Below are positions 1 through 64,000 of a DNA stretch of 64,000 bases, piece after piece. Within the stretch, counting starts at the first letter, position 1, and the number at the start of each line of letters is the position of its first letter. The notes under the pieces are model-generated. The model worked only from the letters and a program-made list of their open reading frames with translations, ran no database searches and was not told where the DNA came from. Made by a program: the position numbers and the translations under genes. Source of the stretch: Paenibacillus sacheonensis (GTDB taxonomy: Bacteria; Bacillota; Bacilli; Paenibacillales; Paenibacillaceae); contig NZ_JAAAMU010000009.1 of NCBI RefSeq assembly GCF_009909195.1, positions 186,001 to 250,000 of the forward strand, in the 5' to 3' direction.

Positions 1-350
1 TTGATATCCGCTTTGCTCATTCGCCGCACCTGCAAACCGAATGCGACATTTTCGAATACCGTCATATGCGGCCACAGCGCATAACTTTGGAACACCAGAC
101 CGAGGCCGCGCTTGGACGGTTCCATATGGTAAGCCCTCTCCCCGTTCGCGACTTCCCGGCCGCCGATGCGGATCGAACCGGCATCGGCCCGCTGCAGGCC
201 CGCTATCGTACGCAGCAGCGTCGTCTTGCCGCAGCCGGAAGGACCGAGGAAGGTGATGAAATCCCCTTGCTCGATGACAAGATCAATGCCGTTAAGGACT
301 TGCTTCTGCTGCAGGCGAACTTGGATATTGTTCAACTCGATTGCCGTCAT
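1..350 (-). CDS. Iron(III)-type ABC transporter ATP-binding protein (partial)
   Basis: The N-terminal 116 residues of an ABC ATPase are present; the rest lies beyond the left window edge. Walker A (GPSGCGKT, residues 36-43) and a Q-loop (VFQSY, near residue 89) are visible. The protein would energise uptake through the adjacent two-domain permease, as in FbpC/AfuC/FutC systems for ferric iron. The start overlaps the permease stop as TGATG, which implies translational coupling. A second ATG directly upstream (353) is possible, but the GGAGG spacing (6 nt) favours 350. Iron as substrate is inferred from the permease and binding-protein families; polyamine, thiamine or phosphonate uptake cannot be excluded. 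The signature motif and Walker B are not in the window. Confidence 0.88.
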   Translation of the reverse strand, partial: MTAIELNNIQVRLQQKQVLNGIDLVIEQGDFITFLGPSGCGKTTLLRTIAGLQRADAGSIRIGGREVANGERAYHMEPSKRGLGLVFQSYALWPHMTVFENVAFGLQVRRMSKADI

Positions 351-2176
351 CATTGCCCTCCTATCCCTTGCGTGAGATCCGCTTTGCCGAACTTGACCGC
401 CGCGGCGTATACCGCCATGACGATGAAAATAATGATCATGAGTATGACGTTGGTCAACTGCTCGTAGCCTTTCTCCGCGTAATAGAACGTTAGCGTCGTC
501 AGCGTCTCCGTCCTTGGCGTGACGAGCAGGATGATCAGCTCCATCTCCTTCATCGCGCCGATGAACACGAGCAGGAACATCGATACGAGATTCTTGCGAT
601 TCAGCGGAAGCAGAATTCGCCGGAAGCGCGTCAGCCACGAAGCGCCGCTGATCTGCGCGGCTTCCTCGAGCTCCGTTCCGATCTGCAGCATCGAGGCGCT
701 GCCGGCCTTGACGGTAAACGGCAGTTCCTTCACGACGGTGATGAGAATGAGCAGTGTCATCGTGCCGTACAGCGCTGGCAGGAAGAACGTCGGCTTGGCG
801 AAGATCGAGATGTACAGCGCGGCCAGCGAGATGCCCGGTATCAGATAGGGCAGGAACGACGCTTGGTCGACCGCCCGTCCCAGCCAGCTCAACCTGCCGC
901 GCGCGACGACATAGCCGAGCGCCACGCCGACCACGGCAGCCGCGATGGCCGCGATGCCGGCAATGGCGAGCGAATTTTTGAGCGCCAGCGTGAAGATCGG
1001 ATTCTGCATCGCGCCTTTCTCCCCCGTGTTGATAGCCGGGTCGGAGCCTCCCCACCAATAATGCGTCGTAAAATTACTTAGACTATATGTGCCTTCCTTA
1101 AGCATGAACGATTGCGCCAGCAGTACCAGCAGCGGAACGACGGCCACCATCGCCATCCCCAGCGAAGCAAGCGTCGCGACCGGATATTTCCACGAGCCGA
1201 GCGGCGTCAGCGTGCGCGCGCTGCCCTTGCCGGTCACGGTGACGAAGCTCTTCCTGCGCCCGATGGCGCGGTGGTTGACATAGATCGCCAGCATGGAGAT
1301 GAGCATGAGCGTCAGGCTGAGCACGTTCGCCTCGGTCGTCAGCCTCGAACGCATGCTGGAATACAGCATGGTCGAGATCATGTAGAAATTAACGGGCGTG
1401 CCGAGCAGCGCCGGGACGCCGTACGAACTGATCGCCTTCGTGAAGATCAGGATAAAGCCGGACAGAATCGACGGCAGCACGAGCGGCATGACGATTCTGC
1501 GGAGAATCGTCAGCCTGCTCGCCCCCGCCACGCTCGCCGCTTCCTCCAGCTGGCTGTTCATCGAACTCAGCGCGGCGCCGACGATCAGGAAGAAAAACAC
1601 GCTGTCGTGAATGGACAACGAGATGACGATGGGCACGAAGCCGTACGACAGCCAATCCGGCATCGACACATGGAGTAGCGACTGCAGGATGCCCGGCGTC
1701 CCGCCGATCTTGCCGTTCTTGAAGAACGTCAGCCAAGCTTGGGATAGAATCCACGCCGGCAGCAGATAGGGGATGACCGCCAGGAACGATATCGTCCGCT
1801 TCAGCGGAATGTCCGTCCTCGTCACGAGCCAAGCAAGTCCGCAGCCGATCGCCATCGACAACACGGACACGGTCGCGCCCACGGCCAAGGAGTTCAGAAG
1901 CGGTTTGTAGAACAACGAGTAGCTCATGTCGCTCGCCAGCACGCGAATCCAATGGTAGAGGGTGAAGTGCCCCGGATCCGCTTCGCCCGTCAATCGCATG
2001 TCCTGCCGACGCCAAATAAACGTCGACCAAGCGATGCGCAGCACCGGCCAAATGACCATGTACGATAAGAAGAGAAGGGCCGCGGCCCCGATCAGATGAA
2101 CGGGATTCCGCAGCCGATTCAAGATGATGTTCTGCCAACGCGGCCGCTGGCTGATCGGGGCCGTTACTTTCGCCAC
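350..2176 (-). CDS. Iron(III)-type ABC transporter permease, fused two-domain
   Basis: This 608-residue membrane protein has two tandem BPD_transp_1 halves, each with about six hydrophobic segments. Each half carries an EAA-type loop for docking the ATPase: LEEAASVAGAS near residue 210 and LEEAAQISGAS near residue 510. Fused double permeases of this length are typical of FbpB/FutB ferric-iron importers. The GTG start has GGAG six bases upstream. It follows the binding-protein gene by 24 bp and overlaps the ATPase gene, giving the order binding protein, permease, ATPase on one transcript. Substrate assignment is from family and gene order only. Confidence 0.9.
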   Translation of the reverse strand: MAKVTAPISQRPRWQNIILNRLRNPVHLIGAAALLFLSYMVIWPVLRIAWSTFIWRRQDMRLTGEADPGHFTLYHWIRVLASDMSYSLFYKPLLNSLAVGATVSVLSMAIGCGLAWLVTRTDIPLKRTISFLAVIPYLLPAWILSQAWLTFFKNGKIGGTPGILQSLLHVSMPDWLSYGFVPIVISLSIHDSVFFFLIVGAALSSMNSQLEEAASVAGASRLTILRRIVMPLVLPSILSGFILIFTKAISSYGVPALLGTPVNFYMISTMLYSSMRSRLTTEANVLSLTLMLISMLAIYVNHRAIGRRKSFVTVTGKGSARTLTPLGSWKYPVATLASLGMAMVAVVPLLVLLAQSFMLKEGTYSLSNFTTHYWWGGSDPAINTGEKGAMQNPIFTLALKNSLAIAGIAAIAAAVVGVALGYVVARGRLSWLGRAVDQASFLPYLIPGISLAALYISIFAKPTFFLPALYGTMTLLILITVVKELPFTVKAGSASMLQIGTELEEAAQISGASWLTRFRRILLPLNRKNLVSMFLLVFIGAMKEMELIILLVTPRTETLTTLTFYYAEKGYEQLTNVILMIIIFIVMAVYAAAVKFGKADLTQGIGGQ

Positions 2177-2200
2177 TGTTCTCTCCGCCCTTGCTGTGAA

Positions 2201-3469
2201 TTACTTTTGCTTGATCCAGAAATCGCGCACCTTCGGCGCGGCATTGTAGAGCGCTTCGCCGTCGAAGGGCCACAGGTTGAGCGACTCGAACGAAATGTCG
2301 TTCTTCGTCTGCACGTCGGAGCGCGGCACCCACGAGCCTACCTCGTTGAACGGATCCAGGCCCGCTCCCTTGGCGTCCGTCTCGCCCATCATCCAGCGGA
2401 TGAACAGCTTCGCGCCCGCTTCGTGCGGGGCTTTGTTCGCCAGGAAGAAGTAACCGGCATCGGGAACGGCCGTCTTCGGCTTGATATCGTAGATCGGCTG
2501 AATCGTCCAGCCGTTCTCTTCGTTCTTCGAGACATCGCCCGACACGGCCAGTCCGACCGCCTCGCTGTCCGCTTTGCCGATCGCATCCAGGACGTCGTCG
2601 CTGCCCTTCAGCACGATCAGGCCGTTGTCGAACAGCTCCTGTATGTATTCATAGCCGGCGTTCTCCGTGCCGTGCAGCTCGATGTCCTTGCCGAACTTTT
2701 CCTTGTACGCCGCTGCCATGTCGTCGCTGTTCGTGACCATCGTCGTGAACAAATCCATGAACGCCGGCGAGCTGAGCGGATCGGCGGTATAGACCTTGCC
2801 TTTGAATTCCGGCGTCGTCAGATCCCACCAGTTGCTCACGGGCGCTTTCTCGTAATGTTTCGCGTTGTAGAAAATCGTCCGGAATTCCACGTAGTTGGCG
2901 TAAGCCTCCGCTTGCGTGCGGTAAGGCTCGTCGACCTTCGGCGCGATATCTTCCGGCAAGTATTTGATGTAACGGCCAGGCTTCACCATCTCTTCCTCGA
3001 CGGCGCCGCTGACTTCTTTGGTCACGATGACATCCGGATTGAACTGGCCGGCATCCTGTTCCTTCATGACTTTATCCATCATCTCGTCGGACTTGACCTT
3101 GCTCACTTCGACTTTTATGCCCGGGTATTGCTTCATGAAGGTCTCGGCGGCGTCGTTGGCGCGCCCGGACGTGGAGTAGACGATAACCTTGCCTTCTTCT
3201 TTGGCCTTGGCGTACAGCGCGTCGACCGATTCCTCGGACGCCGATGCGCCCGTCGTATTGCCGCTTCCGTTACCCGCGGCAGCATTGGTGCCCGCTTCGT
3301 TCCCTGCCGCTTGACCGTTCGCGTTCGTGCCCGCATTCGCGCTGGCCTCTCCGTTTGCGGAAGCATTGCCGTTATCGGCGTTTTGTCCGCATGCTGTCAT
3401 AATCATTGCTGCCGCAGCGAGCGCGAGCACCGTCTTCGCGGGCTTATTCTGATGTAGGCGGTTCAACAT
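2201..3469 (-). CDS. Iron(III)-type ABC transporter substrate-binding lipoprotein
   Basis: A 422-residue secreted binding protein. A short positive N-terminus, a hydrophobic run and a lipobox (MTAC) predict lipid anchoring to the membrane. A low-complexity linker rich in N, G, A and T (about residues 25-75) follows, then a type-2 periplasmic-binding fold that opens with VDALYAKAKEEGKVIVYST, typical of Fe3+ (FutA/AfuA-like) binding proteins. The ATG at 3469 was chosen over the more upstream in-frame ATG because AGGAGG stands 10 bases before it and the signal peptide starts there. It is the first gene of the importer operon. The metal was not deduced from visible ligand residues, so iron remains a family-level inference. 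Confidence 0.85.
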   Translation of the reverse strand: MLNRLHQNKPAKTVLALAAAAMIMTACGQNADNGNASANGEASANAGTNANGQAAGNEAGTNAAAGNGSGNTTGASASEESVDALYAKAKEEGKVIVYSTSGRANDAAETFMKQYPGIKVEVSKVKSDEMMDKVMKEQDAGQFNPDVIVTKEVSGAVEEEMVKPGRYIKYLPEDIAPKVDEPYRTQAEAYANYVEFRTIFYNAKHYEKAPVSNWWDLTTPEFKGKVYTADPLSSPAFMDLFTTMVTNSDDMAAAYKEKFGKDIELHGTENAGYEYIQELFDNGLIVLKGSDDVLDAIGKADSEAVGLAVSGDVSKNEENGWTIQPIYDIKPKTAVPDAGYFFLANKAPHEAGAKLFIRWMMGETDAKGAGLDPFNEVGSWVPRSDVQTKNDISFESLNLWPFDGEALYNAAPKVRDFWIKQK

Positions 3470-3590
3470 GGTTGGATATCCTCCTGGGCGATCGGCGTCG
3501 TAGGGCCGCATCGGTATGGTTTTTTCATCTCCTTCATGACTATAAATCCGAATTGTAAGCGGCATGTTTCTCCTATGTGGAGGTTTGGTA

Positions 3591-3625
3591 AAAAACTATT
3601 ATTCGTTCATAAAATGATAGTTTTT
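3591..3625. promoter_or_regulatory. A/T-rich inverted repeat upstream of the iron-type importer
   Basis: AAAAACTAT at 3591-3599 is mirrored by ATAGTTTTT at 3617-3625, and the arms continue inward with one mismatch. It lies about 120 bp before the binding-protein start. It could be an operator for a metal or other regulator, or a plus-strand terminator since a T run follows. It does not match the classical 19-bp Fur box well. Confidence 0.4.
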
Positions 3626-3651
3626 GTTCATTTTGGTTCTGCTGAGGCTCA

Positions 3652-3955
3652 ATGTGCTTTCGTACGCCAAAAGCTGCCGCACGTGCACAATTCCGGGCTC
3701 ATTTCGTCTCTTTGTGCTTTAAAAGCTGCTGTATTGCACAATTCCTGCCCAAACTCGACACTTCGCGCTTCAAAAGCTGCTGTATTGCACAATTTCGGGC
3801 TCATTTCGTCTCTTTGTGCTCTAAAAGCTGCTGTATTGCACAATTCCGGCCCAAACTCGGCACTTCTTGCTCCAAATGCTGCTGTGGTGCACAATTTCGA
3901 TCCAAACTCGACTTTCGCGCGCCAAAAGCTGCTCATTTACACAATTCCGCCCCCT
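3652..3955. repeat. Degenerate tandem repeat, 51-bp period, six copies
   Basis: The landmark GCACAA recurs at 3685, 3736, 3787, 3838 and 3889 (exact 51-bp steps), with a degenerate sixth copy (ACACAA) at 3939. Each unit contains AAAGCTGCTGTATTGCACAA or a variant. Two sub-types alternate in the first four copies (one with GGGCTCATTTCGTCTC, one with CCCAAACTCG), so there is also a 102-bp higher-order period. It is not a CRISPR: the whole unit repeats and there are no unique spacers. Confidence 0.9.
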
Positions 3956-4156
3956 AGGCACGGAAAAAGCCCCCTCTCCCCCTTGCCCCTCAGCTCATTT
4001 TCTACGAATGCTCGCCTAATTGGAGACTGCGGCACGCAAGCCGCATGTCCTGCCGGACAAAACAAAGAACCTTGAACCCCGCTTATAACAAGCAGTTTCC
4101 AAGGCCCTTTGCATTACATACCCCTCGCGACAATCGATAGCCATTCCGCCCCACTA

Positions 4157-5215
4157 CTATCCATGCTCATGCGCATGACCCGGCTCCGACCCATCGCATA
4201 ACATCGAGGCCGGATGCGGGTGGCCATCGTCCTCCATTTGAACCGTGCAGTGTCCGATGTTCAGATGCAGCAGGCGGTGCTCGATTTCCCTTAGCAGCGT
4301 TTGGCTTTGGCCGATGGTCATATCGGCATCCAGCGTCACGTGGCAGGAGAGCGCGTTGCGGCCGCTCGTAATGCTCCAGACATGCAAATCATGGACGGCA
4401 TGGATGCCCGGTATGGAGCAGATCGCTTCCGCGACTTTCCGCAGCTCCACGTCCTTCGGCGTCGCTTCCATGAGGATATGGATGGTTTGCTTCACGATGC
4501 CGAAGGCGCCGAAGGCGATCAGCACGGCGATACCCACGCTGAGGATGGGATCGACGACGTACCACCCGGTAAAATGAATGATCAGTCCGCCGATGATAAC
4601 GCCCGCCGAAGCCGCCGCATCGCCTACCATGTGCAGCACGGCGCTTCTGACGTTCATATTGTCTTCCTTATTGAGCCCAAGTCCGAATCCCAGGTATAAA
4701 TTCAGGATCAGTCCGACGCCGGCGCTGATGAACAACCACGTGCTGCCGACTTCTTCGGGGGCCTGCAGCCGCCTGACGGCCTCCCATAAAATAATGATCG
4801 CTATCACGATCAGCGACAGCGCATTGATGAAGGCCGCCAGGATGCCCGAACGATGGTACCCGAACGTATAGCCTTCCGAAGGCGCCTTGAGCGACTGCTT
4901 CATCGCATACCAGGACAGGCCGATCGCCGCGATATCAGTCAGCACATGACCCGCGTCGGAGAGCAGCGCCAGGCTGTTGGAGATGATGCCCCCGACAACC
5001 TCGACGGCCAGTATCGCGAAGCTGAGAAAGAACGCCAGCTTCATCTTGCCGATCGGCGCATGCGTATGAAAAACGTCGCCATGATTATGGCTGTGGCTGT
5101 GGCCGTGTCCATGGCCATGATCTTGCTCGTGACCATGTTCTTGCTCGTGATCATGTTCATGCTCGTGATCATGTTCATGCTCGCGATGATGCCCGCGAGG
5201 CCGGGAGTGACCCAT
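4157..5215 (-). CDS. Cation diffusion facilitator (zinc/divalent metal efflux)
   Basis: A 352-residue CDF transporter that exports Zn2+ or related divalent metals by proton antiport. The first 50 residues are dominated by His, Asp and Glu (for example HEHDHEHEHDHEQEHGHEQD), a cytosolic metal-sensing or chelating head. Six membrane segments follow, with metal-site signatures SLALLSDAGHVLTD (membrane segment 2) and MVGDAAASAGV (segment 5), and a C-terminal cytoplasmic ferredoxin-like domain (VHDLHVWSITSGRNALSCHV). The HxxxD pair of zinc-selective CDFs is represented by D-H in segment 2 and D in segment 5. ATG 5215 was chosen because AAGGGG lies 8 bases upstream; the longer reading frame has no good start. 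Closest named relatives are CzcD/ZitB. Confidence 0.93.
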   Translation of the reverse strand: MGHSRPRGHHREHEHDHEHEHDHEQEHGHEQDHGHGHGHSHSHNHGDVFHTHAPIGKMKLAFFLSFAILAVEVVGGIISNSLALLSDAGHVLTDIAAIGLSWYAMKQSLKAPSEGYTFGYHRSGILAAFINALSLIVIAIIILWEAVRRLQAPEEVGSTWLFISAGVGLILNLYLGFGLGLNKEDNMNVRSAVLHMVGDAAASAGVIIGGLIIHFTGWYVVDPILSVGIAVLIAFGAFGIVKQTIHILMEATPKDVELRKVAEAICSIPGIHAVHDLHVWSITSGRNALSCHVTLDADMTIGQSQTLLREIEHRLLHLNIGHCTVQMEDDGHPHPASMLCDGSEPGHAHEHG

Positions 5216-5561
5216 CTGCGATTCCCCTTTCACCTTGCGCGAACGCAGAGGCGGCACGGCTTCGATCGACGCCCGTGCCGCCGCATCCTTATGCCGTCCG
5301 CGGCTCCCTGCCGTACTTCCGCTATGAGCCATTATTCTCATCAGTGTAGCATACGGGGAATTGGAGCAACAACTTAACAGATCGCCGCCGGCCAGGGTGT
5401 GCAGCTGACATAGCAAGAAGCTATGCCGGCATGGCATAGCTCCTCTTGTTCGTTATTACCCCTTCGTCCGGAACGTGACGCTCGGCAGATCGCCAGGCGG
5501 GACTTCCGGACCGGCAGCGCATCCTGCCATGGAATAACCGCCCGGCCAGCCAGCTAGTCAC
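5216..5561. other. Intergenic region upstream of the CDF gene
   Basis: About 350 bp between hflX and the CDF gene. Only one clear element is visible, the perfect 9-5-9 inverted repeat at 5419-5441. No gene and no strong terminator for hflX were recognised. Confidence 0.5.
5419..5441. promoter_or_regulatory. Perfect inverted repeat upstream of the CDF gene
   Basis: AGCTATGCC at 5419-5427 and GGCATAGCT at 5433-5441 form a perfect 9-bp inverted repeat with a 5-nt centre. No U run follows on either strand, so a dimeric repressor operator or an mRNA hairpin fits better than a terminator. Its position about 200 bp ahead of a metal efflux gene makes a metal-responsive repressor site possible, but this is inference. 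Confidence 0.35.
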
Positions 5562-6851
5562 TTATTCCGCCGCCAAAGGCTCCGCGAACAAATGCTTATA
5601 TTTCTCGTAATCGGCTCTCCTGCACTCCATCGTGAGACGGGTGCCGTTCGGCTCGTAATCGGTTGCCTGCACATGGGCGTTGGCATTGAAGTACGAGACC
5701 AGCCGGCCCTCCGCGAACGGAATGATGACCTCGCACTGGACGTAATCCTGGAAGATCCGATCCTTTACCAGCGTGACCAGCTCTTCCAGACCCGCTCCCT
5801 CCTTGACGGAGAGATACACCCTGTCGTCTTCCGCCCGAGGGTAGCGTTCTCCGGTCAGGTCCGTCTTGTTGTACGCGTAGACCATCGGAATATGACCCGC
5901 GCCGAGCTCCTTCAGCGTCGCATTGGTGACTTCGATCAGACGCTCGTATTCCGGGTTGGAGTAATCGACGACCTGAACCAGCAGGTCCGCCTCGGCGACC
6001 TCCTCCAGCGTGGAGCGGAAAGCCTTGACGAGATGATGCGGCAGTTGACTGACGAAGCCGACCGTGTCGGTCAGCAGGAACGCCTTGTTATCCGGCAGCT
6101 CGATGCTCCGAACCGACGTCTCGAGCGTGGCGAAAAGCATGTCTTTGGCCAGCACCTGTTTGTTCGAGTCGGGCATGTAGCGGTCGAGAATCGCGTTCAT
6201 GAGACTGGATTTGCCCGCATTCGTGTAGCCGACGAGACAGACGACGGCGGCTCCGGTTTTCAGCCGCTGCTTGCGCTGCACCTGCCGCCGCGAGACGAGC
6301 TTCTCCAGATCCTCCTGCAGCGCGGAGATCCGCTCCTCGATGCGGCGACGGTCGAGCTCGAGCTTCGTCTCGCCCGCGCCCCGGTTCTTCAAGCCCGAGC
6401 CGCCGCCTTGGCGGCCGAGCGATTCCCGCAGGCCCACGAGCCGCGGAAGCATATATTGCAGCTGCGCCACTTCTACCTGCAGCTGCGCTTCTCGGGTCTG
6501 CGCCCGATCGCCGAAAATATCGAGGATCAGAATCGTCCGGTCGATGACCCGCTTATCCAGCGCGCCCTCCAGATTGCGGAGCTGGGACGGCGACAGCTCG
6601 TCGTTGAAGATGACGGTCGAAGCGTCCAATCCCTCCGCGTACGCGGCCAACTCTTGAATTTTACCCGTGCCCAGATAATGAGGACCGTTGATCTTGGATG
6701 CATTCTGCGTCAGCTCGCCGACGACTTCGATGTTGTTGGCTTCGGCAAGGCTGCGCAGCTCTTCCATCGAGTACGCAAAATCCGGTCTGTCGTTCAAGTT
6801 CACGCCGACGATGACGGCTTTATGATTGATGGCTGCTTGTTGTTCTTCCAT
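5562..6851 (-). CDS. hflX: Ribosome-associated GTPase HflX
   Basis: A 429-residue HflX-type GTPase that binds the 50S subunit and splits stalled or vacant 70S ribosomes under heat or antibiotic stress. Domains in order: N-terminal alpha/beta domain (NLNDRPDF... NGPHYLGTGKI), helical linker with the family signature GGSGLKNRGAGETKLE, then the G domain with G1 GYTNAGKS, G3 DTVGF and G4 NKTD, and a short C-terminal tail. ATG 6851 is preceded by AAGGAGG at 9 bases; the upstream in-frame start in the same frame has no ribosome site. It has an unusually long leader (see the structured leader entry), which suggests transcription attenuation. Confidence 0.96.
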   Translation of the reverse strand: MEEQQAAINHKAVIVGVNLNDRPDFAYSMEELRSLAEANNIEVVGELTQNASKINGPHYLGTGKIQELAAYAEGLDASTVIFNDELSPSQLRNLEGALDKRVIDRTILILDIFGDRAQTREAQLQVEVAQLQYMLPRLVGLRESLGRQGGGSGLKNRGAGETKLELDRRRIEERISALQEDLEKLVSRRQVQRKQRLKTGAAVVCLVGYTNAGKSSLMNAILDRYMPDSNKQVLAKDMLFATLETSVRSIELPDNKAFLLTDTVGFVSQLPHHLVKAFRSTLEEVAEADLLVQVVDYSNPEYERLIEVTNATLKELGAGHIPMVYAYNKTDLTGERYPRAEDDRVYLSVKEGAGLEELVTLVKDRIFQDYVQCEVIIPFAEGRLVSYFNANAHVQATDYEPNGTRLTMECRRADYEKYKHLFAEPLAAE

Positions 6852-6914
6852 AGGGGAATTCCTCCTTCGTGGATGGCGATAGTCGCTTGTCATAAGTATC
6901 GCTTGTCATGAGCA

Positions 6915-6948
6915 TAAAAAAACGCACGGGCGCTTGGGCCTGTGCGTT
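6915..6948 (-). terminator. Intrinsic terminator inside the hflX leader
   Basis: An 11-bp stem (AACGCACGGGC with GCCTGTGCGTT on the plus strand) is followed on the minus strand by a run of seven U. It ends about 64 nt before the hflX start, where it would stop transcription before the gene unless an antiterminator forms. Confidence 0.8.
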
Positions 6949-7069
6949 TCGCGGATACGAAAGCGAGGAACTCGGATTCTCCCGGACGAAAAGCCGCTGG
7001 GCTTTCCGTCTCGAATCGGCGGCGAAAACTGCATCGATCGGCCATCATCGCCGATTGCAACGCAATCCA

Positions 7070-7234
7070 TCACCTGCTATTCACCGGGAGGCAGGTCGCT
7101 TCGGAGCGCATACGGCGAAAGAAGCCCGCTGTACGGCGGGTGCTTGCAATCGCGGGTGCGCTATACGAATGTTTAAAGGCAACACGGGAACCGAACCCTA
7201 CCGGTTCTGGTTCCTCTCGCGTCGGATGGTGCAT
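7070..7234 (-). CDS. Possible 54-codon upstream ORF in the hflX leader
   Basis: The ATG at 7234 has AAAGG six bases upstream and opens a 54-codon frame beginning MHHPTREEPEPVGFG and ending CLPVNSR before TGA. It resembles no protein family I know and has no obvious arrest motif. Its ribosome site is paired in the predicted stem 7237-7247/7173-7183, whose other half lies inside the ORF itself. That arrangement is typical of leader-peptide control, as known for antibiotic-inducible ribosome-protection genes. A chance open frame in G+C-rich DNA is a real alternative. Confidence 0.25.
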   Translation of the reverse strand: MHHPTREEPEPVGFGSRVAFKHSYSAPAIASTRRTAGFFRRMRSEATCLPVNSR

Positions 7235-7375
7235 GGGTTACCTTTAATGGACAGACCTATCCTGAGTCCTCTGCACGCAGGCAGAGCCTTGGGCGCTATT
7301 CAATTAGCCGCGCAAAGTGCGAACTCGGATAAAGTCTATCACACGTAACCCTCCGTTCCGGTTTGAAGTAAAGCC

Positions 7376-7405
7376 ATCTTAACATACGGACAAGCGGAAA
7401 TGCAA
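7376..7405 (-). promoter_or_regulatory. Predicted promoter of the hflX leader
   Basis: On the minus strand, TTGCAT (7400-7405) and TAAGAT (7376-7381) are separated by 18 bp, a fair sigma-A match. It lies just after the end of the plsY-like gene and would start transcription near 7369, giving a leader of about 500 nt. Confidence 0.45.
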
Positions 7406-7434
7406 ACAACTGGAAGCGACGACCGATGCCCCGC

Positions 7435-8052
7435 TCAGGATCGCTGCCGGCCCGCGATCGCGAAGAACCGGCGCAGCTCCCTGCGGTGCGTGTAGGCAAG
7501 CAGCAGGAAACTGACCAGCCCGAAGGCGAGAATCGCGCGCGGATACTGAGCGATGACTAAGAACACCGACAGCAGCAGCATCCCGAGCACGACTTGAAAG
7601 CCGTCGGCATCGGACGTCGTCGGCCTGCCCCTCGTGAACAGGCGGGAACCCGCAAGCAGGACCGCCAGAATGATGGCGTAGACCAGCGAAGCCGCGAATC
7701 CCGTCAGCGCGCTCCATACGCCGAAGGTAACCGCGATCGCTTTGCCGCCTCTGCCCCCCATGAAAGGCGAGAACGCATGACCCAGGACGGCGGCGGCGGA
7801 CGGAAGCAAGATGCCCATCCCTCCCAAGGAACCGGATGCGGCCAGCCAAAACACCGGCACGTAGCCTTTCAGAAAATCAAGCGCGATCCCGGCCAATCCG
7901 TACGTATATCCTGCAGCCCGCCACAGATTCAGCGCGCCGGGGTTGCCGTCGCCGACCGTTTTCAAGTTATGATTGGCGGCCAGGCCGAGCCAATACGAGA
8001 ACATCAGCGAACCAGACAGAAACGACAGCAGCGTCCACACGAGGATGATCAA
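7435..8052 (-). CDS. PlsY-like glycerol-3-phosphate acyltransferase
   Basis: A 205-residue integral membrane protein of the PlsY family, which transfers acyl groups from acyl-phosphate to glycerol 3-phosphate. Visible family motifs are GDGNPGALNLWR (usually S-G-N-x-G-(A/S)-T-N) near residue 33, DFLKGYVPV near residue 55 and GGRGGKAIA near residue 95; about five hydrophobic segments are present. The TTG start at 8052 overlaps the stop of the upstream glycosyltransferase (TTGA) and has GGGAGG 9 bases upstream; the longer frame has no support. The GNPGA motif deviates from the usual GNPGATN, and pairing with a glycosyltransferase suggests a specialised paralogue making or modifying a glycolipid rather than the housekeeping enzyme. 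This is inference. Confidence 0.8.
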   Translation of the reverse strand: MIILVWTLLSFLSGSLMFSYWLGLAANHNLKTVGDGNPGALNLWRAAGYTYGLAGIALDFLKGYVPVFWLAASGSLGGMGILLPSAAAVLGHAFSPFMGGRGGKAIAVTFGVWSALTGFAASLVYAIILAVLLAGSRLFTRGRPTTSDADGFQVVLGMLLLSVFLVIAQYPRAILAFGLVSFLLLAYTHRRELRRFFAIAGRQRS

Positions 8053-9149
8053 CGTTTCCGGCCTCCCACTTCGATTTGCCTGCCCTTCCACGCGACGCGT
8101 CCCAGAAACAAGACCCGGTATAACGAATACAGCATGATATAAAGGAAAAACGCGGTGCTCAGGAAATGAAGCGCGGGCATCCATCTGCCGAAGCGCCCGG
8201 TATAGCGTACAAAATAATACATTTGTGCCGTATACAGCACGTATCCGGCAATAAGCGGCAGCGACCACGAAGCAGCAAGGACGAAAGGCGCCGCCTCCGC
8301 TGCGATTAATCCGATCAGCCACACGGCGACAAGCAGCGTCGTCCGCAGGTCCAGCCTGCTCGTGCTCAGCACGGCTCCTTTGCCGAAGCCTTCGACCTCG
8401 CTGCGGATCCCGCCGGGGTACATCCGGAATTCGACCATGCCGCGGCCGATAAAATTCGTGACCGGAATGCCCGCTTCCATGAACTTGGCGCCAAGATTCA
8501 GGTCGTCGAGCAGCTCGGACTTGATGGCTTCATGCCCTTGCGCCGTCTCGTAATCTTTCCGGGTCGCAAGGATGCAGGAGCCGTAAAGCCCCTTCATCGG
8601 ATTCGTTCGCTCGAACGGCGACGTAAACGCGAACAAGCCCAGAATATTCGGTATCAGCGCCAGCTTCTCGTACGGCTTCTCCGCGTGGTGGTACGGAACG
8701 ACGGATACGACGCCGCCCGCTCGTTCTCTTGCCGCGATCAGCGACGCCAGCGCCTGCGGCGCGAGCCGGACATCCGCATCCAGGAACGCGATCAGATCGC
8801 CGGACGCTTGCTTGTAGCCGTTCCACACGGCCCAGTTCTTGCCTGTCCATCCCGGCGGGAGCGGCATGCCGGCCAAGACCTTGACGCCATAGCGCTCCGC
8901 GATGGCTCTCGTCCCGTCTTCGGAGCCGTCGTCCACCACGATAATTTCGAACGGTTGAACCGTCTGCGATCGAAGCGAGCCGAGCAGATGAGGGAGGTTG
9001 CGTTCTTCGTTCCTTGCCGGGATGATGACGGACAGCTTTCCCGGAGAAGGCGGAGGGTTATGACGGCTTGCGGGAATCGTTTTACGGCGGAATAAGACCA
9101 GACCCGAGGCGCACGCAGCCGCCAGCAGCCCCATGATCAGCAAATCCAT
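8049..9149 (-). CDS. Membrane glycosyltransferase, family 2 (CrtQ-like)
   Basis: A 366-residue GT-A type glycosyltransferase. An N-terminal membrane anchor is followed by LSVIIPARNEERNLPHLL, the nucleotide-sugar site VVDDGSEDGT, the metal-binding DADVRL and a late ELLDDLNLG acid motif; three to four hydrophobic helices close the protein. The layout resembles CrtQ-type 4,4'-diaponeurosporenoate glycosyltransferases and other lipid-linked transferases. No carotenoid desaturase or oxidase gene is nearby, so the acceptor is unknown. The stop overlaps the start of the PlsY-like gene by four bases, which implies coupled translation. ATG 9149 follows a G-rich ribosome site. It may glycosylate a lipid that the next enzyme acylates, or that enzyme's product. 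Confidence 0.82.
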   Translation of the reverse strand: MDLLIMGLLAAACASGLVLFRRKTIPASRHNPPPSPGKLSVIIPARNEERNLPHLLGSLRSQTVQPFEIIVVDDGSEDGTRAIAERYGVKVLAGMPLPPGWTGKNWAVWNGYKQASGDLIAFLDADVRLAPQALASLIAARERAGGVVSVVPYHHAEKPYEKLALIPNILGLFAFTSPFERTNPMKGLYGSCILATRKDYETAQGHEAIKSELLDDLNLGAKFMEAGIPVTNFIGRGMVEFRMYPGGIRSEVEGFGKGAVLSTSRLDLRTTLLVAVWLIGLIAAEAAPFVLAASWSLPLIAGYVLYTAQMYYFVRYTGRFGRWMPALHFLSTAFFLYIMLYSLYRVLFLGRVAWKGRQIEVGGRKR

Positions 9150-9296
9150 ACCCCCACCCCCTGTCTAATTTTAGGATATGAATCTATCTTAAGAGATATT
9201 GCTAGAAACTTCCACGGTTTGTAAGCACAGGGAACAAAAACAGCCGTAAGTTCCCCCGCTGCCACCTGCCCCCGCCTATCTTGCCTCCGAATACAA

Positions 9297-9326
9297 ATAA
9301 CCCCGACCTGGCAAGGCCGGGGGGTT
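9297..9326. other. G+C-rich hairpin upstream of the glycosyltransferase
   Basis: AACCCCGACCT pairs with AGGCCGGGGGGTT around a 4-5 nt loop. The minus strand continues with a weak U-rich stretch, so it could be a second terminator after the tRNA or part of the glycosyltransferase 5' region (this 303-bp gap otherwise shows nothing). Confidence 0.45.
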
Positions 9327-9399
9327 CGCGCGCTTCAGTACGGGTTCGCGCAGGTTCGCATGGGCTTGCGAAGGCCGATTTGAAAAAATAGTAAAGAAC

Positions 9400-9437
9400 A
9401 AAAAATCCCCCGCCGCGGAACTCCGCTAGCGAGGGAT
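9400..9437 (-). terminator. Terminator of the tRNA-Lys gene
   Basis: ATCCCTCGC... with ...GCGGGGGAT forms the outer stem and GCGGA/TCCGC the inner one; on the minus strand a run of six U follows. It lies 16 bp after the tRNA. Confidence 0.85.
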
Positions 9438-9452
9438 CTCGGATAATCATAT

Positions 9453-9523
9453 AGGCCCGGTGGGGGTCGAACCCACAACCTACCGGTTAAGAGCCGGTTG
9501 CTCTGCCATTGAGCTACGGACCT
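9453..9523 (-). tRNA. tRNA-Lys (anticodon CTT)
   Basis: The minus strand folds as a full cloverleaf: acceptor AGGTCCG/CGGGCCT with one G-U pair, D arm GCTC-AATGGCA-GAGC, anticodon arm ACCGG-CTCTTAA-CCGGT with anticodon CTT (reads AAG), and T arm GTGGG-TTCGACC-CCCAC. The D loop is short (7 nt), giving a total of 71 nt. The 3' CCA is not encoded. It has its own strong promoter and terminator, so it is a single-gene unit. Confidence 0.95.
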
Positions 9524-9535
9524 GCAATACTCAGT

Positions 9536-9564
9536 ATTATAATACAAATGACATTAATTATCAA
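9536..9564 (-). promoter_or_regulatory. Promoter of tRNA-Lys
   Basis: TTGATA (9559-9564) and TATAAT (9536-9541) with exactly 17 bp between them on the minus strand, 12 bp before the mature tRNA end. This is a near-consensus sigma-A promoter. Confidence 0.9.
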
Positions 9565-9628
9565 CCTGTCCCGCAAATTCGGATTGTTGCCGGCATGCTG
9601 CAGGTTTACCTTCGGGCCGAGCGCATGC

Positions 9629-9670
9629 GGCTATAGAACCGCATCCTTGATCGGAAGCGGCTCTATAGCC
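9629..9670. other. Inverted repeat after the VWA gene
   Basis: GGCTATAG (9629-9636) and CTATAGCC (9663-9670) with further inner pairing (ACCGC/GCGG). It follows the VWA gene stop and may end its transcript, but there is no U run. Confidence 0.4.
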
Positions 9671-9708
9671 AATCGCACGATACGCAATTCCTGCATCCCA
9701 TCCGCTAG

Positions 9709-10383
9709 CTAGGCTCTCGGTTTGCGGACGTTCCGGCTACCGCCGCGGCCCGCGAAGTCCGCTTCGATGGGCTGGCTCCAATTCTCCGCCAATGCGCCGC
9801 GCTTGCGGAAATCCGATATCGCATCGGCCACGACCGCGTAATTGAGCTGCGTTCCCTCGCTGTCGGCGTGATAGTTCTGCGCCCGGCTTGGCGCAATCCC
9901 GAAGCGTCCGGCTACTTCAGGCGCGTCGATATTCGCGCCGAGGAAGATAAACTCCCAGCCATGCTTGCTCGTTTGCCGCTCGATCATGGCTTTGATCCTG
10001 CCGTAGTCGTATTCGCGGCTTGCATTCTCCATGCCGTCCGTCGTAATGACGACCAGCACTTTGTCAGCCCGGTAAGCCTCCGCTGTATGCTTCTGGGCAT
10101 TGCCGATCTTGTTGATCGTGGCGCCGATGGCATCGAGCAGCGCCGTCGAGCCGCCAACCGCGTATTCCTTCCCGCTGATCGTCGATACGGCCCGCAGATC
10201 GATTCGGTCATGCAGCAGCTCGTAGTTATTGTCGAACAGCACCGTCGTGATGCGCGCCTCGCCCTCCACGGCCTTCTGTTTGGCCAGCATCGCGTTGTAT
10301 CCGCCGATCGTATCGGCCTCCAGCCCGCTCATCGAGCCGCTTTTGTCCAAAATAAATACCAGTTCCGTCAAGTTCGTGTTCAT
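9709..10383 (-). CDS. Von Willebrand factor A (VWA) domain protein
   Basis: A 224-residue cytosolic single-domain VWA protein. The MIDAS metal site is complete: DKSGSMSG near residue 14 (DxSxS), a threonine in the GGSTALLDAI loop, and TTDGMENAS near residue 112. No signal peptide or membrane segment is present, so it is not a surface adhesin. Proteins of this kind are often linked with tellurite or stress systems or with AAA ATPases (MoxR), neither of which is adjacent. ATG 10383 has GGAGG 8 bases upstream, better than the ATG five codons earlier. The partner is unknown. Confidence 0.85.
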   Translation of the reverse strand: MNTNLTELVFILDKSGSMSGLEADTIGGYNAMLAKQKAVEGEARITTVLFDNNYELLHDRIDLRAVSTISGKEYAVGGSTALLDAIGATINKIGNAQKHTAEAYRADKVLVVITTDGMENASREYDYGRIKAMIERQTSKHGWEFIFLGANIDAPEVAGRFGIAPSRAQNYHADSEGTQLNYAVVADAISDFRKRGALAENWSQPIEADFAGRGGSRNVRKPRA

Positions 10384-10539
10384 GTTAAGTTCCTCCATTC
10401 AGTATCGTTCGATCTGAATTAAGGATACCGCCGCGCAGACACGAAGAGGTCGCTTCGGGAGCGACATTGGACTCCGGATGTCCTCAAGACGGCGGCGAAG
10501 TCGCGATGGAATGCGGATAGCGGCTAGCCATGCCGGGAT

Positions 10540-11661
10540 TCATGAGCCAAGAAGCGGCTGATCGTAATGGAACAGGACCTCGTTAATGGCGAATAAGTCA
10601 TATTGGCCCTGAAGGATGAAGTATTCGATAATGACGTCGAACTTCTGGCTGCGGGACAGCGCGTAACCCGCGCGCTCCAGCAGGTCCGCGGTCTCGGCTA
10701 AGTCGAGCGCGAGCGCGACCGCCAGGGCGATGGCGGTTTTCTTGCTCGGCATGTAGGAGCTGTTGCTGCGGATTTTGGAAAACAGCTTGCGGTCGATATT
10801 CGCGCGCTTGTACACCTCGACGTCCGATCGGCCCTTGGCATCGATGAGCCGCAGGAGCGTCAGGGCAAACGGCTCGTCCAACCGCTCGATGACTTCTTCT
10901 AAGTTGGACAACGGCGAAAGCGAACTGTACCCCGCCACCATTGGCGGCGACATAGCCGCTTCCGCTCTGGCTTCCGCATCTTCCGTCCTGGCATCTACCT
11001 CTTCCGCCCTGGCTTCAGCTTCCTCTACGGCTTCAGCTTCCTCTTCATGACGGCCTTCGTCCCGGTCGTCATGAATGGCACGTCGCTCCGCGTCCAGGAG
11101 ACTGCGGCGCTTCGATACCATTTCCGTTTCGCTTACGTAATGCTCGTCGATGAACGCTTCCACGCTGCCGAGCAGCTGCTCGCTTACCTCGACCGCCGCC
11201 TTGTCGAATACGGCGAGATACACGTCCATATCGCTGCCAAGCAGGAAGTCCTGGATCGCGCCGGATGCGATGCGCAGCGCTTCCGCCTTCGGATACCCGT
11301 ACAACCCTGACGAGATCAAGGGAAATGCGACGGATTCACAGCCGAGCTGTGCGGCAAGCCGGAGCGCGTTCCCATAACAGTCTCGCAGGAGCGTCTCTTC
11401 TCCCTTGCTGCCGCCGCGCCAGACCGGGCCAGGGGTGTGGATGATGTAAGTCGCAGGCAGTTTGAAGCCCGAAGTGGCGACGGCTTGGCCAGCTTCGCAG
11501 CCGCCGATCCTCTCGCACGCCTGCTGCAGCTCGCGAGCGCCGGCCGCCCGGAAGATGGCGCCGCATACGCCGCCGCCCATCTGGAGCGATGTGTTCGCGG
11601 CATTAACGATGGCATCGACATGCATCGCGGTGATATCGTTGCGGACGATGGTAAACGGCAT
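10540..11661 (-). CDS. Macro-domain protein with C-terminal helical domain
   Basis: A 373-residue protein. Residues 1-170 are a macro domain (NAANTSLQMGGGVCGAIFRAAG, then the phosphate-binding ISSGLYGYP), which binds ADP-ribose and in MacroD relatives removes ADP-ribose or acetyl-ADP-ribose. Residues 190-245 are a highly charged, Glu/Arg/Ala-rich coiled-coil linker. Residues 255-373 form a helical domain (LEEVIERLDEPFALTLLRLIDAKGRSDVEVYKRANIDRKLFSKIR... PSKKTAIALAVALAL) with the look of a helix-turn-helix. The same C-terminal domain also occurs alone in Firmicutes as far as I recall. The architecture suggests a DNA- or RNA-linked ADP-ribose hydrolase or sensor. The ribosome site (AAGGAG, 11 bases) is slightly distant. 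Confidence 0.85.
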   Translation of the reverse strand: MPFTIVRNDITAMHVDAIVNAANTSLQMGGGVCGAIFRAAGARELQQACERIGGCEAGQAVATSGFKLPATYIIHTPGPVWRGGSKGEETLLRDCYGNALRLAAQLGCESVAFPLISSGLYGYPKAEALRIASGAIQDFLLGSDMDVYLAVFDKAAVEVSEQLLGSVEAFIDEHYVSETEMVSKRRSLLDAERRAIHDDRDEGRHEEEAEAVEEAEARAEEVDARTEDAEARAEAAMSPPMVAGYSSLSPLSNLEEVIERLDEPFALTLLRLIDAKGRSDVEVYKRANIDRKLFSKIRSNSSYMPSKKTAIALAVALALDLAETADLLERAGYALSRSQKFDVIIEYFILQGQYDLFAINEVLFHYDQPLLGS

Positions 11662-11770
11662 GATGATGTTCGCTCCTTCGGAATGTTCTTTTCTTGTACC
11701 TCTAGTCTATCAAATTCCGGTTTCTATTCAAGGCGCAGGAAGCACTCCGATACCTGCATGTTGGAATACA

Positions 11771-11797
11771 GAAAAGCCAGCCTTCACGGCTGGCTTT
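11771..11797 (-). terminator. Terminator of the ABC/PLP/GntR operon
   Basis: AAAGCCAGCC with GGCTGGCTTT around a 5-nt loop, followed by four U on the minus strand, 57 bp after the GntR gene. Confidence 0.75.
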
Positions 11798-11853
11798 CGG
11801 CTGAATGGTTCGGTTTCGTTCGGCTTGATTCACTGGCCGGGCGGAAATTCCGC

Positions 11854-12531
11854 TCAATAATCCCTGATGATCGTCTCGATGCGATTCATCATCTTGTTGA
11901 ATTCGGCCAAGGCCCGTTCCGGGTCGCGTGCCGCAATGCCCGCGAACATCGTATGGTGAAATTCGTAGGTATCGTCGAACAGCTTACGGTCGCCGAGCGG
12001 TTCGTTGAAGAACAGCTCGTACATGGCCGATATCGACTCGAGCACGCTGTAGAGGATCGGGTTGGAAGCCGCCTTCATCACGCCGCGGTGGAAGGCCAAG
12101 TCGATTTGGGAGGTCGATTTCCCCGCTTCCTTCAGCAGCTTGTATTCTTGCAAGCACGCCGTCAATTCGTCGATTTGCGCCGGCGTGATCCGCTCCGCCG
12201 CCAATTCGACCGCTTTGCCCTCCAGCGCCCGGCGCACGTCAAGAATCGAGAGCAGGAAACGCTTTTCTTTTTCGATTTTGATCTTGCCGGCAAACCGGTA
12301 CGTGCCCACGTCGCGGACATAGATTCCTTTTCCGTTGGATACGGTGATGACGTCGGTTGCCTCCAGGTAACGCAGCGCTTCGCGGAGCGAAGAGCGGCCG
12401 ACGCCGAACATCTGCGTCATCGCCTCGACCGATGGAAGCCGATCTCCTTCTTGAAGCTCTTTTTCTTCAATATAGTTCTGAATTTCCTGCGAGACCAGTT
12501 CAGGCATCGACTGTCTTTGGATTTTAGCCAC
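11854..12531 (-). CDS. GntR-family transcriptional regulator (FadR/FCD type)
   Basis: A 225-residue regulator. The N-terminal winged helix-turn-helix (LPSVEAMTQMFGVGRSSLREALRYLEATDVITV, about residues 30-65) is followed by an all-helical FCD ligand domain (residues 85-220) with the expected Asp/His metal-binding residues (DLAFHRGV, and HHTMF). FCD regulators bind small carboxylates or sugar acids. It is the last gene of the operon that encodes a sugar-type importer and a PLP enzyme, so it probably controls that operon. The start is GTG with GGAG 9 bases upstream. Confidence 0.92.
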   Translation of the reverse strand: MAKIQRQSMPELVSQEIQNYIEEKELQEGDRLPSVEAMTQMFGVGRSSLREALRYLEATDVITVSNGKGIYVRDVGTYRFAGKIKIEKEKRFLLSILDVRRALEGKAVELAAERITPAQIDELTACLQEYKLLKEAGKSTSQIDLAFHRGVMKAASNPILYSVLESISAMYELFFNEPLGDRKLFDDTYEFHHTMFAGIAARDPERALAEFNKMMNRIETIIRDY

Positions 12532-12575
12532 ATCGCATCACTCCTCGTTTGCGCGAATCCAATCCGCTTCCCAGG

Positions 12576-13751
12576 TTACAAATTCAGATCTTGCACGGCT
12601 GCCCAGGTCTGATCCAAGTCGTCGATCAAATCGTCGGCGCTCTCCAGTCCGATATGCAGGCGAATCAAGCTGCGGGCACCCGCCCTGCAGCTTGCGCCGG
12701 CGGGGTTAACCGTGACGAGCGACTCGAAGCCGCCCCAGCTGACTCCGATTTTGAAATACTTCAGCCGGCTTGCCCATTCCCGCATCTTCTCCGTCGACTC
12801 CGTCGATTCGAACGAGAACAGCCCGCTCGAGCCGTTCATTTGCCGCAAGCCCAGCTCGTGCTGCGGATGCGAAGACAGCGCGGGATGGTTGACTCCCGCC
12901 ACGTACGGCTGGCCGAGCATATGATTCGCGACCTTCAGGGCACTGCGCTCATGCCGTTCCATCCGCAGCGGCAGCGTCCGCAGGCAGCGGGTAATCTGCG
13001 CCGCGGTAGCAGCCGTCATAATGCCGCCGAACAGCATATACTCATCCTCGGCAATCCGGCTGACCAGACGCTCGGAGCCCAGCACGACGCCGGCGACGCT
13101 GTCGCTCTGCCCGGAGATATACTTCGTGCAGGAATGAACGACGAGATCGATGCCCAGCTCCAAGGGCCGCTGGAATACCGGCGTCGCCCAGGAGTTGTCG
13201 ATAATGGTTACGATGCCACGGCTGCTCGCCAGCTCCGCGCAGGCCTTCAAGTCCTGCAGCTGGAACATCCCCGAGGTCGGACTTTCCAGATAGAGCAGCT
13301 TCGTCTCCGGGCGAATCGCCGAGCGAATGTTGTCTATGGATCGTCCGTCCACGAGCGTCGATTCAATGCCGAACCGCTGAAGGTACTGGGTGACGAGCAT
13401 TCGCGTCGGTCCGTATGCCTGATCCATGCAGACGATATGATCGCCGGTTCTTACCGTCGAGAGAATCGCTGCCGATATTGCAGCCATGCCCGAAGCGAAA
13501 CACTTCGCCATCTCCGCTTGCTCCAGCTCGGCCAGCTTATCCTCCAGGTACCGTACCGTCGGGTTATTTCCCCGCGAATACACATGAAGGTTCTGTTGGT
13601 TCTGCCCGGCCGCGGTGAATTTATCGTACGTCTCGAAGGCGAACAGGCTGGTTTGGTAGATCGGCATATTAATCGAACCGTGATGCCGTTCGTCGACGGC
13701 ATCGTGAGCTGCCGATGTATACTGCCATTCCCGGTCGTTCTTCTCGGTCAT
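12576..13751 (-). CDS. Cys/Met-metabolism PLP enzyme (cystathionine synthase/lyase type)
   Basis: A 391-residue fold-type I PLP enzyme of the cystathionine gamma-synthase / beta-gamma-lyase family. Visible features: YSRGNNPTVRYLEDKLAELE near residue 60, SGMAAISAA (phosphate cradle), YLESPTSGMFQL, DNSWATPVFQRPL and the Schiff-base lysine in SCTKYISGQSD near residue 203. The family eliminates or replaces substituents on the beta or gamma carbon of Cys/Met-like amino acids. It sits in an operon with a sugar-type importer and a GntR regulator, an unusual place for a transsulfuration enzyme, so the imported compound may be an amino acid conjugate. The exact reaction cannot be read from sequence. 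ATG 13751 has AAAGGGG 8 bases upstream. Confidence 0.88.
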   Translation of the reverse strand: MTEKNDREWQYTSAAHDAVDERHHGSINMPIYQTSLFAFETYDKFTAAGQNQQNLHVYSRGNNPTVRYLEDKLAELEQAEMAKCFASGMAAISAAILSTVRTGDHIVCMDQAYGPTRMLVTQYLQRFGIESTLVDGRSIDNIRSAIRPETKLLYLESPTSGMFQLQDLKACAELASSRGIVTIIDNSWATPVFQRPLELGIDLVVHSCTKYISGQSDSVAGVVLGSERLVSRIAEDEYMLFGGIMTAATAAQITRCLRTLPLRMERHERSALKVANHMLGQPYVAGVNHPALSSHPQHELGLRQMNGSSGLFSFESTESTEKMREWASRLKYFKIGVSWGGFESLVTVNPAGASCRAGARSLIRLHIGLESADDLIDDLDQTWAAVQDLNL

Positions 13752-13785
13752 CGTTTATGCCCCTTTCCTCGTTGTACGAGCCCGG

Positions 13786-14613
13786 TTATCCTTTGACGGC
13801 TCCCTGCGTCAGACCTTCGACGATGAAGCGCTGCGCGATGGCGAACAACGCGATGGTCGGGAGAACGGACAGCACGGTGCCGGCCGACATCGCGCCCCAA
13901 TCGACGTCGAACTTCATCACGAACGAGTTCATCGCGACGGGAAGCGTTTTCAACGATTCGTCATCGATGAACAGCACCGCCATGAACAGCTCGTTCCAGT
14001 TCTGCACGAAGGCGAAAATAAACGTTGCCGCGATTCCGTTCAGCATCACCGGCATGATGACGCGAATAAGCGCCGACAAGCGGGAGCAGCCGTCGATCAT
14101 CGCGGCCTCTTCCAGGCTGGACGGGATTCGTTCGAAGAACCCTTTGAGCAGGATCGTCGAGAACGGAATCAAGCCTACGGTGTACATTAAGATCAGCGAA
14201 GCGCGCGTATTGATCAAGTCGAGCCGCGACATCAGCAGGTAAAGCGGCGCTAGCGCCACGAACCCGGGCAGCATCTGGGTCAGGAAAAATCCCAGCATGA
14301 CATGCTTATGGGCGCGGAATTTGAACCTAGCCAGCACATAGGCGCTCAAAACCGCGATAACGACGACGACCAAGGCCGCGCTGATCGAAATGAGCAGGCT
14401 ATTGAAGATGTAGATGTGGAATTTGGATATCTTGATGATGTTGATGTAGTTCTGGAAGGTTAGATGGGTGGGCCAATATTTCAGCGGGAAGGAGAAGATT
14501 TCTTTCTGCGGTTTGAGCGACGTAATGACGATCCAGTAGAGCGGAAACACCATCACGATTAAGTACAGCGCCAGGAAGACGGCCTTCGATCCTTTGAATA
14601 GGTGCCTCTGCAT
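13786..14613 (-). CDS. Sugar-type ABC transporter permease (MalG/UgpE family)
   Basis: A 275-residue inner-membrane permease with six hydrophobic segments and the EAA loop LEEAAMIDGCSRLSALIRVIMP near residue 190. It forms the channel together with the permease encoded immediately upstream (one base between the genes). The family serves carbohydrate (CUT1) importers. No ATPase gene is present in the operon, so an ATPase encoded elsewhere (MsmX type) is inferred. Confidence 0.93.
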   Translation of the reverse strand: MQRHLFKGSKAVFLALYLIVMVFPLYWIVITSLKPQKEIFSFPLKYWPTHLTFQNYINIIKISKFHIYIFNSLLISISAALVVVVIAVLSAYVLARFKFRAHKHVMLGFFLTQMLPGFVALAPLYLLMSRLDLINTRASLILMYTVGLIPFSTILLKGFFERIPSSLEEAAMIDGCSRLSALIRVIMPVMLNGIAATFIFAFVQNWNELFMAVLFIDDESLKTLPVAMNSFVMKFDVDWGAMSAGTVLSVLPTIALFAIAQRFIVEGLTQGAVKG

Positions 14614-14614
14614 A

Positions 14615-15544
14615 TTAGAAGTCCCCCAATTTCGCGGCTCTGGTCACGGTTAAGTAGAAGATCGTATACAGCAGCAGGATGCCGATCATCAGAATGCCGA
14701 TCGCAGACGCCGCGCCGTAATCGCCGCTGTACATGATTTTGTCGAGCATCAGCGAGGACAGGATATGCGTCGAACCGGCAGGCCCGCCGTTCGTGAGCCC
14801 GTAGATGATCGACGGATCGTTGAAGATCCAGATCGCGCGCAGCAGGGTCGTCGTGATGACCGTCGGCATGATGTAGGGCAGCGTAATGTTCAACAGCTTG
14901 CGCGCTCCGTTCGCGCCGTCCATGCTCCCCGCTTCGTACAGCTCCGACGGCACGGATTGCAGCGCGGCCAGCAGCATGATCGCGAAGAACGCGATGCCGT
15001 ACCACACGTTCGCGATGATAACCGATGCCATGGCCCAGTTCGGATCCGACAAGAAGCCGATTCGCTCATGAATAATGCCGCTTCGCAGCAGCAAATCGTT
15101 GATGACGCCGATCTGCGAGTTGAACATCCATTTCCAGATCAAGCCGATCAGGAATCCGGACAACGCCCAGGGATAGAAGACAAAGCCCTGAAAAAAACCG
15201 CGCCCGCGGAACCGCTTGTTTAACAACAGCGCCACCGACAACCCGATCGTGAATTGCGCGATCAGGGAGATGAACACCCAGTACACGCTGTTGACGGCGG
15301 CAAACTTGAACTTGGCGTCCTCGAACATGTTCTTGAAGTTATCGAGGCCGATGTAGTGCACGTTGGTCAGATCGAAGAGCTGATAGTTCTGGAAGGCCAT
15401 CACGATGCCGCGGAAGAAGGGATAGTATGTAAACACCAGCATCAGAACCAGCGTGGGCAGCAAACAGAAAAAGATGAATCCACGCGGAGAATTGCGGAAG
15501 CTCGCCTGCAATCGCCCTATAACGGAAGGCCGATCATCGTTCAT
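14615..15544 (-). CDS. Sugar-type ABC transporter permease (MalF/UgpA family)
   Basis: A 309-residue permease. The N-terminal hydrophobic helix and the sequence LLPTLVLMLVFTYYPFFRGIVMAFQNY are typical of the MalF/UgpA subunit, as is the EAA loop LYEAGSMDGANGARKLLNITLP. ATG 15544 was chosen (AGGTGG 8 bases upstream) over a GTG four codons earlier. It follows the binding-protein gene after a stable hairpin (15578-15604) that would let the binding protein be made in excess. Confidence 0.92.
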   Translation of the reverse strand: MNDDRPSVIGRLQASFRNSPRGFIFFCLLPTLVLMLVFTYYPFFRGIVMAFQNYQLFDLTNVHYIGLDNFKNMFEDAKFKFAAVNSVYWVFISLIAQFTIGLSVALLLNKRFRGRGFFQGFVFYPWALSGFLIGLIWKWMFNSQIGVINDLLLRSGIIHERIGFLSDPNWAMASVIIANVWYGIAFFAIMLLAALQSVPSELYEAGSMDGANGARKLLNITLPYIMPTVITTTLLRAIWIFNDPSIIYGLTNGGPAGSTHILSSLMLDKIMYSGDYGAASAIGILMIGILLLYTIFYLTVTRAAKLGDF

Positions 15545-15577
15545 GAACCGCACCACCTTTTACGCGAGAAATGGTAA

Positions 15578-15604
15578 CGATGGGTGGCTTTACGCCACCC
15601 ATCG
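15578..15604 (-). other. Intercistronic hairpin between binding protein and permease
   Basis: CGATGGGTGGC and GCCACCCATCG form a perfect 11-bp stem with a 5-nt loop and no U run. Such hairpins protect the upstream mRNA 3' end and adjust binding-protein to permease ratio. Confidence 0.7.
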
Positions 15605-15623
15605 TCCTTCTTGCATGCCTGTT

Positions 15624-16943
15624 CTACTTCAGGTTCGCTTTTTGGTCCGCCCAGAACTGATCCCATTTCTTGAGGGTATCTTCTTCCGTCGCTTTGCCGA
15701 GCAGCAGCGATTGGCCGCTTTCCATCGCGACTTGGCCCCATTGGCCGATACCCGGGTATTTCGTGTTTGCTTTCAGGTTCACGAACTCGTCCGGCTTGCT
15801 GGCCATATCGAGCAGCGTTTTGTACATGTCCGTTTGGAAGAATGGATCTTTGCTAGCCGAAGTATGAATCGGAATCAGTGCCGTCTTCGTGGCGAAGTAC
15901 GTATTTTGTTCCGGACTCGACAGGAACGCGATCAGTTTGAATGCTTCGTCCTTGTGCTTGGAGTTTTTGGCGATACCCCAGCCGGCGCCGCCCGTCGCCG
16001 TGAACGACTTGCCGCTTGGACCCTTCGGCATCGGAGCCGTGCCGATCGTGTTGACGTCCATTTTCTCCATTAAGGACGGGATCGCATCCGGATCCTGCAG
16101 CAGGATGCCGGTTACGCCGGACGTAAACGCTTGAACCTGCTCTTGATAACCCCAGTTGATCGAGTCCTTCGGCGAGCCTTCTTTATACAGTTTCACATAC
16201 AAATCAAGCGCTTGCTTCGCTTCCGGCGTCGAGTACATCGACTTGCCGTCTTTCAGGAAGTTCGAATCGTCATGATCGATGTTGTCGAAGTTGTAGTTTT
16301 GAATCATCGCGTCCGGAACGCCGTTCGCGCCCGCTCCGCCCCGGAACGAAAAACCGTAACGGTTCTTGCTCGGATCCGTCAGCTTAATCGCGGCTGCCAC
16401 CATCTCTTCATAGTTCGTCGGCGGCTGGATGCCCTTCTCTTGGAACCAGTCTTTGCGGTAGAACATCTGACGCTGATACATGCCGTTCGTAACGAAATAC
16501 ACGTTATCGTTCAGCGAGGCGACCGATTTGGCAACGTCGACGACGGTCGCGTAATCCGGCCAGCTTTTCACGTAATCGTTCAGCGACTCCAGATAGCCGT
16601 TATTGGAAAACTCGGATATGGTGGAATCACGCACTTCCAATACGTCGAGCTCTTCTTTGGCGCCAAGAATCGTTTTGATCTTGTTGTCGGCTTGGTCAAA
16701 AGGAGGAGAGATCAGGTCGACCTTGATATTCGGATTGGCTGTTTCGAACTTGGCAATCATCTCTTGTAGCACCGCCGTGCGGGCCGGGCTCGTCAAGCTC
16801 TCGATCATGCGAAGCGTGACTTTCTTTCCTGAGCCTTCGTTGCTTCCCCCGTTGCCGTTGTCGCCGCAGCCCGCCAGAACACCCACGAGCAGTACGCCTG
16901 CAACCGCGCCAAGCAACATTTTTTTCTCTTTTTTTGCCGCCAT
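15624..16943 (-). CDS. Sugar-type ABC transporter solute-binding lipoprotein
   Basis: A 439-residue extracellular binding protein of family 1 (CUT1). It has a positive start, a hydrophobic run and the lipobox LAGC (Cys near 26). The mature domain opens with VTLRMIESLTSPARTAVLQEM and contains the usual GAGWGIAKNSKHKDEAFKLIAFL stretch. It captures the substrate for the two permeases downstream. ATG 16943 has GGAGG 8 bases upstream; earlier in-frame starts lack a signal peptide. Expression is probably under CcpA because a cre site sits in the promoter spacer. Confidence 0.92.
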   Translation of the reverse strand: MAAKKEKKMLLGAVAGVLLVGVLAGCGDNGNGGSNEGSGKKVTLRMIESLTSPARTAVLQEMIAKFETANPNIKVDLISPPFDQADNKIKTILGAKEELDVLEVRDSTISEFSNNGYLESLNDYVKSWPDYATVVDVAKSVASLNDNVYFVTNGMYQRQMFYRKDWFQEKGIQPPTNYEEMVAAAIKLTDPSKNRYGFSFRGGAGANGVPDAMIQNYNFDNIDHDDSNFLKDGKSMYSTPEAKQALDLYVKLYKEGSPKDSINWGYQEQVQAFTSGVTGILLQDPDAIPSLMEKMDVNTIGTAPMPKGPSGKSFTATGGAGWGIAKNSKHKDEAFKLIAFLSSPEQNTYFATKTALIPIHTSASKDPFFQTDMYKTLLDMASKPDEFVNLKANTKYPGIGQWGQVAMESGQSLLLGKATEEDTLKKWDQFWADQKANLK

Positions 16944-17035
16944 TGAAATAGCCTCCTTTTTTTTACAAGCCGTCAAACTGACTGCCGCGCATACACTCAT
17001 CATCCAAGCATATGCTCTGCCTGTCTGATAGGTAG

Positions 17036-17064
17036 ATTGTAAATGAAAGCGCTTTATATTTCAA
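17036..17064 (-). promoter_or_regulatory. Promoter of the ABC/PLP/GntR operon with embedded cre site
   Basis: On the minus strand TTGAAA (17059-17064) and TACAAT (17036-17041) are 17 bp apart. The spacer contains, on the plus strand, ATGAAAGCGCTTTATA (17043-17058), which fits the catabolite-responsive element consensus with one deviation at the end. CcpA bound there would block RNA polymerase. Confidence 0.75.
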
Positions 17065-17136
17065 TCCCATTTTCTTGCTTTTTTGAATTTTATTTTTTAT
17101 TCGACTAATCGCCAGGCAGCGCCGATCGCATCAACA

Positions 17137-17172
17137 ACAAAAACCGGAACCCCCATGCGAAGGGATTCCGGT
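17137..17172 (-). terminator. Terminator after the YgjP-like gene
   Basis: ACCGGAACCCCC and GGGATTCCGGT form the stem; a U-rich tail follows on the minus strand. It lies about 65 bp past the stop at 17237. Confidence 0.8.
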
Positions 17173-17236
17173 CTGCTGTTTTTCACGTCAATTATTGCGT
17201 TCGCATTGAAAGGCGAGCTCCATAAGGTTAAGCCCA

Positions 17237-17914
17237 TTAAAGCGTCATCGCCTGCCCGTACCGCGCCAAGAAGGCTTCCTTCTCCTTGTAGTCCGGCATG
17301 ACGCTGCCGACGCGTCTCCAGAAGGACCGGTCATGGTTCATATGCGTAAGGTGGCACAGCTCATGCACGATGACATAATCGATCACCTCGATCGGCGCCA
17401 TCGCCAGGCGGTAATTGAAGGTTAACTGCTTATTCGAGCTGCAGCTGCCCCATTTGGTGATGGACTCGACGATCTCGATCGACTTCGGCGTTACCTTCAG
17501 CTGCTTCTGATACATCGGGATGCGTTCCGACACGATCTTCTTGCAGCTTGCGAAATAAAACTTCTTGAGCCGCTGCCGCAGCTCTTCTTCATCCGCTGCC
17601 GCCGTGTCGATCAACTCGCTCAGCAAGCAGTATTTGCCCAGGTGGAGGAATTTGCGCTCCTCGTCGTCGTACTCTCTGATCTGCTGCGCTTCGCGGGCTC
17701 TCTCGATCGCGCGGAGCTGCTTCTCGATCCATTCCCCATGCTGTCTCGCCGCGGATTCGATCCGTTCGTCGATCGTTCCGTTAGGCGCCTTCACCGTAAT
17801 AAGTCCGGTCGGATTGATATGAATCGTAATCTTGCGTCCAGGTCCGTAAGCGACATGGCATTCGATGATTCGGTGCTCGAGTTGAATCTTCATGATCTCC
17901 ATACGCCCATCCAT
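17237..17914 (-). CDS. YgjP-like metal-dependent hydrolase (M48-related, DUF45)
   Basis: A 225-residue cytosolic protein. The zinc site is HELCHLTHMNHDRSFW (HExxH plus a later His), near residue 185, with the family's KWGSCSSNKQLTFNYRL just upstream. Homologues include YgjP and the protease partners in some restriction systems; their substrate is not settled. It lies 7 bp after the frameshifted gene at 17922-18792. Start codon choice is uncertain: ATG 17914 is listed, while in-frame ATGs at 17902 and 17893 also precede conserved sequence and none has a strong ribosome site. Confidence 0.85.
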   Translation of the reverse strand: MDGRMEIMKIQLEHRIIECHVAYGPGRKITIHINPTGLITVKAPNGTIDERIESAARQHGEWIEKQLRAIERAREAQQIREYDDEERKFLHLGKYCLLSELIDTAAADEEELRQRLKKFYFASCKKIVSERIPMYQKQLKVTPKSIEIVESITKWGSCSSNKQLTFNYRLAMAPIEVIDYVIVHELCHLTHMNHDRSFWRRVGSVMPDYKEKEAFLARYGQAMTL

Positions 17915-17921
17915 TTGATTG

Positions 17922-18792
17922 TCATTTCTTAACCAGCCTTCGGCTTAAGGATTCAAGCTCGTCCAACATCGCGGGGCGGCGCGGGTACTTCTCAATCAAG
18001 TGCCGGATCAATGCCATCGCTTCTTCCCTAGCCCCTGCATTGTAATAGCTTTTGAGCAGCTTGCATACGCCTTTATACTTTCGTCGTTCGGTTGCCGCCG
18101 CGGCTTCGTTCATAATGTAATGCTCGTAAATCATATACGTTTCCGCCGGAAACCTCGAAGCCAGCTGCTTGCCGTAATGCTCAATGAATATCGCATTGTC
18201 CTTCACCACATTCAACAGCCGCGGCCACTCGCCTGCGCCGCCAAGCAGCCCCGCAAATTGACTCGCCGCGTAAACTTTCGATAATTCATCAAGCACACCT
18301 GATTTACGCTGCTCCCATGTCCCGTCCGACTCGTAAAAAGTCCTTAATTTGGAGTAATACGAGCTTTCGCCACGCTTTAAAATCAGGAGAATCATCTCGA
18401 GCTGCTTTTCTTTGTCGCCAAGCTCTCCATAGATTTGTTCCAGATACTTCGCCCATGGAGTTGGCCTGCCATAAGGCTTATCCTGCTCGAGCGCCGCTTC
18501 GCAGAGTTCCTTCGCCTCATCATATCGATGATCCGACAATGCCCGATCCACCGCGATCACTCTGATATCCAGCACGTTCAGATGCTCTGTTCGATACCGC
18601 TTAGCCGCTTCCGGTCCGTCCAAGTGCTCGATGATGCCGTGCGTGATGACGAATCGATTCTTCCAGCAATGTATCCATGGCAGCGCAAACCCGATCGCAA
18701 GCGCCGTAGGGCAAGAATCCACGGTCGGAATTGCTGCGTATGAATGCCTTTAAGTCGCTCTTTACCGTTTCGAGGGATACTATTTTCAGCAT
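17922..18792 (-). pseudogene. Helical-repeat protein with apparent frameshift
   Basis: The natural start appears to be ATG 18792 (GGAG 7 bases upstream), giving MLKIVSLETVKSDLKAFIRS and on to CDRVCAAMDTLLEES. That frame runs into unrelated sequence and stops at 18601, while the neighbouring frame carries a convincing continuation (FVITHGIIEHLDGPEAAKRY) to 17922. One extra base near 18655-18665 would explain it: a mutation, a sequencing error or a rare +1 slip. The C-terminal two thirds are helical, TPR-like, and resemble the domain that follows SWIM zinc fingers (…AREEAMALIRHLIEKYPRRPAMLDELE). No SWIM motif is present. Function unknown. Confidence 0.6.
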
Positions 18793-18891
18793 CGGATCAC
18801 TCCGATATTTTATGAGAGTAGAGCGGCTATTTATAATGAATCCTAATCTGAAGTATAGTCGATGTCCGCCGAACCGCCAAACGTGAGAAGC

Positions 18892-18924
18892 AAAAAGCAA
18901 CCCGACCAAGCGAGGTCGGGTTGC
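18892..18924 (-). terminator. Terminator of the pspA-ydjGHI-like operon
   Basis: GCAACCCGACC and GGTCGGGTTGC form an 11-bp stem with a 6-nt loop; five U follow on the minus strand. It lies about 100 bp after the ydjI-like gene. Confidence 0.85.
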
Positions 18925-19021
18925 TTGCTTAGTTTGGTAGGCTCGTGCGGCGTATCCTCGCAGCAGCATGCTCGCGAGGGGAGCACATCCCCCTATTTCC
19001 CTCAGCCTTGCCGAACTTCGC

Positions 19022-20041
19022 CTAACCCAGCTTCTGACCGCAGTTCGGGCAGAAATTCGCTCCTTCGTTCTTGGCTCCGCAGTTGGGACAGAAGTTCGGC
19101 TTCTTGCCGCCTTCCGCGGACGAAGGCGACGGCGCCGTTGAAGCCGCACCTTTATCCGCCTCGGATTGCCGCTGCTCGCCGCCGCCGGAATCCTGACCGC
19201 GGTTCATGTTCTTCATCATTTCATTGGCCATGTTCATGCCCATCATCATGCCGGCCATATCCGCGGCAGCGCCGCCACCGTGCACTTTACCGGATGCAAT
19301 GCCGTCCGTCATGCTCACCTGCTGGTACTTCTGCAGATTGCCGATCATCTCATGCGAAGCGGTCTTCGTGATCATATCCTGGATTTCCTGCGGATAATTG
19401 AAGCTCATGACCTGGAAGCCCGTGATCGCGATGCCGATGTCCATCATTTGCATGTCCAGATCCTCGCGAATGCCATTCGCGATATCGAAGGCGTTCGCCT
19501 GCAAATTGAACATGTCCTTGCCTTCTCGGCTGATCCACTTCATCAAGAGCTGATCCAGCACGGCCGTCATCCGGATTTTGACATCCTCGACCAAGTAGCT
19601 TTGTTTGATCCCCGCGATCTGATCGATCAGGGCCATGTAATCGCTCACCTTGAAGTTGAACGTGCCGTTGGCGCGAATCGGCATGCCGCCCGGAAGCTGC
19701 GGCGTCGGGATCAGGATCGGACTCTGCGTGCCCCAGCGAACGGTAAACTCCTTCGTGTTCACGAACAGCACCTCGACCCGCATCCCGCTGTTGAATCCGA
19801 ACTTAAACCCTTTCAGCGTCGACAGGAACGGAATAATGTCCGAATCGACATTGAACGAGCCTTCGTCCTTGAAGACCCCCTCGACCTTGCCGTTATTCAA
19901 GAAGACGGCATCCTGCCCGGCGCGGATAATAAGCTTGCTGCCCTTCTTGATCTCCTGGTTGCTCCACTTCCAGAAAATCATATCGTCTCTGAACTCTTCC
20001 CATTCCACCACGTTTGCGAATTGATTCCCGAAAAGCCCCAT
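19022..20041 (-). CDS. SPFH-domain protein with zinc ribbon (YdjI-like)
   Basis: A 339-residue protein. Residues 1-240 are an SPFH-type domain of the virion-core/YdjI group (MGLFGNQFANVVEWEEFRDD... opening). A Met-rich segment (MAGMMMGMNMANEMMKNMNR) and a flexible acidic linker follow, and a C-terminal double CxxC zinc ribbon closes it (FCPNCGAKNEGANFCPNCG). In Bacillus subtilis YdjI is encoded with PspA, YdjG and YdjH, and the proteins work in envelope-stress response at membrane microdomains. The same order is preserved here, which makes the call firm although the precise activity is not known. Confidence 0.9.
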   Translation of the reverse strand: MGLFGNQFANVVEWEEFRDDMIFWKWSNQEIKKGSKLIIRAGQDAVFLNNGKVEGVFKDEGSFNVDSDIIPFLSTLKGFKFGFNSGMRVEVLFVNTKEFTVRWGTQSPILIPTPQLPGGMPIRANGTFNFKVSDYMALIDQIAGIKQSYLVEDVKIRMTAVLDQLLMKWISREGKDMFNLQANAFDIANGIREDLDMQMMDIGIAITGFQVMSFNYPQEIQDMITKTASHEMIGNLQKYQQVSMTDGIASGKVHGGGAAADMAGMMMGMNMANEMMKNMNRGQDSGGGEQRQSEADKGAASTAPSPSSAEGGKKPNFCPNCGAKNEGANFCPNCGQKLG

Positions 20042-20097
20042 GTCATTCCCATCCCTTCTATGTTCCGTATTCGACTCGTTCGCGCGATATCGTTTGA

Positions 20098-20901
20098 CTA
20101 AAACGAACCTCTGCTTCCGCTATGCGAGGAACCTCCGCCGGTGGTCCCTCCGCCGCCCCCTCTGGAGCCACTGCCGTTGTTCTTCGGAATCTTGGTCTTG
20201 GTCACCGTCGTCCGGATATACTGGTCCGCATGCTCCAATACGCCCGACGTGCCTCGATTCTCGTACGTTGCTCCGCTCACGGTTACCCGGCCGCCGGAAC
20301 GGTAGACCATGACCGTGACGATAATTCCGCCAATGATTAAGGCCGCCCCCAGTTGGAACCACAGGGCAAACAAGATATTATCCGGATTTACGCCGGGCTT
20401 ATACCCCATGTAGGTGTAAGAAAGCGTAATGTACCTTTCAAAGGCCTTCGCATATTCGGCGCGCGTCAGATCCGGCGTCATTTTGCTGCGAATCTTATCC
20501 AGCCTGCTGTCGTCGAGGGCGGTTTCCGCCTTGCCGAAGCCGGCCAAGTACACCTCCCGATTCCTCATGTCCATCGTCAGAATGACGGCATTGCCGTGGG
20601 GCTTGTCGTATCCTGGTGCCTGGTCGTCGTAGAAATTCTCCGTCTTCAGCTGGACGTCTTGGTTCTCCGCGTTGGTGGATGTAAGAATAATAATGTCCGT
20701 CTCTCTCTTGGCCCCGTACCGATTCGCCAATGCATTCAGTTCATCCCACTCCTGCTGCGTGAGTAGATTGGCTTTATCGTAGATCAGATTCTTCGTCTCG
20801 CTCCCGGCTTCGGCCGCTTCCGAATGGCCGGGAATCGCCAAGGCTGCCGCGCAGACGACGAACATCAAGAGGGCAGCGAGCAACGTAAACGGTCTTCTCA
20901 T
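20098..20901 (-). CDS. TPM-domain membrane protein (YdjH-like)
   Basis: A 267-residue protein. A signal peptide (MRRPFTLLAALLMFVVCAAALAIP is split here as two parts: MRRPFTLLAA then LLMFVVCAAALAIP) leads to an extracytoplasmic TPM domain (LLTQQEWDELNALANRYGAK...VEIY-like core), then one membrane helix near residue 190 and a C-terminal tail rich in Gly and Ser (GGGGGTTGGGSSHSGSRGSF). ATG 20901 overlaps the ydjG-like stop as ATGA, so the two are translationally coupled. TPM proteins are linked with membrane stress and photosystem repair in other organisms; in this operon the role is membrane integrity. Confidence 0.88.
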   Translation of the reverse strand: MRRPFTLLAALLMFVVCAAALAIPGHSEAAEAGSETKNLIYDKANLLTQQEWDELNALANRYGAKRETDIIILTSTNAENQDVQLKTENFYDDQAPGYDKPHGNAVILTMDMRNREVYLAGFGKAETALDDSRLDKIRSKMTPDLTRAEYAKAFERYITLSYTYMGYKPGVNPDNILFALWFQLGAALIIGGIIVTVMVYRSGGRVTVSGATYENRGTSGVLEHADQYIRTTVTKTKIPKNNGSGSRGGGGGTTGGGSSHSGSRGSF

Positions 20902-21941
20902 AGGAACCCGCCTCCCATCGTCCAGGAGACGATCTTTAATGCCACGAAGGACACGGCGGATATCCCCGCAAACCATGCCGCTACCTTCGCCTTGCTGATC
21001 GGAGGCTTGCCTACGACTTTGCCCGTCTGGCCATTCATGGCGAACGTATACTCCGCCCGGTTAAAGTTGTACCTCACCATCCATACGGGAAGGAGCACGT
21101 AATCGGCCCGCTTCATGGTCGTATCCACTTGCTTGTCGATGTAGCTGACGTTCGTATAGCCGGATACGGTCGAAGAAATAAAGGCGTCGACGTAGGCACT
21201 GGTTTTTTCTTTGGCCCGCGGAAATAGCTGTTCGTCGTCGTAGCTGTATTTCTCCGCCAGATAGCCGGCCAGATAAGGCGTCTTGAATGCCTTCAGCTGA
21301 TCGTACGGGAACGGCTCCAGTTTATCCATCAGCGCGTCGTTCATTTTCTCCGAGGCGTCCAGCGGCAGCCGGACGTAGTCCACTTGAATCTTGCGATAGA
21401 TGCTGTAATGCTGCGTCTCCGTAATTCTGTAGTCGCCTTGCGTATAGATCCTGACCTTGGTTCCCTGCGCCTGCACCTCGATGTCGTTATGCAGATCGTA
21501 TAACCAGAAGGGGACATAGATTCCGGTAATGCCCGTAACCCGGTCCGCCGACATGAAGCCGCGAGGCGTAAGCAGGCCGTTCCTGCACCATTTCTTGAAC
21601 GCCTTCATCGCCGCTTCCTTGGCAATCGTGAAGGGAATCACCATCACGGGAGCAAACTGGCCGGACAGACGATCGCTCAGCACCACGGCCGAGCCGCAAA
21701 AGCTGCATGAGGTCGCGCTGGTCTCCGGTTCGGTCACGATGACGGCGCCGCAGCTGGTGCAATGGTACTCCTTCACGTCCTGTTCCGTGAACGTCTGGCT
21801 CTTCAGCGGATCCATCATTTGCTCGATATTATCCTGCCGGCCGCAGCCGGGGCAGGACAATGTGCCCGCAGCCGCATCGAAAACCATGCCGCTGCCGCAA
21901 TTGGGACACTTATACTCGATAACCGCCTCCACGCCGCTCAC
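20898..21941 (-). CDS. Zinc-ribbon membrane protein (YdjG-like)
   Basis: A 347-residue protein with two N-terminal zinc ribbons (YKCPNCGSGMVFD...CPGCGRQ and YHCTSCGAVIV...SCSFCGSAVV), a long beta-rich middle part (residues 80-300) and one C-terminal membrane helix. This matches YdjG of Bacillus subtilis, which recruits the associated SPFH and PspA-system proteins to the membrane. The GTG start overlaps the pspA stop (GTGA), so translation is coupled. The order pspA, ydjG, ydjH, ydjI is complete. Confidence 0.88.
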   Translation of the reverse strand: MSGVEAVIEYKCPNCGSGMVFDAAAGTLSCPGCGRQDNIEQMMDPLKSQTFTEQDVKEYHCTSCGAVIVTEPETSATSCSFCGSAVVLSDRLSGQFAPVMVIPFTIAKEAAMKAFKKWCRNGLLTPRGFMSADRVTGITGIYVPFWLYDLHNDIEVQAQGTKVRIYTQGDYRITETQHYSIYRKIQVDYVRLPLDASEKMNDALMDKLEPFPYDQLKAFKTPYLAGYLAEKYSYDDEQLFPRAKEKTSAYVDAFISSTVSGYTNVSYIDKQVDTTMKRADYVLLPVWMVRYNFNRAEYTFAMNGQTGKVVGKPPISKAKVAAWFAGISAVSFVALKIVSWTMGGGFL

Positions 21942-22657
21942 CTCGACCTTAATCTCTCTTTGATTGCCGCAAGCTCCTCTTCTGCGCTGATCGGAGCGGC
22001 CTCGGCGCTGCCCGGTCGACCTCCCGAGCCCTCCGCTTCCTTGGCAAGCTGCGCCTGCGCGATCAATGCGTCCAAATCGTCTTCCTCGGTCCCGCCCCTA
22101 AGCTCGGCGAGCGCCATCGCTTCGTTTAACGCCTGGTTCGCCTTCTCTTCCAACGCGTCGAAAGAAGCGCTCGCCTTGTCCGCGGCCCGATTGCCGCCGT
22201 TAACGTGCTGCTGCGTCTTGGCTTCCGCCATCTTGCCCTTCAGCTCCGCATGCCGCGCTTCCAGCTGCGACAGATCGGACACGAGCTTATCCTGCATCTG
22301 TTTCATCAACGCCGCTTTTGCCGAAGCACGGTCGTGCGCGACCTGCAGCTCGTCAAGCTGCTCGGTTTGCTTTGATTTGGCTGCCAAAAATTGGAGCGCC
22401 CGATCATCATCGCCCGACTCCGCCGACTTCTCGGCATAGCGCTGCAGCTTCTTGATCTCGGCCCTGCATTCGTCCAAGGCCCGCCTGGCTCTGTCCACCT
22501 CGAGCAGCACCGAAGCCGTCTCCGCTTTCACGCCGCCCAGATCGCTAGACAAGCGCTGCATGTACGCGTTCACGGCCCTCTCCGGATCGTCCGCCTTGTC
22601 CAGCAACCCGTGCATATTGGCTTTCATTACGTCCCTGAACCTTGCCAGCATTCCCAT
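21938..22657 (-). CDS. pspA: Phage-shock protein A homologue (PspA/IM30)
   Basis: A 239-residue almost fully helical coiled-coil protein of the PspA/IM30/ESCRT-III-like family. It opens with MGMLARFRDVMKANMHGLLDKADDPERAVNAYMQRL, a typical amphipathic start and helix alpha-1 of this family. It polymerises on damaged membranes and preserves the proton gradient. It is the first gene of a four-gene operon with ydjG-, ydjH- and ydjI-like genes, all with overlapping or close-set starts. ATG 22657 follows AAGGGGAG. In Bacillus subtilis the operon belongs to the sigma-W regulon; a weak candidate for such a promoter (CGAAAG then CGTA) is visible near 22690-22712 but is not convincing. Confidence 0.93.
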   Translation of the reverse strand: MGMLARFRDVMKANMHGLLDKADDPERAVNAYMQRLSSDLGGVKAETASVLLEVDRARRALDECRAEIKKLQRYAEKSAESGDDDRALQFLAAKSKQTEQLDELQVAHDRASAKAALMKQMQDKLVSDLSQLEARHAELKGKMAEAKTQQHVNGGNRAADKASASFDALEEKANQALNEAMALAELRGGTEEDDLDALIAQAQLAKEAEGSGGRPGSAEAAPISAEEELAAIKERLRSR

Positions 22658-22718
22658 TACGAGCTCCCCTTTCCAAAGCCTGCCATTACGTCCTATTCTA
22701 CCTTACTTTCGAAAAGGG

Positions 22719-22745
22719 AAAAAGCCAGCCGAATTCGGCTGGCTT
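22719..22745 (-). terminator. Terminator of the small HTH gene
   Basis: AGCCAGCC and GGCTGGCT around GAATTC, followed by five U on the minus strand, 20 bp after the stop of the small HTH gene and just upstream of pspA. Confidence 0.85.
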
Positions 22746-22765
22746 CTCATGCCCGACAGTTGGGA

Positions 22766-22987
22766 TTACTTCACTAACGCCTCGATCTCGCTCTTCAATA
22801 GAAGGTACCGGTGAACGCTTCTCATGATCGGCACTTTGGTAAGGCTGTTCTTGTCCGCATAGGTCTTCATTTGATCTTTCGACAGACCCAGCATGTTCCC
22901 TGCTTCCGTAACGGTCAAGACGACTTCGTTGCTTGTCGCGTTAAAGGTCTTCTTTACTTTCTGATTCCAGTCTTCAAATGCTTGCAT
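22766..22987 (-). CDS. Small excisionase/MerR-like DNA-binding protein
   Basis: A 73-residue protein. The segment VVLTVTEAGNMLGLSKDQMKTYADKNSLTKVPI reads as a single winged helix-turn-helix of the excisionase/MerR type. No effector domain follows. ATG 22987 is used (AGGAAAGG 12 bases upstream, a slightly long gap); the TTG four codons earlier would have no spacing. No integrase gene is nearby, so a role in phage excision is unlikely. Function unknown. Confidence 0.7.
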   Translation of the reverse strand: MQAFEDWNQKVKKTFNATSNEVVLTVTEAGNMLGLSKDQMKTYADKNSLTKVPIMRSVHRYLLLKSEIEALVK

Positions 22988-23176
22988 CGTTCGGCGCAAC
23001 CTTTCCTGCTCGTAGACAGTCCGTTTTTGGCTTTATACTTCTAGTATAGCAGAAATCCGGGTTTTCTCCTAAACCGGAATGGTCGACTCCTTTGAATGCC
23101 GAAGGCGTTTTTAGATTTCCTTGAAAAGGTAATGATACGAATAGCATCATAAATCGAAGTCTAAAATCTGGAGGCC

Positions 23177-23575
23177 ATGATGGGAAAAGTCGTGCATTTC
23201 GAAATTCACGTCGACGATATGGAGCGTGCCAAGGCGTTTTACGGAGAGGTATTCGGGTGGACCTACGAGGATTGGAGCGGTTATGCCGGCATGCCTTATT
23301 GGGGAGCGATAACGGGCGACCCGGGCGCGATGGGAATCAACGGCGCTCTGATGCAGCGCAAAGGCCCTTCCCCGCAGCAAGGCCAGCCTCTGAACGGGTA
23401 TGCCTGTACCCTGGGCGTCGGGGACTACGATGCGACGGAAGCCAAAATCCTTGCGCATGGAGGCAAGCTCGCTTTGGCCAAATACGCATTGCCGGGGATG
23501 GCCTGGCAAGGGTATTACATCGACACGGAAGGCAATACCTTCGGCATTCACCAGCCGGATTTGAAAGCCAAATAG
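23177..23575 (+). CDS. VOC-family (glyoxalase/bleomycin-resistance fold) protein
   Basis: A 132-residue protein with two beta-alpha-beta-beta-beta modules of the vicinal oxygen chelate superfamily. It opens with VHFEIHVDDMERAKAFYGEVFGW and ends GYYIDTEGNTFGIHQPD, both typical of the VOC core. Metal-binding His/Glu residues are plausible (H in VHFEIH, and FGIHQ) but the substrate is unknown. It stands alone on the plus strand. GGAGG lies directly before the tandem ATGs; the second ATG (23180) has the better spacing. Confidence 0.85.
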   Translation: MMGKVVHFEIHVDDMERAKAFYGEVFGWTYEDWSGYAGMPYWGAITGDPGAMGINGALMQRKGPSPQQGQPLNGYACTLGVGDYDATEAKILAHGGKLALAKYALPGMAWQGYYIDTEGNTFGIHQPDLKAK

Positions 23576-23601
23576 ATTGCCGCGCCCGTTCGGCGCAGAC
23601 G

Positions 23602-23628
23602 AAAGCCCGGCCGCGTGCGGTCGGGCTT
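23602..23628. terminator. Bidirectional terminator between VOC and lipoprotein genes
   Basis: AAGCCCGGCCGC and GCGGTCGGGCTT pair over about 11 bp. It sits between two convergent genes, 26 bp after one stop and 8 bp from the other, with modest U-rich tails. Confidence 0.7.
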
Positions 23629-23635
23629 CTCGTTG

Positions 23636-24484
23636 TTATGAACTGGCTTCATGCGGTTGAAACCGAAGATTCTCCAGCTTAAACTTGCCGCCCGAAGCAT
23701 AGGCGACATCGGCCTCCACATCCCCGAAATACTCGGGCTGCGCGTTCCCGGCGATTACGATTCCGATCGCAGCCGAGAACGTCAGCTTATGCTGCTCGGC
23801 CTGAAAATAGATTATGCTGCCGTAACCGAGCTTATCCTTGATCTTCGCTTCGCCGTAGTCCGCCTGATAATTCTTGAAGCTCACCTCGTAGCGCCGACTG
23901 CCGATGGCCAGTTGGCCGAACAGCTCCCCGTTCCGATTCGTCGTCTTGATCTGCATCAGCTTGCCCAGCTGTTCCAAGTAATCCTCGGAGAGAAATTCAT
24001 GATCGGCGAAGCTTTGCCCCGCAGGCGGGCTCTCGCCTTGGTATTCGACGACATGCAGTTCCTCCAGGCTAACGCCCGTACCCGACCCGATATCCACGAT
24101 GGCGGCGAGCTCCTCTTCCCCATCCCCGTCATAGTCTTCCGCCTGGAGCACCGGCAGGATCTGCCTTGGCGTCGCATAGGTCCAATCCATCGTTTGCTGC
24201 TTCTGGCCGATCCTCAAGCGCGGATCGTCGTTTAATCCGGGGTACAAATAAATGTCCTTCTCCGGCAGCGAAGCAACCGGCTCCGCAACTGCCTCTCGTT
24301 CGGATCCGCCAGCCTCGTCTGCCGCCCCCGACGAGCGCTCAACGTTCGATTGCCCGGGCTCTTTCTCTGCAGCGAGCGGGGACTTCTCGCTCTGCCCCCC
24401 GGGGGAGCAGCCCGCCAGCATGATCGATACGGTCGCTGCGCCAATGAGAAGCCGGGTCACTCTCGTCTTATAATTGGCCATCAT
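23636..24484 (-). CDS. Putative lipoprotein with FG-GAP/VCBS-like segment
   Basis: A 282-residue exported protein. A lipobox (MLAGC, Cys near 25) predicts membrane anchoring. A disordered Ser/Glu-rich linker (residues 27-80) precedes a folded part that contains LQAEDYDGDGEEELAAIVDIGSG, a calcium-type FG-GAP/VCBS-like repeat. The remainder is beta-rich and not recognised. ATG 24484 has AAAGGG 6 bases upstream. Function unknown; proteins like this in Paenibacillus are often annotated only as lipoproteins. Confidence 0.75.
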   Translation of the reverse strand: MMANYKTRVTRLLIGAATVSIMLAGCSPGGQSEKSPLAAEKEPGQSNVERSSGAADEAGGSEREAVAEPVASLPEKDIYLYPGLNDDPRLRIGQKQQTMDWTYATPRQILPVLQAEDYDGDGEEELAAIVDIGSGTGVSLEELHVVEYQGESPPAGQSFADHEFLSEDYLEQLGKLMQIKTTNRNGELFGQLAIGSRRYEVSFKNYQADYGEAKIKDKLGYGSIIYFQAEQHKLTFSAAIGIVIAGNAQPEYFGDVEADVAYASGGKFKLENLRFQPHEASS

Positions 24485-24609
24485 CCCAATCCCTTTCCTA
24501 ACCATTCCTAACCGGGTTATCCCTATAACCGATACAATCGGACTGCTATATCTGTAAACGAAGCGGAACTCCCGATTGTTACACGCTGCTGCAAATTGGC
24601 CTATAAAAC

Positions 24610-24636
24610 AAAAAAGGACACCGGCATGGTGTCCCT
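24610..24636 (-). terminator. Terminator of the YdjO-like gene
   Basis: GGACACC and GGTGTCC with a 5-nt loop, followed by six U on the minus strand. Confidence 0.8.
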
Positions 24637-24720
24637 TCTGTTGGTTTTGCTTCTGATGGTATCGATCTAATGTTGTCGCTTCTGGTTGTCAGGTGTTCGT
24701 AAAGGCGATCGTCCCCGAAC

Positions 24721-24981
24721 TTATTCGGATTCGGACTCGGGCGGATTGCTCTTGGCTTTCATGTTCTTCACGGCCGTGTTGCGGCTTTGCGTCGACTCAT
24801 GCAGAATCGGAAGCTCTTTCATGCCTTTTTGCATAGGTGACTTGCATTGCATGCAGGTCGGAACATCCTCGAATGAAAAACTGTCCCGGAGCCAACCGTT
24901 GCAGCCTTCCTTGGTACACGACCAAATGGCAGTCATCTCAACCGGATAATCCTCTATGGGTCTCTTACGGGAAAAATACAT
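24721..24981 (-). CDS. YdjO-like cold-inducible zinc-ribbon protein
   Basis: An 86-residue protein. Four cysteines in the pattern C-x4-C ... C-x2-C (SCTKEGCNGWLRDSF, later PTCMQCKSPM) form a zinc ribbon. The N-terminus MYFSRKRP and the ribbon match the YdjO family, described as cold-induced in Bacillus. The C-terminal tail is charged. ATG 24981 has GGGAGG 8 bases upstream. The molecular role is not known. Confidence 0.8.
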   Translation of the reverse strand: MYFSRKRPIEDYPVEMTAIWSCTKEGCNGWLRDSFSFEDVPTCMQCKSPMQKGMKELPILHESTQSRNTAVKNMKAKSNPPESESE

Positions 24982-25009
24982 CTGCAAGTCCTCCCTATGG
25001 TAACTTCAT

Positions 25010-25063
25010 AAAAAAAGCCACATGTCAAAAAGGATGCTTCGCGTCCCTTTCGGAATGTGACAT
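25010..25063 (-). terminator. Terminator-like hairpin before the YdjO-like gene
   Basis: ATGTCA/TGACAT form the outer stem and AAAGG-A/T-CCTTT the inner one; seven U follow on the minus strand. It ends the ankyrin gene transcript. Since it is only about 30 nt from the next start, a role as leader attenuator for the YdjO-like gene is possible. Confidence 0.6.
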
Positions 25064-25131
25064 TTCGTCTCAATACGATAGCTTTATTATAACACAAAAT
25101 CGCCGAATTAGCGAGGGTACACGCCTTCTTT

Positions 25132-25734
25132 CTAAGACAAAAGGGCTACAATTTCTGTAAATCCCCGTCTTGCCGCATGTTCGATCGGCGTTATGCGATC
25201 CCGATCCGCGATTTGCCTATTTGCCCCGTGCGCAAGCAGCAGCTTAATGATTTCTTGCTGCCTGACGCCTCCGTCCGACAAGATGACGGCCTCCAATAAG
25301 GCCGTCCAGCCCAGTTTGTTCACGTGATCCACTTGGACATCCGTTCGTTCGAGCAATAATCGGACCACTTCGACATGGCCTCTCTCGCACGCCGGGATTA
25401 ACGCCGTTCCGCCATAGCCGTTGACGATCGTCATATCGGGATCCGCCCGTTCGATCAACAACCGCACCATATCGGCATTGCCCTGTACGCTCGCGATCAT
25501 GATCGGCGTCTTATCGATTTGATCGCTTGCCATGTTCGCGTCGGCACCCAAGTCCAACAATAGTTTCACCATATCGATATCGTTTCTATCCGCTGCTTTG
25601 CAGATTCCGGTTTCCTTCGCGGCATTCTGCAGGTTGACGTCTATTCCGCGTTCCAAGTAGCTTCTGACCGAAGCCATATCGCCTCGCTCGATAGCGGCAA
25701 AATAGCCGTTGCGATCATACGTATCGTCGGTCAT
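25132..25734 (-). CDS. Ankyrin-repeat protein
   Basis: A 200-residue cytosolic protein made of about five to six ankyrin repeats (for example TPIMIASVQGNADMVRLLIE, TALIPACERGHVEVVRLLLE, TPIEHAARRGFTEIVALLS). No catalytic or membrane segment is present. It presumably mediates protein contacts; no partner is evident from the neighbourhood. ATG 25734 is favoured since GGGG stands 9 bases upstream, whereas the ATG three codons earlier touches the ribosome site. Confidence 0.88.
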   Translation of the reverse strand: MTDDTYDRNGYFAAIERGDMASVRSYLERGIDVNLQNAAKETGICKAADRNDIDMVKLLLDLGADANMASDQIDKTPIMIASVQGNADMVRLLIERADPDMTIVNGYGGTALIPACERGHVEVVRLLLERTDVQVDHVNKLGWTALLEAVILSDGGVRQQEIIKLLLAHGANRQIADRDRITPIEHAARRGFTEIVALLS

Positions 25735-25865
25735 CCTGCTCATCCCCTCTTCGCCAATTTTGCTAAATATTGCGGACGGCCTGCAGTTAACGATCCACTA
25801 ACAATTCCGTCTTATACTAGAGGTGTGCCTGTTACTACTACTCACCGCAGAGAGGAAATCAGCCT

Positions 25866-26495
25866 ATGGGAATTCATACGTATTTTCAGTCGTTAACCGA
25901 CCTGGAACGAATTATTCGCTGCCCGGGCAAGTTCAAATTCCAAGAGCACAGCGTATCCGCCCACTCCTGGAAAGTCGTTCAATATGCGAAGACCTTGGCG
26001 GATATCGAAGAAAGCAACGGCGTGACGGTGGATTGGAAGAAGCTGTACGAGATCACGAGCAGCCATGATTACGGCGAGATTTTTATCGGGGACATCAAGA
26101 CGCCCGTGAAGCATTATTCGCTTGAGCTCCGCGCGATGCTGCAGCAAGTGGAGGAGGGCATGGTCGCCCACTTTATCGACGAGCATATTCCGGAGACGTT
26201 CAAATCGATCTTCCGCAGACAGCTGCGCGAGGGCAAAGACCAGTCCGTAGAAGGTCAAATCCTGGAAGTCGCCGATAAAATGGACCAAATCTACGAAGCC
26301 TTCGCCGAGCTCCGAGCCGGCAACACGGAGAAAGAATTTATCGTGATGTACCGGTCCGCGTTGATCAAAATCAAACAAATCAAGCTTCATTGCGTCGATT
26401 ACTTCCTGCAGCATATCCTCCCCGACCTCGTCAGCGAAGGCGCAAGATCCCCGATCGATATTCATCAAATAACCGAAGAAGCACTGGCGGCCTGA
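25866..26495 (+). CDS. HD-domain phosphohydrolase (YfbR-like)
   Basis: A 209-residue cytosolic protein of the YfbR / HD-domain nucleotidase group. Metal ligands are visible as SAHSWKVVQYA (first His), SSHDYGEIFIGDI (HD pair) and EVADKMDQIYE (final Asp). Family members hydrolyse deoxyribonucleoside monophosphates or related phosphates. The gene is single on the plus strand and faces msrA. GAGAGG lies 10 bases before the ATG. Substrate unproven. Confidence 0.85.
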   Translation: MGIHTYFQSLTDLERIIRCPGKFKFQEHSVSAHSWKVVQYAKTLADIEESNGVTVDWKKLYEITSSHDYGEIFIGDIKTPVKHYSLELRAMLQQVEEGMVAHFIDEHIPETFKSIFRRQLREGKDQSVEGQILEVADKMDQIYEAFAELRAGNTEKEFIVMYRSALIKIKQIKLHCVDYFLQHILPDLVSEGARSPIDIHQITEEALAA

Positions 26496-26538
26496 AAAGA
26501 CGTCCCTCCCGCGAGCTCGTGGCCGGCGGCGTCTTTTA
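26495..26538. terminator. Bidirectional terminator between the YfbR-like gene and msrA
   Basis: AAAAGACG (26495-26502) and CGTCTTTT (26530-26537) flank an internal G+C-rich region; both strands end in a U run. It separates two convergent genes. Confidence 0.75.
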
Positions 26539-26543
26539 TTCCG

Positions 26544-27188
26544 TTACCAACGGATACTGCGGACCAGCGCAAGCATCTCGCTCAGCTCGTCCGGGCTTAA
26601 CGCCCATTGCTTCATCTCGCCCTGCAGACGCTCCACGCTCAGGAAGCCCTTCGCCACCCCGTTCAGCCGGGCAGCCAAGGTCGCGTTCTGCAGCTCCTCC
26701 TCGGACGGATAGATCGCGCTCAGCTTCGCAACGGCGTCCGGGAATCGTTTCAGATAATACTTCTGGTGCCTGGACTCCGCGGGATAGAAGCTCCGAAATG
26801 GCGACAGCTCCGTATCCAGGCTCTCCTTCCCGCCTTCCAGCCGGCTCTTGATCCTTCGGAAAGCTTTCTCCTGCGCTTCGTCGCGATAGAGCAGGAGCGA
26901 CTGATACTGCCGATCCTTATATCCGTTGATATTCATCGGCTTATGGTTGTTCCAGAACGTCTCCAACAGTTCATCGTAAGAGACCGCGGCAGGATCGAAC
27001 GTCAGCTCGACCGTCTCGGTATGGTCGCCCATATCGCGATAGCTCGGCTCGTCGGTTGTACCTCCGGCAAAACCGACGCGCGTCCTGATTATGCCGGGCA
27101 TCGCGCCGAACAACGCCTCCGGACTCCAGTAACATCCCATGCCGAGCGTAATCGTATGAAGGCTGCTCGCCGTCTTGTTATCGGTCAT
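26544..27188 (-). CDS. msrA: Peptide methionine sulfoxide reductase MsrA
   Basis: A 214-residue MsrA that reduces methionine-S-sulfoxide in oxidised proteins. The active-site motif appears as GMGCYWSPEALFG near residue 17 (commonly GCFWG), followed by VGFAGG and the HTETVELTFDP region. The Cys is present but the Trp-Gly is changed to Trp-Ser. Resolving cysteines are absent, so the enzyme would need another reductant. ATG 27188 has GGAGG 8 bases upstream. It follows the small coiled-coil gene by 33 bp, perhaps on one transcript. Confidence 0.92.
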   Translation of the reverse strand: MTDNKTASSLHTITLGMGCYWSPEALFGAMPGIIRTRVGFAGGTTDEPSYRDMGDHTETVELTFDPAAVSYDELLETFWNNHKPMNINGYKDRQYQSLLLYRDEAQEKAFRRIKSRLEGGKESLDTELSPFRSFYPAESRHQKYYLKRFPDAVAKLSAIYPSEEELQNATLAARLNGVAKGFLSVERLQGEMKQWALSPDELSEMLALVRSIRW

Positions 27189-27221
27189 CGTGTCTTCCTC
27201 CAAGTCCTATTCGGGATGACA

Positions 27222-27518
27222 TTATTCCGCTGCCTGCTGCCGGTGCTGAGCCAGCTGCGCTTTCTTCTCCGTCAGCTGCTTGGACGACTTGGCGAGCAGG
27301 CCGTTGATCTCATCGATGCTCTTCTTCAGCTTCGTCTCCCGCGCAAGCTTGCCGTTCAAATCGTTGATCGATTGGCTCAATTTCTGATCGCGCTGGAGCT
27401 GTTTTATCTTGGCTGCCGCTTGATCGCGTTTCTTGGTTTGTTCAAGCGCGAGCGCCTGAAGATCGGCGATTTCTTTCTCCAGCCGAGCGATGATGGAGCG
27501 CGTGAAACTAATAGCCAT
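27222..27518 (-). CDS. Small coiled-coil protein
   Basis: A 98-residue, Lys/Glu/Gln/Leu-rich protein predicted to be a continuous coiled coil (IARLEKEIADLQALALEQTK..., INGLLAKSSKQLTEKKAQL). It has no signal peptide and no recognised domain. ATG 27518 has GAGG 8 bases upstream. It precedes msrA on the same strand. Function unknown. Confidence 0.72.
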   Translation of the reverse strand: MAISFTRSIIARLEKEIADLQALALEQTKKRDQAAAKIKQLQRDQKLSQSINDLNGKLARETKLKKSIDEINGLLAKSSKQLTEKKAQLAQHRQQAAE

Positions 27519-27685
27519 GCGTGGCACCTCTTCGTTTGTAGTTTTGCGTTGACCTCATTCTACTACAGTTGCCCAAGGGTGCGCGAGCACGGTCAGGAAG
27601 GGCGCAGCAGGAGCGCCTTGTTCGCCGGAGGCCCGCATGCAGCCGTCAAGCATAGGCGATTCTGGATTCAAGCAGCCGTTAAGCG

Positions 27686-27712
27686 GCAAAAACCCGACCT
27701 TAAGCGGTCGGG
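27686..27712 (-). terminator. Terminator of the alpha-galactoside cluster
   Basis: CCCGACC and GGTCGGG with a 6-nt loop, five U on the minus strand, about 55 bp after the SGNH hydrolase stop. Confidence 0.8.
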
Positions 27713-27766
27713 TAATGCCGGGTCAGGCCGGCGAGAATGGTGTTTTCCGGGTTAAATAGGATTTGC

Positions 27767-28972
27767 TTAAGAGCTGAGCAGCTTCATGACCCGAATGCCC
27801 GTGCCCTTGCTTCGCTCGTCCTTCGTGCCCGCGCAGCGGACGATGACCTGTTGTAGTTGGCGTTCCGGCTGTTCCTGGAACGATACCTGAATCGGCCTGT
27901 AGGCCAGCAGGCACCATTCGTCGAACGGGTCGACCGGCGTAAAGTTCTTGCCCCCGTCCAGCGAATATTCAAGCGCGCCGCTGTCCGGTCCGTGCAGCAG
28001 GAGAATTCCGATCCGGCGGCCCTCGAGCGCGAATGACAGGCTCTCCCCGCGGCTGCCTTCCGCAGCCAGATGCTCGGTGGCAAAACGCCAATTCATCATT
28101 GGATCGTCCGGCCCGAGCCTGGCCGGCGCAAAGCCGTCCGAGACAACGTCGAGACCGATGTCCTTCATCGTCGCGAACTCGTAATTGCGCGCGTCGAGCG
28201 GCCGCGGAAGCTCACCGACCGGGACATCGCCCCGGATCATCGGCGCCGGCACTACGGAGGCATTCGGAATCTCCGACGGAACCGGGCTCGTGCTTGTCTC
28301 TTCTTCCTTCACGGCGTTAGCGACCGCCGCGACGGCCTGCTCTATGAACTGCTCCGCATACGCGGCATACAGCGCATGTCCTTCGTCGTTCGGATGGACG
28401 CGATCCGGCGCCAGCTCGGCCCACGCGACCACGCTGGCACGAACCAAATCCCGTACGCCGCCGGCAAGATTAAGGGATGCAATGCCGTAATGCTCCGCCA
28501 CTTCTTCGTGATTCGCGATGTTGAATGGCAGCTCGTCCGAGAGGTTCTTGTCCGCTGCCGTGTAGACGAAACAGAGCTCCGTCTCCGGCGACAAGCGGCG
28601 GCACTGGCGCACGATGCCTTCCATGCCCCGGATCGATTCCTCGCGATCCTCGCCGTCGTTGACGCTAAACTCGACGAACAGCAGGTCGACCTCGCCTTGG
28701 CTAAGCGCATGCGCCTGCAGCCGATGGGCGCCGAACGTCGAATTCGTACCGCCCACGCCGGCATTAATGAAGGTAAACCGGCAATCCGCATAACGTTCGC
28801 TCAGATACTTCCCGTTCAATGCCCGCCAGCTCTTCTCGTCCTGCAGGGATGCGCCAGCCCCTTCCGTAATCGACCCGCCCAAGTAGGCTGCCGTCACGGC
28901 TTCGCCGCGCAGCAGCTTGGCGGCAAACCGCGGCAGGCCTTCCCGCATCCGGATATGTCTGTCTTGCAGCAT
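27767..28972 (-). CDS. SGNH/GDSL hydrolase (carbohydrate esterase type)
   Basis: A 401-residue protein with no signal peptide. The catalytic blocks of the SGNH fold are all visible: block I GGSITEGAG (Ser), block II GVGGTNS (Gly), block III VEFSVND (Asn) and block V DRVHPND (Asp, His), spread over residues 30-200. A C-terminal beta-rich domain (residues 250-400) follows. Such enzymes remove acetyl or other acyl groups from sugars. It is the last gene behind the alpha-galactosidase, so deacetylation of imported galactosides or galactomannan fragments is a reasonable inference. Confidence 0.85.
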   Translation of the reverse strand: MLQDRHIRMREGLPRFAAKLLRGEAVTAAYLGGSITEGAGASLQDEKSWRALNGKYLSERYADCRFTFINAGVGGTNSTFGAHRLQAHALSQGEVDLLFVEFSVNDGEDREESIRGMEGIVRQCRRLSPETELCFVYTAADKNLSDELPFNIANHEEVAEHYGIASLNLAGGVRDLVRASVVAWAELAPDRVHPNDEGHALYAAYAEQFIEQAVAAVANAVKEEETSTSPVPSEIPNASVVPAPMIRGDVPVGELPRPLDARNYEFATMKDIGLDVVSDGFAPARLGPDDPMMNWRFATEHLAAEGSRGESLSFALEGRRIGILLLHGPDSGALEYSLDGGKNFTPVDPFDEWCLLAYRPIQVSFQEQPERQLQQVIVRCAGTKDERSKGTGIRVMKLLSS

Positions 28973-28994
28973 GCCTCCACGTCCTTTCGCATGA

Positions 28995-29027
28995 GCAAGC
29001 CCTTTCGATCGAATCGAAAGGGCTTGC
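28995..29027 (-). other. Strong hairpin between GH27 and SGNH genes
   Basis: GCAAGCCCTTTCGAT and its complement form a 13-15 bp perfect stem without a U run. It stands between the two genes and probably limits 3' decay or partial read-through rather than ending transcription. Confidence 0.65.
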
Positions 29028-29075
29028 GGTATTCAATCTTACGTATGGCTTATTGCCTGCCTCTGCTTCGCGCCC

Positions 29076-32000
29076 CTATTTCTCGGGCACGAATTGCTCT
29101 CCGCCTTCGGACCTTGCCGCGTACGAATGGTTTACCGAAGCCTCGGCGATATCGCCGTACGCCCAGTATCCGCTCTTCACGTCGGTCCACGGCAGCTTCG
29201 CGTCGCCATAGAGAGGACCGCGGCCAAGCGTGCGATTGAGGATCGCGGCCGCTTCGGCGCGCGTCACCGCATGGGCGGGACGGAACGTGCCGTCCGCATA
29301 ACCGCGGATAATGCCTGCGCCCTGCACCTGTGCGATGGCCGCCTCGGCCCAGCTGCCGTGCGTATCCGAGAACCCGGCGCCGTCTTTCGCGCCGCTCTTC
29401 GCGATCGCGGCCGCCAGGCTGGCCATCTCGGCGCGCGTAATCGCCTGATCCGGCTTGAACACGCCGTCTCCGAAGCCCTGCATCAAGCCGAGCTTCGTGA
29501 CCTTCGCGATCGCGCCGGCCGCCCAATGGCCCGGCTTCACGTCGCGGTACGCGATGGCGTCGCCCGTTCCGTCCCGCGTAATGATCCGGGACAGGATCGC
29601 GGCCATCTCGGCGCGGGTAAGGTTGTTCGCCGGCTTGAACAGGCCGCCTTCGAAGCCGTTCATGTACGCCGTATGGCTGCCGCTGGAAACCGCGTCATGC
29701 TTCACGACCGCGAACGTACTGAATTTATCGACCGTGAACCGCAAGCCTTTGCCGCCCTGCCATTCCACGATCGTGCCCGTCTTGTATTCCGTGGTGCCGT
29801 CGCCATGCTCGATATAAACGCCGAGCTGTCCAGGCTGCAAGCCTGCGAGCAGCGCCGCATCCACCGGCACGATGACATCTACCGCGCGGCCTTGGAAGTT
29901 CGTCTCGATCGACACTGGCTGGCCGACGATCGACACCTCGCTGCCGCCGGTCGCAAGCTTCACGACCGCCGCTCCGCCGGCGCGGTCTTCCAGTTGACCC
30001 TTCGCTGCCGCATCCTTAATCGGCTTAAACGTAAACGCGGCTTCTCCATCATAACCCGCCAAGGAAGCATTTGGAATCACGATGCCGCCGTTCGCGGTCT
30101 CGATGCCCAAGTCGAGGCCGCTGCCCGCGAGCGCCTGGCTCGACTCCTTCGGAATCGTCACGTTCGTCGCCGACGTAACGCCCTTCTCGTCCGGCACGAC
30201 GATCGTCGCCGCCTTCGCTCCGGCCGCCTTCAGCTTCGCGATGGCTTCCTTCGCCGCATCCGAACCGAGCGTCACGCTGTCCGACTTCGTGCCGTCGCTT
30301 GCGGTCGTCCGCGTAATATCGAGCTGCAGCACGCCTTCCGTGCCTCCGCTGCCGTTCACTTCGCCTTTAATGACTTCCGTGCCGCCCGTGACCGGCGGAT
30401 AAGAGCTACCCGGGCCCGTCGTCGTACCGCTGTCCGCCACGATAAAGTTCAGCCGATCGGCGTACATCTCATCGCCGGATACCTTCACGACCTTGATCGT
30501 ATGCTCGCCGCCAGGGAGACCGTCAATGCCGTACAAGCGCTGCCCGACGGTCCGATCGGCGCCGTTCGCGTTAACCGTTCCCTTGGACACGCCGTCAATG
30601 AAGATTTCAACGTCGCCTTGGGAAGGACCCTTCGGCGACAGCACTTCGATGCCCGTTCCGCGGAACGTATACGTATAGTAATCTCCGTCGGTTGCCGTCG
30701 TGTGAACGTCCTGCCAGAAGTCGCCGTCGAAGCTGAATGTCAGCTTGGCGACGCCGGATGCCGGCAGCGTGGACAGGTAGGATTTGTTGATCGTGACCTT
30801 GTCGCCGCTGACCGTATAATCCGTGCCGGCCGTCAGCGCATCAGCTCCATTCGTGATGCCTCGGAAGCTGCCGACATTCTCGAGCAGCGTGACGGTCAGG
30901 TCGGCCTGCGCGTCCGGATTCTTGTCGAACGCGGCGACGGTCGGGCCGATCAGATCCGGAATGCGAACCTTCAGCATATCGAGCAGCATGTAGCTGCCGG
31001 ATTTCTTAATCGCCTTAATCGTGTGTTGGCTGTTGGACAAGCCGTTGATTTCATAGACGGTCTGCTGCGCAAGCCGTCCGTTATGATGCGTGTCGACCGT
31101 GGCTTTGAGCACGCCGTCCACCAAGATGTCCATCTCGCCTTGCGATTCGTCCATCTCCGTGACCACCTTGATGCCCGTGCCGCGGAAGGTATACGAGAAC
31201 GAGTCGCCGTTCTTCTCGGCAAACTGCACGTCGTCCATATAATCGCCTAATTTCCGGCCGCGGCTGAGAGTCCATGAGCCATCGTAGTGGATCGACGGAT
31301 CGTCGTTGTTGATATTCGCGTAGCGGCCTTCGGCGGTCGTATCGGATATCGCGATCGTCAACGTTTGCGGCTGACCCGCGCTGAACGTTATCGTCAGCGG
31401 CAGCGAGCCGACCGCTTGCTTGGCGAGGTAAGCCTTCTTGATCGTCAGAACGCTGCCGTTGACCGCGTAATCCGTACCGGCCGTCAGCGCCGCAGCGCCG
31501 TTCGAGACGCTGTTCAGCGCATTGTCGTTCAGCGTCAGCGTCGTCGTCACGTCCGCCTGCTTCGTGACCTTCAGGTCGAACGCCGCGGAGGTCGGGCTGA
31601 TCGTGCTGTTGCGCACGGCTTGTCCGGTAATCGTCACCGCAAGCGTCTGGCTGTCCCCGCCTGCGAATGCGAAGCTCAGATTCGCGGCGCCCTGCGGCTG
31701 CTGGGACAAGTAAGCTGCCTTGATCGCGACCGTACTGCCGCTCACGGCGTAATCCGTATCCTTCACGAGCGTCGCCGCACCGTTCTTGATGCCCGCGAGC
31801 GAACTCGCGCCGAATGGCAGCGTCGTCGTCACGTCGGCGGGAGCCGCGTTGTCGAACGTCGCGCTCGTCGTGCCGAGCAGCGTGTCGGCCGTGACCTTCA
31901 ACGCGTCGATCAACATGTAATCGTTCGGCGCGTCGGTGTGCTTGACGGCCTTAAGCGTGTGCCGTCCGGATGTCAGTCCAGTCGCGCTGTAGACCGTCTG

Positions 32001-33926
32001 CTGCACTTCGCGCGGATCGGATTTTTGCGTATCTACCGTCTCTTGGAAAGCATCATCAATATAGAAATCGATGCTGCCTTGCTCTTTTTCCTTCTCCGTC
32101 ACGTAATCGATGCCGGTTCCCGTAAACGAATACGTCAACTGCGAGCCGTCAGCCTGCGCGAAATGCACGTCGTGATTCCAATCCTCAAGAGAAGAGCGGT
32201 CGAAGCTATGATGCCAATCGCCCGTATACACGATCCCCGGATCATTATCGTTGATCGTCACGGTATGCCCAGCCTCCGCCAGCATCGCAACCGCATCCGA
32301 GCCGTTCGGCGCATCACCGTTCTCTTCGACGTTCTCTTCGCCATTGTCGTCCGATCCGCCGTTCTCTGTGCTGCCGTCCTCATCCCCGTCGACGGTCAAG
32401 CCTTGAACGGATGAATCGCTCAGCGCGATCTCGAGATCCTGCGAGCTCGGCGCGACTTCTTTGCCGCCGTTGCGCGTCCAATCGCCGGTGTACCTCATGC
32501 CCGTGTCGTCGTCGTTGACGCCGGAGGAAGCGCCGCCGTTCGCCGTTACTTTCAACAGACGGGAAGCATGCGAACCAAGCTCCGTCGCGGTAAAGCCCTT
32601 CGCGAACGAACCGAGATCCGTATGGCTCCACAGATCGCGTACGGTCGCCCCCCCGCTTAAGCCGATGTCGCTCCAATCAACGCTGACATCGGCGTCCTTC
32701 TTGTCGCCGAGATTGAACAAAGCGACCGTATACGTCCCGTCGCCGTTGTTCGCGTACCAGACTTGATTCGTCGTGGCCATGGACAATGGATGCGCCGGAT
32801 GGCCGGCTTGGTTGACGCCGATCACCTCGTCGTTGGTCAGCAGCGACAAGCCGTAGCTGTCCAGCTTCGTCAGGTCGTCGCCCGTATACAGCTGCGCCGA
32901 AGACATCGCCCACAGCGTCATCGCGCTCTGCCGTTCGTCCTTGGTCAAGCCGTCCATCGCGCCGTTGCCGACGTTAAGCGAGTCGAAATCGTTCCAGCCG
33001 CCAGGTCCGGCATCGCGCCACCACAGCGCCGCATCCGGGAACAGGCGCGCGATGTTCTCCCATTGCGTCATGCCGATCTTCGGATCGTACGACTCCACGT
33101 CCCAGTCGACCCGCCAGCCGTTCGCGTATTTCTTCCAGTAGTCGGCGTAGTTATGGTCGAGCGCCCACGACAGCTCGAACCAGATTTTATGCTCCGACAG
33201 CGCTTTGGACCATGCCGCGACGTCCGCGCGCGCGTCGATCGACAAGTCGTTGTGGCCGGAGCCCGGCGTCACGCTGTCGAACTTCACGAAATCGATGCCC
33301 CACGAGGCGATCATATCCACGACGGAATCGACGTACGCCTGGGCGCAGTCCTTGGACTCCGGGGATTCGAAATCGATCTTGTAGCCCAAGCCCCAATAGT
33401 CGCCCTGCCGATTCGGCAGCGCGATATCCTTCATGTGGCATTTGCCGTCCGTGCCGAAGATTTCCAAATTGTCTTTGTACGCCTGCGGCGAGAGGCTCGG
33501 AATCATATAGATGCCGACTTTCTGCCCGTTATGGTGAATGTAGTCGATGACGTCCTGCAATCCGTCCGGATACTGCGTCGTGCTCGGGATCGGCCGGCCG
33601 TATTGGTCGTTGTCGCCGTTCCAGCCGGCATCGATGTTTATGTACTCGTAGCCGTGCGATTGCAGCTTCTCGTGCATGGCATCGGACTGCTGCTTGAGCT
33701 TGGCGGCCGAGACCCAGTTGCCGGATGGACCGTCGTAAACTTGCAGGCTGTAGCTGCTCCAGCCCATGTAAGGCTTGAGCGCCAGGCCGTTATCCGCCGC
33801 CTCGGCGACGTGCTTGGCCGGAACGAAGCCGAATTGGGCGACCGCGACCGCGGTCAGCAGGAGCCCCGTGCCGATTTTTTGGACAAGCTTGCGTTTGGAC
33901 GTGCTTCGATTATTATTGCGAATCAT
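29076..33926 (-). CDS. Surface-anchored multidomain GH27 alpha-galactosidase
   Basis: A 1616-residue secreted enzyme. Order: signal peptide (1-43); GH27 TIM barrel with the nucleophile Asp217 in FVKFD and the acid/base Asp near 274 in GWRVDWD; its beta-sandwich to about 465. Then follow a short module start (470-488), an acidic linker, and alternating beta-modules (complete at 558-680 and 873-990, partial at 1070-1165) with X2-type immunoglobulin-like domains (about 690-770, 775-862 and a broken third at 995-1068). A Ser/Gly linker, a further beta region and three SLH repeats (about 1415-1590) end the protein. It splits terminal alpha-galactose from oligosaccharides or galactomannan at the cell surface. 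Two modules look rearranged (see findings). AAGGAG is 8 bases before the ATG. Confidence 0.93.
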   Translation of the reverse strand: MIRNNNRSTSKRKLVQKIGTGLLLTAVAVAQFGFVPAKHVAEAADNGLALKPYMGWSSYSLQVYDGPSGNWVSAAKLKQQSDAMHEKLQSHGYEYINIDAGWNGDNDQYGRPIPSTTQYPDGLQDVIDYIHHNGQKVGIYMIPSLSPQAYKDNLEIFGTDGKCHMKDIALPNRQGDYWGLGYKIDFESPESKDCAQAYVDSVVDMIASWGIDFVKFDSVTPGSGHNDLSIDARADVAAWSKALSEHKIWFELSWALDHNYADYWKKYANGWRVDWDVESYDPKIGMTQWENIARLFPDAALWWRDAGPGGWNDFDSLNVGNGAMDGLTKDERQSAMTLWAMSSAQLYTGDDLTKLDSYGLSLLTNDEVIGVNQAGHPAHPLSMATTNQVWYANNGDGTYTVALFNLGDKKDADVSVDWSDIGLSGGATVRDLWSHTDLGSFAKGFTATELGSHASRLLKVTANGGASSGVNDDDTGMRYTGDWTRNGGKEVAPSSQDLEIALSDSSVQGLTVDGDEDGSTENGGSDDNGEENVEENGDAPNGSDAVAMLAEAGHTVTINDNDPGIVYTGDWHHSFDRSSLEDWNHDVHFAQADGSQLTYSFTGTGIDYVTEKEKEQGSIDFYIDDAFQETVDTQKSDPREVQQTVYSATGLTSGRHTLKAVKHTDAPNDYMLIDALKVTADTLLGTTSATFDNAAPADVTTTLPFGASSLAGIKNGAATLVKDTDYAVSGSTVAIKAAYLSQQPQGAANLSFAFAGGDSQTLAVTITGQAVRNSTISPTSAAFDLKVTKQADVTTTLTLNDNALNSVSNGAAALTAGTDYAVNGSVLTIKKAYLAKQAVGSLPLTITFSAGQPQTLTIAISDTTAEGRYANINNDDPSIHYDGSWTLSRGRKLGDYMDDVQFAEKNGDSFSYTFRGTGIKVVTEMDESQGEMDILVDGVLKATVDTHHNGRLAQQTVYEINGLSNSQHTIKAIKKSGSYMLLDMLKVRIPDLIGPTVAAFDKNPDAQADLTVTLLENVGSFRGITNGADALTAGTDYTVSGDKVTINKSYLSTLPASGVAKLTFSFDGDFWQDVHTTATDGDYYTYTFRGTGIEVLSPKGPSQGDVEIFIDGVSKGTVNANGADRTVGQRLYGIDGLPGGEHTIKVVKVSGDEMYADRLNFIVADSGTTTGPGSSYPPVTGGTEVIKGEVNGSGGTEGVLQLDITRTTASDGTKSDSVTLGSDAAKEAIAKLKAAGAKAATIVVPDEKGVTSATNVTIPKESSQALAGSGLDLGIETANGGIVIPNASLAGYDGEAAFTFKPIKDAAAKGQLEDRAGGAAVVKLATGGSEVSIVGQPVSIETNFQGRAVDVIVPVDAALLAGLQPGQLGVYIEHGDGTTEYKTGTIVEWQGGKGLRFTVDKFSTFAVVKHDAVSSGSHTAYMNGFEGGLFKPANNLTRAEMAAILSRIITRDGTGDAIAYRDVKPGHWAAGAIAKVTKLGLMQGFGDGVFKPDQAITRAEMASLAAAIAKSGAKDGAGFSDTHGSWAEAAIAQVQGAGIIRGYADGTFRPAHAVTRAEAAAILNRTLGRGPLYGDAKLPWTDVKSGYWAYGDIAEASVNHSYAARSEGGEQFVPEK

Positions 33927-34043
33927 CTAAACATCTCCTTCACAGGGATTGTTTAATGCGCGTGCTTCAAGGGAATGGGTAAGTCATGCGTAATCGGAAG
34001 CCCGGCGATGCCGCGGCCGCTTGTACGGTTCAGCGGGCAAGCG

Positions 34044-34070
34044 AAAGGCGTCCTGGCTTGCCAGAACGCC
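34044..34070 (-). terminator. Terminator after binding protein 1
   Basis: GGCGTCCTGG and CCAGAACGCC around CTTG, with a short U tail on the minus strand. It may allow partial read-through into the alpha-galactosidase gene 120 bp further on. Confidence 0.6.
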
Positions 34071-34086
34071 CCGCGCTCTCATTCGC

Positions 34087-35796
34087 TTACTTTTGGGTAG
34101 AAGCGTCGTATGCTTTTTGCAGGATTTCGAGGTAACGGTCCAGCTTCAGGTCTTTCAAGCCTTTCACATACGAATCCCAATCCTTGTTCAGGTCTTTGTT
34201 GCCCGTAATGAATTGCAGCTCGTTCTGCTCGATGTAGTTCTTGATGTTCGTTTGCAGCATGCTTGCTTCGTCCATTTCGGCCGGATCGATCCAGACGGAC
34301 CAAGCCGGGAACAATTCCTTCGGCTCATGGCCTTGGTACAGCAGCGTCGCGTTGTACAGACGGCGCTCGTAGCCTGTCGGATCGTAGATATCCGTTGCCT
34401 GCACGAAGCTGTCGCGGTAGGCTTTCGGCATGTAGAAATGGGCTACGCCGCTCCAGCCTGCGTTATGCGGGGCTTCGCCTTCTTTGGCAGGGATCGGTTT
34501 GAACTGCGCTTGCACGCCTTCGCCGAGTGCGACGTCGTCCGGACCCGGTTTTTCCCAATCGATGCCTTCCATGCCCGATGCGCCGTTCGTTTCGCCTTCC
34601 GGCGTGAACATGTAATCAACCAGCTTGATGAGCGCGATTTGCGCTTCTTTGCTTGCTTTGTTCGTGATGACGAATTTCGCGCCCGGCGCTACGCCGCCTG
34701 CGTCATGCGTCGCGTACTGCGCATGCGGTCCTTGGAGCGGCGTTACCGGATTGTAGTCCTTGGAATATTTGTTGCCTTGGTCGATGTTGACGAAGATGGC
34801 TGGGTGCATGCCCGCGCCGGCGCCGAGAATTTGGGCATCCGCGCTCTCGCCGATTTTCTTGAACGCTTCCGCGTTTTGCGTGAAGGCGCCCGGATCGATC
34901 AGCTTCTCGTCGTACAGCGATTTGATGTATGTCAGTCCTTCTTTCCATTCCGGCTTGACGGCGGCGGATTCCACTTTGCCGTTCGTCAGGTTCAAGTAGT
35001 TGCGGTCGTCGTCATACACGAAGCCGTTCATCAGGAACGGAACGACGCGCACGCCGAAATCCTCGATGGAGCCGCTCAGCGGCACTTCGTCGGCTTTGCC
35101 GTTGCCGTTCGGATCCTGCGTTTTGAACGCTTCCAGCACTTTCTTGAATTCCTCGGTCGTCGTCGGCATCTTCAAGCCGAGCTTGTCGAGCCACTTGGTG
35201 TTCAGCCACATTTTGTTCGGGTACGAGCAGTGGAAGCATTGCGAATAGGCAACCAGGCCGTAGATATTGCCGTCCGGCGCGGTGTTGAAGCCTTTCAGCT
35301 CCGGATCGGTTTCCATCGCTTTCTTGATGTTCGGCGCGTATTGGTCGATCAGGTCGTTCAGCGGCAGCAGCACGCCTTGCTTGCCGTATTTCAGCACGTC
35401 CGCTTGGGAGAATTGGTCGATGTACGCCGGCAGCATGTACGCGTCCGGATAATCGCCGCTCGCGAGGGAGATTTGGCGTTTTTCTTTCGCGCCATCCGTC
35501 GGATTCATTTCCCAGTTGATCTTCATGTTGAATTTATCTTCCACGAAAGCCGTGAATTTGTTCGTCGGCAGGTCGATGTTCGTCTCTTGGATGGAGAAGA
35601 TTTTGACTTGCGTCGGTTCGGCATTGGCCGGCGCGTTGCCGCCGTTGTCCGCCGCTTGGGTCGTGTTGCCGCCATTCGCGTTCGTGCTGCCCGCGTTCCC
35701 CGCTTTATTATTGTTCGCGTCGTTGCTTCCGCAAGCCGCCAGGATCATGCTGCAAGCAGCAAGGATGGCTACTGCGCTTCCGATTCTCTTTTTCAA
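34087..35796 (-). CDS. Sugar-binding lipoprotein 1 of the alpha-galactoside importer
   Basis: A 569-residue lipoprotein of the YtcQ/LipO type. The lipobox is LAAC (Cys near 22), followed by an Asn/Gly/Thr/Ala-rich linker and a large family 1 binding domain (FTAFVEDKFNMKINWE... CFHCSYPNKMWLN... DPNGNGKADEVPLSGS). The TTG start at 35796 has AAAGGGAG 8 bases upstream, better than upstream starts. It is strikingly similar, nearly end to end, to the binding protein at 38139-39785, with the two permease genes between them. It presumably supplies alpha-galactosides to that permease pair. Confidence 0.9.
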   Translation of the reverse strand: MKKRIGSAVAILAACSMILAACGSNDANNNKAGNAGSTNANGGNTTQAADNGGNAPANAEPTQVKIFSIQETNIDLPTNKFTAFVEDKFNMKINWEMNPTDGAKEKRQISLASGDYPDAYMLPAYIDQFSQADVLKYGKQGVLLPLNDLIDQYAPNIKKAMETDPELKGFNTAPDGNIYGLVAYSQCFHCSYPNKMWLNTKWLDKLGLKMPTTTEEFKKVLEAFKTQDPNGNGKADEVPLSGSIEDFGVRVVPFLMNGFVYDDDRNYLNLTNGKVESAAVKPEWKEGLTYIKSLYDEKLIDPGAFTQNAEAFKKIGESADAQILGAGAGMHPAIFVNIDQGNKYSKDYNPVTPLQGPHAQYATHDAGGVAPGAKFVITNKASKEAQIALIKLVDYMFTPEGETNGASGMEGIDWEKPGPDDVALGEGVQAQFKPIPAKEGEAPHNAGWSGVAHFYMPKAYRDSFVQATDIYDPTGYERRLYNATLLYQGHEPKELFPAWSVWIDPAEMDEASMLQTNIKNYIEQNELQFITGNKDLNKDWDSYVKGLKDLKLDRYLEILQKAYDASTQK

Positions 35797-35923
35797 CTTG
35801 ATCGCTCCCTTTTTGTTTGTATGAATGACTGCCGCCAACCCCCACGCTACATACCTATCTCCCCTTTCAAGACTTGCAAGGACCGCGCCTTGCGGCGATT
35901 AGTCCCGTTAACCGTCGGCTGCG

Positions 35924-36820
35924 TCAGCCTTTGACCGAGCCGACCAGCATCCCTTGCACGAAGTAACGCTGCACGAACGGGTAGATCATCAGCACCGGCA
36001 GCGTGGCGACCACGATCAGCGCGTATTTGAGCAGCTCGGACAGCTGTTGGCGCTCGACCTGCTTCATCGCGTCCATGATGCCGGTGCTGTTGTTCTGGAT
36101 AATGATGCTTCGCAGCACGAGCTGCAGCGGGAACAGGTTGGCCGACTTCAGATAGATCAACGCGTCGAAGTAGGCGTTCCACTGGCCGACGGCGTACATG
36201 AGCACGAGCACCGCGAGGATCGGTTTCGACAGCGGGATGACGACGCTTCGCATGAAGCGCAGGTCGCTGCAGCCGTCGATCTCGCTCGCTTCGATCAGCT
36301 CCTCCGGAATGGAGGATTGGAAGAACGACCTTGCGATGATGATCTGCCACACCCAGATGGCGTTCGGAATGAGCAAGGCCCAGCGGGTGTCGATCAGATG
36401 CAGGCTCTTGACGACCATATACGTCGGAATCAAGCCGCCGCTGAAAATCATCGTGAAGGTGATGATCATCATGATCGGGCTCCGTCCGAAGAACGTCTTG
36501 CGGGACAGCGGGTACGCGATCATGACAGTGAGCGCCACGCTGATGAACGTGCCCATCGCCGTGTAGAACAGCGAGTTGCCGTAGCCCGTCATGATTTGGG
36601 GCGTATTGAACAAGGTTTTGAACCCTTTGAACGAGATGTCCACCGGCCACAGCCACACTTTGCCGGACGTGACTGCCGACGGGCTGCTGATGGAGCTGCT
36701 CAGAATATAGATGAGCGGGTAGATGACGGCGAGCAGCACGAGCGTCAGGATGATATAGATCCCGTACATGAATACGCGGTCGCCTGCCGACTCCCTGATT
36801 TTTTGATTCATCGTTGTCAT
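35924..36820 (-). CDS. Sugar ABC permease LplC type
   Basis: A 298-residue permease of the LplC/YteP-partner group with six hydrophobic segments, the EAA loop ELIEASEIDGCSDLRFMRSVVIP near residue 195, and the characteristic end VQRYFVQGMLVGSVKG. ATG 36820 is used, since GGAG is 10 bases upstream; earlier in-frame codons touch the ribosome site. It pairs with the LplB-type permease immediately upstream. The ATPase is not encoded nearby. Confidence 0.92.
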   Translation of the reverse strand: MTTMNQKIRESAGDRVFMYGIYIILTLVLLAVIYPLIYILSSSISSPSAVTSGKVWLWPVDISFKGFKTLFNTPQIMTGYGNSLFYTAMGTFISVALTVMIAYPLSRKTFFGRSPIMMIITFTMIFSGGLIPTYMVVKSLHLIDTRWALLIPNAIWVWQIIIARSFFQSSIPEELIEASEIDGCSDLRFMRSVVIPLSKPILAVLVLMYAVGQWNAYFDALIYLKSANLFPLQLVLRSIIIQNNSTGIMDAMKQVERQQLSELLKYALIVVATLPVLMIYPFVQRYFVQGMLVGSVKG

Positions 36821-36836
36821 GCGTTTCATGCTCCTT

Positions 36837-37808
36837 CTACCACAGACTGTTGTTTGAAAACCGTTTGGCCAAACTGTTGACCAGCACGAGCAGCACGAGG
36901 TTGATGACGGAATTGAACAGGCCGACCGCCGTCGCGAAGCTGTAATTGGCATTCAAGAGGCCGATGCTGTACACGTACGTCGAGATAATGTTCGAATTGA
37001 CGAGGTTGAGCGGATTTTGCAGCAGGTACACCTTCTCGAAGCCGATCGCCATGATGTTGCCCACGTTCAGGATGAGCACGATGACGATGGTCGGAAGCAG
37101 ACCGGGCAGATCGACGTTCCAAATCTTCTGAAACCGGGACGCGCCGTCCACTTTCGCCGCTTCGTACAAGGTCGGGTCGATGCCCGCGAGCGCCGCCAGA
37201 TAGATGACCGCGGAATACCCGGCCGTCTGCCAGATGTCCGACCAGACGTAGATGGAACGGAACATGCCCGGCTCTCCGAGGAAGTTGATCGAATCCAGCC
37301 CCAGGTGATTCAGCAGGACGTTGACGAAGCCGAGCCGAGGCGCCAGGAACAGCATGATGATCGATACCATGACGACCGTGGAGATGAAATACGGCGCGAA
37401 CGTCACGAGCTGTACCAGCCGTTTGAACTTGTTGCCCCGTACCTCGTTCAGCATGAGCGCGAGCAATATCGGGATCGGAAAACCCGCCAGCAGCAAGTAA
37501 CCGCTTAAATACACCGTGTTCTTAATGAGATCCCAGAAGATCGGATTGTTGAAGAAGAGTTTGAAGTTCCTCATCCCGACCCACGGGCTGCCCCAGATCC
37601 CCTTGATGACGTTGTAGTCCTTGAATGCCAGGACCGCGTTCAGCATCGGGTAATACTTAAAAATAAAGAAGTACAACAGCGGCGGCGTAACGATGATATA
37701 GAGCTGCCAGTGTTTCTTGAAGCTCCTCGCCGCCATGCCGGATAAGCTTCGCTTCGTCCGTTTGGCCGGCATCTTCGCCGGTTGGTCTACCGCGATTTCA
37801 ACGTTCAA
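36837..37808 (-). CDS. Sugar ABC permease LplB type
   Basis: A 323-residue permease (LplB/YteP type) with the early PPLLYFFIFKYYPMLNAVLAFKDYN signature split over two helices and the EAA loop LYEAAKVDGASRFQKIWNVDLP. The TTG start at 37808 has GGGAGG 7 bases upstream; the long upstream extension has no support. A cre-like site lies 35 bp before this start, which suggests that the permeases and downstream genes have their own catabolite-repressed promoter. Confidence 0.92.
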   Translation of the reverse strand: MNVEIAVDQPAKMPAKRTKRSLSGMAARSFKKHWQLYIIVTPPLLYFFIFKYYPMLNAVLAFKDYNVIKGIWGSPWVGMRNFKLFFNNPIFWDLIKNTVYLSGYLLLAGFPIPILLALMLNEVRGNKFKRLVQLVTFAPYFISTVVMVSIIMLFLAPRLGFVNVLLNHLGLDSINFLGEPGMFRSIYVWSDIWQTAGYSAVIYLAALAGIDPTLYEAAKVDGASRFQKIWNVDLPGLLPTIVIVLILNVGNIMAIGFEKVYLLQNPLNLVNSNIISTYVYSIGLLNANYSFATAVGLFNSVINLVLLVLVNSLAKRFSNNSLW

Positions 37809-37841
37809 AACAATCCCTCCCAGGTCGTTGCCAATGATGCA

Positions 37842-37855
37842 TGATAGCGCTTTCC
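37842..37855. promoter_or_regulatory. cre-like site upstream of the permease pair
   Basis: TGATAGCGCTTTCC matches the CcpA-type cre consensus TGWNANCGNTNWCA at all but the last position. It is 34 bp upstream of the LplB-type start. Repression by CcpA in the presence of a preferred sugar is inferred. Confidence 0.6.
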
Positions 37856-38012
37856 ACATGACCGATAATAGCCTTCCGGGCGGCTGCCGGAACAGGTACA
37901 CTTGAGGTTTCGAGCGTACAGTTGCTCCGTTTTGCGGGGGACAATTGCCCGTCTTACGGCCATTTTCAGCTATTTTCATGAAAGGTACGGTAAGGGCTTT
38001 CATATTAGGGCA

Positions 38013-38048
38013 CAAAAAGAACCCCTGCCGCCGAAGCGATAGGGGTTC
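38013..38048 (-). terminator. Terminator after binding protein 2
   Basis: GAACCCCT and AGGGGTTC around a 14-nt loop with five U on the minus strand, about 90 bp after the stop. Confidence 0.75.
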
Positions 38049-38138
38049 CTGTCATAATGACATTCCAGCTTTAATGACTTAGTGGCTTGGTGGCTATCCA
38101 GCTTCGATTGCCGTTTTCGCTTTTCCAACAGCTTAAGC

Positions 38139-39785
38139 CTAACGGTCGTGCTGCTGGACGTACACGTCATACCCTTGCTGCATGATGGACAGGTACGCTT
38201 GCAGCCCCATCTCATCCAGCCCTTGCACGTAGCTGTCCCAATCGACCAATAAGCTCTTGGCGCCGGTGATGAATTGCAGCGTGCTCTGATCGATGTAATT
38301 CTTGAGGTTCGTCTCCAGCACGCTCGCCTGCTGCGCGTCGGCATCGCTTACCCAGACGTCCCACGCTGGGAAGAGCTCCTTGGGCTCCTTCCCCGCGTAC
38401 AGCTGCGTCGCCGCCTGCAGCCGGCGTTCGTATCCGTCCGCCGCATACATATCGGTCCCCTGCACCCAACTGTCCCGGTACGACTTGGGCATGTAGAAAT
38501 GCCCGGTTCCGATCCAACCGGAATTGTTCGGCTGCTGCCCCGGCTTCGCGTCCACGCCGGCGTACTTCGGCAGGACGCCCTTGCCGAGCGCCTGCTCGCC
38601 CGGCTCCGGCCTGCGCCAGCCGACGCCTTCTTCGCCGGAATCCGCATGCATTTGCCCGTCCGGCGTATAGATGTAATCGATCATCTTGATCAGCGCGATC
38701 TGCGCTTCCGGCGTCGCTTTGTTCGTAATGACGAACTTGGCTCCCGGCGCGATGCCGCCTTCGTCATGCGTGGCATACGAGGCATGCGGGCCAGCAAGCG
38801 GCGGAACCGGCGCGTAGTCGCGCGAACGGCTGCCGGTCGCGGCGCCCGCGACGAAAATATCCGGGTGCATCGCCGCGCCCGCCCCGAGTATCTCCTCGCC
38901 GGCATTGTCGCCGAGCTTCTTGTACGCTTCCGCGTTCTGCGTGAAGGCGCCGGGATCGATGAGGCCCTCGTCGAAGAGCGACTTGATGTAAGCCAAGCCT
39001 TCCTTCCACGCCGGTTTGTTCGCCGCCGAATCGACCCGGCCGCCCTGGAGCGTCAAATAATCGCGGTCGTCGTCGTAGATGAACCCGTTCATCAGGAACG
39101 GCACGATATGCACGCCGAATTCCTCGGTCGACCCGCTGAGCGGAATCTCGTCCGCCTCGCCGTTGCCGTTCGGATCCCGCGTCTTGAACGCTTCGAGCAC
39201 CCGCTTGAACTCCGCCGTCGTCTTCGGCATCGCAAGCCCCAGCTTGTCCAGCCACTTCGCGTTCAGCCACATTTTGTTCGGATAGGAACAGTGGAAGCAG
39301 TCCGCGTAGCTGACGAGGCCGTAGATATTCCCGTCCGGCGCGGTATTCAGCTCGCGAAGCGCGGCATTCTCCGCGAAGGCGGCTTTGATATGCGGCGCGT
39401 ATCGGTCGATCAGCTCGTTCAGCGGCAGGAAAATCCCCTGTTTGCCGTAGCGCAGCACTTCCGCCTTCGAGAATTGGTCGATGTACGCGGTCAAAATATA
39501 CGTATCAGCATAGCTGCCGCTTGCGAGCGAAATTTGCCGTTTCTCCCTGGCCCCGTCGTACGGTATCGTCTGCCAACGGAAATCGACGCCGTAGGTCTGC
39601 TCGAGATACTTCGAGAACGCGTTCGTCGGCAGATTTTGTCCGACGTCCTGCTGCGCGAAGACGGTAATCGGGATCGCGCCCGCTACCGGCTGCGACTGCT
39701 CCGGAGGTTCCTCGGGCGGCGACGAGGCGCATGCGCTCAGGAGTGTGCCGATGAGAAGAACAGCTAGTAGAACGCGCAGCTTCAT
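38139..39785 (-). CDS. Sugar-binding lipoprotein 2 (paralogue of 34087-35796)
   Basis: A 548-residue lipoprotein with lipobox LSAC (Cys near 19) and a short Pro/Glu linker, not the long Asn/Gly linker of its paralogue. The mature domain aligns with the binding protein at 34087 nearly residue by residue (for example REKRQISLASG, CFHCSYPNKMWLN, DPNGNG-ADE-PLSGS, VPFLMNGF-YDDDR, LIDPGAFTQNAEA, GGxAPGAKFVITNKA). It is read first in the cluster and is cut off from the permease genes by a terminator, so it may be made separately. ATG 39785 has GAAAGGAG 9 bases upstream. Confidence 0.9.
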   Translation of the reverse strand: MKLRVLLAVLLIGTLLSACASSPPEEPPEQSQPVAGAIPITVFAQQDVGQNLPTNAFSKYLEQTYGVDFRWQTIPYDGAREKRQISLASGSYADTYILTAYIDQFSKAEVLRYGKQGIFLPLNELIDRYAPHIKAAFAENAALRELNTAPDGNIYGLVSYADCFHCSYPNKMWLNAKWLDKLGLAMPKTTAEFKRVLEAFKTRDPNGNGEADEIPLSGSTEEFGVHIVPFLMNGFIYDDDRDYLTLQGGRVDSAANKPAWKEGLAYIKSLFDEGLIDPGAFTQNAEAYKKLGDNAGEEILGAGAAMHPDIFVAGAATGSRSRDYAPVPPLAGPHASYATHDEGGIAPGAKFVITNKATPEAQIALIKMIDYIYTPDGQMHADSGEEGVGWRRPEPGEQALGKGVLPKYAGVDAKPGQQPNNSGWIGTGHFYMPKSYRDSWVQGTDMYAADGYERRLQAATQLYAGKEPKELFPAWDVWVSDADAQQASVLETNLKNYIDQSTLQFITGAKSLLVDWDSYVQGLDEMGLQAYLSIMQQGYDVYVQQHDR

Positions 39786-39819
39786 GCTTTGTGGCTCCTT
39801 TCAATAATGGGGACTATCC

Positions 39820-39855
39820 CCCTAAGTCCCCCTTGGAAAGGGGGATTCCAAGGGT
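39820..39855. repeat. C-tract/G-tract palindromic element
   Basis: CCCCCTAAGTCCCCCTTGG followed by AAAGGGGGATTCCAAGG gives a strong hairpin on either strand. Similar short elements with C and G tracts are dispersed in many bacterial genomes; here it directly precedes binding protein 2. Confidence 0.6.
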
Positions 39856-39883
39856 TCCACCCTCTGGACACCCGGATGGGATA

Positions 39884-40105
39884 ACGTTCGTGGTTGCAGA
39901 GATGCTCCTGCCCGGGTTCGGTGGGTGGCACGATGTCCCTTACGGGACAGACTTAACTTTTGGCGCTCCCGGGTTACCTGGCTGACTTCGTCCTGGGGAA
40001 CGTTTGCGTTGCAGAGGCGCTCCTGCCTTGGTGCGGCGTTGGCACGATGTCCCTTGCGGGACAGACTTTCCTTTTGCGCGCCAGGGTTACCTGGGACTTC
40101 ATCCT
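39884..40105. repeat. Two direct copies of a 115-bp intergenic repeat
   Basis: Copy A spans about 39884-39999 and copy B about 40000-40105. Shared blocks in the same order are ACGTT(C/T), GTTGCAGAG, GCTCCTGCC, GGCACGATGTCCCTT, CGGGACAGACTT, TTTTG-CGC and GGGTTACCTGG. The centre GTCCC-TTAC-GGGAC forms a small hairpin. The landmark GGCACGATG occurs at 39927 and 40041, 114 bp apart. Confidence 0.85.
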
Positions 40106-40188
40106 TTTTTGGATCGCGCTCGGCTTGCCTGAGCGGAGGATTGTCGGCAGCTGCGCTTCCTTGTTCCTAAGCGGAACTTTCCAAACCT

Positions 40189-42498
40189 TTAATCGAATGA
40201 TTGCCTGTATGCGCTTGGGGCTACACCCATGACGCGCTTGAAGGCGCGGCGGAACGAGTGGGAGCTGTTGTAGCCGACCTGCACGGCGATTTCGTCGACG
40301 GTGAGCGACTTTTCCTGGAGCAATTCCGCGGCGCGGTCCATGCGGACTTTCTCGAGATGGTCGGACAGGTTCGTGCCCGTCACTTCTTTGAACAGTTGCG
40401 AGATGTATTTCTCCGGCCGTTCCGCTTGCTCCGCGATTCGATAGAGCGTCAGCTCGGCATCGGAATAACGCTCGGCGATAAATTGCTTGATGCCTTCGAC
40501 CGTGCGGATATGCAGGTCGTTCTTCTTGCTGGTGATCATGCCGCACATCGACTCGATAATCCCGTTCAGCCCGGTGCGAATGAGATCGAGCGAACCGGTC
40601 AATTGGATATCCATGATCCGGTCCTTCGCGTCCTCGAACCCCTCGGACTCCGCGAACGCCTTCTGGTCGAGCAGCTTCAAGAGCGTCCCCTTGAGCTCGC
40701 CGATCAGCTGGTTCGCCATCTCCGGCGACAGCTCGCGGTCTTCGGTATTTTGCTGCAGGACCGACTGCACGATGCGCTTCGCTTCTTCTTCCTCGCCGGC
40801 GCGGATCGTGCTGATGAGCCGCAGCTCCATGTCGAGCGGATAATAATACGTCGTGCTCTCCTGGCGGATATCCGCGTACCAGAGGAAGCCCTTGCGCTGC
40901 ATGATGTAATCGGCGTACCCCATCGTTTCCTTCGCCTGCTCGTACGAGCGGCTCACTTCCATGCCCGAGGCGAACGGATCGCCGAACGCGCCGGTGACCG
41001 TGATTTTGTAGTCGCTGAACATGGAGGCGGCGAACGGTTCGAGCAGCGCCTGTACCTCCGACCGGTCTATGTCCGTCTCCCCGTCCTCGCACGACGGGAA
41101 GATCGCCACCACCCGGTCGGAGCCGAGATCCGTCGTGAGAATCCCGCCGGTGATGTCGCGCAGGCTTTGCTTCAGAAGCAGCCGCGCGGCGCTGAGCTCG
41201 TTCAGGATTTCGACGGTTTCGGCCGCATCGAGCCCGGTGTAGCCGTGTATGTGCAGGATCCCCACGACGCCGCCGTCGTTCAGCGTCAAGCCGGTGCCGG
41301 CCTGCGCCGCAGCGGCCTGGATTTCCTCCCGCGTCTGGAACTCGCCCGCGGTCAGCCTTTTCAAGAAGGCATCGCGTATGAGCGGCAATTGCCGGTTCAG
41401 CTCCTGCTCGAGCGCCTGGTTGCTCGTGATGATCGTCGAGATGTTGCCTTGCAGGAAGTCGTAGGCATTGCGGCCGATCGGCGCGTCCTTGCCGAATTGC
41501 TCCCGCACGATGCCCATCAGCCGATTGATCGGCGCGCTGTTGCGCAGCGAGAGGAACCAGCCGACGATCAGGCCGATCAGCAGCGCGCCGCCGGTGACGG
41601 ACCACGAGATGTATTTGATGTCGTTCGCGTTCTCCATCAGCGCTTTGCGCGGAATGCCCGCCCGGTAGATCCAGCCGGTGGAGGCCGAACGAATGGTGAT
41701 GACAAGATCGTCGTGGTAGAACTGGCTCTGCTTCGCCTTGTCGATGCCGCCGTCCCCGTTCATCGTCTTGATCTCTTCCTCGCCGATGCCGAGCATGCTG
41801 ACCGCCTGACCCTGCGCATCGCTGACGTACGTCCAGCCGCCGTAACGGTCTTTCACCCCCGCCAGCAGGCTCGCGATCGTCTTCTGGTCGATCAGCACGA
41901 CGACCGTCGCGGGCGCCTGCGCCCCGAAGCTGTCGAGTGGAAGCGATTGCATATACGAGATGACCGAGGTTTGCGTGCCGTTCATGGCGAAGGGTTTCAG
42001 CGGCAAAACCTCCCGGCTGTGCGTCTTCCCGAGCAGGTCCGTCTTCCATTGCTGGAGCGTCATATCCGTATAATGCGCATTTTCGTAATAATGCTCGGGC
42101 CTGAAATACGCGGAGCCCGGCGTCAGCACGACGTTGTAATTGCGCAGGTAGATATAATAATTTTTGAGAAAATCATTCGTTTGGCTGAACACCATGACTT
42201 CCTTCATGATCTTCCAAATGCCGTAGACGTTGCCGTCGTCGCTGCCCTGCTTCTCGTTCATCAGCACGTACAGGTCCTGATTGAGCGCGAGCTGCCGCGT
42301 AAAGCCTTCGACCTCGGCCATCCGCCGCTCCAGCATCTGCTGGCTCTTCTGAAGCTGCGTCACGCTGTTCTCGATCGAGATGGACTGCGTCACGTTGATC
42401 GACGTTCGATAAGACATGTACCCCGCCAGGCTCGGAATGATCAGGATGACGATATAAGAGATTAAGAAATTGCGAAAAATCCTGGAATGCCTGCTCAC
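40189..42498 (-). CDS. Membrane-bound AraC-type sensor-regulator
   Basis: A 769-residue regulator. An N-terminal membrane helix (about 8-30), an extracellular sensing domain of cache type (30-290), a second membrane helix (about 295-315), a HAMP-like and degenerate cyclase-like middle part, and a C-terminal AraC double helix-turn-helix (670-769: AELTLYRIAEQAERPEKYISQLFKEVTGTNL ... TVDEIAVQVGYNSSHSFRRAFKRVMGVAP). It resembles YtdP/YesS regulators, which sense saccharides or their binding proteins outside the cell. The GTG start at 42498 is favoured over ATG 42531: GGGGG is 6 bases upstream and a consensus promoter ends at 42530, so the ATG would not be transcribed properly. It very likely controls the alpha-galactoside cluster. 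Confidence 0.9.
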   Translation of the reverse strand: MSRHSRIFRNFLISYIVILIIPSLAGYMSYRTSINVTQSISIENSVTQLQKSQQMLERRMAEVEGFTRQLALNQDLYVLMNEKQGSDDGNVYGIWKIMKEVMVFSQTNDFLKNYYIYLRNYNVVLTPGSAYFRPEHYYENAHYTDMTLQQWKTDLLGKTHSREVLPLKPFAMNGTQTSVISYMQSLPLDSFGAQAPATVVVLIDQKTIASLLAGVKDRYGGWTYVSDAQGQAVSMLGIGEEEIKTMNGDGGIDKAKQSQFYHDDLVITIRSASTGWIYRAGIPRKALMENANDIKYISWSVTGGALLIGLIVGWFLSLRNSAPINRLMGIVREQFGKDAPIGRNAYDFLQGNISTIITSNQALEQELNRQLPLIRDAFLKRLTAGEFQTREEIQAAAAQAGTGLTLNDGGVVGILHIHGYTGLDAAETVEILNELSAARLLLKQSLRDITGGILTTDLGSDRVVAIFPSCEDGETDIDRSEVQALLEPFAASMFSDYKITVTGAFGDPFASGMEVSRSYEQAKETMGYADYIMQRKGFLWYADIRQESTTYYYPLDMELRLISTIRAGEEEEAKRIVQSVLQQNTEDRELSPEMANQLIGELKGTLLKLLDQKAFAESEGFEDAKDRIMDIQLTGSLDLIRTGLNGIIESMCGMITSKKNDLHIRTVEGIKQFIAERYSDAELTLYRIAEQAERPEKYISQLFKEVTGTNLSDHLEKVRMDRAAELLQEKSLTVDEIAVQVGYNSSHSFRRAFKRVMGVAPSAYRQSFD

Positions 42499-42529
42499 GC
42501 GTCGCCCCCGTCCTTTCCGTTTCTCATCC

Positions 42530-42557
42530 ATTATATCGTCTGTTCGGCCGCTTGCAA
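42530..42557 (-). promoter_or_regulatory. Promoter of the AraC-type regulator gene
   Basis: TTGCAA (42552-42557) and TATAAT (42530-42535) separated by 16 bp on the minus strand. Transcription would start near 42525, just upstream of the GTG at 42498. Confidence 0.8.
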
Positions 42558-42629
42558 TCCCGGGGCTGGAGCGAAATCGACAATCCGTTCCTCTTCGCGG
42601 GGCGATGGCTCCCGTTCTCCCGAATGCCG

Positions 42630-42647
42630 TATCCTAGAAATAGGATA
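42630..42647. promoter_or_regulatory. Palindrome upstream of the AraC-type regulator promoter
   Basis: TATCCTA-GAAA-TAGGATA, a perfect 7-4-7 inverted repeat about 75 bp before the -35 box. It may be an operator; no U run follows. Confidence 0.4.
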
Positions 42648-42671
42648 TGCAGGCGTACGACTGGATTGCAA

Positions 42672-42710
42672 AAGGAAAGACAACCGCCGGCGTCTCCGCC
42701 AGCGGTTGTC
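42672..42710 (-). terminator. Terminator of the GH95 operon
   Basis: GACAACCGC and GCGGTTGTC with a G+C-rich loop, followed on the minus strand by a U-rich stretch. Confidence 0.75.
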
Positions 42711-42866
42711 CATTGTCGCTTCTGCCGAATTGATCCGTCGGTTACGCCATGGGTTCGAGCGCCGTTCCGGTCGGCATGCCAAGCATCATGCGCACGACGC
42801 TGAAGTGCGACGCGATGACGAGCGCGTCGACCAATCGGCGATCAACCGGCAGCAGCGCCTGCCCCG

Positions 42867-45245
42867 TTAAGCGAGCTTCGCTTCCTGGAATTCCCGGGCC
42901 GTAAACGTCCGGCTGCCGCCGGCTTCCAGCTCGAGGGGGACCGTACGGCTCCCGAAGCGAACGGACGTCCGCAGCGGAGCGAACGCGCGGATCGTCGCTT
43001 CGGCCAGCTCGCCGTCCTGCCAATGCAGGTCGACCTCGGCGCCGCCCTTCGCCCGCAGGCCCGTCGTTCGGCCTGTGTTCCACTGCCTCGGCAGCGCCGG
43101 AAGCAAATGAATCTCGCCCGCATGGCTCTGCAGGAGCATCTCGGCGATCGCGGCCGTGCCGCCGAAATTGCCATCGGCGACGAAGATATTCGTCTCCGCG
43201 CCGGCGATGCCCGCCTTGGAGTAGGTAAGCAAATTATCGAAGCACAGCTCGCCGATCAGATACGACAGCTGGTCATAGGCGCGATTCCCGTCATGCAGAC
43301 GGGCGAAGTTGGCCGCGAACAGCGCGAGCGTGAACTCCACGTCCTCCAGCCCTTCGCCGCGCATCCGCGACGTCAGCGTGACGCGCGCCGCCTCGCTCAG
43401 CTCCGGCGTGCCATGCGGCGTAATCCGGCTGCCCGGATACAGACCGTACAGATGCGACAAGTGCCGGTGATCCGGCTGCGCTTCGCCGTAATCCTCGAGC
43501 CACTCCTGCAGCTGGCCTTTCGCGCCCACTTGCAGCGGCGGTAGCAGGGCCATCGCCCCGCGGAGCCGTTCCCCCAGCGGTTCGTCGACGCCGAGCCGTT
43601 CCCCGGCTTCCAGGCAGAAGGCGAACAAGTCGCGGATCAGCGACTGATCCATCGTCGACCCCATCGAGAGAGTATAGGACCGGTCCGTTTGGCCGCCGAC
43701 ATAGAAGCTGTTTTCCGGAGAATTGGACGGACCGGTCACGAGCCAGCCGGTCTGCGGATGCACCGTCATGTAGTCCAGGTAGAACAACGCCGCTTCCTTC
43801 AGCACCGGATAAGCCGTCTCCCGCAGGAACGCGTCATCGCGTCCGTATTCGTAATGCTCGCGAAGCTGGTTCGCGATCCACAAGCCGCCCGTGACGTTAA
43901 GTCCCCACGAGTAATGCCAGCCAGGCGCCGTGAAGCCCCACGCGTTCGAGAACACATGCGCGGCCCAGCCTTCGCAGCCGTAATAGTCGCGCGCCGTCCC
44001 CCTTCCCGCTTCCGCGAGCCGCTCGATATAGCGCAGCAAGGGAACATGGCATTCCGCCAAATTCGCGGCTTCCGTCGGGTAATAGTTCATTTCCGTATTG
44101 ACGTCGAGATGGTAATCGCAGCTCCACGCCATGCGGTTCGCTTCGCCGTCGTTCCACATCCCCTGCAGATGCATCGGCAGCCGCGAGTCCGCGCGCGAGC
44201 CGGCGATCGTCAGATAGCGGCCGTATTGGAAGAAGAGCGCGAACAGCTCCGGGTCTTCTCCGCCTGCGCGAAGCAGGCGCATCCGCTCGTTCAGCGGCAG
44301 CGCCGAGGCATCCGATCGGCCGAAGTCGGCCTCGACCCGCGCATACAACGACCGATAGTCGGCGACATGCGCCTCGCGGATCGCCGCGTACCCTTGCGCC
44401 GCGGCTCGTTCCGTCCGTCCGGCAGCGGCATGCGCCCATGCTTCGTCTCCCTCAGGCTGGCGATAATCCGTCTCGACGGCCAAATAAATCCATGCTTCGT
44501 CGGCCCCTTCCACGACGATCGCGCCATCGGCCGCCGCGACCGTGCCGCCCTTCGCGACGACTTTGACCGCGCCTCGGCTTTGCACGCCGCAAGTGCCGTC
44601 GCTGTGCATCGTTTCCGTCGCATGGCCGTCGAAAGCCAGCGCATCGTCGCCCGCCGCTTGCACGGCAAAGCTGTCCGTGCGGCCTTCCAGTCGCAGCGAG
44701 AAGGTCACGCCTCCCCCGGCGCTGTCGCTCCAAATGCGGGAAGCGAGCACGCGGCCGGGATGCGACGCGAGCGTCTCCCGGCGGATGCCCTCCGCTCCGC
44801 CGGCGCTGTAGACCGCCTGTTCAAGGCACAGCTCGCGCGCGAAACCGCGGATGCCGCGGCCGGCTGTCCCGGCTTCGCCTACTCCCGCTTCCCCGCCCGC
44901 CCTATCGTTCGGCAGACTTCCGCCGGTGCCGCCGAAGACCAACCGAACGTCGCACAGCGGCAAATTCGTGCCGAAATTCCCCTTCTCGGCCTGCAGCAGC
45001 CGGCCCGCCATCTCTTCGCCGGCGGCATAATCGCCGGCGTAGAACAGCTCGCGCATCGCGGCCAGATCTTCCTTGCCCCGCGAAGCCGTCGCGGACGGTT
45101 CGGACTTTCCCGACCAGTAGGTGACCTCCGTCACGCACCATGTCTCGCTGTCCCGGCCTCCATATACGACCGCGCCAAGCTGTCCGTTGCCCAGCGGCAG
45201 CCCCTGCTTCCACCCGTCCGCCTGCCCGTCGAACCCTAGTTTCAT
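42867..45245 (-). CDS. GH95-family alpha-L-fucosidase (cytosolic)
   Basis: A 792-residue glycoside hydrolase of family 95 (inverting, releases alpha-1,2-linked L-fucose; some members act on L-galactose). Family features in order: WKQGLPLGNGQLGAVVYGG at the start, TLASHPGRVLASRIWSDS, the helical barrel with GMWNDGEANRMAWSCDYHLDVNTEMNYYP (catalytic-site loop), AWGFTAPGW and the C-terminal LLPALPRQWNTGRTTGLRAKGG. No signal peptide is present, so the substrate is cleaved inside the cell after uptake. It follows the dehydratase gene by 10 bp, and ATG 45245 has AGGA 8 bases upstream. Confidence 0.92.
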   Translation of the reverse strand: MKLGFDGQADGWKQGLPLGNGQLGAVVYGGRDSETWCVTEVTYWSGKSEPSATASRGKEDLAAMRELFYAGDYAAGEEMAGRLLQAEKGNFGTNLPLCDVRLVFGGTGGSLPNDRAGGEAGVGEAGTAGRGIRGFARELCLEQAVYSAGGAEGIRRETLASHPGRVLASRIWSDSAGGGVTFSLRLEGRTDSFAVQAAGDDALAFDGHATETMHSDGTCGVQSRGAVKVVAKGGTVAAADGAIVVEGADEAWIYLAVETDYRQPEGDEAWAHAAAGRTERAAAQGYAAIREAHVADYRSLYARVEADFGRSDASALPLNERMRLLRAGGEDPELFALFFQYGRYLTIAGSRADSRLPMHLQGMWNDGEANRMAWSCDYHLDVNTEMNYYPTEAANLAECHVPLLRYIERLAEAGRGTARDYYGCEGWAAHVFSNAWGFTAPGWHYSWGLNVTGGLWIANQLREHYEYGRDDAFLRETAYPVLKEAALFYLDYMTVHPQTGWLVTGPSNSPENSFYVGGQTDRSYTLSMGSTMDQSLIRDLFAFCLEAGERLGVDEPLGERLRGAMALLPPLQVGAKGQLQEWLEDYGEAQPDHRHLSHLYGLYPGSRITPHGTPELSEAARVTLTSRMRGEGLEDVEFTLALFAANFARLHDGNRAYDQLSYLIGELCFDNLLTYSKAGIAGAETNIFVADGNFGGTAAIAEMLLQSHAGEIHLLPALPRQWNTGRTTGLRAKGGAEVDLHWQDGELAEATIRAFAPLRTSVRFGSRTVPLELEAGGSRTFTAREFQEAKLA

Positions 45246-45255
45246 CCCGCTCATC

Positions 45256-46353
45256 CTAACGCACCCGGTATTCGTCGAAATAACGCGGGATGATGTCCGT
45301 CGAGGCGCCCGGCATCTGCGGCAGCACGTAGAAGCCGTTCTTCACCGTCGCCGGCTCTTCGAAAATATGACGGATCCACGGGATATACTCCAGCATGAAC
45401 GCGCCCGGCGTCGCCGCCACCAAATGCTGATGGATTTGCCCCATGTCGCCGACATGCGGACAGACCGGCACGTCGTATGCGGCAGCCAGCCCGGCCACCT
45501 GCAGCCATTCCGTTACGCCCGCGACGCGCGTCACGTCGACTTGGCAGTATTCCAGCGCGCCGTTATGGATGTAATCGCGGAACGCGTATTTGCTGTACAC
45601 ATGCTCGCCGAGCGCGATCGGCACGTTCAGGGCATCCGCGAGCTTCTTGTGGCCCATGATATCGTCCGGGTTCAGCGGCTCCTCCAGCCAGAACAGGTTG
45701 AACTCTTCGAGGCGCTTGCCCCACGTCATCGCCGTGTTGATGTTCCACTGCTGATTGACGTCGATCATGAAGATCACGTCGTCGCCGATCGCTTGGCGCA
45801 CCGCCTTGACGCGGTCGTAGTCCTCGCGCGGATCGGGCTTGCCGACTTTGATCTTGACGCCGGCAAAGCCCTGCTCGACGATCTCCGTCACGTCCTTGAG
45901 CAGACGGTCCTTCGACCAATTCAGCCAGCCGCCGTTCGTGTTGTAGGCTTTGATGCCTTTGCTCTTATGTCCGCCGAGATACTGCCAGAGCGGCTTGTTG
46001 GCCGTCTTGGCCATGATGTCCCACAGCGCGATGTCGACGGCGGCCAGCGCCATATGCGTCACGCCCGCGCGGCCGATCCAATGCATCTTGCCGAAGCGCA
46101 TCGCATCCCAGAGCTCTTTGACCATGAATGGATCCTTGCCGATCAGCTCCGGCGCGTAATAACGGTCGATCGTATCGACGATCATGTCGTCCCCATGGGC
46201 GCAGGTGCCCGTATAGCCGCAGCCGGTGATCCCTTCGTCCGTGAAGATTCTGACCCCGGACAGTCCCCAATGGGTAGCGACGTTGATGGCATCGGTAATG
46301 GGAGGCGTAATCGGGACGTGAAGCACGAACGTTTCGACTTTCGTAATAATCAT
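45256..46353 (-). CDS. Mandelate racemase-family sugar-acid dehydratase
   Basis: A 365-residue enolase-superfamily enzyme. The barrel carries AGVKIKVGK (KxK base, near 165), metal ligands in MIDVNQQWN, LEEPLNPDD and LGEHVYSK, and a terminal CPHVGD where other members have the catalytic His. Members dehydrate sugar acids (galactonate, fuconate, rhamnonate, talarate and others). Its place just before the GH95 fucosidase suggests an acid from fucose or galactose, such as L-fuconate, as substrate. True L-fuconate dehydratases I know of are longer, so this remains an inference. ATG 46353 has AAAGGAG 9 bases upstream. Confidence 0.88.
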   Translation of the reverse strand: MIITKVETFVLHVPITPPITDAINVATHWGLSGVRIFTDEGITGCGYTGTCAHGDDMIVDTIDRYYAPELIGKDPFMVKELWDAMRFGKMHWIGRAGVTHMALAAVDIALWDIMAKTANKPLWQYLGGHKSKGIKAYNTNGGWLNWSKDRLLKDVTEIVEQGFAGVKIKVGKPDPREDYDRVKAVRQAIGDDVIFMIDVNQQWNINTAMTWGKRLEEFNLFWLEEPLNPDDIMGHKKLADALNVPIALGEHVYSKYAFRDYIHNGALEYCQVDVTRVAGVTEWLQVAGLAAAYDVPVCPHVGDMGQIHQHLVAATPGAFMLEYIPWIRHIFEEPATVKNGFYVLPQMPGASTDIIPRYFDEYRVR

Positions 46354-46730
46354 GGGCGAGATCTCCTTTTCGCTTGGCAGAGTAGGGGTGAACGTTTAAT
46401 GAGCTTAATCCATCCGTAAACGAGCTGGACCGGCCGGTCTATCGGCCTTCATGCTTAATCGCTAATGACGAGCCGCCGTCGACTCGCCGACTTGATCGGG
46501 CAGCACGGATTGTTGCGGATTGATCCGCCTCACGGTTCGTTATCCGCTTCTCCGCCGATCGACGGACGCCGGTCTCGATTACCGGCCGCATCTCTAATTT
46601 CTTTTCTTCCGTATCCGTTTATCGTATCATGGAGCTATTCTTTCGTATTTGCCTGCGCTTCCATAAAGTTGACGATTCATCCGGTCATCTTCGTCCGAGG
46701 CGCCATCTATTCCCCGTGGAGGAACACGCG
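46354..46730. other. Divergent control region of the fucose-type module
   Basis: About 380 bp between two divergent genes (the dehydratase and the AraC regulator). No gene is recognisable. The expected AraC operators and both promoters should lie here, but no clean inverted or direct repeat stands out by eye. Confidence 0.5.
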
Positions 46731-47624
46731 ATGAAACCATTAACAGCGCTGACGCCGTTCGTCGGCGATTCCATGCCTTATCTCTACGACGGGAGCTCCA
46801 ATGAAGGGCTTCGCGTGTGCAGCGTCTACGCCTTCCACCTCTTCACGGACGGGCCCGGAGAGATGGAGATCGAAGGCGTCCGCTATCCGATCGGGAAGCG
46901 AACGCTGATCTTCCTGCGTCCCGGCCAGCCGCACGCGTTCCACGTCTCGCCGGCGCATCCGCTCGCCTCCCATAACCTATACTGCGACTTATGGGATGAC
47001 CGTTCTCCCGTGTCGCTCCACCGGTTGTTCATCTATGCGCCGCTGCCATTCCGATTGCCCCAGCAATCCGCGAGCATGCCCTGCGCAGAGCTGGAGGCGC
47101 TCCCGGGCGTCTTCTCGCTGCAGCCCTACCCGCATCTGTACGAGGCGTTCCTGCATATCGTGAAGCAGTATAACGAGCTGAGCTTCTACCGGAACGAAAC
47201 GGTGAACAGCCTGCTGTTCGCGTGGATGCTCAGCTGGCATAATGCCGTCCATATGCGGCAGCCCCGCGATTATCGCATCGTGCGGCTGCTCGAGCAGCTC
47301 GAGCTGCATCCGGAACGCCGGGAGCCCGTGGAGCAGTGGTGGACGCTGTGCGGGCTCAAGCGGACGTATTTTCACGAATTGTTCCTGCGGGAGACGGGCA
47401 TGACGCCGAAGGCCTACCAGCACCGGCTGTTAATGAAGCGGGCCGTTCACCTGCTGCAGGAAAGCGATCTCAGCATCACCGCGATCGCCGAACGGCTCGG
47501 TTATCCGTCGATCCACCCGTTCACCCGCCATTTCTCAGCCTATTACGGCGCGAGTCCGAAGCAATACCGGCTGCATCCGCGGCAGAATCGGGATGAACGC
47601 GGGAATCCGATGCGCATGCAGTAA
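46731..47624 (+). CDS. AraC-family transcriptional regulator (cupin sensor)
   Basis: A 297-residue regulator. The N-terminal cupin half (LRVCSVYAFHLFTDGPGEMEIEG...LIFLRPGQPHAF) binds an effector, and the C-terminal 100 residues form the AraC double helix-turn-helix (WWTLCGLKRTYFHELFLRETGMTPKAY ... LSITAIAERLGYPSIHPFTRHFSAYYGASPKQYR). It is transcribed away from the dehydratase-fucosidase pair and is the obvious candidate for their activator. ATG 46731 has GGAGG 8 bases upstream. Confidence 0.92.
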   Translation: MKPLTALTPFVGDSMPYLYDGSSNEGLRVCSVYAFHLFTDGPGEMEIEGVRYPIGKRTLIFLRPGQPHAFHVSPAHPLASHNLYCDLWDDRSPVSLHRLFIYAPLPFRLPQQSASMPCAELEALPGVFSLQPYPHLYEAFLHIVKQYNELSFYRNETVNSLLFAWMLSWHNAVHMRQPRDYRIVRLLEQLELHPERREPVEQWWTLCGLKRTYFHELFLRETGMTPKAYQHRLLMKRAVHLLQESDLSITAIAERLGYPSIHPFTRHFSAYYGASPKQYRLHPRQNRDERGNPMRMQ

Positions 47625-47990
47625 TAGGCGCGATATAGGCGAGATGCCGTAACGGTAAGCGCTTGGCCATAACAAAAAACCAGACCGCATGCGGTCTGGT
47701 TCGAATGTCGAGAAAATCAAAAATCGCGAGACGCTGCCGGGTCGCTGATTGCCGAAGCTGACATGTTAATCCTGCTTACGGCAATAACCCCATCGTCTTA
47801 CGGCTAACGGTTGTACGGACGGCTAATCGGCCCAAAATGCTCTTATTAAATCTCTAATGGTTGTCAGAAGCCTTATTGTAGATTCTCCGGTGCAAATCAG
47901 CTCCTGTACGCTAAATAGCCTCAACCGCAACCGTTAGCGTGCGTGCAGCTGCTTTTTTCGAGAATTAGCGCCGCTGATAACCGTTAGGCG
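47625..47990. other. Intergenic region with AACCGTTAG-type repeats
   Basis: About 370 bp between convergent genes. A terminator lies at 47674-47701. Further on, CTAACGGTT near 47805 recurs as its complement AACCGTTAG near 47928 and again near 47980. No gene was recognised. Confidence 0.55.
47674..47701 (-). terminator. Terminator between convergent genes
   Basis: ACCAGACCGC and GCGGTCTGGT form a 10-bp stem with a 2-nt gap, followed by six U on the minus strand. On the plus strand it is 50 bp after the AraC gene and could stop that transcript as well. Confidence 0.75.
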
Positions 47991-49574
47991 TCAGCGCGTG
48001 ACGATCTTGATCGCGTTCGACGGGGCATCCCAGATGACGGCATAACCGAATGCTTCGCTGACGAAGCGCAGCGGCACCATCGTTCGGCTGCCGATGACTT
48101 GTCCAGGCACACCCAATTGCACGGTCCGGCCGTTGATCTTCGCGCTAAGCGCCCCGATCGTGTAGGTCAGGCGCGTCTCGCCCTTCGCTGCCTGGATGGT
48201 CTTCGTTCGCGCGTCGTAGCTCAACGTTGCCCCTAGACCGGCGAAAATCTCGCGCATCGGCACAAACATGCTGCCCTTTAATTGTTCCGGCTTCCCTTGC
48301 AGGGCCAGCTTGTCCTGATCGATATAGATGGCCGTGTCCACGCTGCTCGTCCCCTTGGCAGCTGTCTTATCCTCGAATGCGATTACGAATCCCTCCGTCG
48401 TGCCCGCGCTCTGTACGACCGCATAGCCCGTGTAGAGCACGCCCGCTTTATCCGCGATAACCGACGCTCGCGCGGCGACTTTTCCCGTCGCCGACGGCTT
48501 GTACATAAACCGCTGGGTGCCGGTCATGTTCCAGGCGCCCAGCGCGCCGTTCTCCAACCAGCCGTAAGCGGCTCCGTTTCTAAGCGAGAGCCATAATCGT
48601 CCCTGCAGGTTCCCTCCCGCGCGGAAGGACTGCTGTTCGCGCCCGGCAAGACTCAGCACGCGGACGCTGTCATAGTACGCGTAATAAATCGAACCGTTCC
48701 AGACCGCTGCATCGTTCGGATTGGACACCATTTGCAGCGGCGAGCTCCATCTCAGCTTCCCTGCCTGCGACACGACGAACAATAAATTCTTGCCGACGAT
48801 AATATCGTTGGCCGGCGTAATCGACGGTGCTTCATTCATCGGCTCCAGACCGTCCAGCTTCAACTGCCAGAGCGGCGCGCCATCTTTGTTCATGGCATGA
48901 AGGATCGAATGAAACACCGGCGGACCGGAAGGCAGCGCGTTCGGATCGGCTTCCATGCTATCCATGGTCAGATCCGTGCTCACGATATAGGAATTGCCTT
49001 GTCCATCGAATGCGATCGGCGACAACCGGTTGGACGGCCGCGCGATCGCCGTATCCCAGAGCTTATGCCCCTCGAGGTCGACCGCATACAGTCGTCCTCC
49101 GTCAAAATCCGTCACGTACAGAATCCCGTCATGCAGCACGGGTTGTCCCGATAATCGGACGCCCGGCAAAGCAAGCTCCCACTTTATCTGCCCTGTAATG
49201 CCGTCGATGGCAAGCAGCCTTCCGTCAGCCGCATACAGCGTGCCGTCGCCGCCTAAGGCCGGAGGAAACAACGCGTCCTCCAACGGCATCGTCCACAGCC
49301 GGCTGCCGTCCGCATGCAGCGCGGTCAGATTATCGGCCTGGCCGTCCAGATACGGGGCGCTCACGCCCGTAATGTATAGATTTCCGTCTTGACCCTGAAC
49401 GGGAGTCGTCGGGGTGAAGGGTCCGATCGACTGCTTCCAATCGACGGCCACCGAAGCCGTGCCGGCGTCAGCCGCCGCACTGGTCGTCCCTGCCGTAACC
49501 GGCCATACGGATAATGCACAGGCCGCGGCAAGCAGCCCTTGTCTTACGCTTCTCTTTACGCTACCGCTTCTCAT
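47991..49574 (-). CDS. Secreted PQQ-type beta-propeller with stalk domain
   Basis: A 527-residue exported protein. A signal peptide (about 1-33) precedes a seven- or eight-bladed PQQ/WD-like propeller (repeats with DGNLYITG, GDGTLYAADG, HDGILYVTDFDGG, NGSIYYAYYD) to residue 400. The last 110 residues are a copper-amine-oxidase-N-like stalk domain (LKGSMFVPMREIFAGLGATLSYDARTKTIQ ... RTMVPLRFVSEAFGYAVIWD), which in Paenibacillus occurs in many surface proteins. No active-site residues for a dehydrogenase are seen, so a structural or binding role is more likely. The gene is single. Confidence 0.85.
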   Translation of the reverse strand: MRSGSVKRSVRQGLLAAACALSVWPVTAGTTSAAADAGTASVAVDWKQSIGPFTPTTPVQGQDGNLYITGVSAPYLDGQADNLTALHADGSRLWTMPLEDALFPPALGGDGTLYAADGRLLAIDGITGQIKWELALPGVRLSGQPVLHDGILYVTDFDGGRLYAVDLEGHKLWDTAIARPSNRLSPIAFDGQGNSYIVSTDLTMDSMEADPNALPSGPPVFHSILHAMNKDGAPLWQLKLDGLEPMNEAPSITPANDIIVGKNLLFVVSQAGKLRWSSPLQMVSNPNDAAVWNGSIYYAYYDSVRVLSLAGREQQSFRAGGNLQGRLWLSLRNGAAYGWLENGALGAWNMTGTQRFMYKPSATGKVAARASVIADKAGVLYTGYAVVQSAGTTEGFVIAFEDKTAAKGTSSVDTAIYIDQDKLALQGKPEQLKGSMFVPMREIFAGLGATLSYDARTKTIQAAKGETRLTYTIGALSAKINGRTVQLGVPGQVIGSRTMVPLRFVSEAFGYAVIWDAPSNAIKIVTR

Positions 49575-49667
49575 GCGACCCCACCTATTGGAAAATATTA
49601 ACTACCATGCAAGTATAGTGAATGCCGCGCGCCAGCGTCAATGCCTATATTTAACGAGCTTAATCAG

Positions 49668-49697
49668 CAAAGAACCCGACCATATGCGGCCGGGTTC
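49668..49697 (-). terminator. Terminator of the SEC-C gene
   Basis: GAACCCGACC and GGCCGGGTTC around a 6-nt loop, with a short U tail on the minus strand, about 60 bp after the SEC-C stop. Confidence 0.7.
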
Positions 49698-49753
49698 TCG
49701 GGTATTCTATCGCGGGCAGAAACGGTCATCGAAACGATCGACCCGCTCCGCTG

Positions 49754-50893
49754 CTACAAGCAGCACTTTTTATACTTTTTCCCGCTTCCGCACGGACAAG
49801 GCTCGTTTCGGCCGATTTTCGAGGATTCCACGGGAAACTGGACGACTTTCCCATCTGCGCTCCGGACCGGATCCGGGCTTAGCTCAGCGGGCGTATAGCC
49901 GCGATTGGACCACATTCTCGTCGTATTGCGCACCTGAATAATGATCGGCACGATCTCGTTCAGCTGCTTCTTGCTCAGTTGGATCTTACGGAGCTCGAGC
50001 TCCTCCATGATGACGCCGAGCGGCTCTTCCATCGAGCATGCCAGCTGAATATCGTCCACGAGCGCGTCGGCCATCCGCTCCGCCTTGCCCAGCTGCTGCA
50101 TAATATAGCCCTTCAACGCCTCCAATTGAGGCGTTCGTTCGAAATAATCGATGTCCGCGTAACGCAGCAGCTCTTCCCGGGGAGGAACGAAGTACGGCTT
50201 GTCCTTCACGCTGTCCAAGAACGCTTCGTAATCCTCCAGGCTCTCGCCCTCCAGTCCGTCGCTATAGACGAACCCGCTCTGAACGTCCCAAGCGAGCACC
50301 TTATCGGAGACCGACAAACGGATGTCGTTGAACCGCTCCTCCGTCAAGCCGATGTCGTTCTGGTCGTTGATGATCTCCAGAAGCTTATGAACCGGACAGA
50401 TGCCGTACAGGTTGGCCGCGGCCTCCGTATAGCGGAGGACCAGTTGGGTCGCGGCGCGTTCCTCGCGGAACTTCTTCTGATCCAGCCTCTTGAAGGCGGC
50501 CTTGACCTCCTCCGGCATGACGAAGAACAGCTTGTCCTTCTCCAGGAAGCTGAACACCAAGCCCTTATCCATCAGAAACAAATACGCATCTGCGAATACG
50601 CGGTTATCCTGCACGTAAGGGGCCTTGAGCAGCCGGCTCACCAGCTCCCATTCCTTCGTCTCCGCCGTGAGAAACGCCTTCCGCAGGTGAAACGCATGCG
50701 TAATCCGCTCGAAGAGCGCATCCGCGAGCTCCTGTTTTTTTAATTTGGAACGACCCTCAAGCGCGCAGTTGGCGGCGATGAAATTCAATCGGTCCTTGGT
50801 GAGCCGCGCGAGGATATCCTTCAAGCCGGTTATCGCCGCGCCTTTAATCGCATTGTTCGCGTTCAGTTCGCGCATTTCTTTTTCCAATTCCAT
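49754..50893 (-). CDS. SEC-C motif protein
   Basis: A 379-residue helical cytosolic protein ending in the SEC-C zinc motif [16 protein letters not shown] (SecA-type C-terminal metal binding). The N-terminal 340 residues have no recognised catalytic motif. A SAP-like helix pair ([32 protein letters not shown]) near residue 30 suggests nucleic acid contact. SEC-C motifs bind zinc and often contact ribosome or SecB-like partners. ATG 50893 has AAAGGAG 7 bases upstream. Function unknown. Confidence 0.8.
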
Positions 50894-51022
50894 GCCTTAA
50901 CTCCTTTGCATTCCAATATCATAACCTAAATTGTAGCCTAACCGGGCCCGCAATTGAAGCCTGTGGGAGGATTAAGCAATTTTGCCGGCCTTGAGATAGG
51001 CGCCCATGACGAATCCGGTGCA

Positions 51023-51053
51023 ATAAAAAGACCGCATCCCCGTAAGGATGCGG
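51023..51053 (-). terminator. Terminator of the PpiC foldase gene
   Basis: CCGCATCC and GGATGCGG with a 6-nt loop and five U on the minus strand, directly past the stop. Confidence 0.85.
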
Positions 51054-51080
51054 CTTCTGACGATGCGTTGCATTCGGCGC

Positions 51081-52169
51081 TTACTTGCCTTGAAGCGCGT
51101 TCGTAATTTGCGCCTTGGCCTTCAATTCCGCCAGCCAATCGGCAGAGAGAGCGCTGACCCTCTGCTGAGCGAGCTGCTCCCGGATCTCTGCCTTCTTCTC
51201 TTCGAGCGTCGCCGGCTTCGCGTCCTTATGGTCGGTCACCTTAATGACGTGGTAGCCGTAATCCGACTTGACCGGTTCGCTCAGCTCGCCGACTTTAAGC
51301 GCGAACGCGGCTTTCTCGAACTCGGGCACCATCGCTCCCTTGCCGAAGTAACCCAAGTCGCCTCCGGCGGCCTTGCTGCCCGTGTCGAGCGATTTTGCCT
51401 GCGCCAGCTTCGCGAAGTCCGCGCCTGCTTTCAACTGCTTCTCGATCTCGTCGGCTTCCGCTTTCGTCGCGACGAGAATATGCGAGGCACGGACTTGCTC
51501 CGGCTGATCGTATTCCGCTTTATTCGCCTCGAAGTATTGCTTGACCTCGGCGTCCGTCACGTTCACGCGCTTCTCCAGGATTTTGCGAATACGAAGCTGC
51601 GTCGGCGTTTGTTTCATCAAGTCCTCGACCGTCATGCCCGATTGCTGCAGCGCGTTCTCGAAATCCGCCTCGGACGGGAACTGCTTCTTGATTCTAGCGA
51701 TTTCCGCCTCCACGTCGCTGCTGCTGATCACGATTCCCTGCTTGTCCGCCTCTTGCTTAACGAGTTCGTCTTGAATCAGGTTGTCCAACGTTTGCTGTCC
51801 GCCAAGTGCAATCATGGCATTATACAGCTGGTTCTTCGTAATGGCCACGCCGTTCACCGAGCCCACGGCTTCCTTGCCGGCATCGCCCAGCGGCGCATCG
51901 AACGATTTGCTCGTGATCGTGACCGAATTCAACGATGCGTTGTAGTTCACGTTGGCCCCGAGCATCTCCCCGACGGCACGAATCGGAACGTAAGTCGTGC
52001 CTTTGATGGACACCGGCTCCACTTTCGACTTCTGGCCGTTCACGAACAAGCTCATTTTCGTCGCGGCGTAGGCGCCCGCGCCTGCCGCCAGCGTCATGCC
52101 GGCGACGACCAGCACAGCGATTCCGACTTTACGGAATCGGATCTTGCCTTTGACTTTGCCCTCACTCAC
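51081..52169 (-). CDS. Membrane-anchored PpiC foldase with stalk domain
   Basis: A 362-residue protein that assists folding of exported proteins, comparable to PrsA/SurA. Order: short cytosolic start, one uncleaved membrane helix (about 12-33, no lipobox), a stalk domain (MSLFVNGQKSKVEPVSIKGTTYVPIRAVGEMLGANVNYN, about 35-85), a SurA-like helical chaperone part (95-215) and a parvulin rotamase domain (QVRASHILVATKAEADEIEKQL ... GGDLGYFGKGAMVPEFEKAAFALKVGELSEPVKSDYGYHVIKV). The stalk-rotamase fusion and the lack of a lipobox distinguish it from Bacillus PrsA. The GTG start at 52169 has GGGGG 8 bases upstream; the long upstream extension lacks support. Confidence 0.88.
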   Translation of the reverse strand: MSEGKVKGKIRFRKVGIAVLVVAGMTLAAGAGAYAATKMSLFVNGQKSKVEPVSIKGTTYVPIRAVGEMLGANVNYNASLNSVTITSKSFDAPLGDAGKEAVGSVNGVAITKNQLYNAMIALGGQQTLDNLIQDELVKQEADKQGIVISSSDVEAEIARIKKQFPSEADFENALQQSGMTVEDLMKQTPTQLRIRKILEKRVNVTDAEVKQYFEANKAEYDQPEQVRASHILVATKAEADEIEKQLKAGADFAKLAQAKSLDTGSKAAGGDLGYFGKGAMVPEFEKAAFALKVGELSEPVKSDYGYHVIKVTDHKDAKPATLEEKKAEIREQLAQQRVSALSADWLAELKAKAQITNALQGK

Positions 52170-52283
52170 ACGATTGACCCCCAATAGAATGATAGATAGA
52201 TTGCATAGATTTCCATAATCATACAACACTTCCGTCCTTTCCGATATATCCAAAACGAAGGATGGCATCCGAAACCAAACCAA

Positions 52284-52318
52284 GCAAAACCCGACCGCAT
52301 TCCGCATGCGGTCGGGTT
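52284..52318 (-). terminator. Terminator of the GH16 gene
   Basis: AACCCGACCGCAT and ATGCGGTCGGGTT around a 5-nt loop with four U on the minus strand. Confidence 0.85.
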
Positions 52319-52359
52319 CTGCGGCTTGGCGATGCCATGCCGTGTCCAGGCGATCGGCT

Positions 52360-54135
52360 TTACGCTTGGTAGCCGATTTTGATCTCGGATGCGGATGCCC
52401 TGCTGGAAGCTTCGTTCAGATTCTGTCCGGCGGTAACCGCGACCAGCTTCACGTACCGCGCGGTCACGGGATTGAAATTCGCCTCGTACCACACGCCCGG
52501 CACATTGGCCCATTCGTCTTCTTTGACCTTCGTCCAGTTCGCGTTGTCCGTGCTGACCCAGACCTGGTATTGCTTGATCCGCGCAACCCATTCGTAGTCG
52601 CTCAGGAAATATTTCAGCTGCTTGACGTTCGCGTAGGCATGCCCCAGATCGATGGTGATGGATTGCGGCAGCCCCTGGGAGGTGCTCGAAGCCCACTTCG
52701 TGGACGGATTGCCGTCCAGCACGTTGCCCGGACCTTCGTTCCAACCGCCTCCGGTCTCGCTGGACGCCGTCGCCGTGGCAGTCGCTCCCGGAACATAAGT
52801 CAGCGTGCCTCCGTTATTGGCGCTGCGCTCGTAGACCCGTACCCAGTCGACGTACATGTCGTTCGAATTGCCGTAACGGAGGAAATCGGCATCGTACGTA
52901 TAAGTACCGTTCGGATTCGTATGAATGACGTGATCGGACACGGCGCCGTTAATCAGGAAATAGTTGCCGAGCTGATAGCTGAGCTGCAACGTCGGGTGCG
53001 AGGCGACCTGAACGTTATCCACGTAATAGTAGGTCGTGTTCTGCGTGATATACACGCCGAAGATATGGAAGCCCATCGCCAGATTGATGTTGCCGAACGT
53101 CGGCGTATCGATCTGCGCCCAGGTCCCGCCTCCATTGGCCGCCGACGGGTTGGCGGCATTCGTTCCGCTCCACGGATGCCAAGCGATGGAATATTGGTGC
53201 GGCCAGGCCATATAGCCTTCCAGCACATCCAGCTCGTCGACCGCGTAATTGCCGTTCCCGAGCGGATTATCCGCGTAATTGTTGGCTGTCAAGGTCCAGA
53301 ACGCCGGCCACATGCCCGGCGTCGGAGGCGCGAAGATCCGCGCTTCGAAATATTGGTCCGTGCCGCCCTGCGTATGGAAGCCGCTGCCGTCCATTGCCTC
53401 CGACGAGATCAACCCGGTGGTGGCCTTCTGATTCCAACCGGCCCTCGGGCTCGCGTACGTGTCGCCCCGGTACGTCGTCTGGATCTTCAAATACTCGCTG
53501 CCGGCGATGCTGAACGGGTCGTACGCGCCCCCGCGGTCCTCGAACGCGGCATAACCGAACTGGCCGCCCGATCGCGTGTCCGGCTTCACCGAGGCGTATC
53601 TCGTGCCTTCGCCGCTGAAGGAAATCGACGGCATCGTTTTGAAATCGTCGGAGAAGGTCAGGTTCATGTTCGCGGTAACGGGATTCACCGGCGAGTTCGC
53701 CAGACCCGTTTTCCAAGCCACGCCGCCCGTATTGTAGAGCTGCAGATAAGCATCGTCCAAGTCGCCGCCGTTCTGCCATACCCGGATGCGCAGCGTAGTG
53801 GGCCCCGCGGGAAAATCATTGGCCGGGAACGTCACCGAACCGTGGCCGTTCGCATCGAGCGTGATGATGCCGCCGACGGACACGCGCGTGCCGTTCGTAT
53901 TCACGCTGCCGTCGGCCGGCTGCTGCTGTACGTATAATGCCGCGGTCGTGCCTCCGGGGCAGATGAAATCGATCGTCGTATTGCCGCTGATCGCGGATCG
54001 ATAAGCCGGGGATAGGACCGTCGTCTTGCCTGCGACGACGTCCGCCGATACGATCGCAGGGAACAGCGCGGCAAGCATCGTCGCAATCAGTAAGCACAGC
54101 ATCGTATACCTCGGTTTGCTTCCGAGCCTCTTCAT
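52360..54135 (-). CDS. Secreted GH16 beta-glucanase with discoidin (CBM32-like) domain
   Basis: A 591-residue secreted glycoside hydrolase. Order: signal peptide (1-31), immunoglobulin-like domain (35-140), GH16 jelly roll (about 150-430) with the catalytic signature DELDVLE (Glu301 nucleophile, Asp303, Glu306 acid/base), and a C-terminal F5/8-type discoidin domain (GPGNVLDGNPSTKWASSTSQG ... 450-590), a likely carbohydrate-binding module. GH16 enzymes cut beta-1,3- and beta-1,3-1,4-glucans, laminarin, agar or xyloglucan; the aromatic subsite residues do not allow a choice by eye. It is read towards a permease pair and binding protein next door that probably import the products. Confidence 0.9.
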   Translation of the reverse strand: MKRLGSKPRYTMLCLLIATMLAALFPAIVSADVVAGKTTVLSPAYRSAISGNTTIDFICPGGTTAALYVQQQPADGSVNTNGTRVSVGGIITLDANGHGSVTFPANDFPAGPTTLRIRVWQNGGDLDDAYLQLYNTGGVAWKTGLANSPVNPVTANMNLTFSDDFKTMPSISFSGEGTRYASVKPDTRSGGQFGYAAFEDRGGAYDPFSIAGSEYLKIQTTYRGDTYASPRAGWNQKATTGLISSEAMDGSGFHTQGGTDQYFEARIFAPPTPGMWPAFWTLTANNYADNPLGNGNYAVDELDVLEGYMAWPHQYSIAWHPWSGTNAANPSAANGGGTWAQIDTPTFGNINLAMGFHIFGVYITQNTTYYYVDNVQVASHPTLQLSYQLGNYFLINGAVSDHVIHTNPNGTYTYDADFLRYGNSNDMYVDWVRVYERSANNGGTLTYVPGATATATASSETGGGWNEGPGNVLDGNPSTKWASSTSQGLPQSITIDLGHAYANVKQLKYFLSDYEWVARIKQYQVWVSTDNANWTKVKEDEWANVPGVWYEANFNPVTARYVKLVAVTAGQNLNEASSRASASEIKIGYQA

Positions 54136-54515
54136 GTCATTCCTCTCTCCTCTCGTTCTTGCCTTGCCTTATGCAACGGCTTAATCGCGTACGGATTGTG
54201 CCTGTCCTGGCACCTCCTTTCGTTTCTTCATAGGGCTTGCCGGCTTGCACCCATATGGTAACCTCTGCCACTCGCCGATTAACATAGGGGATTCATCCGA
54301 TTTGTAGGTCATTTCTAAGGATCTCGCGATATCTCGTTCATCGCTCCCTGCTTGCCTACCTAAACTCCCGAACGAACAGGGCCTCTATTTTACCAACATT
54401 AGCAATAAGCACGAAACGGCAAAAAAGGCACCTGTGAAGGTGCCTCTTCGCATACATGATGAGTTAAGCATGGTTAATTAATAGCCGCGTCAAGCGAAGG
54501 AAGTTAGCTTCCGGC
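54136..54515. other. Intergenic region between GH16 and permease genes
   Basis: About 380 bp. It contains the operon terminator (54421-54445) and must contain the GH16 promoter, which could not be placed. No other element or gene is visible. Confidence 0.55.
54421..54445 (-). terminator. Terminator of the GH16-linked permease operon
   Basis: AGGCACC and GGTGCCT with a 6-nt loop and six U on the minus strand, 70 bp after the permease stop. Confidence 0.85.
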
Positions 54516-55403
54516 CTACTCCTTCACGGCGCCAAGCATGATGCCGGATACGAAGTACCTTTGGAGAAAAGGGTACACGAGCAGCATCGGCACCATGGCG
54601 ATGAACACCTTGGCCGAATTGAGCGTCCGGTTGGACAGCTCCGACAGCTTCTTGTATTGTTCGGGCGTCAAGCTGGTGCCCGCAGGGATGTTGACGACAA
54701 GCTGCTGGATATAGGTTTGGAGCGGATACTTGTCGGCGGTGTTCATGAGCACCAAGCCGTTGAAGAATTCGTTCCAATGATAGACGCTGAGGAACAAGGC
54801 CACGGCGGCAAGCACCGGGAAGGAACAAGGAATGTACACCCGGAACAAGATGGACCACGGACCGGCGCCGTCGACGACCGCCGCCTCGTTCAGCTCCTTC
54901 GGCAGATTGCGGAAGAAGTTCATGATCAAGATGACATCGAATACCGGTACGCCTCCGCCAAGCACCAACGCCCAGATCGTATTGATCATATGGTAGTTTT
55001 GGATGGTGAGGTACCAGGGAATCAAGCCTCCGTTGAACAACATGCAGAAGACGAGGATCCACATAAACGTATTGCGCATCTTGAAATCCCTCTTCGGCCT
55101 TGCGAGCGGGTAAGCCATCAAGACCGTCATCAGCAAGGAGAACGCCGTCCCGAGCACGGTACGCTGGATGGAGATCCAGAACGCGTTGAAGAACAGATGG
55201 TCGTTGATGATTTCCTTATACGGCGCAAGGGAGAACCCGATTGGATAAATGGTCACCAAGCCCGCATTAGCGGCCGACTTCTCGGAGATCGACACGCATA
55301 ACGTATACCATAACGGATAAACGCAGCTGACAAGCAGGAGGCCGAGGAGGATGATATTGGCTATTTCAAACGTCCGCGAGCCTAACGTCGTATTTCTGAC
55401 CAA
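54516..55403 (-). CDS. Sugar ABC permease LplC type (GH16 module)
   Basis: A 295-residue permease with six membrane segments, the EAA loop ELNEAAVVDGAGPWSILFRVYIP and the characteristic end LQRYFVSGIMLGAVKE. It pairs with the LplB-type permease 13 bp upstream. TTG 55403 is chosen with AAGGAGG 8 bases upstream. It belongs to the carbohydrate uptake group CUT1 in which the ATPase is commonly shared. Confidence 0.92.
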   Translation of the reverse strand: MVRNTTLGSRTFEIANIILLGLLLVSCVYPLWYTLCVSISEKSAANAGLVTIYPIGFSLAPYKEIINDHLFFNAFWISIQRTVLGTAFSLLMTVLMAYPLARPKRDFKMRNTFMWILVFCMLFNGGLIPWYLTIQNYHMINTIWALVLGGGVPVFDVILIMNFFRNLPKELNEAAVVDGAGPWSILFRVYIPCSFPVLAAVALFLSVYHWNEFFNGLVLMNTADKYPLQTYIQQLVVNIPAGTSLTPEQYKKLSELSNRTLNSAKVFIAMVPMLLVYPFLQRYFVSGIMLGAVKE

Positions 55404-55416
55404 TGCAATGCCCTCC

Positions 55417-56307
55417 TTAGAATACCGTGTAATCGGCATAGCGGTATGCCAGACGATAGGATATGAAAATCAGCACGAAGCTAATGACCGACTTGAACAA
55501 CCCGGCAGCCGTCGCCAGCGAGAACTGAAGATTTTGCAAGCCCAGCCGGTATACCCAAGTATCCAAAATATCACCGGTTGAATATACGAGCGGATTATAC
55601 AGGTTATACACCTGATCGAAGCCGGCGTTCAGTACGTTGCCGAGACTCAAGACGCCCAGCAGCACGACCGTGGTCGTCAGCGCGGGCAGCGTAACGTGCC
55701 GGATCAACTGCCAGCGATTGGCGCCGTCGATGGCTGCCGCTTCGTACAGATTCATATTGACGCCCGTCAGCGCGGCCAGATAGATAATCGCGTTATAGCC
55801 GAATTCCTTCCATACGTCGCTGCCGATGATCAACTGGCGGAATATCCCCGCATCCGCCATGAACAGCTTGGGATCGAAGCCGAACATGCCGATCACCGTA
55901 TTGACGACGCCGTAATAACCGAAGATCCCGATGACGATCGTGGACATGATAACCCAGGACAAGAAATGGGGCAGATAGACGAAAGTCTGAACCAGCTTTT
56001 TGTAGCGCAGGCTGCGAAGCTCGTTCAGCAGAATCGCAAAGACGAGCGGCACGATGAGATTGAACACGATCTTGCCGATCGCGATGATGAAGGTGTTGAC
56101 GATAACCGTCTTGCTGTCGTTCAGCTGAAACATGTACTTGAAGTTCTCCAGCCCGACCCACTCGGATTTGAACAGCCCCGCTCCCGGATTATAATTCTGA
56201 AATGCCATCAGAATCCCGAACATCGGCACGATGCTGAACATCACGAGCCAGACCATACCCGGCAGCAGCATCAAATAATAGTGCTTCTGATGGCCCAATT
56301 TTCTCAT
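55417..56307 (-). CDS. Sugar ABC permease LplB type (GH16 module)
   Basis: A 296-residue permease that begins MRKLGHQKHYYLMLLPGMVWLVMF and has the EAA loop LYEAAAIDGANRWQLIRHVTLP. ATG 56307 has GGGAGG 9 bases upstream. The gene follows the binding-protein gene after a stable hairpin (56341-56386), the same layout as in the operon at 11854-16943. Confidence 0.92.
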   Translation of the reverse strand: MRKLGHQKHYYLMLLPGMVWLVMFSIVPMFGILMAFQNYNPGAGLFKSEWVGLENFKYMFQLNDSKTVIVNTFIIAIGKIVFNLIVPLVFAILLNELRSLRYKKLVQTFVYLPHFLSWVIMSTIVIGIFGYYGVVNTVIGMFGFDPKLFMADAGIFRQLIIGSDVWKEFGYNAIIYLAALTGVNMNLYEAAAIDGANRWQLIRHVTLPALTTTVVLLGVLSLGNVLNAGFDQVYNLYNPLVYSTGDILDTWVYRLGLQNLQFSLATAAGLFKSVISFVLIFISYRLAYRYADYTVF

Positions 56308-56340
56308 CAAGGCTAACCTCCCTCTCCTGCCAGGATAGTA

Positions 56341-56386
56341 AAGCTTGCGAAAGGCACCCGATACCGGCAGCGCCTTCCGCAAGCTT
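56341..56386 (-). other. Intercistronic hairpin between binding protein and permease
   Basis: AAGCTTGCG and CGCAAGCTT with inner pairing AAAGGC/GCCTT. No U run. It probably favours accumulation of the binding-protein mRNA over the permease mRNA. Confidence 0.65.
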
Positions 56387-56394
56387 CCGCATGC

Positions 56395-58110
56395 TTACTT
56401 CTTCAAGAGCTCGGCGACTTCCGCCGTGATCTCGTCTCCGCCTTGGGACTTCCAATCCTTGACGAATTTATCGAAGGAATCGATGGGCGCTTGGCCGAGG
56501 ATGATCTTCATCACGGTCTCGTCTTCCATCTTCTTCAGGTTCGCCCATTTGGTTTCCATGGTCGCGGTCTGGTTGTAGGTGACGCTGAAGACTTTCTTGT
56601 CGATCGGAGTCGTCGAGAACGGACGATCGCCGATCAGGAGCGAATACAAGCGCTGGAAGTCGCCGAAGTTAGCCGTGCTGAAGTTGCCGACGTTCAACTC
56701 GTCGTAAGGAGGCTTAACGACGTCCTTCACTTTCTTCGCATCCGCGTACATCAGCTTGTATAAGCTGTTCGGCTTATTGTAATCCTCGGGCTTGGTCTCG
56801 CCTTTCAGGACTTTCATAAGCTCGGTGTACTCGTATTCCGTCTCGTTGGCCGCGGCCATAACGTTGCGAAGCGGATACCAGCCCACGTTAACCGACAGGT
56901 CGAAGGTCGCTTCGTCGCGCACGAGCGCGTTGTTCATGATCATGATGGCCTTGACGACATCGGGCTTGGCGTTCTTGCTGATGACGGTGTAGGTGCTGCC
57001 CGTGGTTTTCATATGCGAATTCCATTTATTATCGTCGGTGTAGACCGGATAGGCCTGCCAGTTCGCGGTCGGGTCGTTCTTGAAGGAGTCCCCGTTGCCG
57101 TAGCCGCCGTTCCACCATGGGCCGAAGAAGATCCCCGTTTGATTGGCGTTGATCGGATCCCCTACGTTGTCGCGCGTGCCCACCTCGGGGTCGATGAGTC
57201 CTTTCTTGTACCAATCGGCCAGCAAAGCCAGCGTCTTCTTCGTATTGTCCGACGTCGTTCCGTACGATACCGTTCCGTCGCCGTTGTCGAGCCAGTAGCC
57301 CGGGTACGCATCCATCGCGCCGAAGATCGGATCGAAGCCTCCCATGTTGTTGGAGGACACGAGGAAGGTCGAGTACGGGAACGAGTTTTTGGAAGGACCG
57401 GCGATGCCGATCGTTTTGTCCCTGCCAAGCTTGTTATCGATGAACGCTTTCGCCGTCTTCTCGATATCCGATACCGTCTTCGGCACCGGCAGCTTCAGCT
57501 TGTCGAGCCAATCCTTGCGAATCCAGAGGACGTGAACGCCGTCGGTATCTACCGTAATGTTTGGAAGCGCGACCATTTTGCCTTTGTAGCTGGCATTCTC
57601 AAGCGCGCGGCCTTCGGTGCTCGCCATGATGTCCTTCACCTGCGTGGATTGGTATTGATTGAAAATATCCGTGATATCATACAGCAGACCCGAGCTGGCT
57701 GCTTTGGTCATGAAGGAACGATCGTCGACGACCATGCCGTCCGGAAGCTTGCCCGATGCGATCGTCAAGCTGACCTTCTGCTTGAAGTCGTTGCCGGTAG
57801 CCGCCGTCCAATCGACGATGACGTTGATGTTGTACTTGTCTTTCAGATAGCGCGTGTACGGGTTGTTGCCAACGCTGTCGCCTTCCGGCAGCGTCTTGTC
57901 CGTCGGATCGACCACCATGCCGATGTGTACGTCGACGGGCTTCGGGAATTTGGAGAAGGCCAGATCGTCTCCCGTGAGTGCCGGGGTTCCGGTATCTGCA
58001 TTTTCATTTGAAGGCGCTTTCACGTTATTCGCTGAATTATCGTTCGAACATGCGGTCAAGCTGAGGCCAAGCAATACGGTGGATAGCAGCATTGCCATAT
58101 TCCTTTTCAT
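56395..58110 (-). CDS. Sugar-binding lipoprotein (GH16 module)
   Basis: A 571-residue lipoprotein of the YtcQ/LipO type. The lipobox is LTAC (Cys near 21), an Asn/Ser-rich linker follows, and the large binding domain begins around PVDVHIGMVVDPTDKTLPEGD. It lies directly downstream of the response regulator gene and heads the importer genes. ATG 58110 follows GGGGAGGG. A TACAAT box 32 bp upstream (58142-58147) suggests a promoter, although its -35 region is poor. Confidence 0.9.
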   Translation of the reverse strand: MKRNMAMLLSTVLLGLSLTACSNDNSANNVKAPSNENADTGTPALTGDDLAFSKFPKPVDVHIGMVVDPTDKTLPEGDSVGNNPYTRYLKDKYNINVIVDWTAATGNDFKQKVSLTIASGKLPDGMVVDDRSFMTKAASSGLLYDITDIFNQYQSTQVKDIMASTEGRALENASYKGKMVALPNITVDTDGVHVLWIRKDWLDKLKLPVPKTVSDIEKTAKAFIDNKLGRDKTIGIAGPSKNSFPYSTFLVSSNNMGGFDPIFGAMDAYPGYWLDNGDGTVSYGTTSDNTKKTLALLADWYKKGLIDPEVGTRDNVGDPINANQTGIFFGPWWNGGYGNGDSFKNDPTANWQAYPVYTDDNKWNSHMKTTGSTYTVISKNAKPDVVKAIMIMNNALVRDEATFDLSVNVGWYPLRNVMAAANETEYEYTELMKVLKGETKPEDYNKPNSLYKLMYADAKKVKDVVKPPYDELNVGNFSTANFGDFQRLYSLLIGDRPFSTTPIDKKVFSVTYNQTATMETKWANLKKMEDETVMKIILGQAPIDSFDKFVKDWKSQGGDEITAEVAELLKK

Positions 58111-58237
58111 CTAATCCCTCCCCTTAGTTTGTTGCCTCCTCATTGTACACGGGAAGCGCGGAAAAAAAGTCGGACGGATGTGCCGCGTTTTGCGATGAAT
58201 CCCGGGCCGAGGTAGGCATTTGTTCGATCGGCTGCAA

Positions 58238-59314
58238 TCATTCGTCCCCCCTATGGAACTGGGCGCGGAATTCGGACGGCAGCAGGCGGGTCTGTTCATG
58301 GAAGAGCTGGGAGAAATACTTGGAATCGTTGTAGCCGACGGCATGGGCCACCCACGCGATCGACTGGTTCGTCTCGCACAGCAGCCGCTCTGCCGCCCGC
58401 ATCCGCTCCTGCCTCAAGTACTCGTTGAACGTCGAGCCCGTCAGCTTCTTGAAGCATTGGCTGAAATAACTCCGGCTCATGTGCACGTGATCGGCGACTT
58501 CCTCGGCATGCAGCGCATTCGAAGCCTGCTCCCGAATGAACAGCACGGCCTTCAGAATGCTGGTCGTCGTATTGGAGAAATCCGAGGAGGCCGCGACCCG
58601 CGCGTAGACGCGTTTCCTGTAATCGCGCAGCCATTCCACCGCCGATCGGACGTCGTCCGCTTCGGGGCGGAGCTCGGCATCCAGCGCGATGGCCGTTTCG
58701 ATTTGCGACAGCACGCGCATGAACAGCCCTTCCAGACGGCGAAAGGAAGGCTTGCCTGCCAAGGTCTGTTTGCATAGGCGCTGAAAGACCGATTCGTTAT
58801 AGAGCCAATAGTGCGCGCGCCATTCCTGCTCCAGCCTGGACCACGCTTCCTCTTCCTGCGGGCGGGCATGGGGCTCCGAAGCAGGAGAAGCCGCCGTTGC
58901 CGCGATCGGCGTCGCTGCCGCGCGCTGCGACGGATCGCCGCTCATGTGCTGCCGGATTCGTTTCAAGACCTGCTCGTCGTCCTCGGATTCCAGCCGGACC
59001 TTGGATATATAATCGAGAACGCCCATGCGATAGGCCGTCTGCACGTTCTCGAACTCTTCGTGGAAGGATAGAATCACGGAGCGCAGCTCCGGAAATCGCT
59101 GCCTGGCGACATGAAGCAGCTCCATGCCCGACATGACGGGCATCGAGAGATCCACGAACATGAGATCCACCTCGTTGCTCTCCATGAACTCCAGCGCCTT
59201 CGCGCCGTTCGCCGCTTCTCCGACGACGACCATGTCATGGTCGGACCAGGGCATGATCGAGATCAGGCCTTTGCGCGCAAGCTTGTCATCGTCAACGATC
59301 AAGACTCGAATCAA
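58238..59314 (-). CDS. YesN-type response regulator (CheY-AraC)
   Basis: A 358-residue response regulator. The N-terminal receiver domain has the acidic pair DDD (8-10), the phosphorylated Asp55 in LMFVDLSMP and the conserved Lys in DYISKVRLE. A helical spacer follows, and the last 100 residues are an AraC double helix-turn-helix (NALHAEEVADHVHMSRSYFSQCFKKLTGSTF ... SIAWVAHAVGYNDSKYFSQLFHEQT). The TTG start overlaps the kinase stop (TTGA), so the two are made together. It sits directly before the binding-protein gene and presumably activates it and the importer. Confidence 0.93.
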   Translation of the reverse strand: MIRVLIVDDDKLARKGLISIMPWSDHDMVVVGEAANGAKALEFMESNEVDLMFVDLSMPVMSGMELLHVARQRFPELRSVILSFHEEFENVQTAYRMGVLDYISKVRLESEDDEQVLKRIRQHMSGDPSQRAAATPIAATAASPASEPHARPQEEEAWSRLEQEWRAHYWLYNESVFQRLCKQTLAGKPSFRRLEGLFMRVLSQIETAIALDAELRPEADDVRSAVEWLRDYRKRVYARVAASSDFSNTTTSILKAVLFIREQASNALHAEEVADHVHMSRSYFSQCFKKLTGSTFNEYLRQERMRAAERLLCETNQSIAWVAHAVGYNDSKYFSQLFHEQTRLLPSEFRAQFHRGDE

Positions 59315-61047
59315 TTCGCTCTCTCCTTTCGAGGGTGAAGAAAAGGAAGGTCTAACGTCACGGTCGTGCCTTGATTCGGCATGCTCTCTATACTCATGCG
59401 GGCTTTCTGGCCATAGAAGGATTCCAGCATGGACCGCACGTACCGAAGCCCGATCCCCCAGCCCGTCTGCTGCTGATCCGGCGTGTCGCGCTGCAGCAAG
59501 TCCAGCGTCTCCTGGCTCAGCCCCTTGCCGTCGTCGCGGATCATGATGCGCACCGTCTGCACCGTCTCGTCGGCGGCGACGCGGATCTCCAGCTTGCCGT
59601 TATCGTCCAGGCCGTGACAGACGGCATTTTCCACGATAGGCTGCAGGATGAACCTCGCGACCGGGCTGTCCAGGTAGCCTCCTTCCTCGATGTCCAGTCT
59701 CACCTCGAAATCATGCCGCATCTGTTGCAGCTCCAGATAGGTCCGCATGATCTCGATCTCCGACCTGAAGGTAGCCGTTCCCTCGGATTTGCCCAAGTTG
59801 TAGTTCAGCAAAATAATTAACGACGACACGAATTTCTCGATCTCCGCCTGCTTGTGCATCGCCGCCATCCAGCGCACCGAATTGAGCGTGTTCATCAGAA
59901 AATGCGGGTTGATCTGGTAGGCCAGCTTCTCGATCTCCAGCTGGTGCCGGCGCTTCTCCTTCTGCTCCACGTCCATGATGAGCTGCTGGATCTGCCGCTT
60001 CATAATATTGAACTGATGGAAGATCCGATCGAATTCGTCGATTCCCGTGCGATACTGGCTCGTGCCCATGTATCCCTTGCCGAATGTCCTCATCTCCTTC
60101 TCGATCAAGAGAAACGGCCTGTTAATGAGCCGCCGCAGCAGCAGCGTGAGCATGAACATCATCAGTAGGGCGATGGCCAGAATCCAATACATATGATTCT
60201 TCCACGTATAGAGCTCGTGGTTGTAGTAATCGACGGGCAGCAGCAGCGTGATGCCGTAGCCGTAATCGCCCGTCATCCGGTTCCACACGTAACCGTCCGT
60301 CACGCCCGACTCGCCGCTTAACCGCAACTGTTCGCCGGCCGCGAATGCCTTGGAGTCGCTGCTGTAGGTCACCATCCCCGCCGAATCGGTAAACACGAGC
60401 GCATAGGGCATGCTTAGGCTCTCTGTAAGTGAATTCATTTCCGTCGAGATGTCCGACTTCGCCTCCACGTACACGACGAGCTGCGTATCGTCCGAGAATC
60501 GGACCTCCCGCGTCACCGACACCACCTGATCGTCGCTGAACCGGCATAGCGATTTATGCGGGGATTGGTATTTCAGCTCCCCCATGCCGGCCACATCGGG
60601 CAGAGACTGCAGCGTGAAGCCTTCGCGCAGCGGCAGATTCGAATAGGACGCTTGCCCGCTCGCGGGCTTATAATACATCACCAGTTCCATGGCCGGGTTC
60701 GAAAACGTAATTAACCCGATATTGTACGCAATATCAAGCGAGAGAAGACGCTGGCTGTACGAGTCCTTGGCCGTGATATACGACGCCATGAGGTTGCCCA
60801 CCGTACCTTCGGGCGTCATCTGCTGCGTCACCTGAAGCAGGTTATTGTACGTCTGATTCAGCTTCGACGTCTGCTGGTACAGATCGAACGCCATGGACGT
60901 CTTGATCTTATCATGCTGCATCGTGTAGATCGCATTGTAAGAGACCGATGCCATTAAGATGGCGAAGCCGACCAGACCCACGGTCAGCAGCACCATGATC
61001 CGTTTGCGAAGCGAGGAGAACCCGAACCGATTACGCAGCTTATGCAA
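59311..61047 (-). CDS. YesM-type sensor histidine kinase
   Basis: A 578-residue kinase. Two membrane helices (about 17-40 and 295-315) enclose a dCache-type extracellular sensor. HAMP follows, then the His_kinase motif LAYQINPHFLMNTLNSVRWMA with the phosphorylated His, and an HATPase domain (FILQPIVENAVCHGLDDNG, DDGKGLSQET, GWGIGLRYV). It passes phosphate to the overlapping response regulator gene product. Start choice is uncertain: TTG 61047 gives the usual short cytosolic tail before the first helix, but its AGAGG lies 12 bases away. The frame is open up to 61134. Confidence 0.9.
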   Translation of the reverse strand: MHKLRNRFGFSSLRKRIMVLLTVGLVGFAILMASVSYNAIYTMQHDKIKTSMAFDLYQQTSKLNQTYNNLLQVTQQMTPEGTVGNLMASYITAKDSYSQRLLSLDIAYNIGLITFSNPAMELVMYYKPASGQASYSNLPLREGFTLQSLPDVAGMGELKYQSPHKSLCRFSDDQVVSVTREVRFSDDTQLVVYVEAKSDISTEMNSLTESLSMPYALVFTDSAGMVTYSSDSKAFAAGEQLRLSGESGVTDGYVWNRMTGDYGYGITLLLPVDYYNHELYTWKNHMYWILAIALLMMFMLTLLLRRLINRPFLLIEKEMRTFGKGYMGTSQYRTGIDEFDRIFHQFNIMKRQIQQLIMDVEQKEKRRHQLEIEKLAYQINPHFLMNTLNSVRWMAAMHKQAEIEKFVSSLIILLNYNLGKSEGTATFRSEIEIMRTYLELQQMRHDFEVRLDIEEGGYLDSPVARFILQPIVENAVCHGLDDNGKLEIRVAADETVQTVRIMIRDDGKGLSQETLDLLQRDTPDQQQTGWGIGLRYVRSMLESFYGQKARMSIESMPNQGTTVTLDLPFLHPRKERAN

Positions 61048-61177
61048 GATGTTTATTTGCCTCTGATCCGTTGTAGTCGACTTTATCCTGCGAATGCCCC
61101 TCACCTCCACTAGCTTACGATAAGCAAGAAACAATATTCGCTATATGACGCCTTTATCCTCCTTGGCGGAGGAAAGC

Positions 61178-61213
61178 AAAGCCCACATCCTAATGGCGGA
61201 TGTGGGCTTTTTT
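61178..61213. terminator. Terminator between SLH protein and kinase genes
   Basis: GCCCACATCC and GGATGTGGGC around a 7-nt loop, with U tails on both strands. On the minus strand it ends the SLH protein gene transcript. Confidence 0.85.
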
Positions 61214-61279
61214 GGCTGAACGAAGGCGTCCCGAAATCAGGGTCTTCGATCATTGGCCGAGTTTTGGCCGGGCATGGGA

Positions 61280-62062
61280 TTAGCCGTTATTGCTCGTAGA
61301 CGTCGCATCCGTGGCCGGGATCATCGGATGGGAATGAACCTCCGAAGATGTGCCCGTAACCGGAATCATCGGATGCGAGTGGACGTCCGAAGGCGCGTCG
61401 CCGGCTGTCTGGCGAGCGTTGAGGTACGCAAGGGCATCATAGATTTCTTCCCCGGCTTCGGCCCGCGTGATCGGCTGCGTCGGGAGGAAATTGTTCTTGT
61501 CGTCCAGCTTCGCGATGTTCAGAACGACCGCGCTTAGGATGACGCTGTCGACGCCGTTCGCGAATTTATCGGTATCGGCGATGCGGTCCGGTCTGATCTT
61601 CACTACCGGCAGGCCGACATGCGTTTCGATCGCGTGCATGAGCTGGCGCGTGAACGCTTCGCGCGTCCACGTTTGATCCGGGTTCAGATCCTTCGGCAGA
61701 TCCAGGCCGTTGTTCGCCGCGATGATCAGCGTTTTGGCGTACCATGCGTTGTCGTCGGCTTTCGAATAATAGTCGGTTGCCTTCGGCTCTTTGAAGAAGC
61801 GAATCGTGTCGATGTTCAGGTCGAGCGCGTTCACGATCAGCTGGATGCCCTGGGCGGCCGTGATCGTCGCGTTAGGGAAGTAGCGCTCGTCGCTGATGCC
61901 GCGTACGTCGCCGGACTCCTGCAGCGCGATGATTTTATCTTTGCTTGCAACGCCTTCCAGATCGGTAAAGTGGTGCGTCGCCGCGGCGAAGCTTTGTCCC
62001 GCGAACGATAACGTGATCAGGGCTGCGGCGGAAAGCGTAACGAGCTTGATGGTGTTCTTCAT
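61280..62062 (-). CDS. Secreted SLH-domain protein with HSHPMIP repeats
   Basis: A 260-residue exported protein. A signal peptide (1-26) is followed by two to three divergent SLH-like repeats (HHFTDLEGVASKDKIIALQESGDVRG..., and later ITRAEAGEEIYDALAYL). The C-terminal 40 residues contain two copies of a short motif, SDVHSHPMIPVTG and SEVHSHPMIPATD, rich in His and Pro. SLH repeats attach proteins to pyruvylated wall polymers. GAGGTGA stands 6 bases before the ATG. The role of the His-Pro tail is unknown; metal binding is conceivable. Confidence 0.8.
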   Translation of the reverse strand: MKNTIKLVTLSAAALITLSFAGQSFAAATHHFTDLEGVASKDKIIALQESGDVRGISDERYFPNATITAAQGIQLIVNALDLNIDTIRFFKEPKATDYYSKADDNAWYAKTLIIAANNGLDLPKDLNPDQTWTREAFTRQLMHAIETHVGLPVVKIRPDRIADTDKFANGVDSVILSAVVLNIAKLDDKNNFLPTQPITRAEAGEEIYDALAYLNARQTAGDAPSDVHSHPMIPVTGTSSEVHSHPMIPATDATSTSNNG

Positions 62063-62188
62063 GGTCGGTCACCTCGTAAAGGATGTAGGATGCTGCATTT
62101 CATACTCCTAGACGAGCTTCCGCGCAGAAGGTTGCAGTCCGAGCCATATAGGCGGCGAAGTTTTAACGCGGTTAATGAAATCGCCAAG

Positions 62189-63265
62189 TTAGAATGAGCT
62201 ATCTGCCGCTCCCGCCATCATCTCCTTCACGGCATCCTGAATCGTACTGGACGGAATGGCGAATCCGATGCCCTGCGCTTCGGAGTTGACCGCGGTATTC
62301 ACGCCGATGACTTCGCCCTTCGCGTTCAGCAGCGGCCCGCCCGAGTTGCCGGGGTTAATCGAAGCATCGGTTTGCAGCAGATGTTCGTAAGGATGCGCCG
62401 AACCGTCCTCCTCCGTGACCGTAATCGGACGCTCCTTCGCGCTAAGCACGCCTGTCGTCATCGTATGGTCCAAGCCGTACGGATTGCCGATCGCGATGAC
62501 CCAGTCGCCGATATTGGCCTTATTCGAGTCGCCGAAACTTAGCGTCGGAAACGCTTTGCCGTCCGGCGTCTCCACCTTGATCACCGCCAAGTCCAGCTTT
62601 TCGTTCTCGTTGATGACCTTGGCCGTTAACGGCTCGTCGTAGCCGGGCACCGTGACCTTAAGCTCCGAGGCATCGGCAATGACATGCTGATTGGTCAGGA
62701 TATAGCCGTCCTTATTGAAAAAGAATCCGGATCCCGTGCCCAGCAGCACCGGCTCTTGGCTGCTTTGCAGCGACTGCTGCCTGCCGCCGGACCGGCCTCC
62801 GCCGCCGAAGAGATTCGTTCTCGGTTGGTTGCTCTCGACCCCGTAATTCCCGATCTCCACGACCGCGGGGTTCGCTTGATCGAATACCGCGGCGAAGTCC
62901 CCGGTGGAGGCCTGGAGCGAAGCGGTCGTTAAACCGGCATCGGCCGAATGAGCGTTACCGTTCGAGACGTTCGTCTGCGCGGCGCTGGATGTCCCTCCCG
63001 TGAACAAGTCCATTCGATCGGACATGTACGTCAGTCCGCCGATCGTTAACGCGCCGGCAAGAAAGGCTGCCAGCAGCGTCTGGGACGTCGTTCGCCTGCG
63101 CCGATTCGCGCCGCCTCCCGGGGCGCTTCCTCCCGCGTTTGCCGCGATTGCTTCTTGATACGCCGCCTGCAGGTCGGCCGCCTTCTTCGGGGAGTCGTAC
63201 CGATATAGGGTCAGACCTTCGCCTTCGCTATCGCGCTCATGGTTCATTTCCATCTTCTCGTCCAT
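62189..63265 (-). CDS. Membrane-anchored HtrA-type serine protease without PDZ
   Basis: A 358-residue protease. A cytosolic N-terminus of about 55 residues, one membrane helix (62-82), a low-complexity linker and a trypsin-like domain with the triad His194 (LTNQHVIAD), Asp225 (KLDLAVIKV) and Ser308 (NPGNSGGPLL). HtrA/DegP relatives carry a C-terminal PDZ domain, but this protein stops directly after the protease domain (VKEMMAGAADSSF). It degrades or holds misfolded proteins outside the membrane. ATG 63265 has AGGAGG 9 bases upstream. Two direct repeats upstream (63317-63361) may bind its regulator. Confidence 0.9.
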   Translation of the reverse strand: MDEKMEMNHERDSEGEGLTLYRYDSPKKAADLQAAYQEAIAANAGGSAPGGGANRRRRTTSQTLLAAFLAGALTIGGLTYMSDRMDLFTGGTSSAAQTNVSNGNAHSADAGLTTASLQASTGDFAAVFDQANPAVVEIGNYGVESNQPRTNLFGGGGRSGGRQQSLQSSQEPVLLGTGSGFFFNKDGYILTNQHVIADASELKVTVPGYDEPLTAKVINENEKLDLAVIKVETPDGKAFPTLSFGDSNKANIGDWVIAIGNPYGLDHTMTTGVLSAKERPITVTEEDGSAHPYEHLLQTDASINPGNSGGPLLNAKGEVIGVNTAVNSEAQGIGFAIPSSTIQDAVKEMMAGAADSSF

Positions 63266-63316
63266 TCGAATCATCCTCCTGATTGTTCTTTGATGACTCT
63301 ATTATGCGGGCCGATC

Positions 63317-63361
63317 CTAAAAGGAAGCTTAAATCCAGCTAAAAGGTCGCTTAGAATCTAG
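63317..63361 (-). promoter_or_regulatory. Two 22-bp direct repeats upstream of the HtrA-type gene
   Basis: The plus strand reads CTAAAAGG-AA-GCTTAAATCCAG and then CTAAAAGG-TC-GCTTAGAATCTAG, that is, two near-identical units with a period of 22 bp (two helical turns). They lie 50-95 bp before the ATG, next to the expected -35 region (CATAAT at 63301-63306 is a possible -10). This arrangement fits binding of two response-regulator dimers, as CssR does at htrA in Bacillus. Confidence 0.55.
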
Positions 63362-63453
63362 CGAAATAGTCAGGAAAATATTCACATTCGTTAAACGTAG
63401 ATTACCGATGCCCTCTAGTTTCATCTATCTAGTTAGAATCGATTGATAAAAGG

Positions 63454-63502
63454 CAAAAACGACCGCTCCCCGGCATCCAACATGCCGGAAAGCGATCGTT
63501 TT
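63454..63502 (-). terminator. Terminator of the terminal SLH gene
   Basis: AAAACGACCGCT and AGCGATCGTTTT form the outer stem, CCGGCAT/ATGCCGG the inner one, and five U follow on the minus strand. Confidence 0.85.
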
Positions 63503-63543
63503 GTTTCAACATTATCGCGTGAACTTGCAACGTTTTATCGATT

Positions 63544-64000
63544 TTACTCTTCCATGGCTTTGAGCAAAGTCGCCAGCATCTTAGCCGCTTCGCCTCTCGT
63601 TGCGCTCTTCTCCGGCGCAAACTGATTATTCGGCATGCCGCTGATAATCTCGGCTTGCTGCGCTTTTTTTACGGCTTCGCGCGCGTAAGCGGAGATGTTC
63701 GCTTCGTCCTTGAAATGAACGGGCTGCGCGCTGGCCTCCAAGTCATATCCGAGCAGGTCGGACAGTCTTACGAGGATGACCGCCATTTGTTCCCTTGTGA
63801 TTTTATCGTTGGGAGCAAACGCATTCGGTTTAACCCCAAGCACGACGTTGTTCTTCTTCGCCCATTCTACGTAAGGCGAGTACCAGTCGCCTGGCTTGAC
63901 GTCCGCGAACGAACTGTTCGTGAATGCGGACACGTCCGCTCCGGCTGCTCCGACGATCAGCTTGACGAATTCGCCGCGCGTAATCGCGTTATTCGGCAGG
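63544..64000 (-). CDS. SLH-domain protein (C-terminal part)
   Basis: At least 151 C-terminal residues of a surface protein; the N-terminus is beyond the right window edge. Three SLH repeats can be followed: NNAITRGEFVKLIVGAAG, FADVKPGDWYSPYVEWAKKNNVVLG...ITREQMAVILVRL and FKDEANISAYAREAVKKAQQAEIISG...ATRGEAAKMLATLL. These bind secondary cell-wall polymers and anchor an unseen N-terminal domain to the cell surface. The frame stays open across the GTG at 63933 to the window end, so that codon is not the start. Confidence 0.88.
   Translation of the reverse strand, partial: LPNNAITRGEFVKLIVGAAGADVSAFTNSSFADVKPGDWYSPYVEWAKKNNVVLGVKPNAFAPNDKITREQMAVILVRLSDLLGYDLEASAQPVHFKDEANISAYAREAVKKAQQAEIISGMPNNQFAPEKSATRGEAAKMLATLLKAMEE

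Follow-up and report, generated by a model that had tools for sequence, protein, structure and literature searches.

A probable ribosome-mediated transcription attenuator with an Arg-X-Arg leader ORF upstream of hflX in Paenibacillus sacheonensis and its relatives in front of antibiotic resistance genes

The stretch of DNA analysed here (the window) comprises 64,000 nucleotides of Paenibacillus sacheonensis, whose genome has a size of 7.4 Mb. Its minus strand encodes an hflX gene that starts with an ATG at 6851 and is separated by a gap of 583 nt from the stop codon (7435) of plsY on the same strand. The leader of hflX comprises the positions 7416-6852 of the minus strand. That this gap holds a long and stem-rich leader, as proposed in the initial annotation, was borne out: the minus strand folds into a more stable structure than its dinucleotide shuffles (z -5.9, 0 of 100 shuffles as good). 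The plus strand of the leader also beats its dinucleotide shuffles (z -3.6, 0 of 100), and the minus strand was taken as the RNA strand because conservation, the ORF and the gene order fit it. The strong terminator described 64 nt before the hflX ATG is present, with its 5′ arm at 6948-6938, its 3′ arm at 6931-6921 and a T tract reaching to 6916; a terminator scan lists a shorter stem (6935-6920) at the same site. The Shine-Dalgarno sequence of hflX itself (6865-6861) is located 3′ of this terminator. The plausible promoter of the initial annotation could be retained only in part, as a scan of the leader region with the sigma-70 consensus yielded no promoter on the minus strand and the probable extended -10 element TGTTAAGAT is deduced from related sequences. 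Also in line with that annotation, which had named no known RNA family, Rfam 15 at gathering score gave no match on the leader (best permissive score 16.6 bits vs 153). The sole Rfam match in the window is a tRNA-Lys (CTT) at 9452-9523 on the minus strand. An Rfam search of 20 related loci yielded four matches (group II intron pieces and a T-box), all of them away from the leader domain. The coordinates of all features are compiled in Table 1.

Table 1. Features of the hflX leader and the adjacent gene in the window.
Feature	Position	Strand	Basis or remark
hflX, regulated gene	5562..6851	-	NCBIfam TIGR03156 GTP_HflX, 430.6 bits vs cut-off 216.75
Intrinsic terminator AACGCACAGGC/GCCCGTGCGTT + T tract	6916..6948	-	ends 64 nt before hflX ATG
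Pre-terminator element ATCC-GAG-TTCCTC	6965..6977	-	pairs with 7271-7259
Helix 7247-7237/7183-7173	7173..7247	-	exclusive with P1; seen on masking the footprint predicted for a stalled ribosome
Conserved leader domain, OFF fold (P1-P5)	7235..7351	-	window fold + alignment
P1	7351-7345/7241-7235	-	window fold alone
P2	7340-7332/7258-7250 + 7330-7327/7262-7259	-	window fold + alignment
P3	7326-7322/7268-7264	-	window fold + alignment
Hairpin P5 CUCUGC-CUGCGU-GCAGAG	7269..7286	-	with 3′ flank 7268-7259, antiterminator donor strand
Leader ORF, 12 codons, GTG...TAA, MIDFIRVRTLRG followed by stop	7304..7342	-	codon test on 47 leaders
Shine-Dalgarno GGAGG of leader ORF	7350..7354	-	sequence
Probable extended -10 TGTTAAGAT	7376..7384	-	relatives carry a similar TG-x-TAxxAT at a comparable position

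Matches to the leader DNA were found in 26 of 59 genomes (own included), and hflX lies downstream of every best leader match in the related genomes. The closest relatives keep two blocks (~7416-7093 and 6973-6916), the stretch between them not being kept, and wider relatives keep 7416-7232 or a part of it with 70-95% identity (best match per genome). The core of the leader is a conserved domain of ~120 nt that contains the 12-codon leader ORF. This conserved region (7416-7232), with its Shine-Dalgarno sequence and the Arg-X-Arg ORF, was missed by the initial annotation, and it is this combination that turns the leader into a recognisable kind of object. Three genomes (G013, G016 and G034) possess a second copy of the domain after hflX; according to the search, two of these copies precede an erm gene, and an erm-like start read by eye follows the third.

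Two elements which had been put forward from the sequence of the window were rejected. The 54-codon ORF exists (7234-7070), but its frame is not kept in 12 relatives, and the best piece found by tblastn covered 35 residues at 51% identity (E 0.004), long matches being absent elsewhere; it is thus not retained as leader peptide. The mutually exclusive stems 7055-7037 and 7067-7053 do exist and overlap at 7055-7053, but they are not conserved: the blocks shared with the two closest relatives do not include the stretch ~7092-6974 in which they lie, and the stems at 7037-7067 were discarded. The third pairing of this kind, 7247-7237 with 7183-7173, can indeed form (11 bp), but not as the proposed lid on the ribosome site of the 54-codon ORF; according to the folding predictions it rather looks like a part of the alternative, read-through fold.

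The search for covarying stems upstream of hflX, which had been suggested as a check, was run, and the helices P2-P5 of the conserved domain were found to covary. As the RNAalifold consensus on the raw alignment was poor, the domain structure was written by hand from the fold of one sequence (L016), and the following values therefore lean towards this structure. Among 47 distinct sequences, 91.3% of the cells hold standard pairs and both-side changes occur in 12 of 32 pairs, neither value being reached by any of 500 shuffles. Four of five measures lay above all 500 shuffles, the exception being the number of further pair types, which was reached by 10 of 500. When the helices were slid along the alignment, the percentage paired, the double-change cells and the covariation score of the true position exceeded those of all slid versions, whereas the number of pairs with double changes was as high or higher in the slid versions (12, 12 and 13). 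For the same helices in 58 class-level matches, 83.9% of the cells were paired and double changes occurred in 29 of 32 pairs (no more than 18 after sliding), with all measures above all shuffles and slides in an alignment which was itself fitted to the model. The minimum-energy fold of the window exhibits an alternative pairing (7317-7309/7277-7269) in the place of P4/P5. One locus (L025, the same place as L038; 1501-1658) carries an insertion of ~50 nt in the P4 hairpin, with the ORF and P5 being kept.

The leader ORF reads GTG ATA GAC TTT ATC CGA GTT CGC ACT TTG CGC GGC TAA and starts 7 nt behind its GGAGG. In relatives this spacing to the GTG or ATG start is 6-8 nt, mostly 7; as the sequences of the relatives were cut around a GGAGG, the presence of the GGAGG is a matter of selection there, and the spacing is not. 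That the ORF is translated is supported by its codons. Among 47 distinct hflX leader DNAs, picked for Arg at codon 6 and R/K/W at codon 8, 45.5% of the codon differences are synonymous in frame; the two other frames give 3.9% and 9.2%. In 45 of the 47, codon 8 reads AGA, CGC, AGG, CGT or CGA. Two leaders (L017 and L020; MIDFIRVWTLRG followed by stop) contain RVW in place of RVR. The Arg-X-Arg motif of the window is Arg6-Val7-Arg8, the same codon positions at which the arrest of the ErmDL peptide (MTHSMRLR...) has been mapped, Leu7 of Arg6-Leu7-Arg8 occupying the P site and Arg8 the A site (PMC8298421, as far as its text was available). By analogy, the Val7 codon (7324-7322) is expected to occupy the P site of a stalled ribosome. 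Such a conserved domain could in principle also act as a riboswitch-like aptamer that binds an antibiotic or a metabolite directly, with the ORF being incidental, and its large size and many nearly invariant nucleotides would fit this idea. The in-frame codon signature, the conservation of Arg-X-Arg and the precedents for peptide sensing make it very improbable.

Apart from the domain, relatives keep the distal terminator and a helix which can join P5 and its 3′ flank (7286-7259) to the terminator's 5′ arm and the sequence before it (6977-6938). In the window, the terminator arm begins 338 nt after P5, and 8 of 9 positions of its 5′ arm are complementary to P5, one of them as G.U; the pairing contains a C.A mismatch. 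By eye, a U of P5 offers a pairing partner to the A in the 5′ arm that faces a C of the 3′ arm within the terminator. A terminator before the gene was readable in 57 of 62 distinct leaders; the five others are L046, L060 and L066, where the picked hairpin is by eye not the pre-gene terminator, and L086 and L087, which are too short. The terminator arm is complementary to P5 (CUGCCUGUGU) and a CCUC element to the sequence 3′ of P5 (AGAGGACUC): ACAGGC is present within the 5′ arm in 46 of the 57 loci, and 46 of the 57 likewise have CCUC no more than 35 nt ahead of the terminator. The duplex energy of the P5 strand with the pre-terminator element and the 5′ arm has a mean z of -4.1, 53 of the 57 loci ranking within the best 5% of their shuffles. 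The segment of the domain that makes the best partner is located no more than 8 nt from P5 in 56 of 57.

Complementarity is maintained where the sequences change. Compensatory sets are GUCUGUGU/ACACAGAC in L017 and L020, AGAGAACUCCG/CGGAGUUCUCU in L019 and UAAUCGG/CCGAUUA in the mph copies L035 and L036, and class-level copies contain GUAAUCGG/CCGAUUAC vs GUAAACGG/CCGUUUAC. When partners were swapped between loci, the own partner gave -23.1 kcal/mol compared to -17.2 kcal/mol for foreign ones, and surpassed the foreign mean in 150 of 167 loci (167 of the 202 domains described below; 10 duplicates, 5 without gene, 8 without P5 and 12 without a terminator by rule were left out). No gain was observed for Mef-like (3) and RlmA-like (1) copies and little for LmrB-like ones (3). 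The shuffle test was weaker at class level, with 31 of 55 loci ranking within 5 of 100 and the best window at P5 in 36 of 55, which seems to result in part from the rule picking an upstream terminator.

The consequences of a stalled ribosome were simulated by folding with a mask around codon 7 (-14/+16 nt) in 56 loci, namely the 57 less L022, which has ATC at the start position. Under this mask the pairing of P5 with the terminator arm went up in 36 of 56 loci and down in one, and the long-range pairs rose from 9.3 to 16.6 on average. In the full-length fold the terminator decreased from 0.80 to 0.58 and the antiterminator increased from 0.05 to 0.26. In a series of shifted masks, carried out with every third locus (n = 19), masks moved by -30 to +15 nt raised the long-range pairing like the stall mask, and so did a mask at +75 nt, approximately the 3′ side of P2; masks over P5 abolished it, and no rise was obtained at +110 and +140 nt. 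It is therefore the opening of P2 that matters in these simulations, not the exact site of the stall. The masked fold of the window gains the pre-terminator helix of 12 bp (7271-7267/6969-6965, 7266-7264/6973-6971 and 7262-7259/6977-6974), the 11-bp helix 7247-7237/7183-7173 and 7258-7254/7097-7093. In its full-length masked fold the terminator stays and pairing of P5 with the 5′ arm is not predicted (fraction 0.00 both free and masked). The thermodynamics of the window thus support that 3′ strands are freed and paired anew, but not by themselves the loss of the terminator, the case for which is based on the relatives and on the order of synthesis.

Comparison between genomes thus points to the ORF, the domain, the terminator, the complementarity and the association with the gene as genuine parts of this locus. 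We consider it very probable that the leader is a ribosome-mediated transcription attenuator which turns hflX on in response to a slowing of the ribosome by macrolide-type (MLS) antibiotics; the identity of the drug, the stalling and the read-through are what we infer. Without drug, a ribosome would translate MIDFIRVRTLRG and leave, P1-P5 would close with the Shine-Dalgarno sequence of the leader being buried again, and the terminator would end transcription. With drug, the ribosome would stall while its P site holds Val7 and its A site Arg8, and would cover the 5′ strands of P2 and P3, which would set their 3′ strands free. The freed segment 7271-7259 would then pair with 6977-6965, helix 7247-7237/7183-7173 would form and P5 could capture the 5′ arm of the terminator, so that the polymerase would continue into hflX, the product of which would split stalled ribosomes. 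The idea of the initial annotation that hflX is controlled by antibiotic-responsive attenuation, as in Listeria, is in this way well supported by comparison, since the Arg-X-Arg peptide and the terminator are conserved, a long-range helix competes and the domain also precedes macrolide resistance genes.

The same sensor might take a simpler main route, in which P2 itself is the terminator and is blocked by the stalled ribosome, or else a ribosome site is set free (translation attenuation), the complementarity between P5 and the terminator being secondary. Three erm copies (L032, L033 and L034) have a T-run directly after P2, at least two terminators precede the gene in 36 of 179 examined loci (by rule), and the long-range pairing is likewise released by a mask on the 3′ side of P2. 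The tlrB gene of B. subtilis is described as having both kinds of attenuation (PMC6851288, available in part). In the window, however, P2 is followed by CATTAAAGG and no T-run, the Shine-Dalgarno sequence of hflX is positioned after the terminator, and the long-range pairing passes both the shuffle and the swap controls. This simpler route is hence regarded as unlikely.

The distribution of the RNA was analysed with a covariance model (R1) of 123 positions, the E-values of which are rough. Within the order it has matches in 187 of 296 genomes, the own genome among them, which represent 29 of 48 genera; within the class there are matches in 102 of 398 genomes (42 of 146 genera), 70 of these 102 being outside the order by row count; at the threshold used for the class (E <=0.01) ~4 matches are expected by chance. 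In the phylum, 14 of 398 genomes are matched at E <=0.001, eight of them outside the class. The own genome contains one convincing copy, the next best hit having an E of 1.2 on a different contig. It also encodes a second HflX paralog (G000:C12:117197-118372, L122; 44% identical), and the model found no copy of the RNA on the contig of this paralog. Listeria likewise has a second hflX, reported to play no role in antibiotic resistance (PMC6310831, as far as the source was available). One locus (L140, 2782-2666 and 2534-2411) exhibits tandem domains upstream of a single erm gene, the second of which is weak (28.5 bits).

For an overview of the genes behind the RNA, 202 domains were collected, consisting of 49 from named records, 95 from the order-level search and 58 from the class level; species recur in this set, so that its members are not independent. 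The class-level part represents 58 of 79 match rows outside the order, chosen by hand, and the matches of the order were taken in part. In the named records there were 49 matches in 48, of which 44 had enough downstream DNA, with 38 preceding hflX, four erm and two mph. Across all 202 domains the following gene was hflX in 103, mph in 44, erm in 19, a macrolide esterase gene in 13 and an Msr-type ABC-F gene in six cases, and more rarely a gene for an LmrB-like (3), Mef-like (3), SDR (3), RlmA-like (2) or Tet-like MFS (1) protein. In one RlmA-like case (L265) group II intron pieces lie between the switch and the gene (733-1289, Rfam). Taken together, 197 of the 202 domains precede hflX, other resistance-type or SDR genes, and the records of the other five end too early. 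The initial annotation had considered a free-standing RNA as an alternative, and a small RNA of ~450 nt would indeed be yielded by the terminator, with read-through into hflX being incidental. This reading is not supported and appears exceedingly improbable, as the 197 copies all lie in sense before genes of the listed families.

The assignment of these genes was checked with NCBIfam for one representative each. Macrolide esterase, Msr, Erm and HflX scored above the cut-off, and the Mph-, Mef-, RlmA- and Tet-like representatives remained below their named cut-offs. The LmrB-like representative exceeded the cut-off of the general DHA2 efflux model alone and the SDR representative that of the generic short-chain dehydrogenase model alone. 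As the reference proteins used for classifying the genes come from clusters in the same data, the eight weak matches outside the class provide a cleaner check: seven of them precede SDR, Msr (2), Mef-type (2), mph and erm genes. The eighth, a weak partial match (L276), is followed by an ORF which by eye resembles a transcription regulator and fits no listed gene family. An SDR gene is located behind the switch in four genomes (L219, L220, L175 and L269, the protein of the latter being 84% identical to that of L219), and this oxidoreductase is a candidate for an unrecognised resistance enzyme.

The leader peptides differ between the gene families. A motif [RK]x[RK] is present in 167 of 202 leaders, with X at codon 7 in 121 of these 167; the ORF picker was weighted towards this motif, and by the rule applied no ORF was assigned in 7 of the 202 domains, while the ORFs of 28 lack the motif. 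The motif occurs in 100 of 103 hflX, 38 of 44 mph, 13 of 19 erm and 5 of 6 Msr leaders, and in none of the 13 esterase and none of the three SDR leaders. Among the 13 esterase leaders, seven read MAN-stop (L228, L224, L235, L241, L247, L257 and L258), one reads MANQ-stop (L243) and five are longer without the motif. These very short ORFs sit at the conserved start position in place of the Arg-X-Arg leader; the esterase copies also allow a second start two bases upstream (MWQ...), which makes MAN-stop a choice by spacing. SDR leaders read MIDFSR-stop or MIDSSR-stop, and MLIFSR-stop (by eye) in L269 outside the class; similar six-codon ORFs are found in L060 and L140 (erm) and L215 (mph).

The 16-membered macrolides arrest chains of two to four residues, and the MAN-stop leaders may be tied to a drug class. 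As a tentative extension, for which we see somewhat less than an even chance, one RNA platform consisting of the domain and the distal antiterminator might have been adopted repeatedly, in Bacilli and also outside them, as a plug-in sensor of drugs that target the ribosome, with the leader peptide as its exchangeable sensing head. The heads would then be Arg-X-Arg leaders of 8 to 17 codons before hflX, mph, erm and Msr genes, six-codon leaders ending in SR-stop before SDR and a few erm and mph genes, and MAN-stop before macrolide esterases, the last perhaps tuned to the 16-membered macrolides arresting very short chains.

Several known systems resemble the leader of the window, all of them being likened here by description and on the basis of partly available sources. 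The closest is uORFC-6-1, with 51 representatives mainly upstream of hflX in Bacillales, an Arg-Leu-Arg uORF, a covarying structure downstream of the uORF start and a proposed control of transcription by stalling (PMC8632094). The window has the same position before hflX and an Arg-X-Arg uORF in a covarying structure, with Val instead of Leu as the middle residue, and judged by the description of the motif it is probably a member of uORFC-6-1. The available description includes neither a distal antiterminator nor copies before mph, erm, esterase, Msr, Mef or SDR genes (PMC8632094). The Rli80-hflXr attenuator of Listeria monocytogenes, which was demonstrated by experiment, shares the hflX-type gene, a small RLR ORF (14 aa) and a terminator/antiterminator pair (PMC6310831). 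For ermK, transcription attenuation has an experimental precedent (review PMC5418344), and the ermK/ermD leader of Bacillus shares it together with the Arg6-X7-Arg8 stall position (PMC8298421, PMC5418344); the window differs in its 12 codons and in the distance of the terminator arm from P5. The tlrB (yxjB) leader of Bacillus subtilis (MIIQFIRYR), likewise an experimental precedent, shares an RXR peptide, a terminator and induction by macrolides, but its peptide ends at the motif and NusG pausing and an SD-sequestering hairpin are involved (PMC6851288). The six-codon leader of msrD (MYLIFM-stop), which lacks Arg-X-Arg, stalls at its UAA and is a precedent for arrest at a stop codon that is relevant to the MIDFSR-stop and MANFSR-stop leaders (PMC10314930).

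Features of RXR macrolide leaders found in the window are the short ORF with its own Shine-Dalgarno sequence and the motif, and the terminator between ORF and gene. Among the R1-matched leaders, MTHSIRLRFPTLNQ (before a Mef-like gene), MTHAMRLRFPTLNQ and MTHSMKLRFPTLNQ (before mph) presumably resemble the ErmD peptide. A search of the open-licence literature, supplements aside, found no description of the domain before mph, esterase or SDR genes. With uORFC-6-1 (PMC8632094) and Rli80-hflXr (PMC6310831) already described in these partly available sources, the notion of a new riboregulator holds only in part, and, as ErmK/D is known as well, only the wide range of genes and taxa, the distal antiterminator and the classes of leader peptides can be claimed as new.

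By comparison of sequences, then, the attenuator is to be regarded as real, functional-looking and of a known kind, far wider than the published description found, and its mechanism as well supported. The scattered cases of ermK, hflXr and the hflX uORF motif would thereby come together in what seems to be a single RNA family, accessible to searches with a covariance model. The gene behind the switch becomes a prediction of resistance function, and should the platform idea be true, the switch would mark so far unknown resistance genes, of which the SDR oxidoreductase in four genomes is the clearest case. The natural series of leaders from three to seventeen codons on one RNA scaffold may, finally, reveal how the sequence of a leader sets the drug that is sensed.
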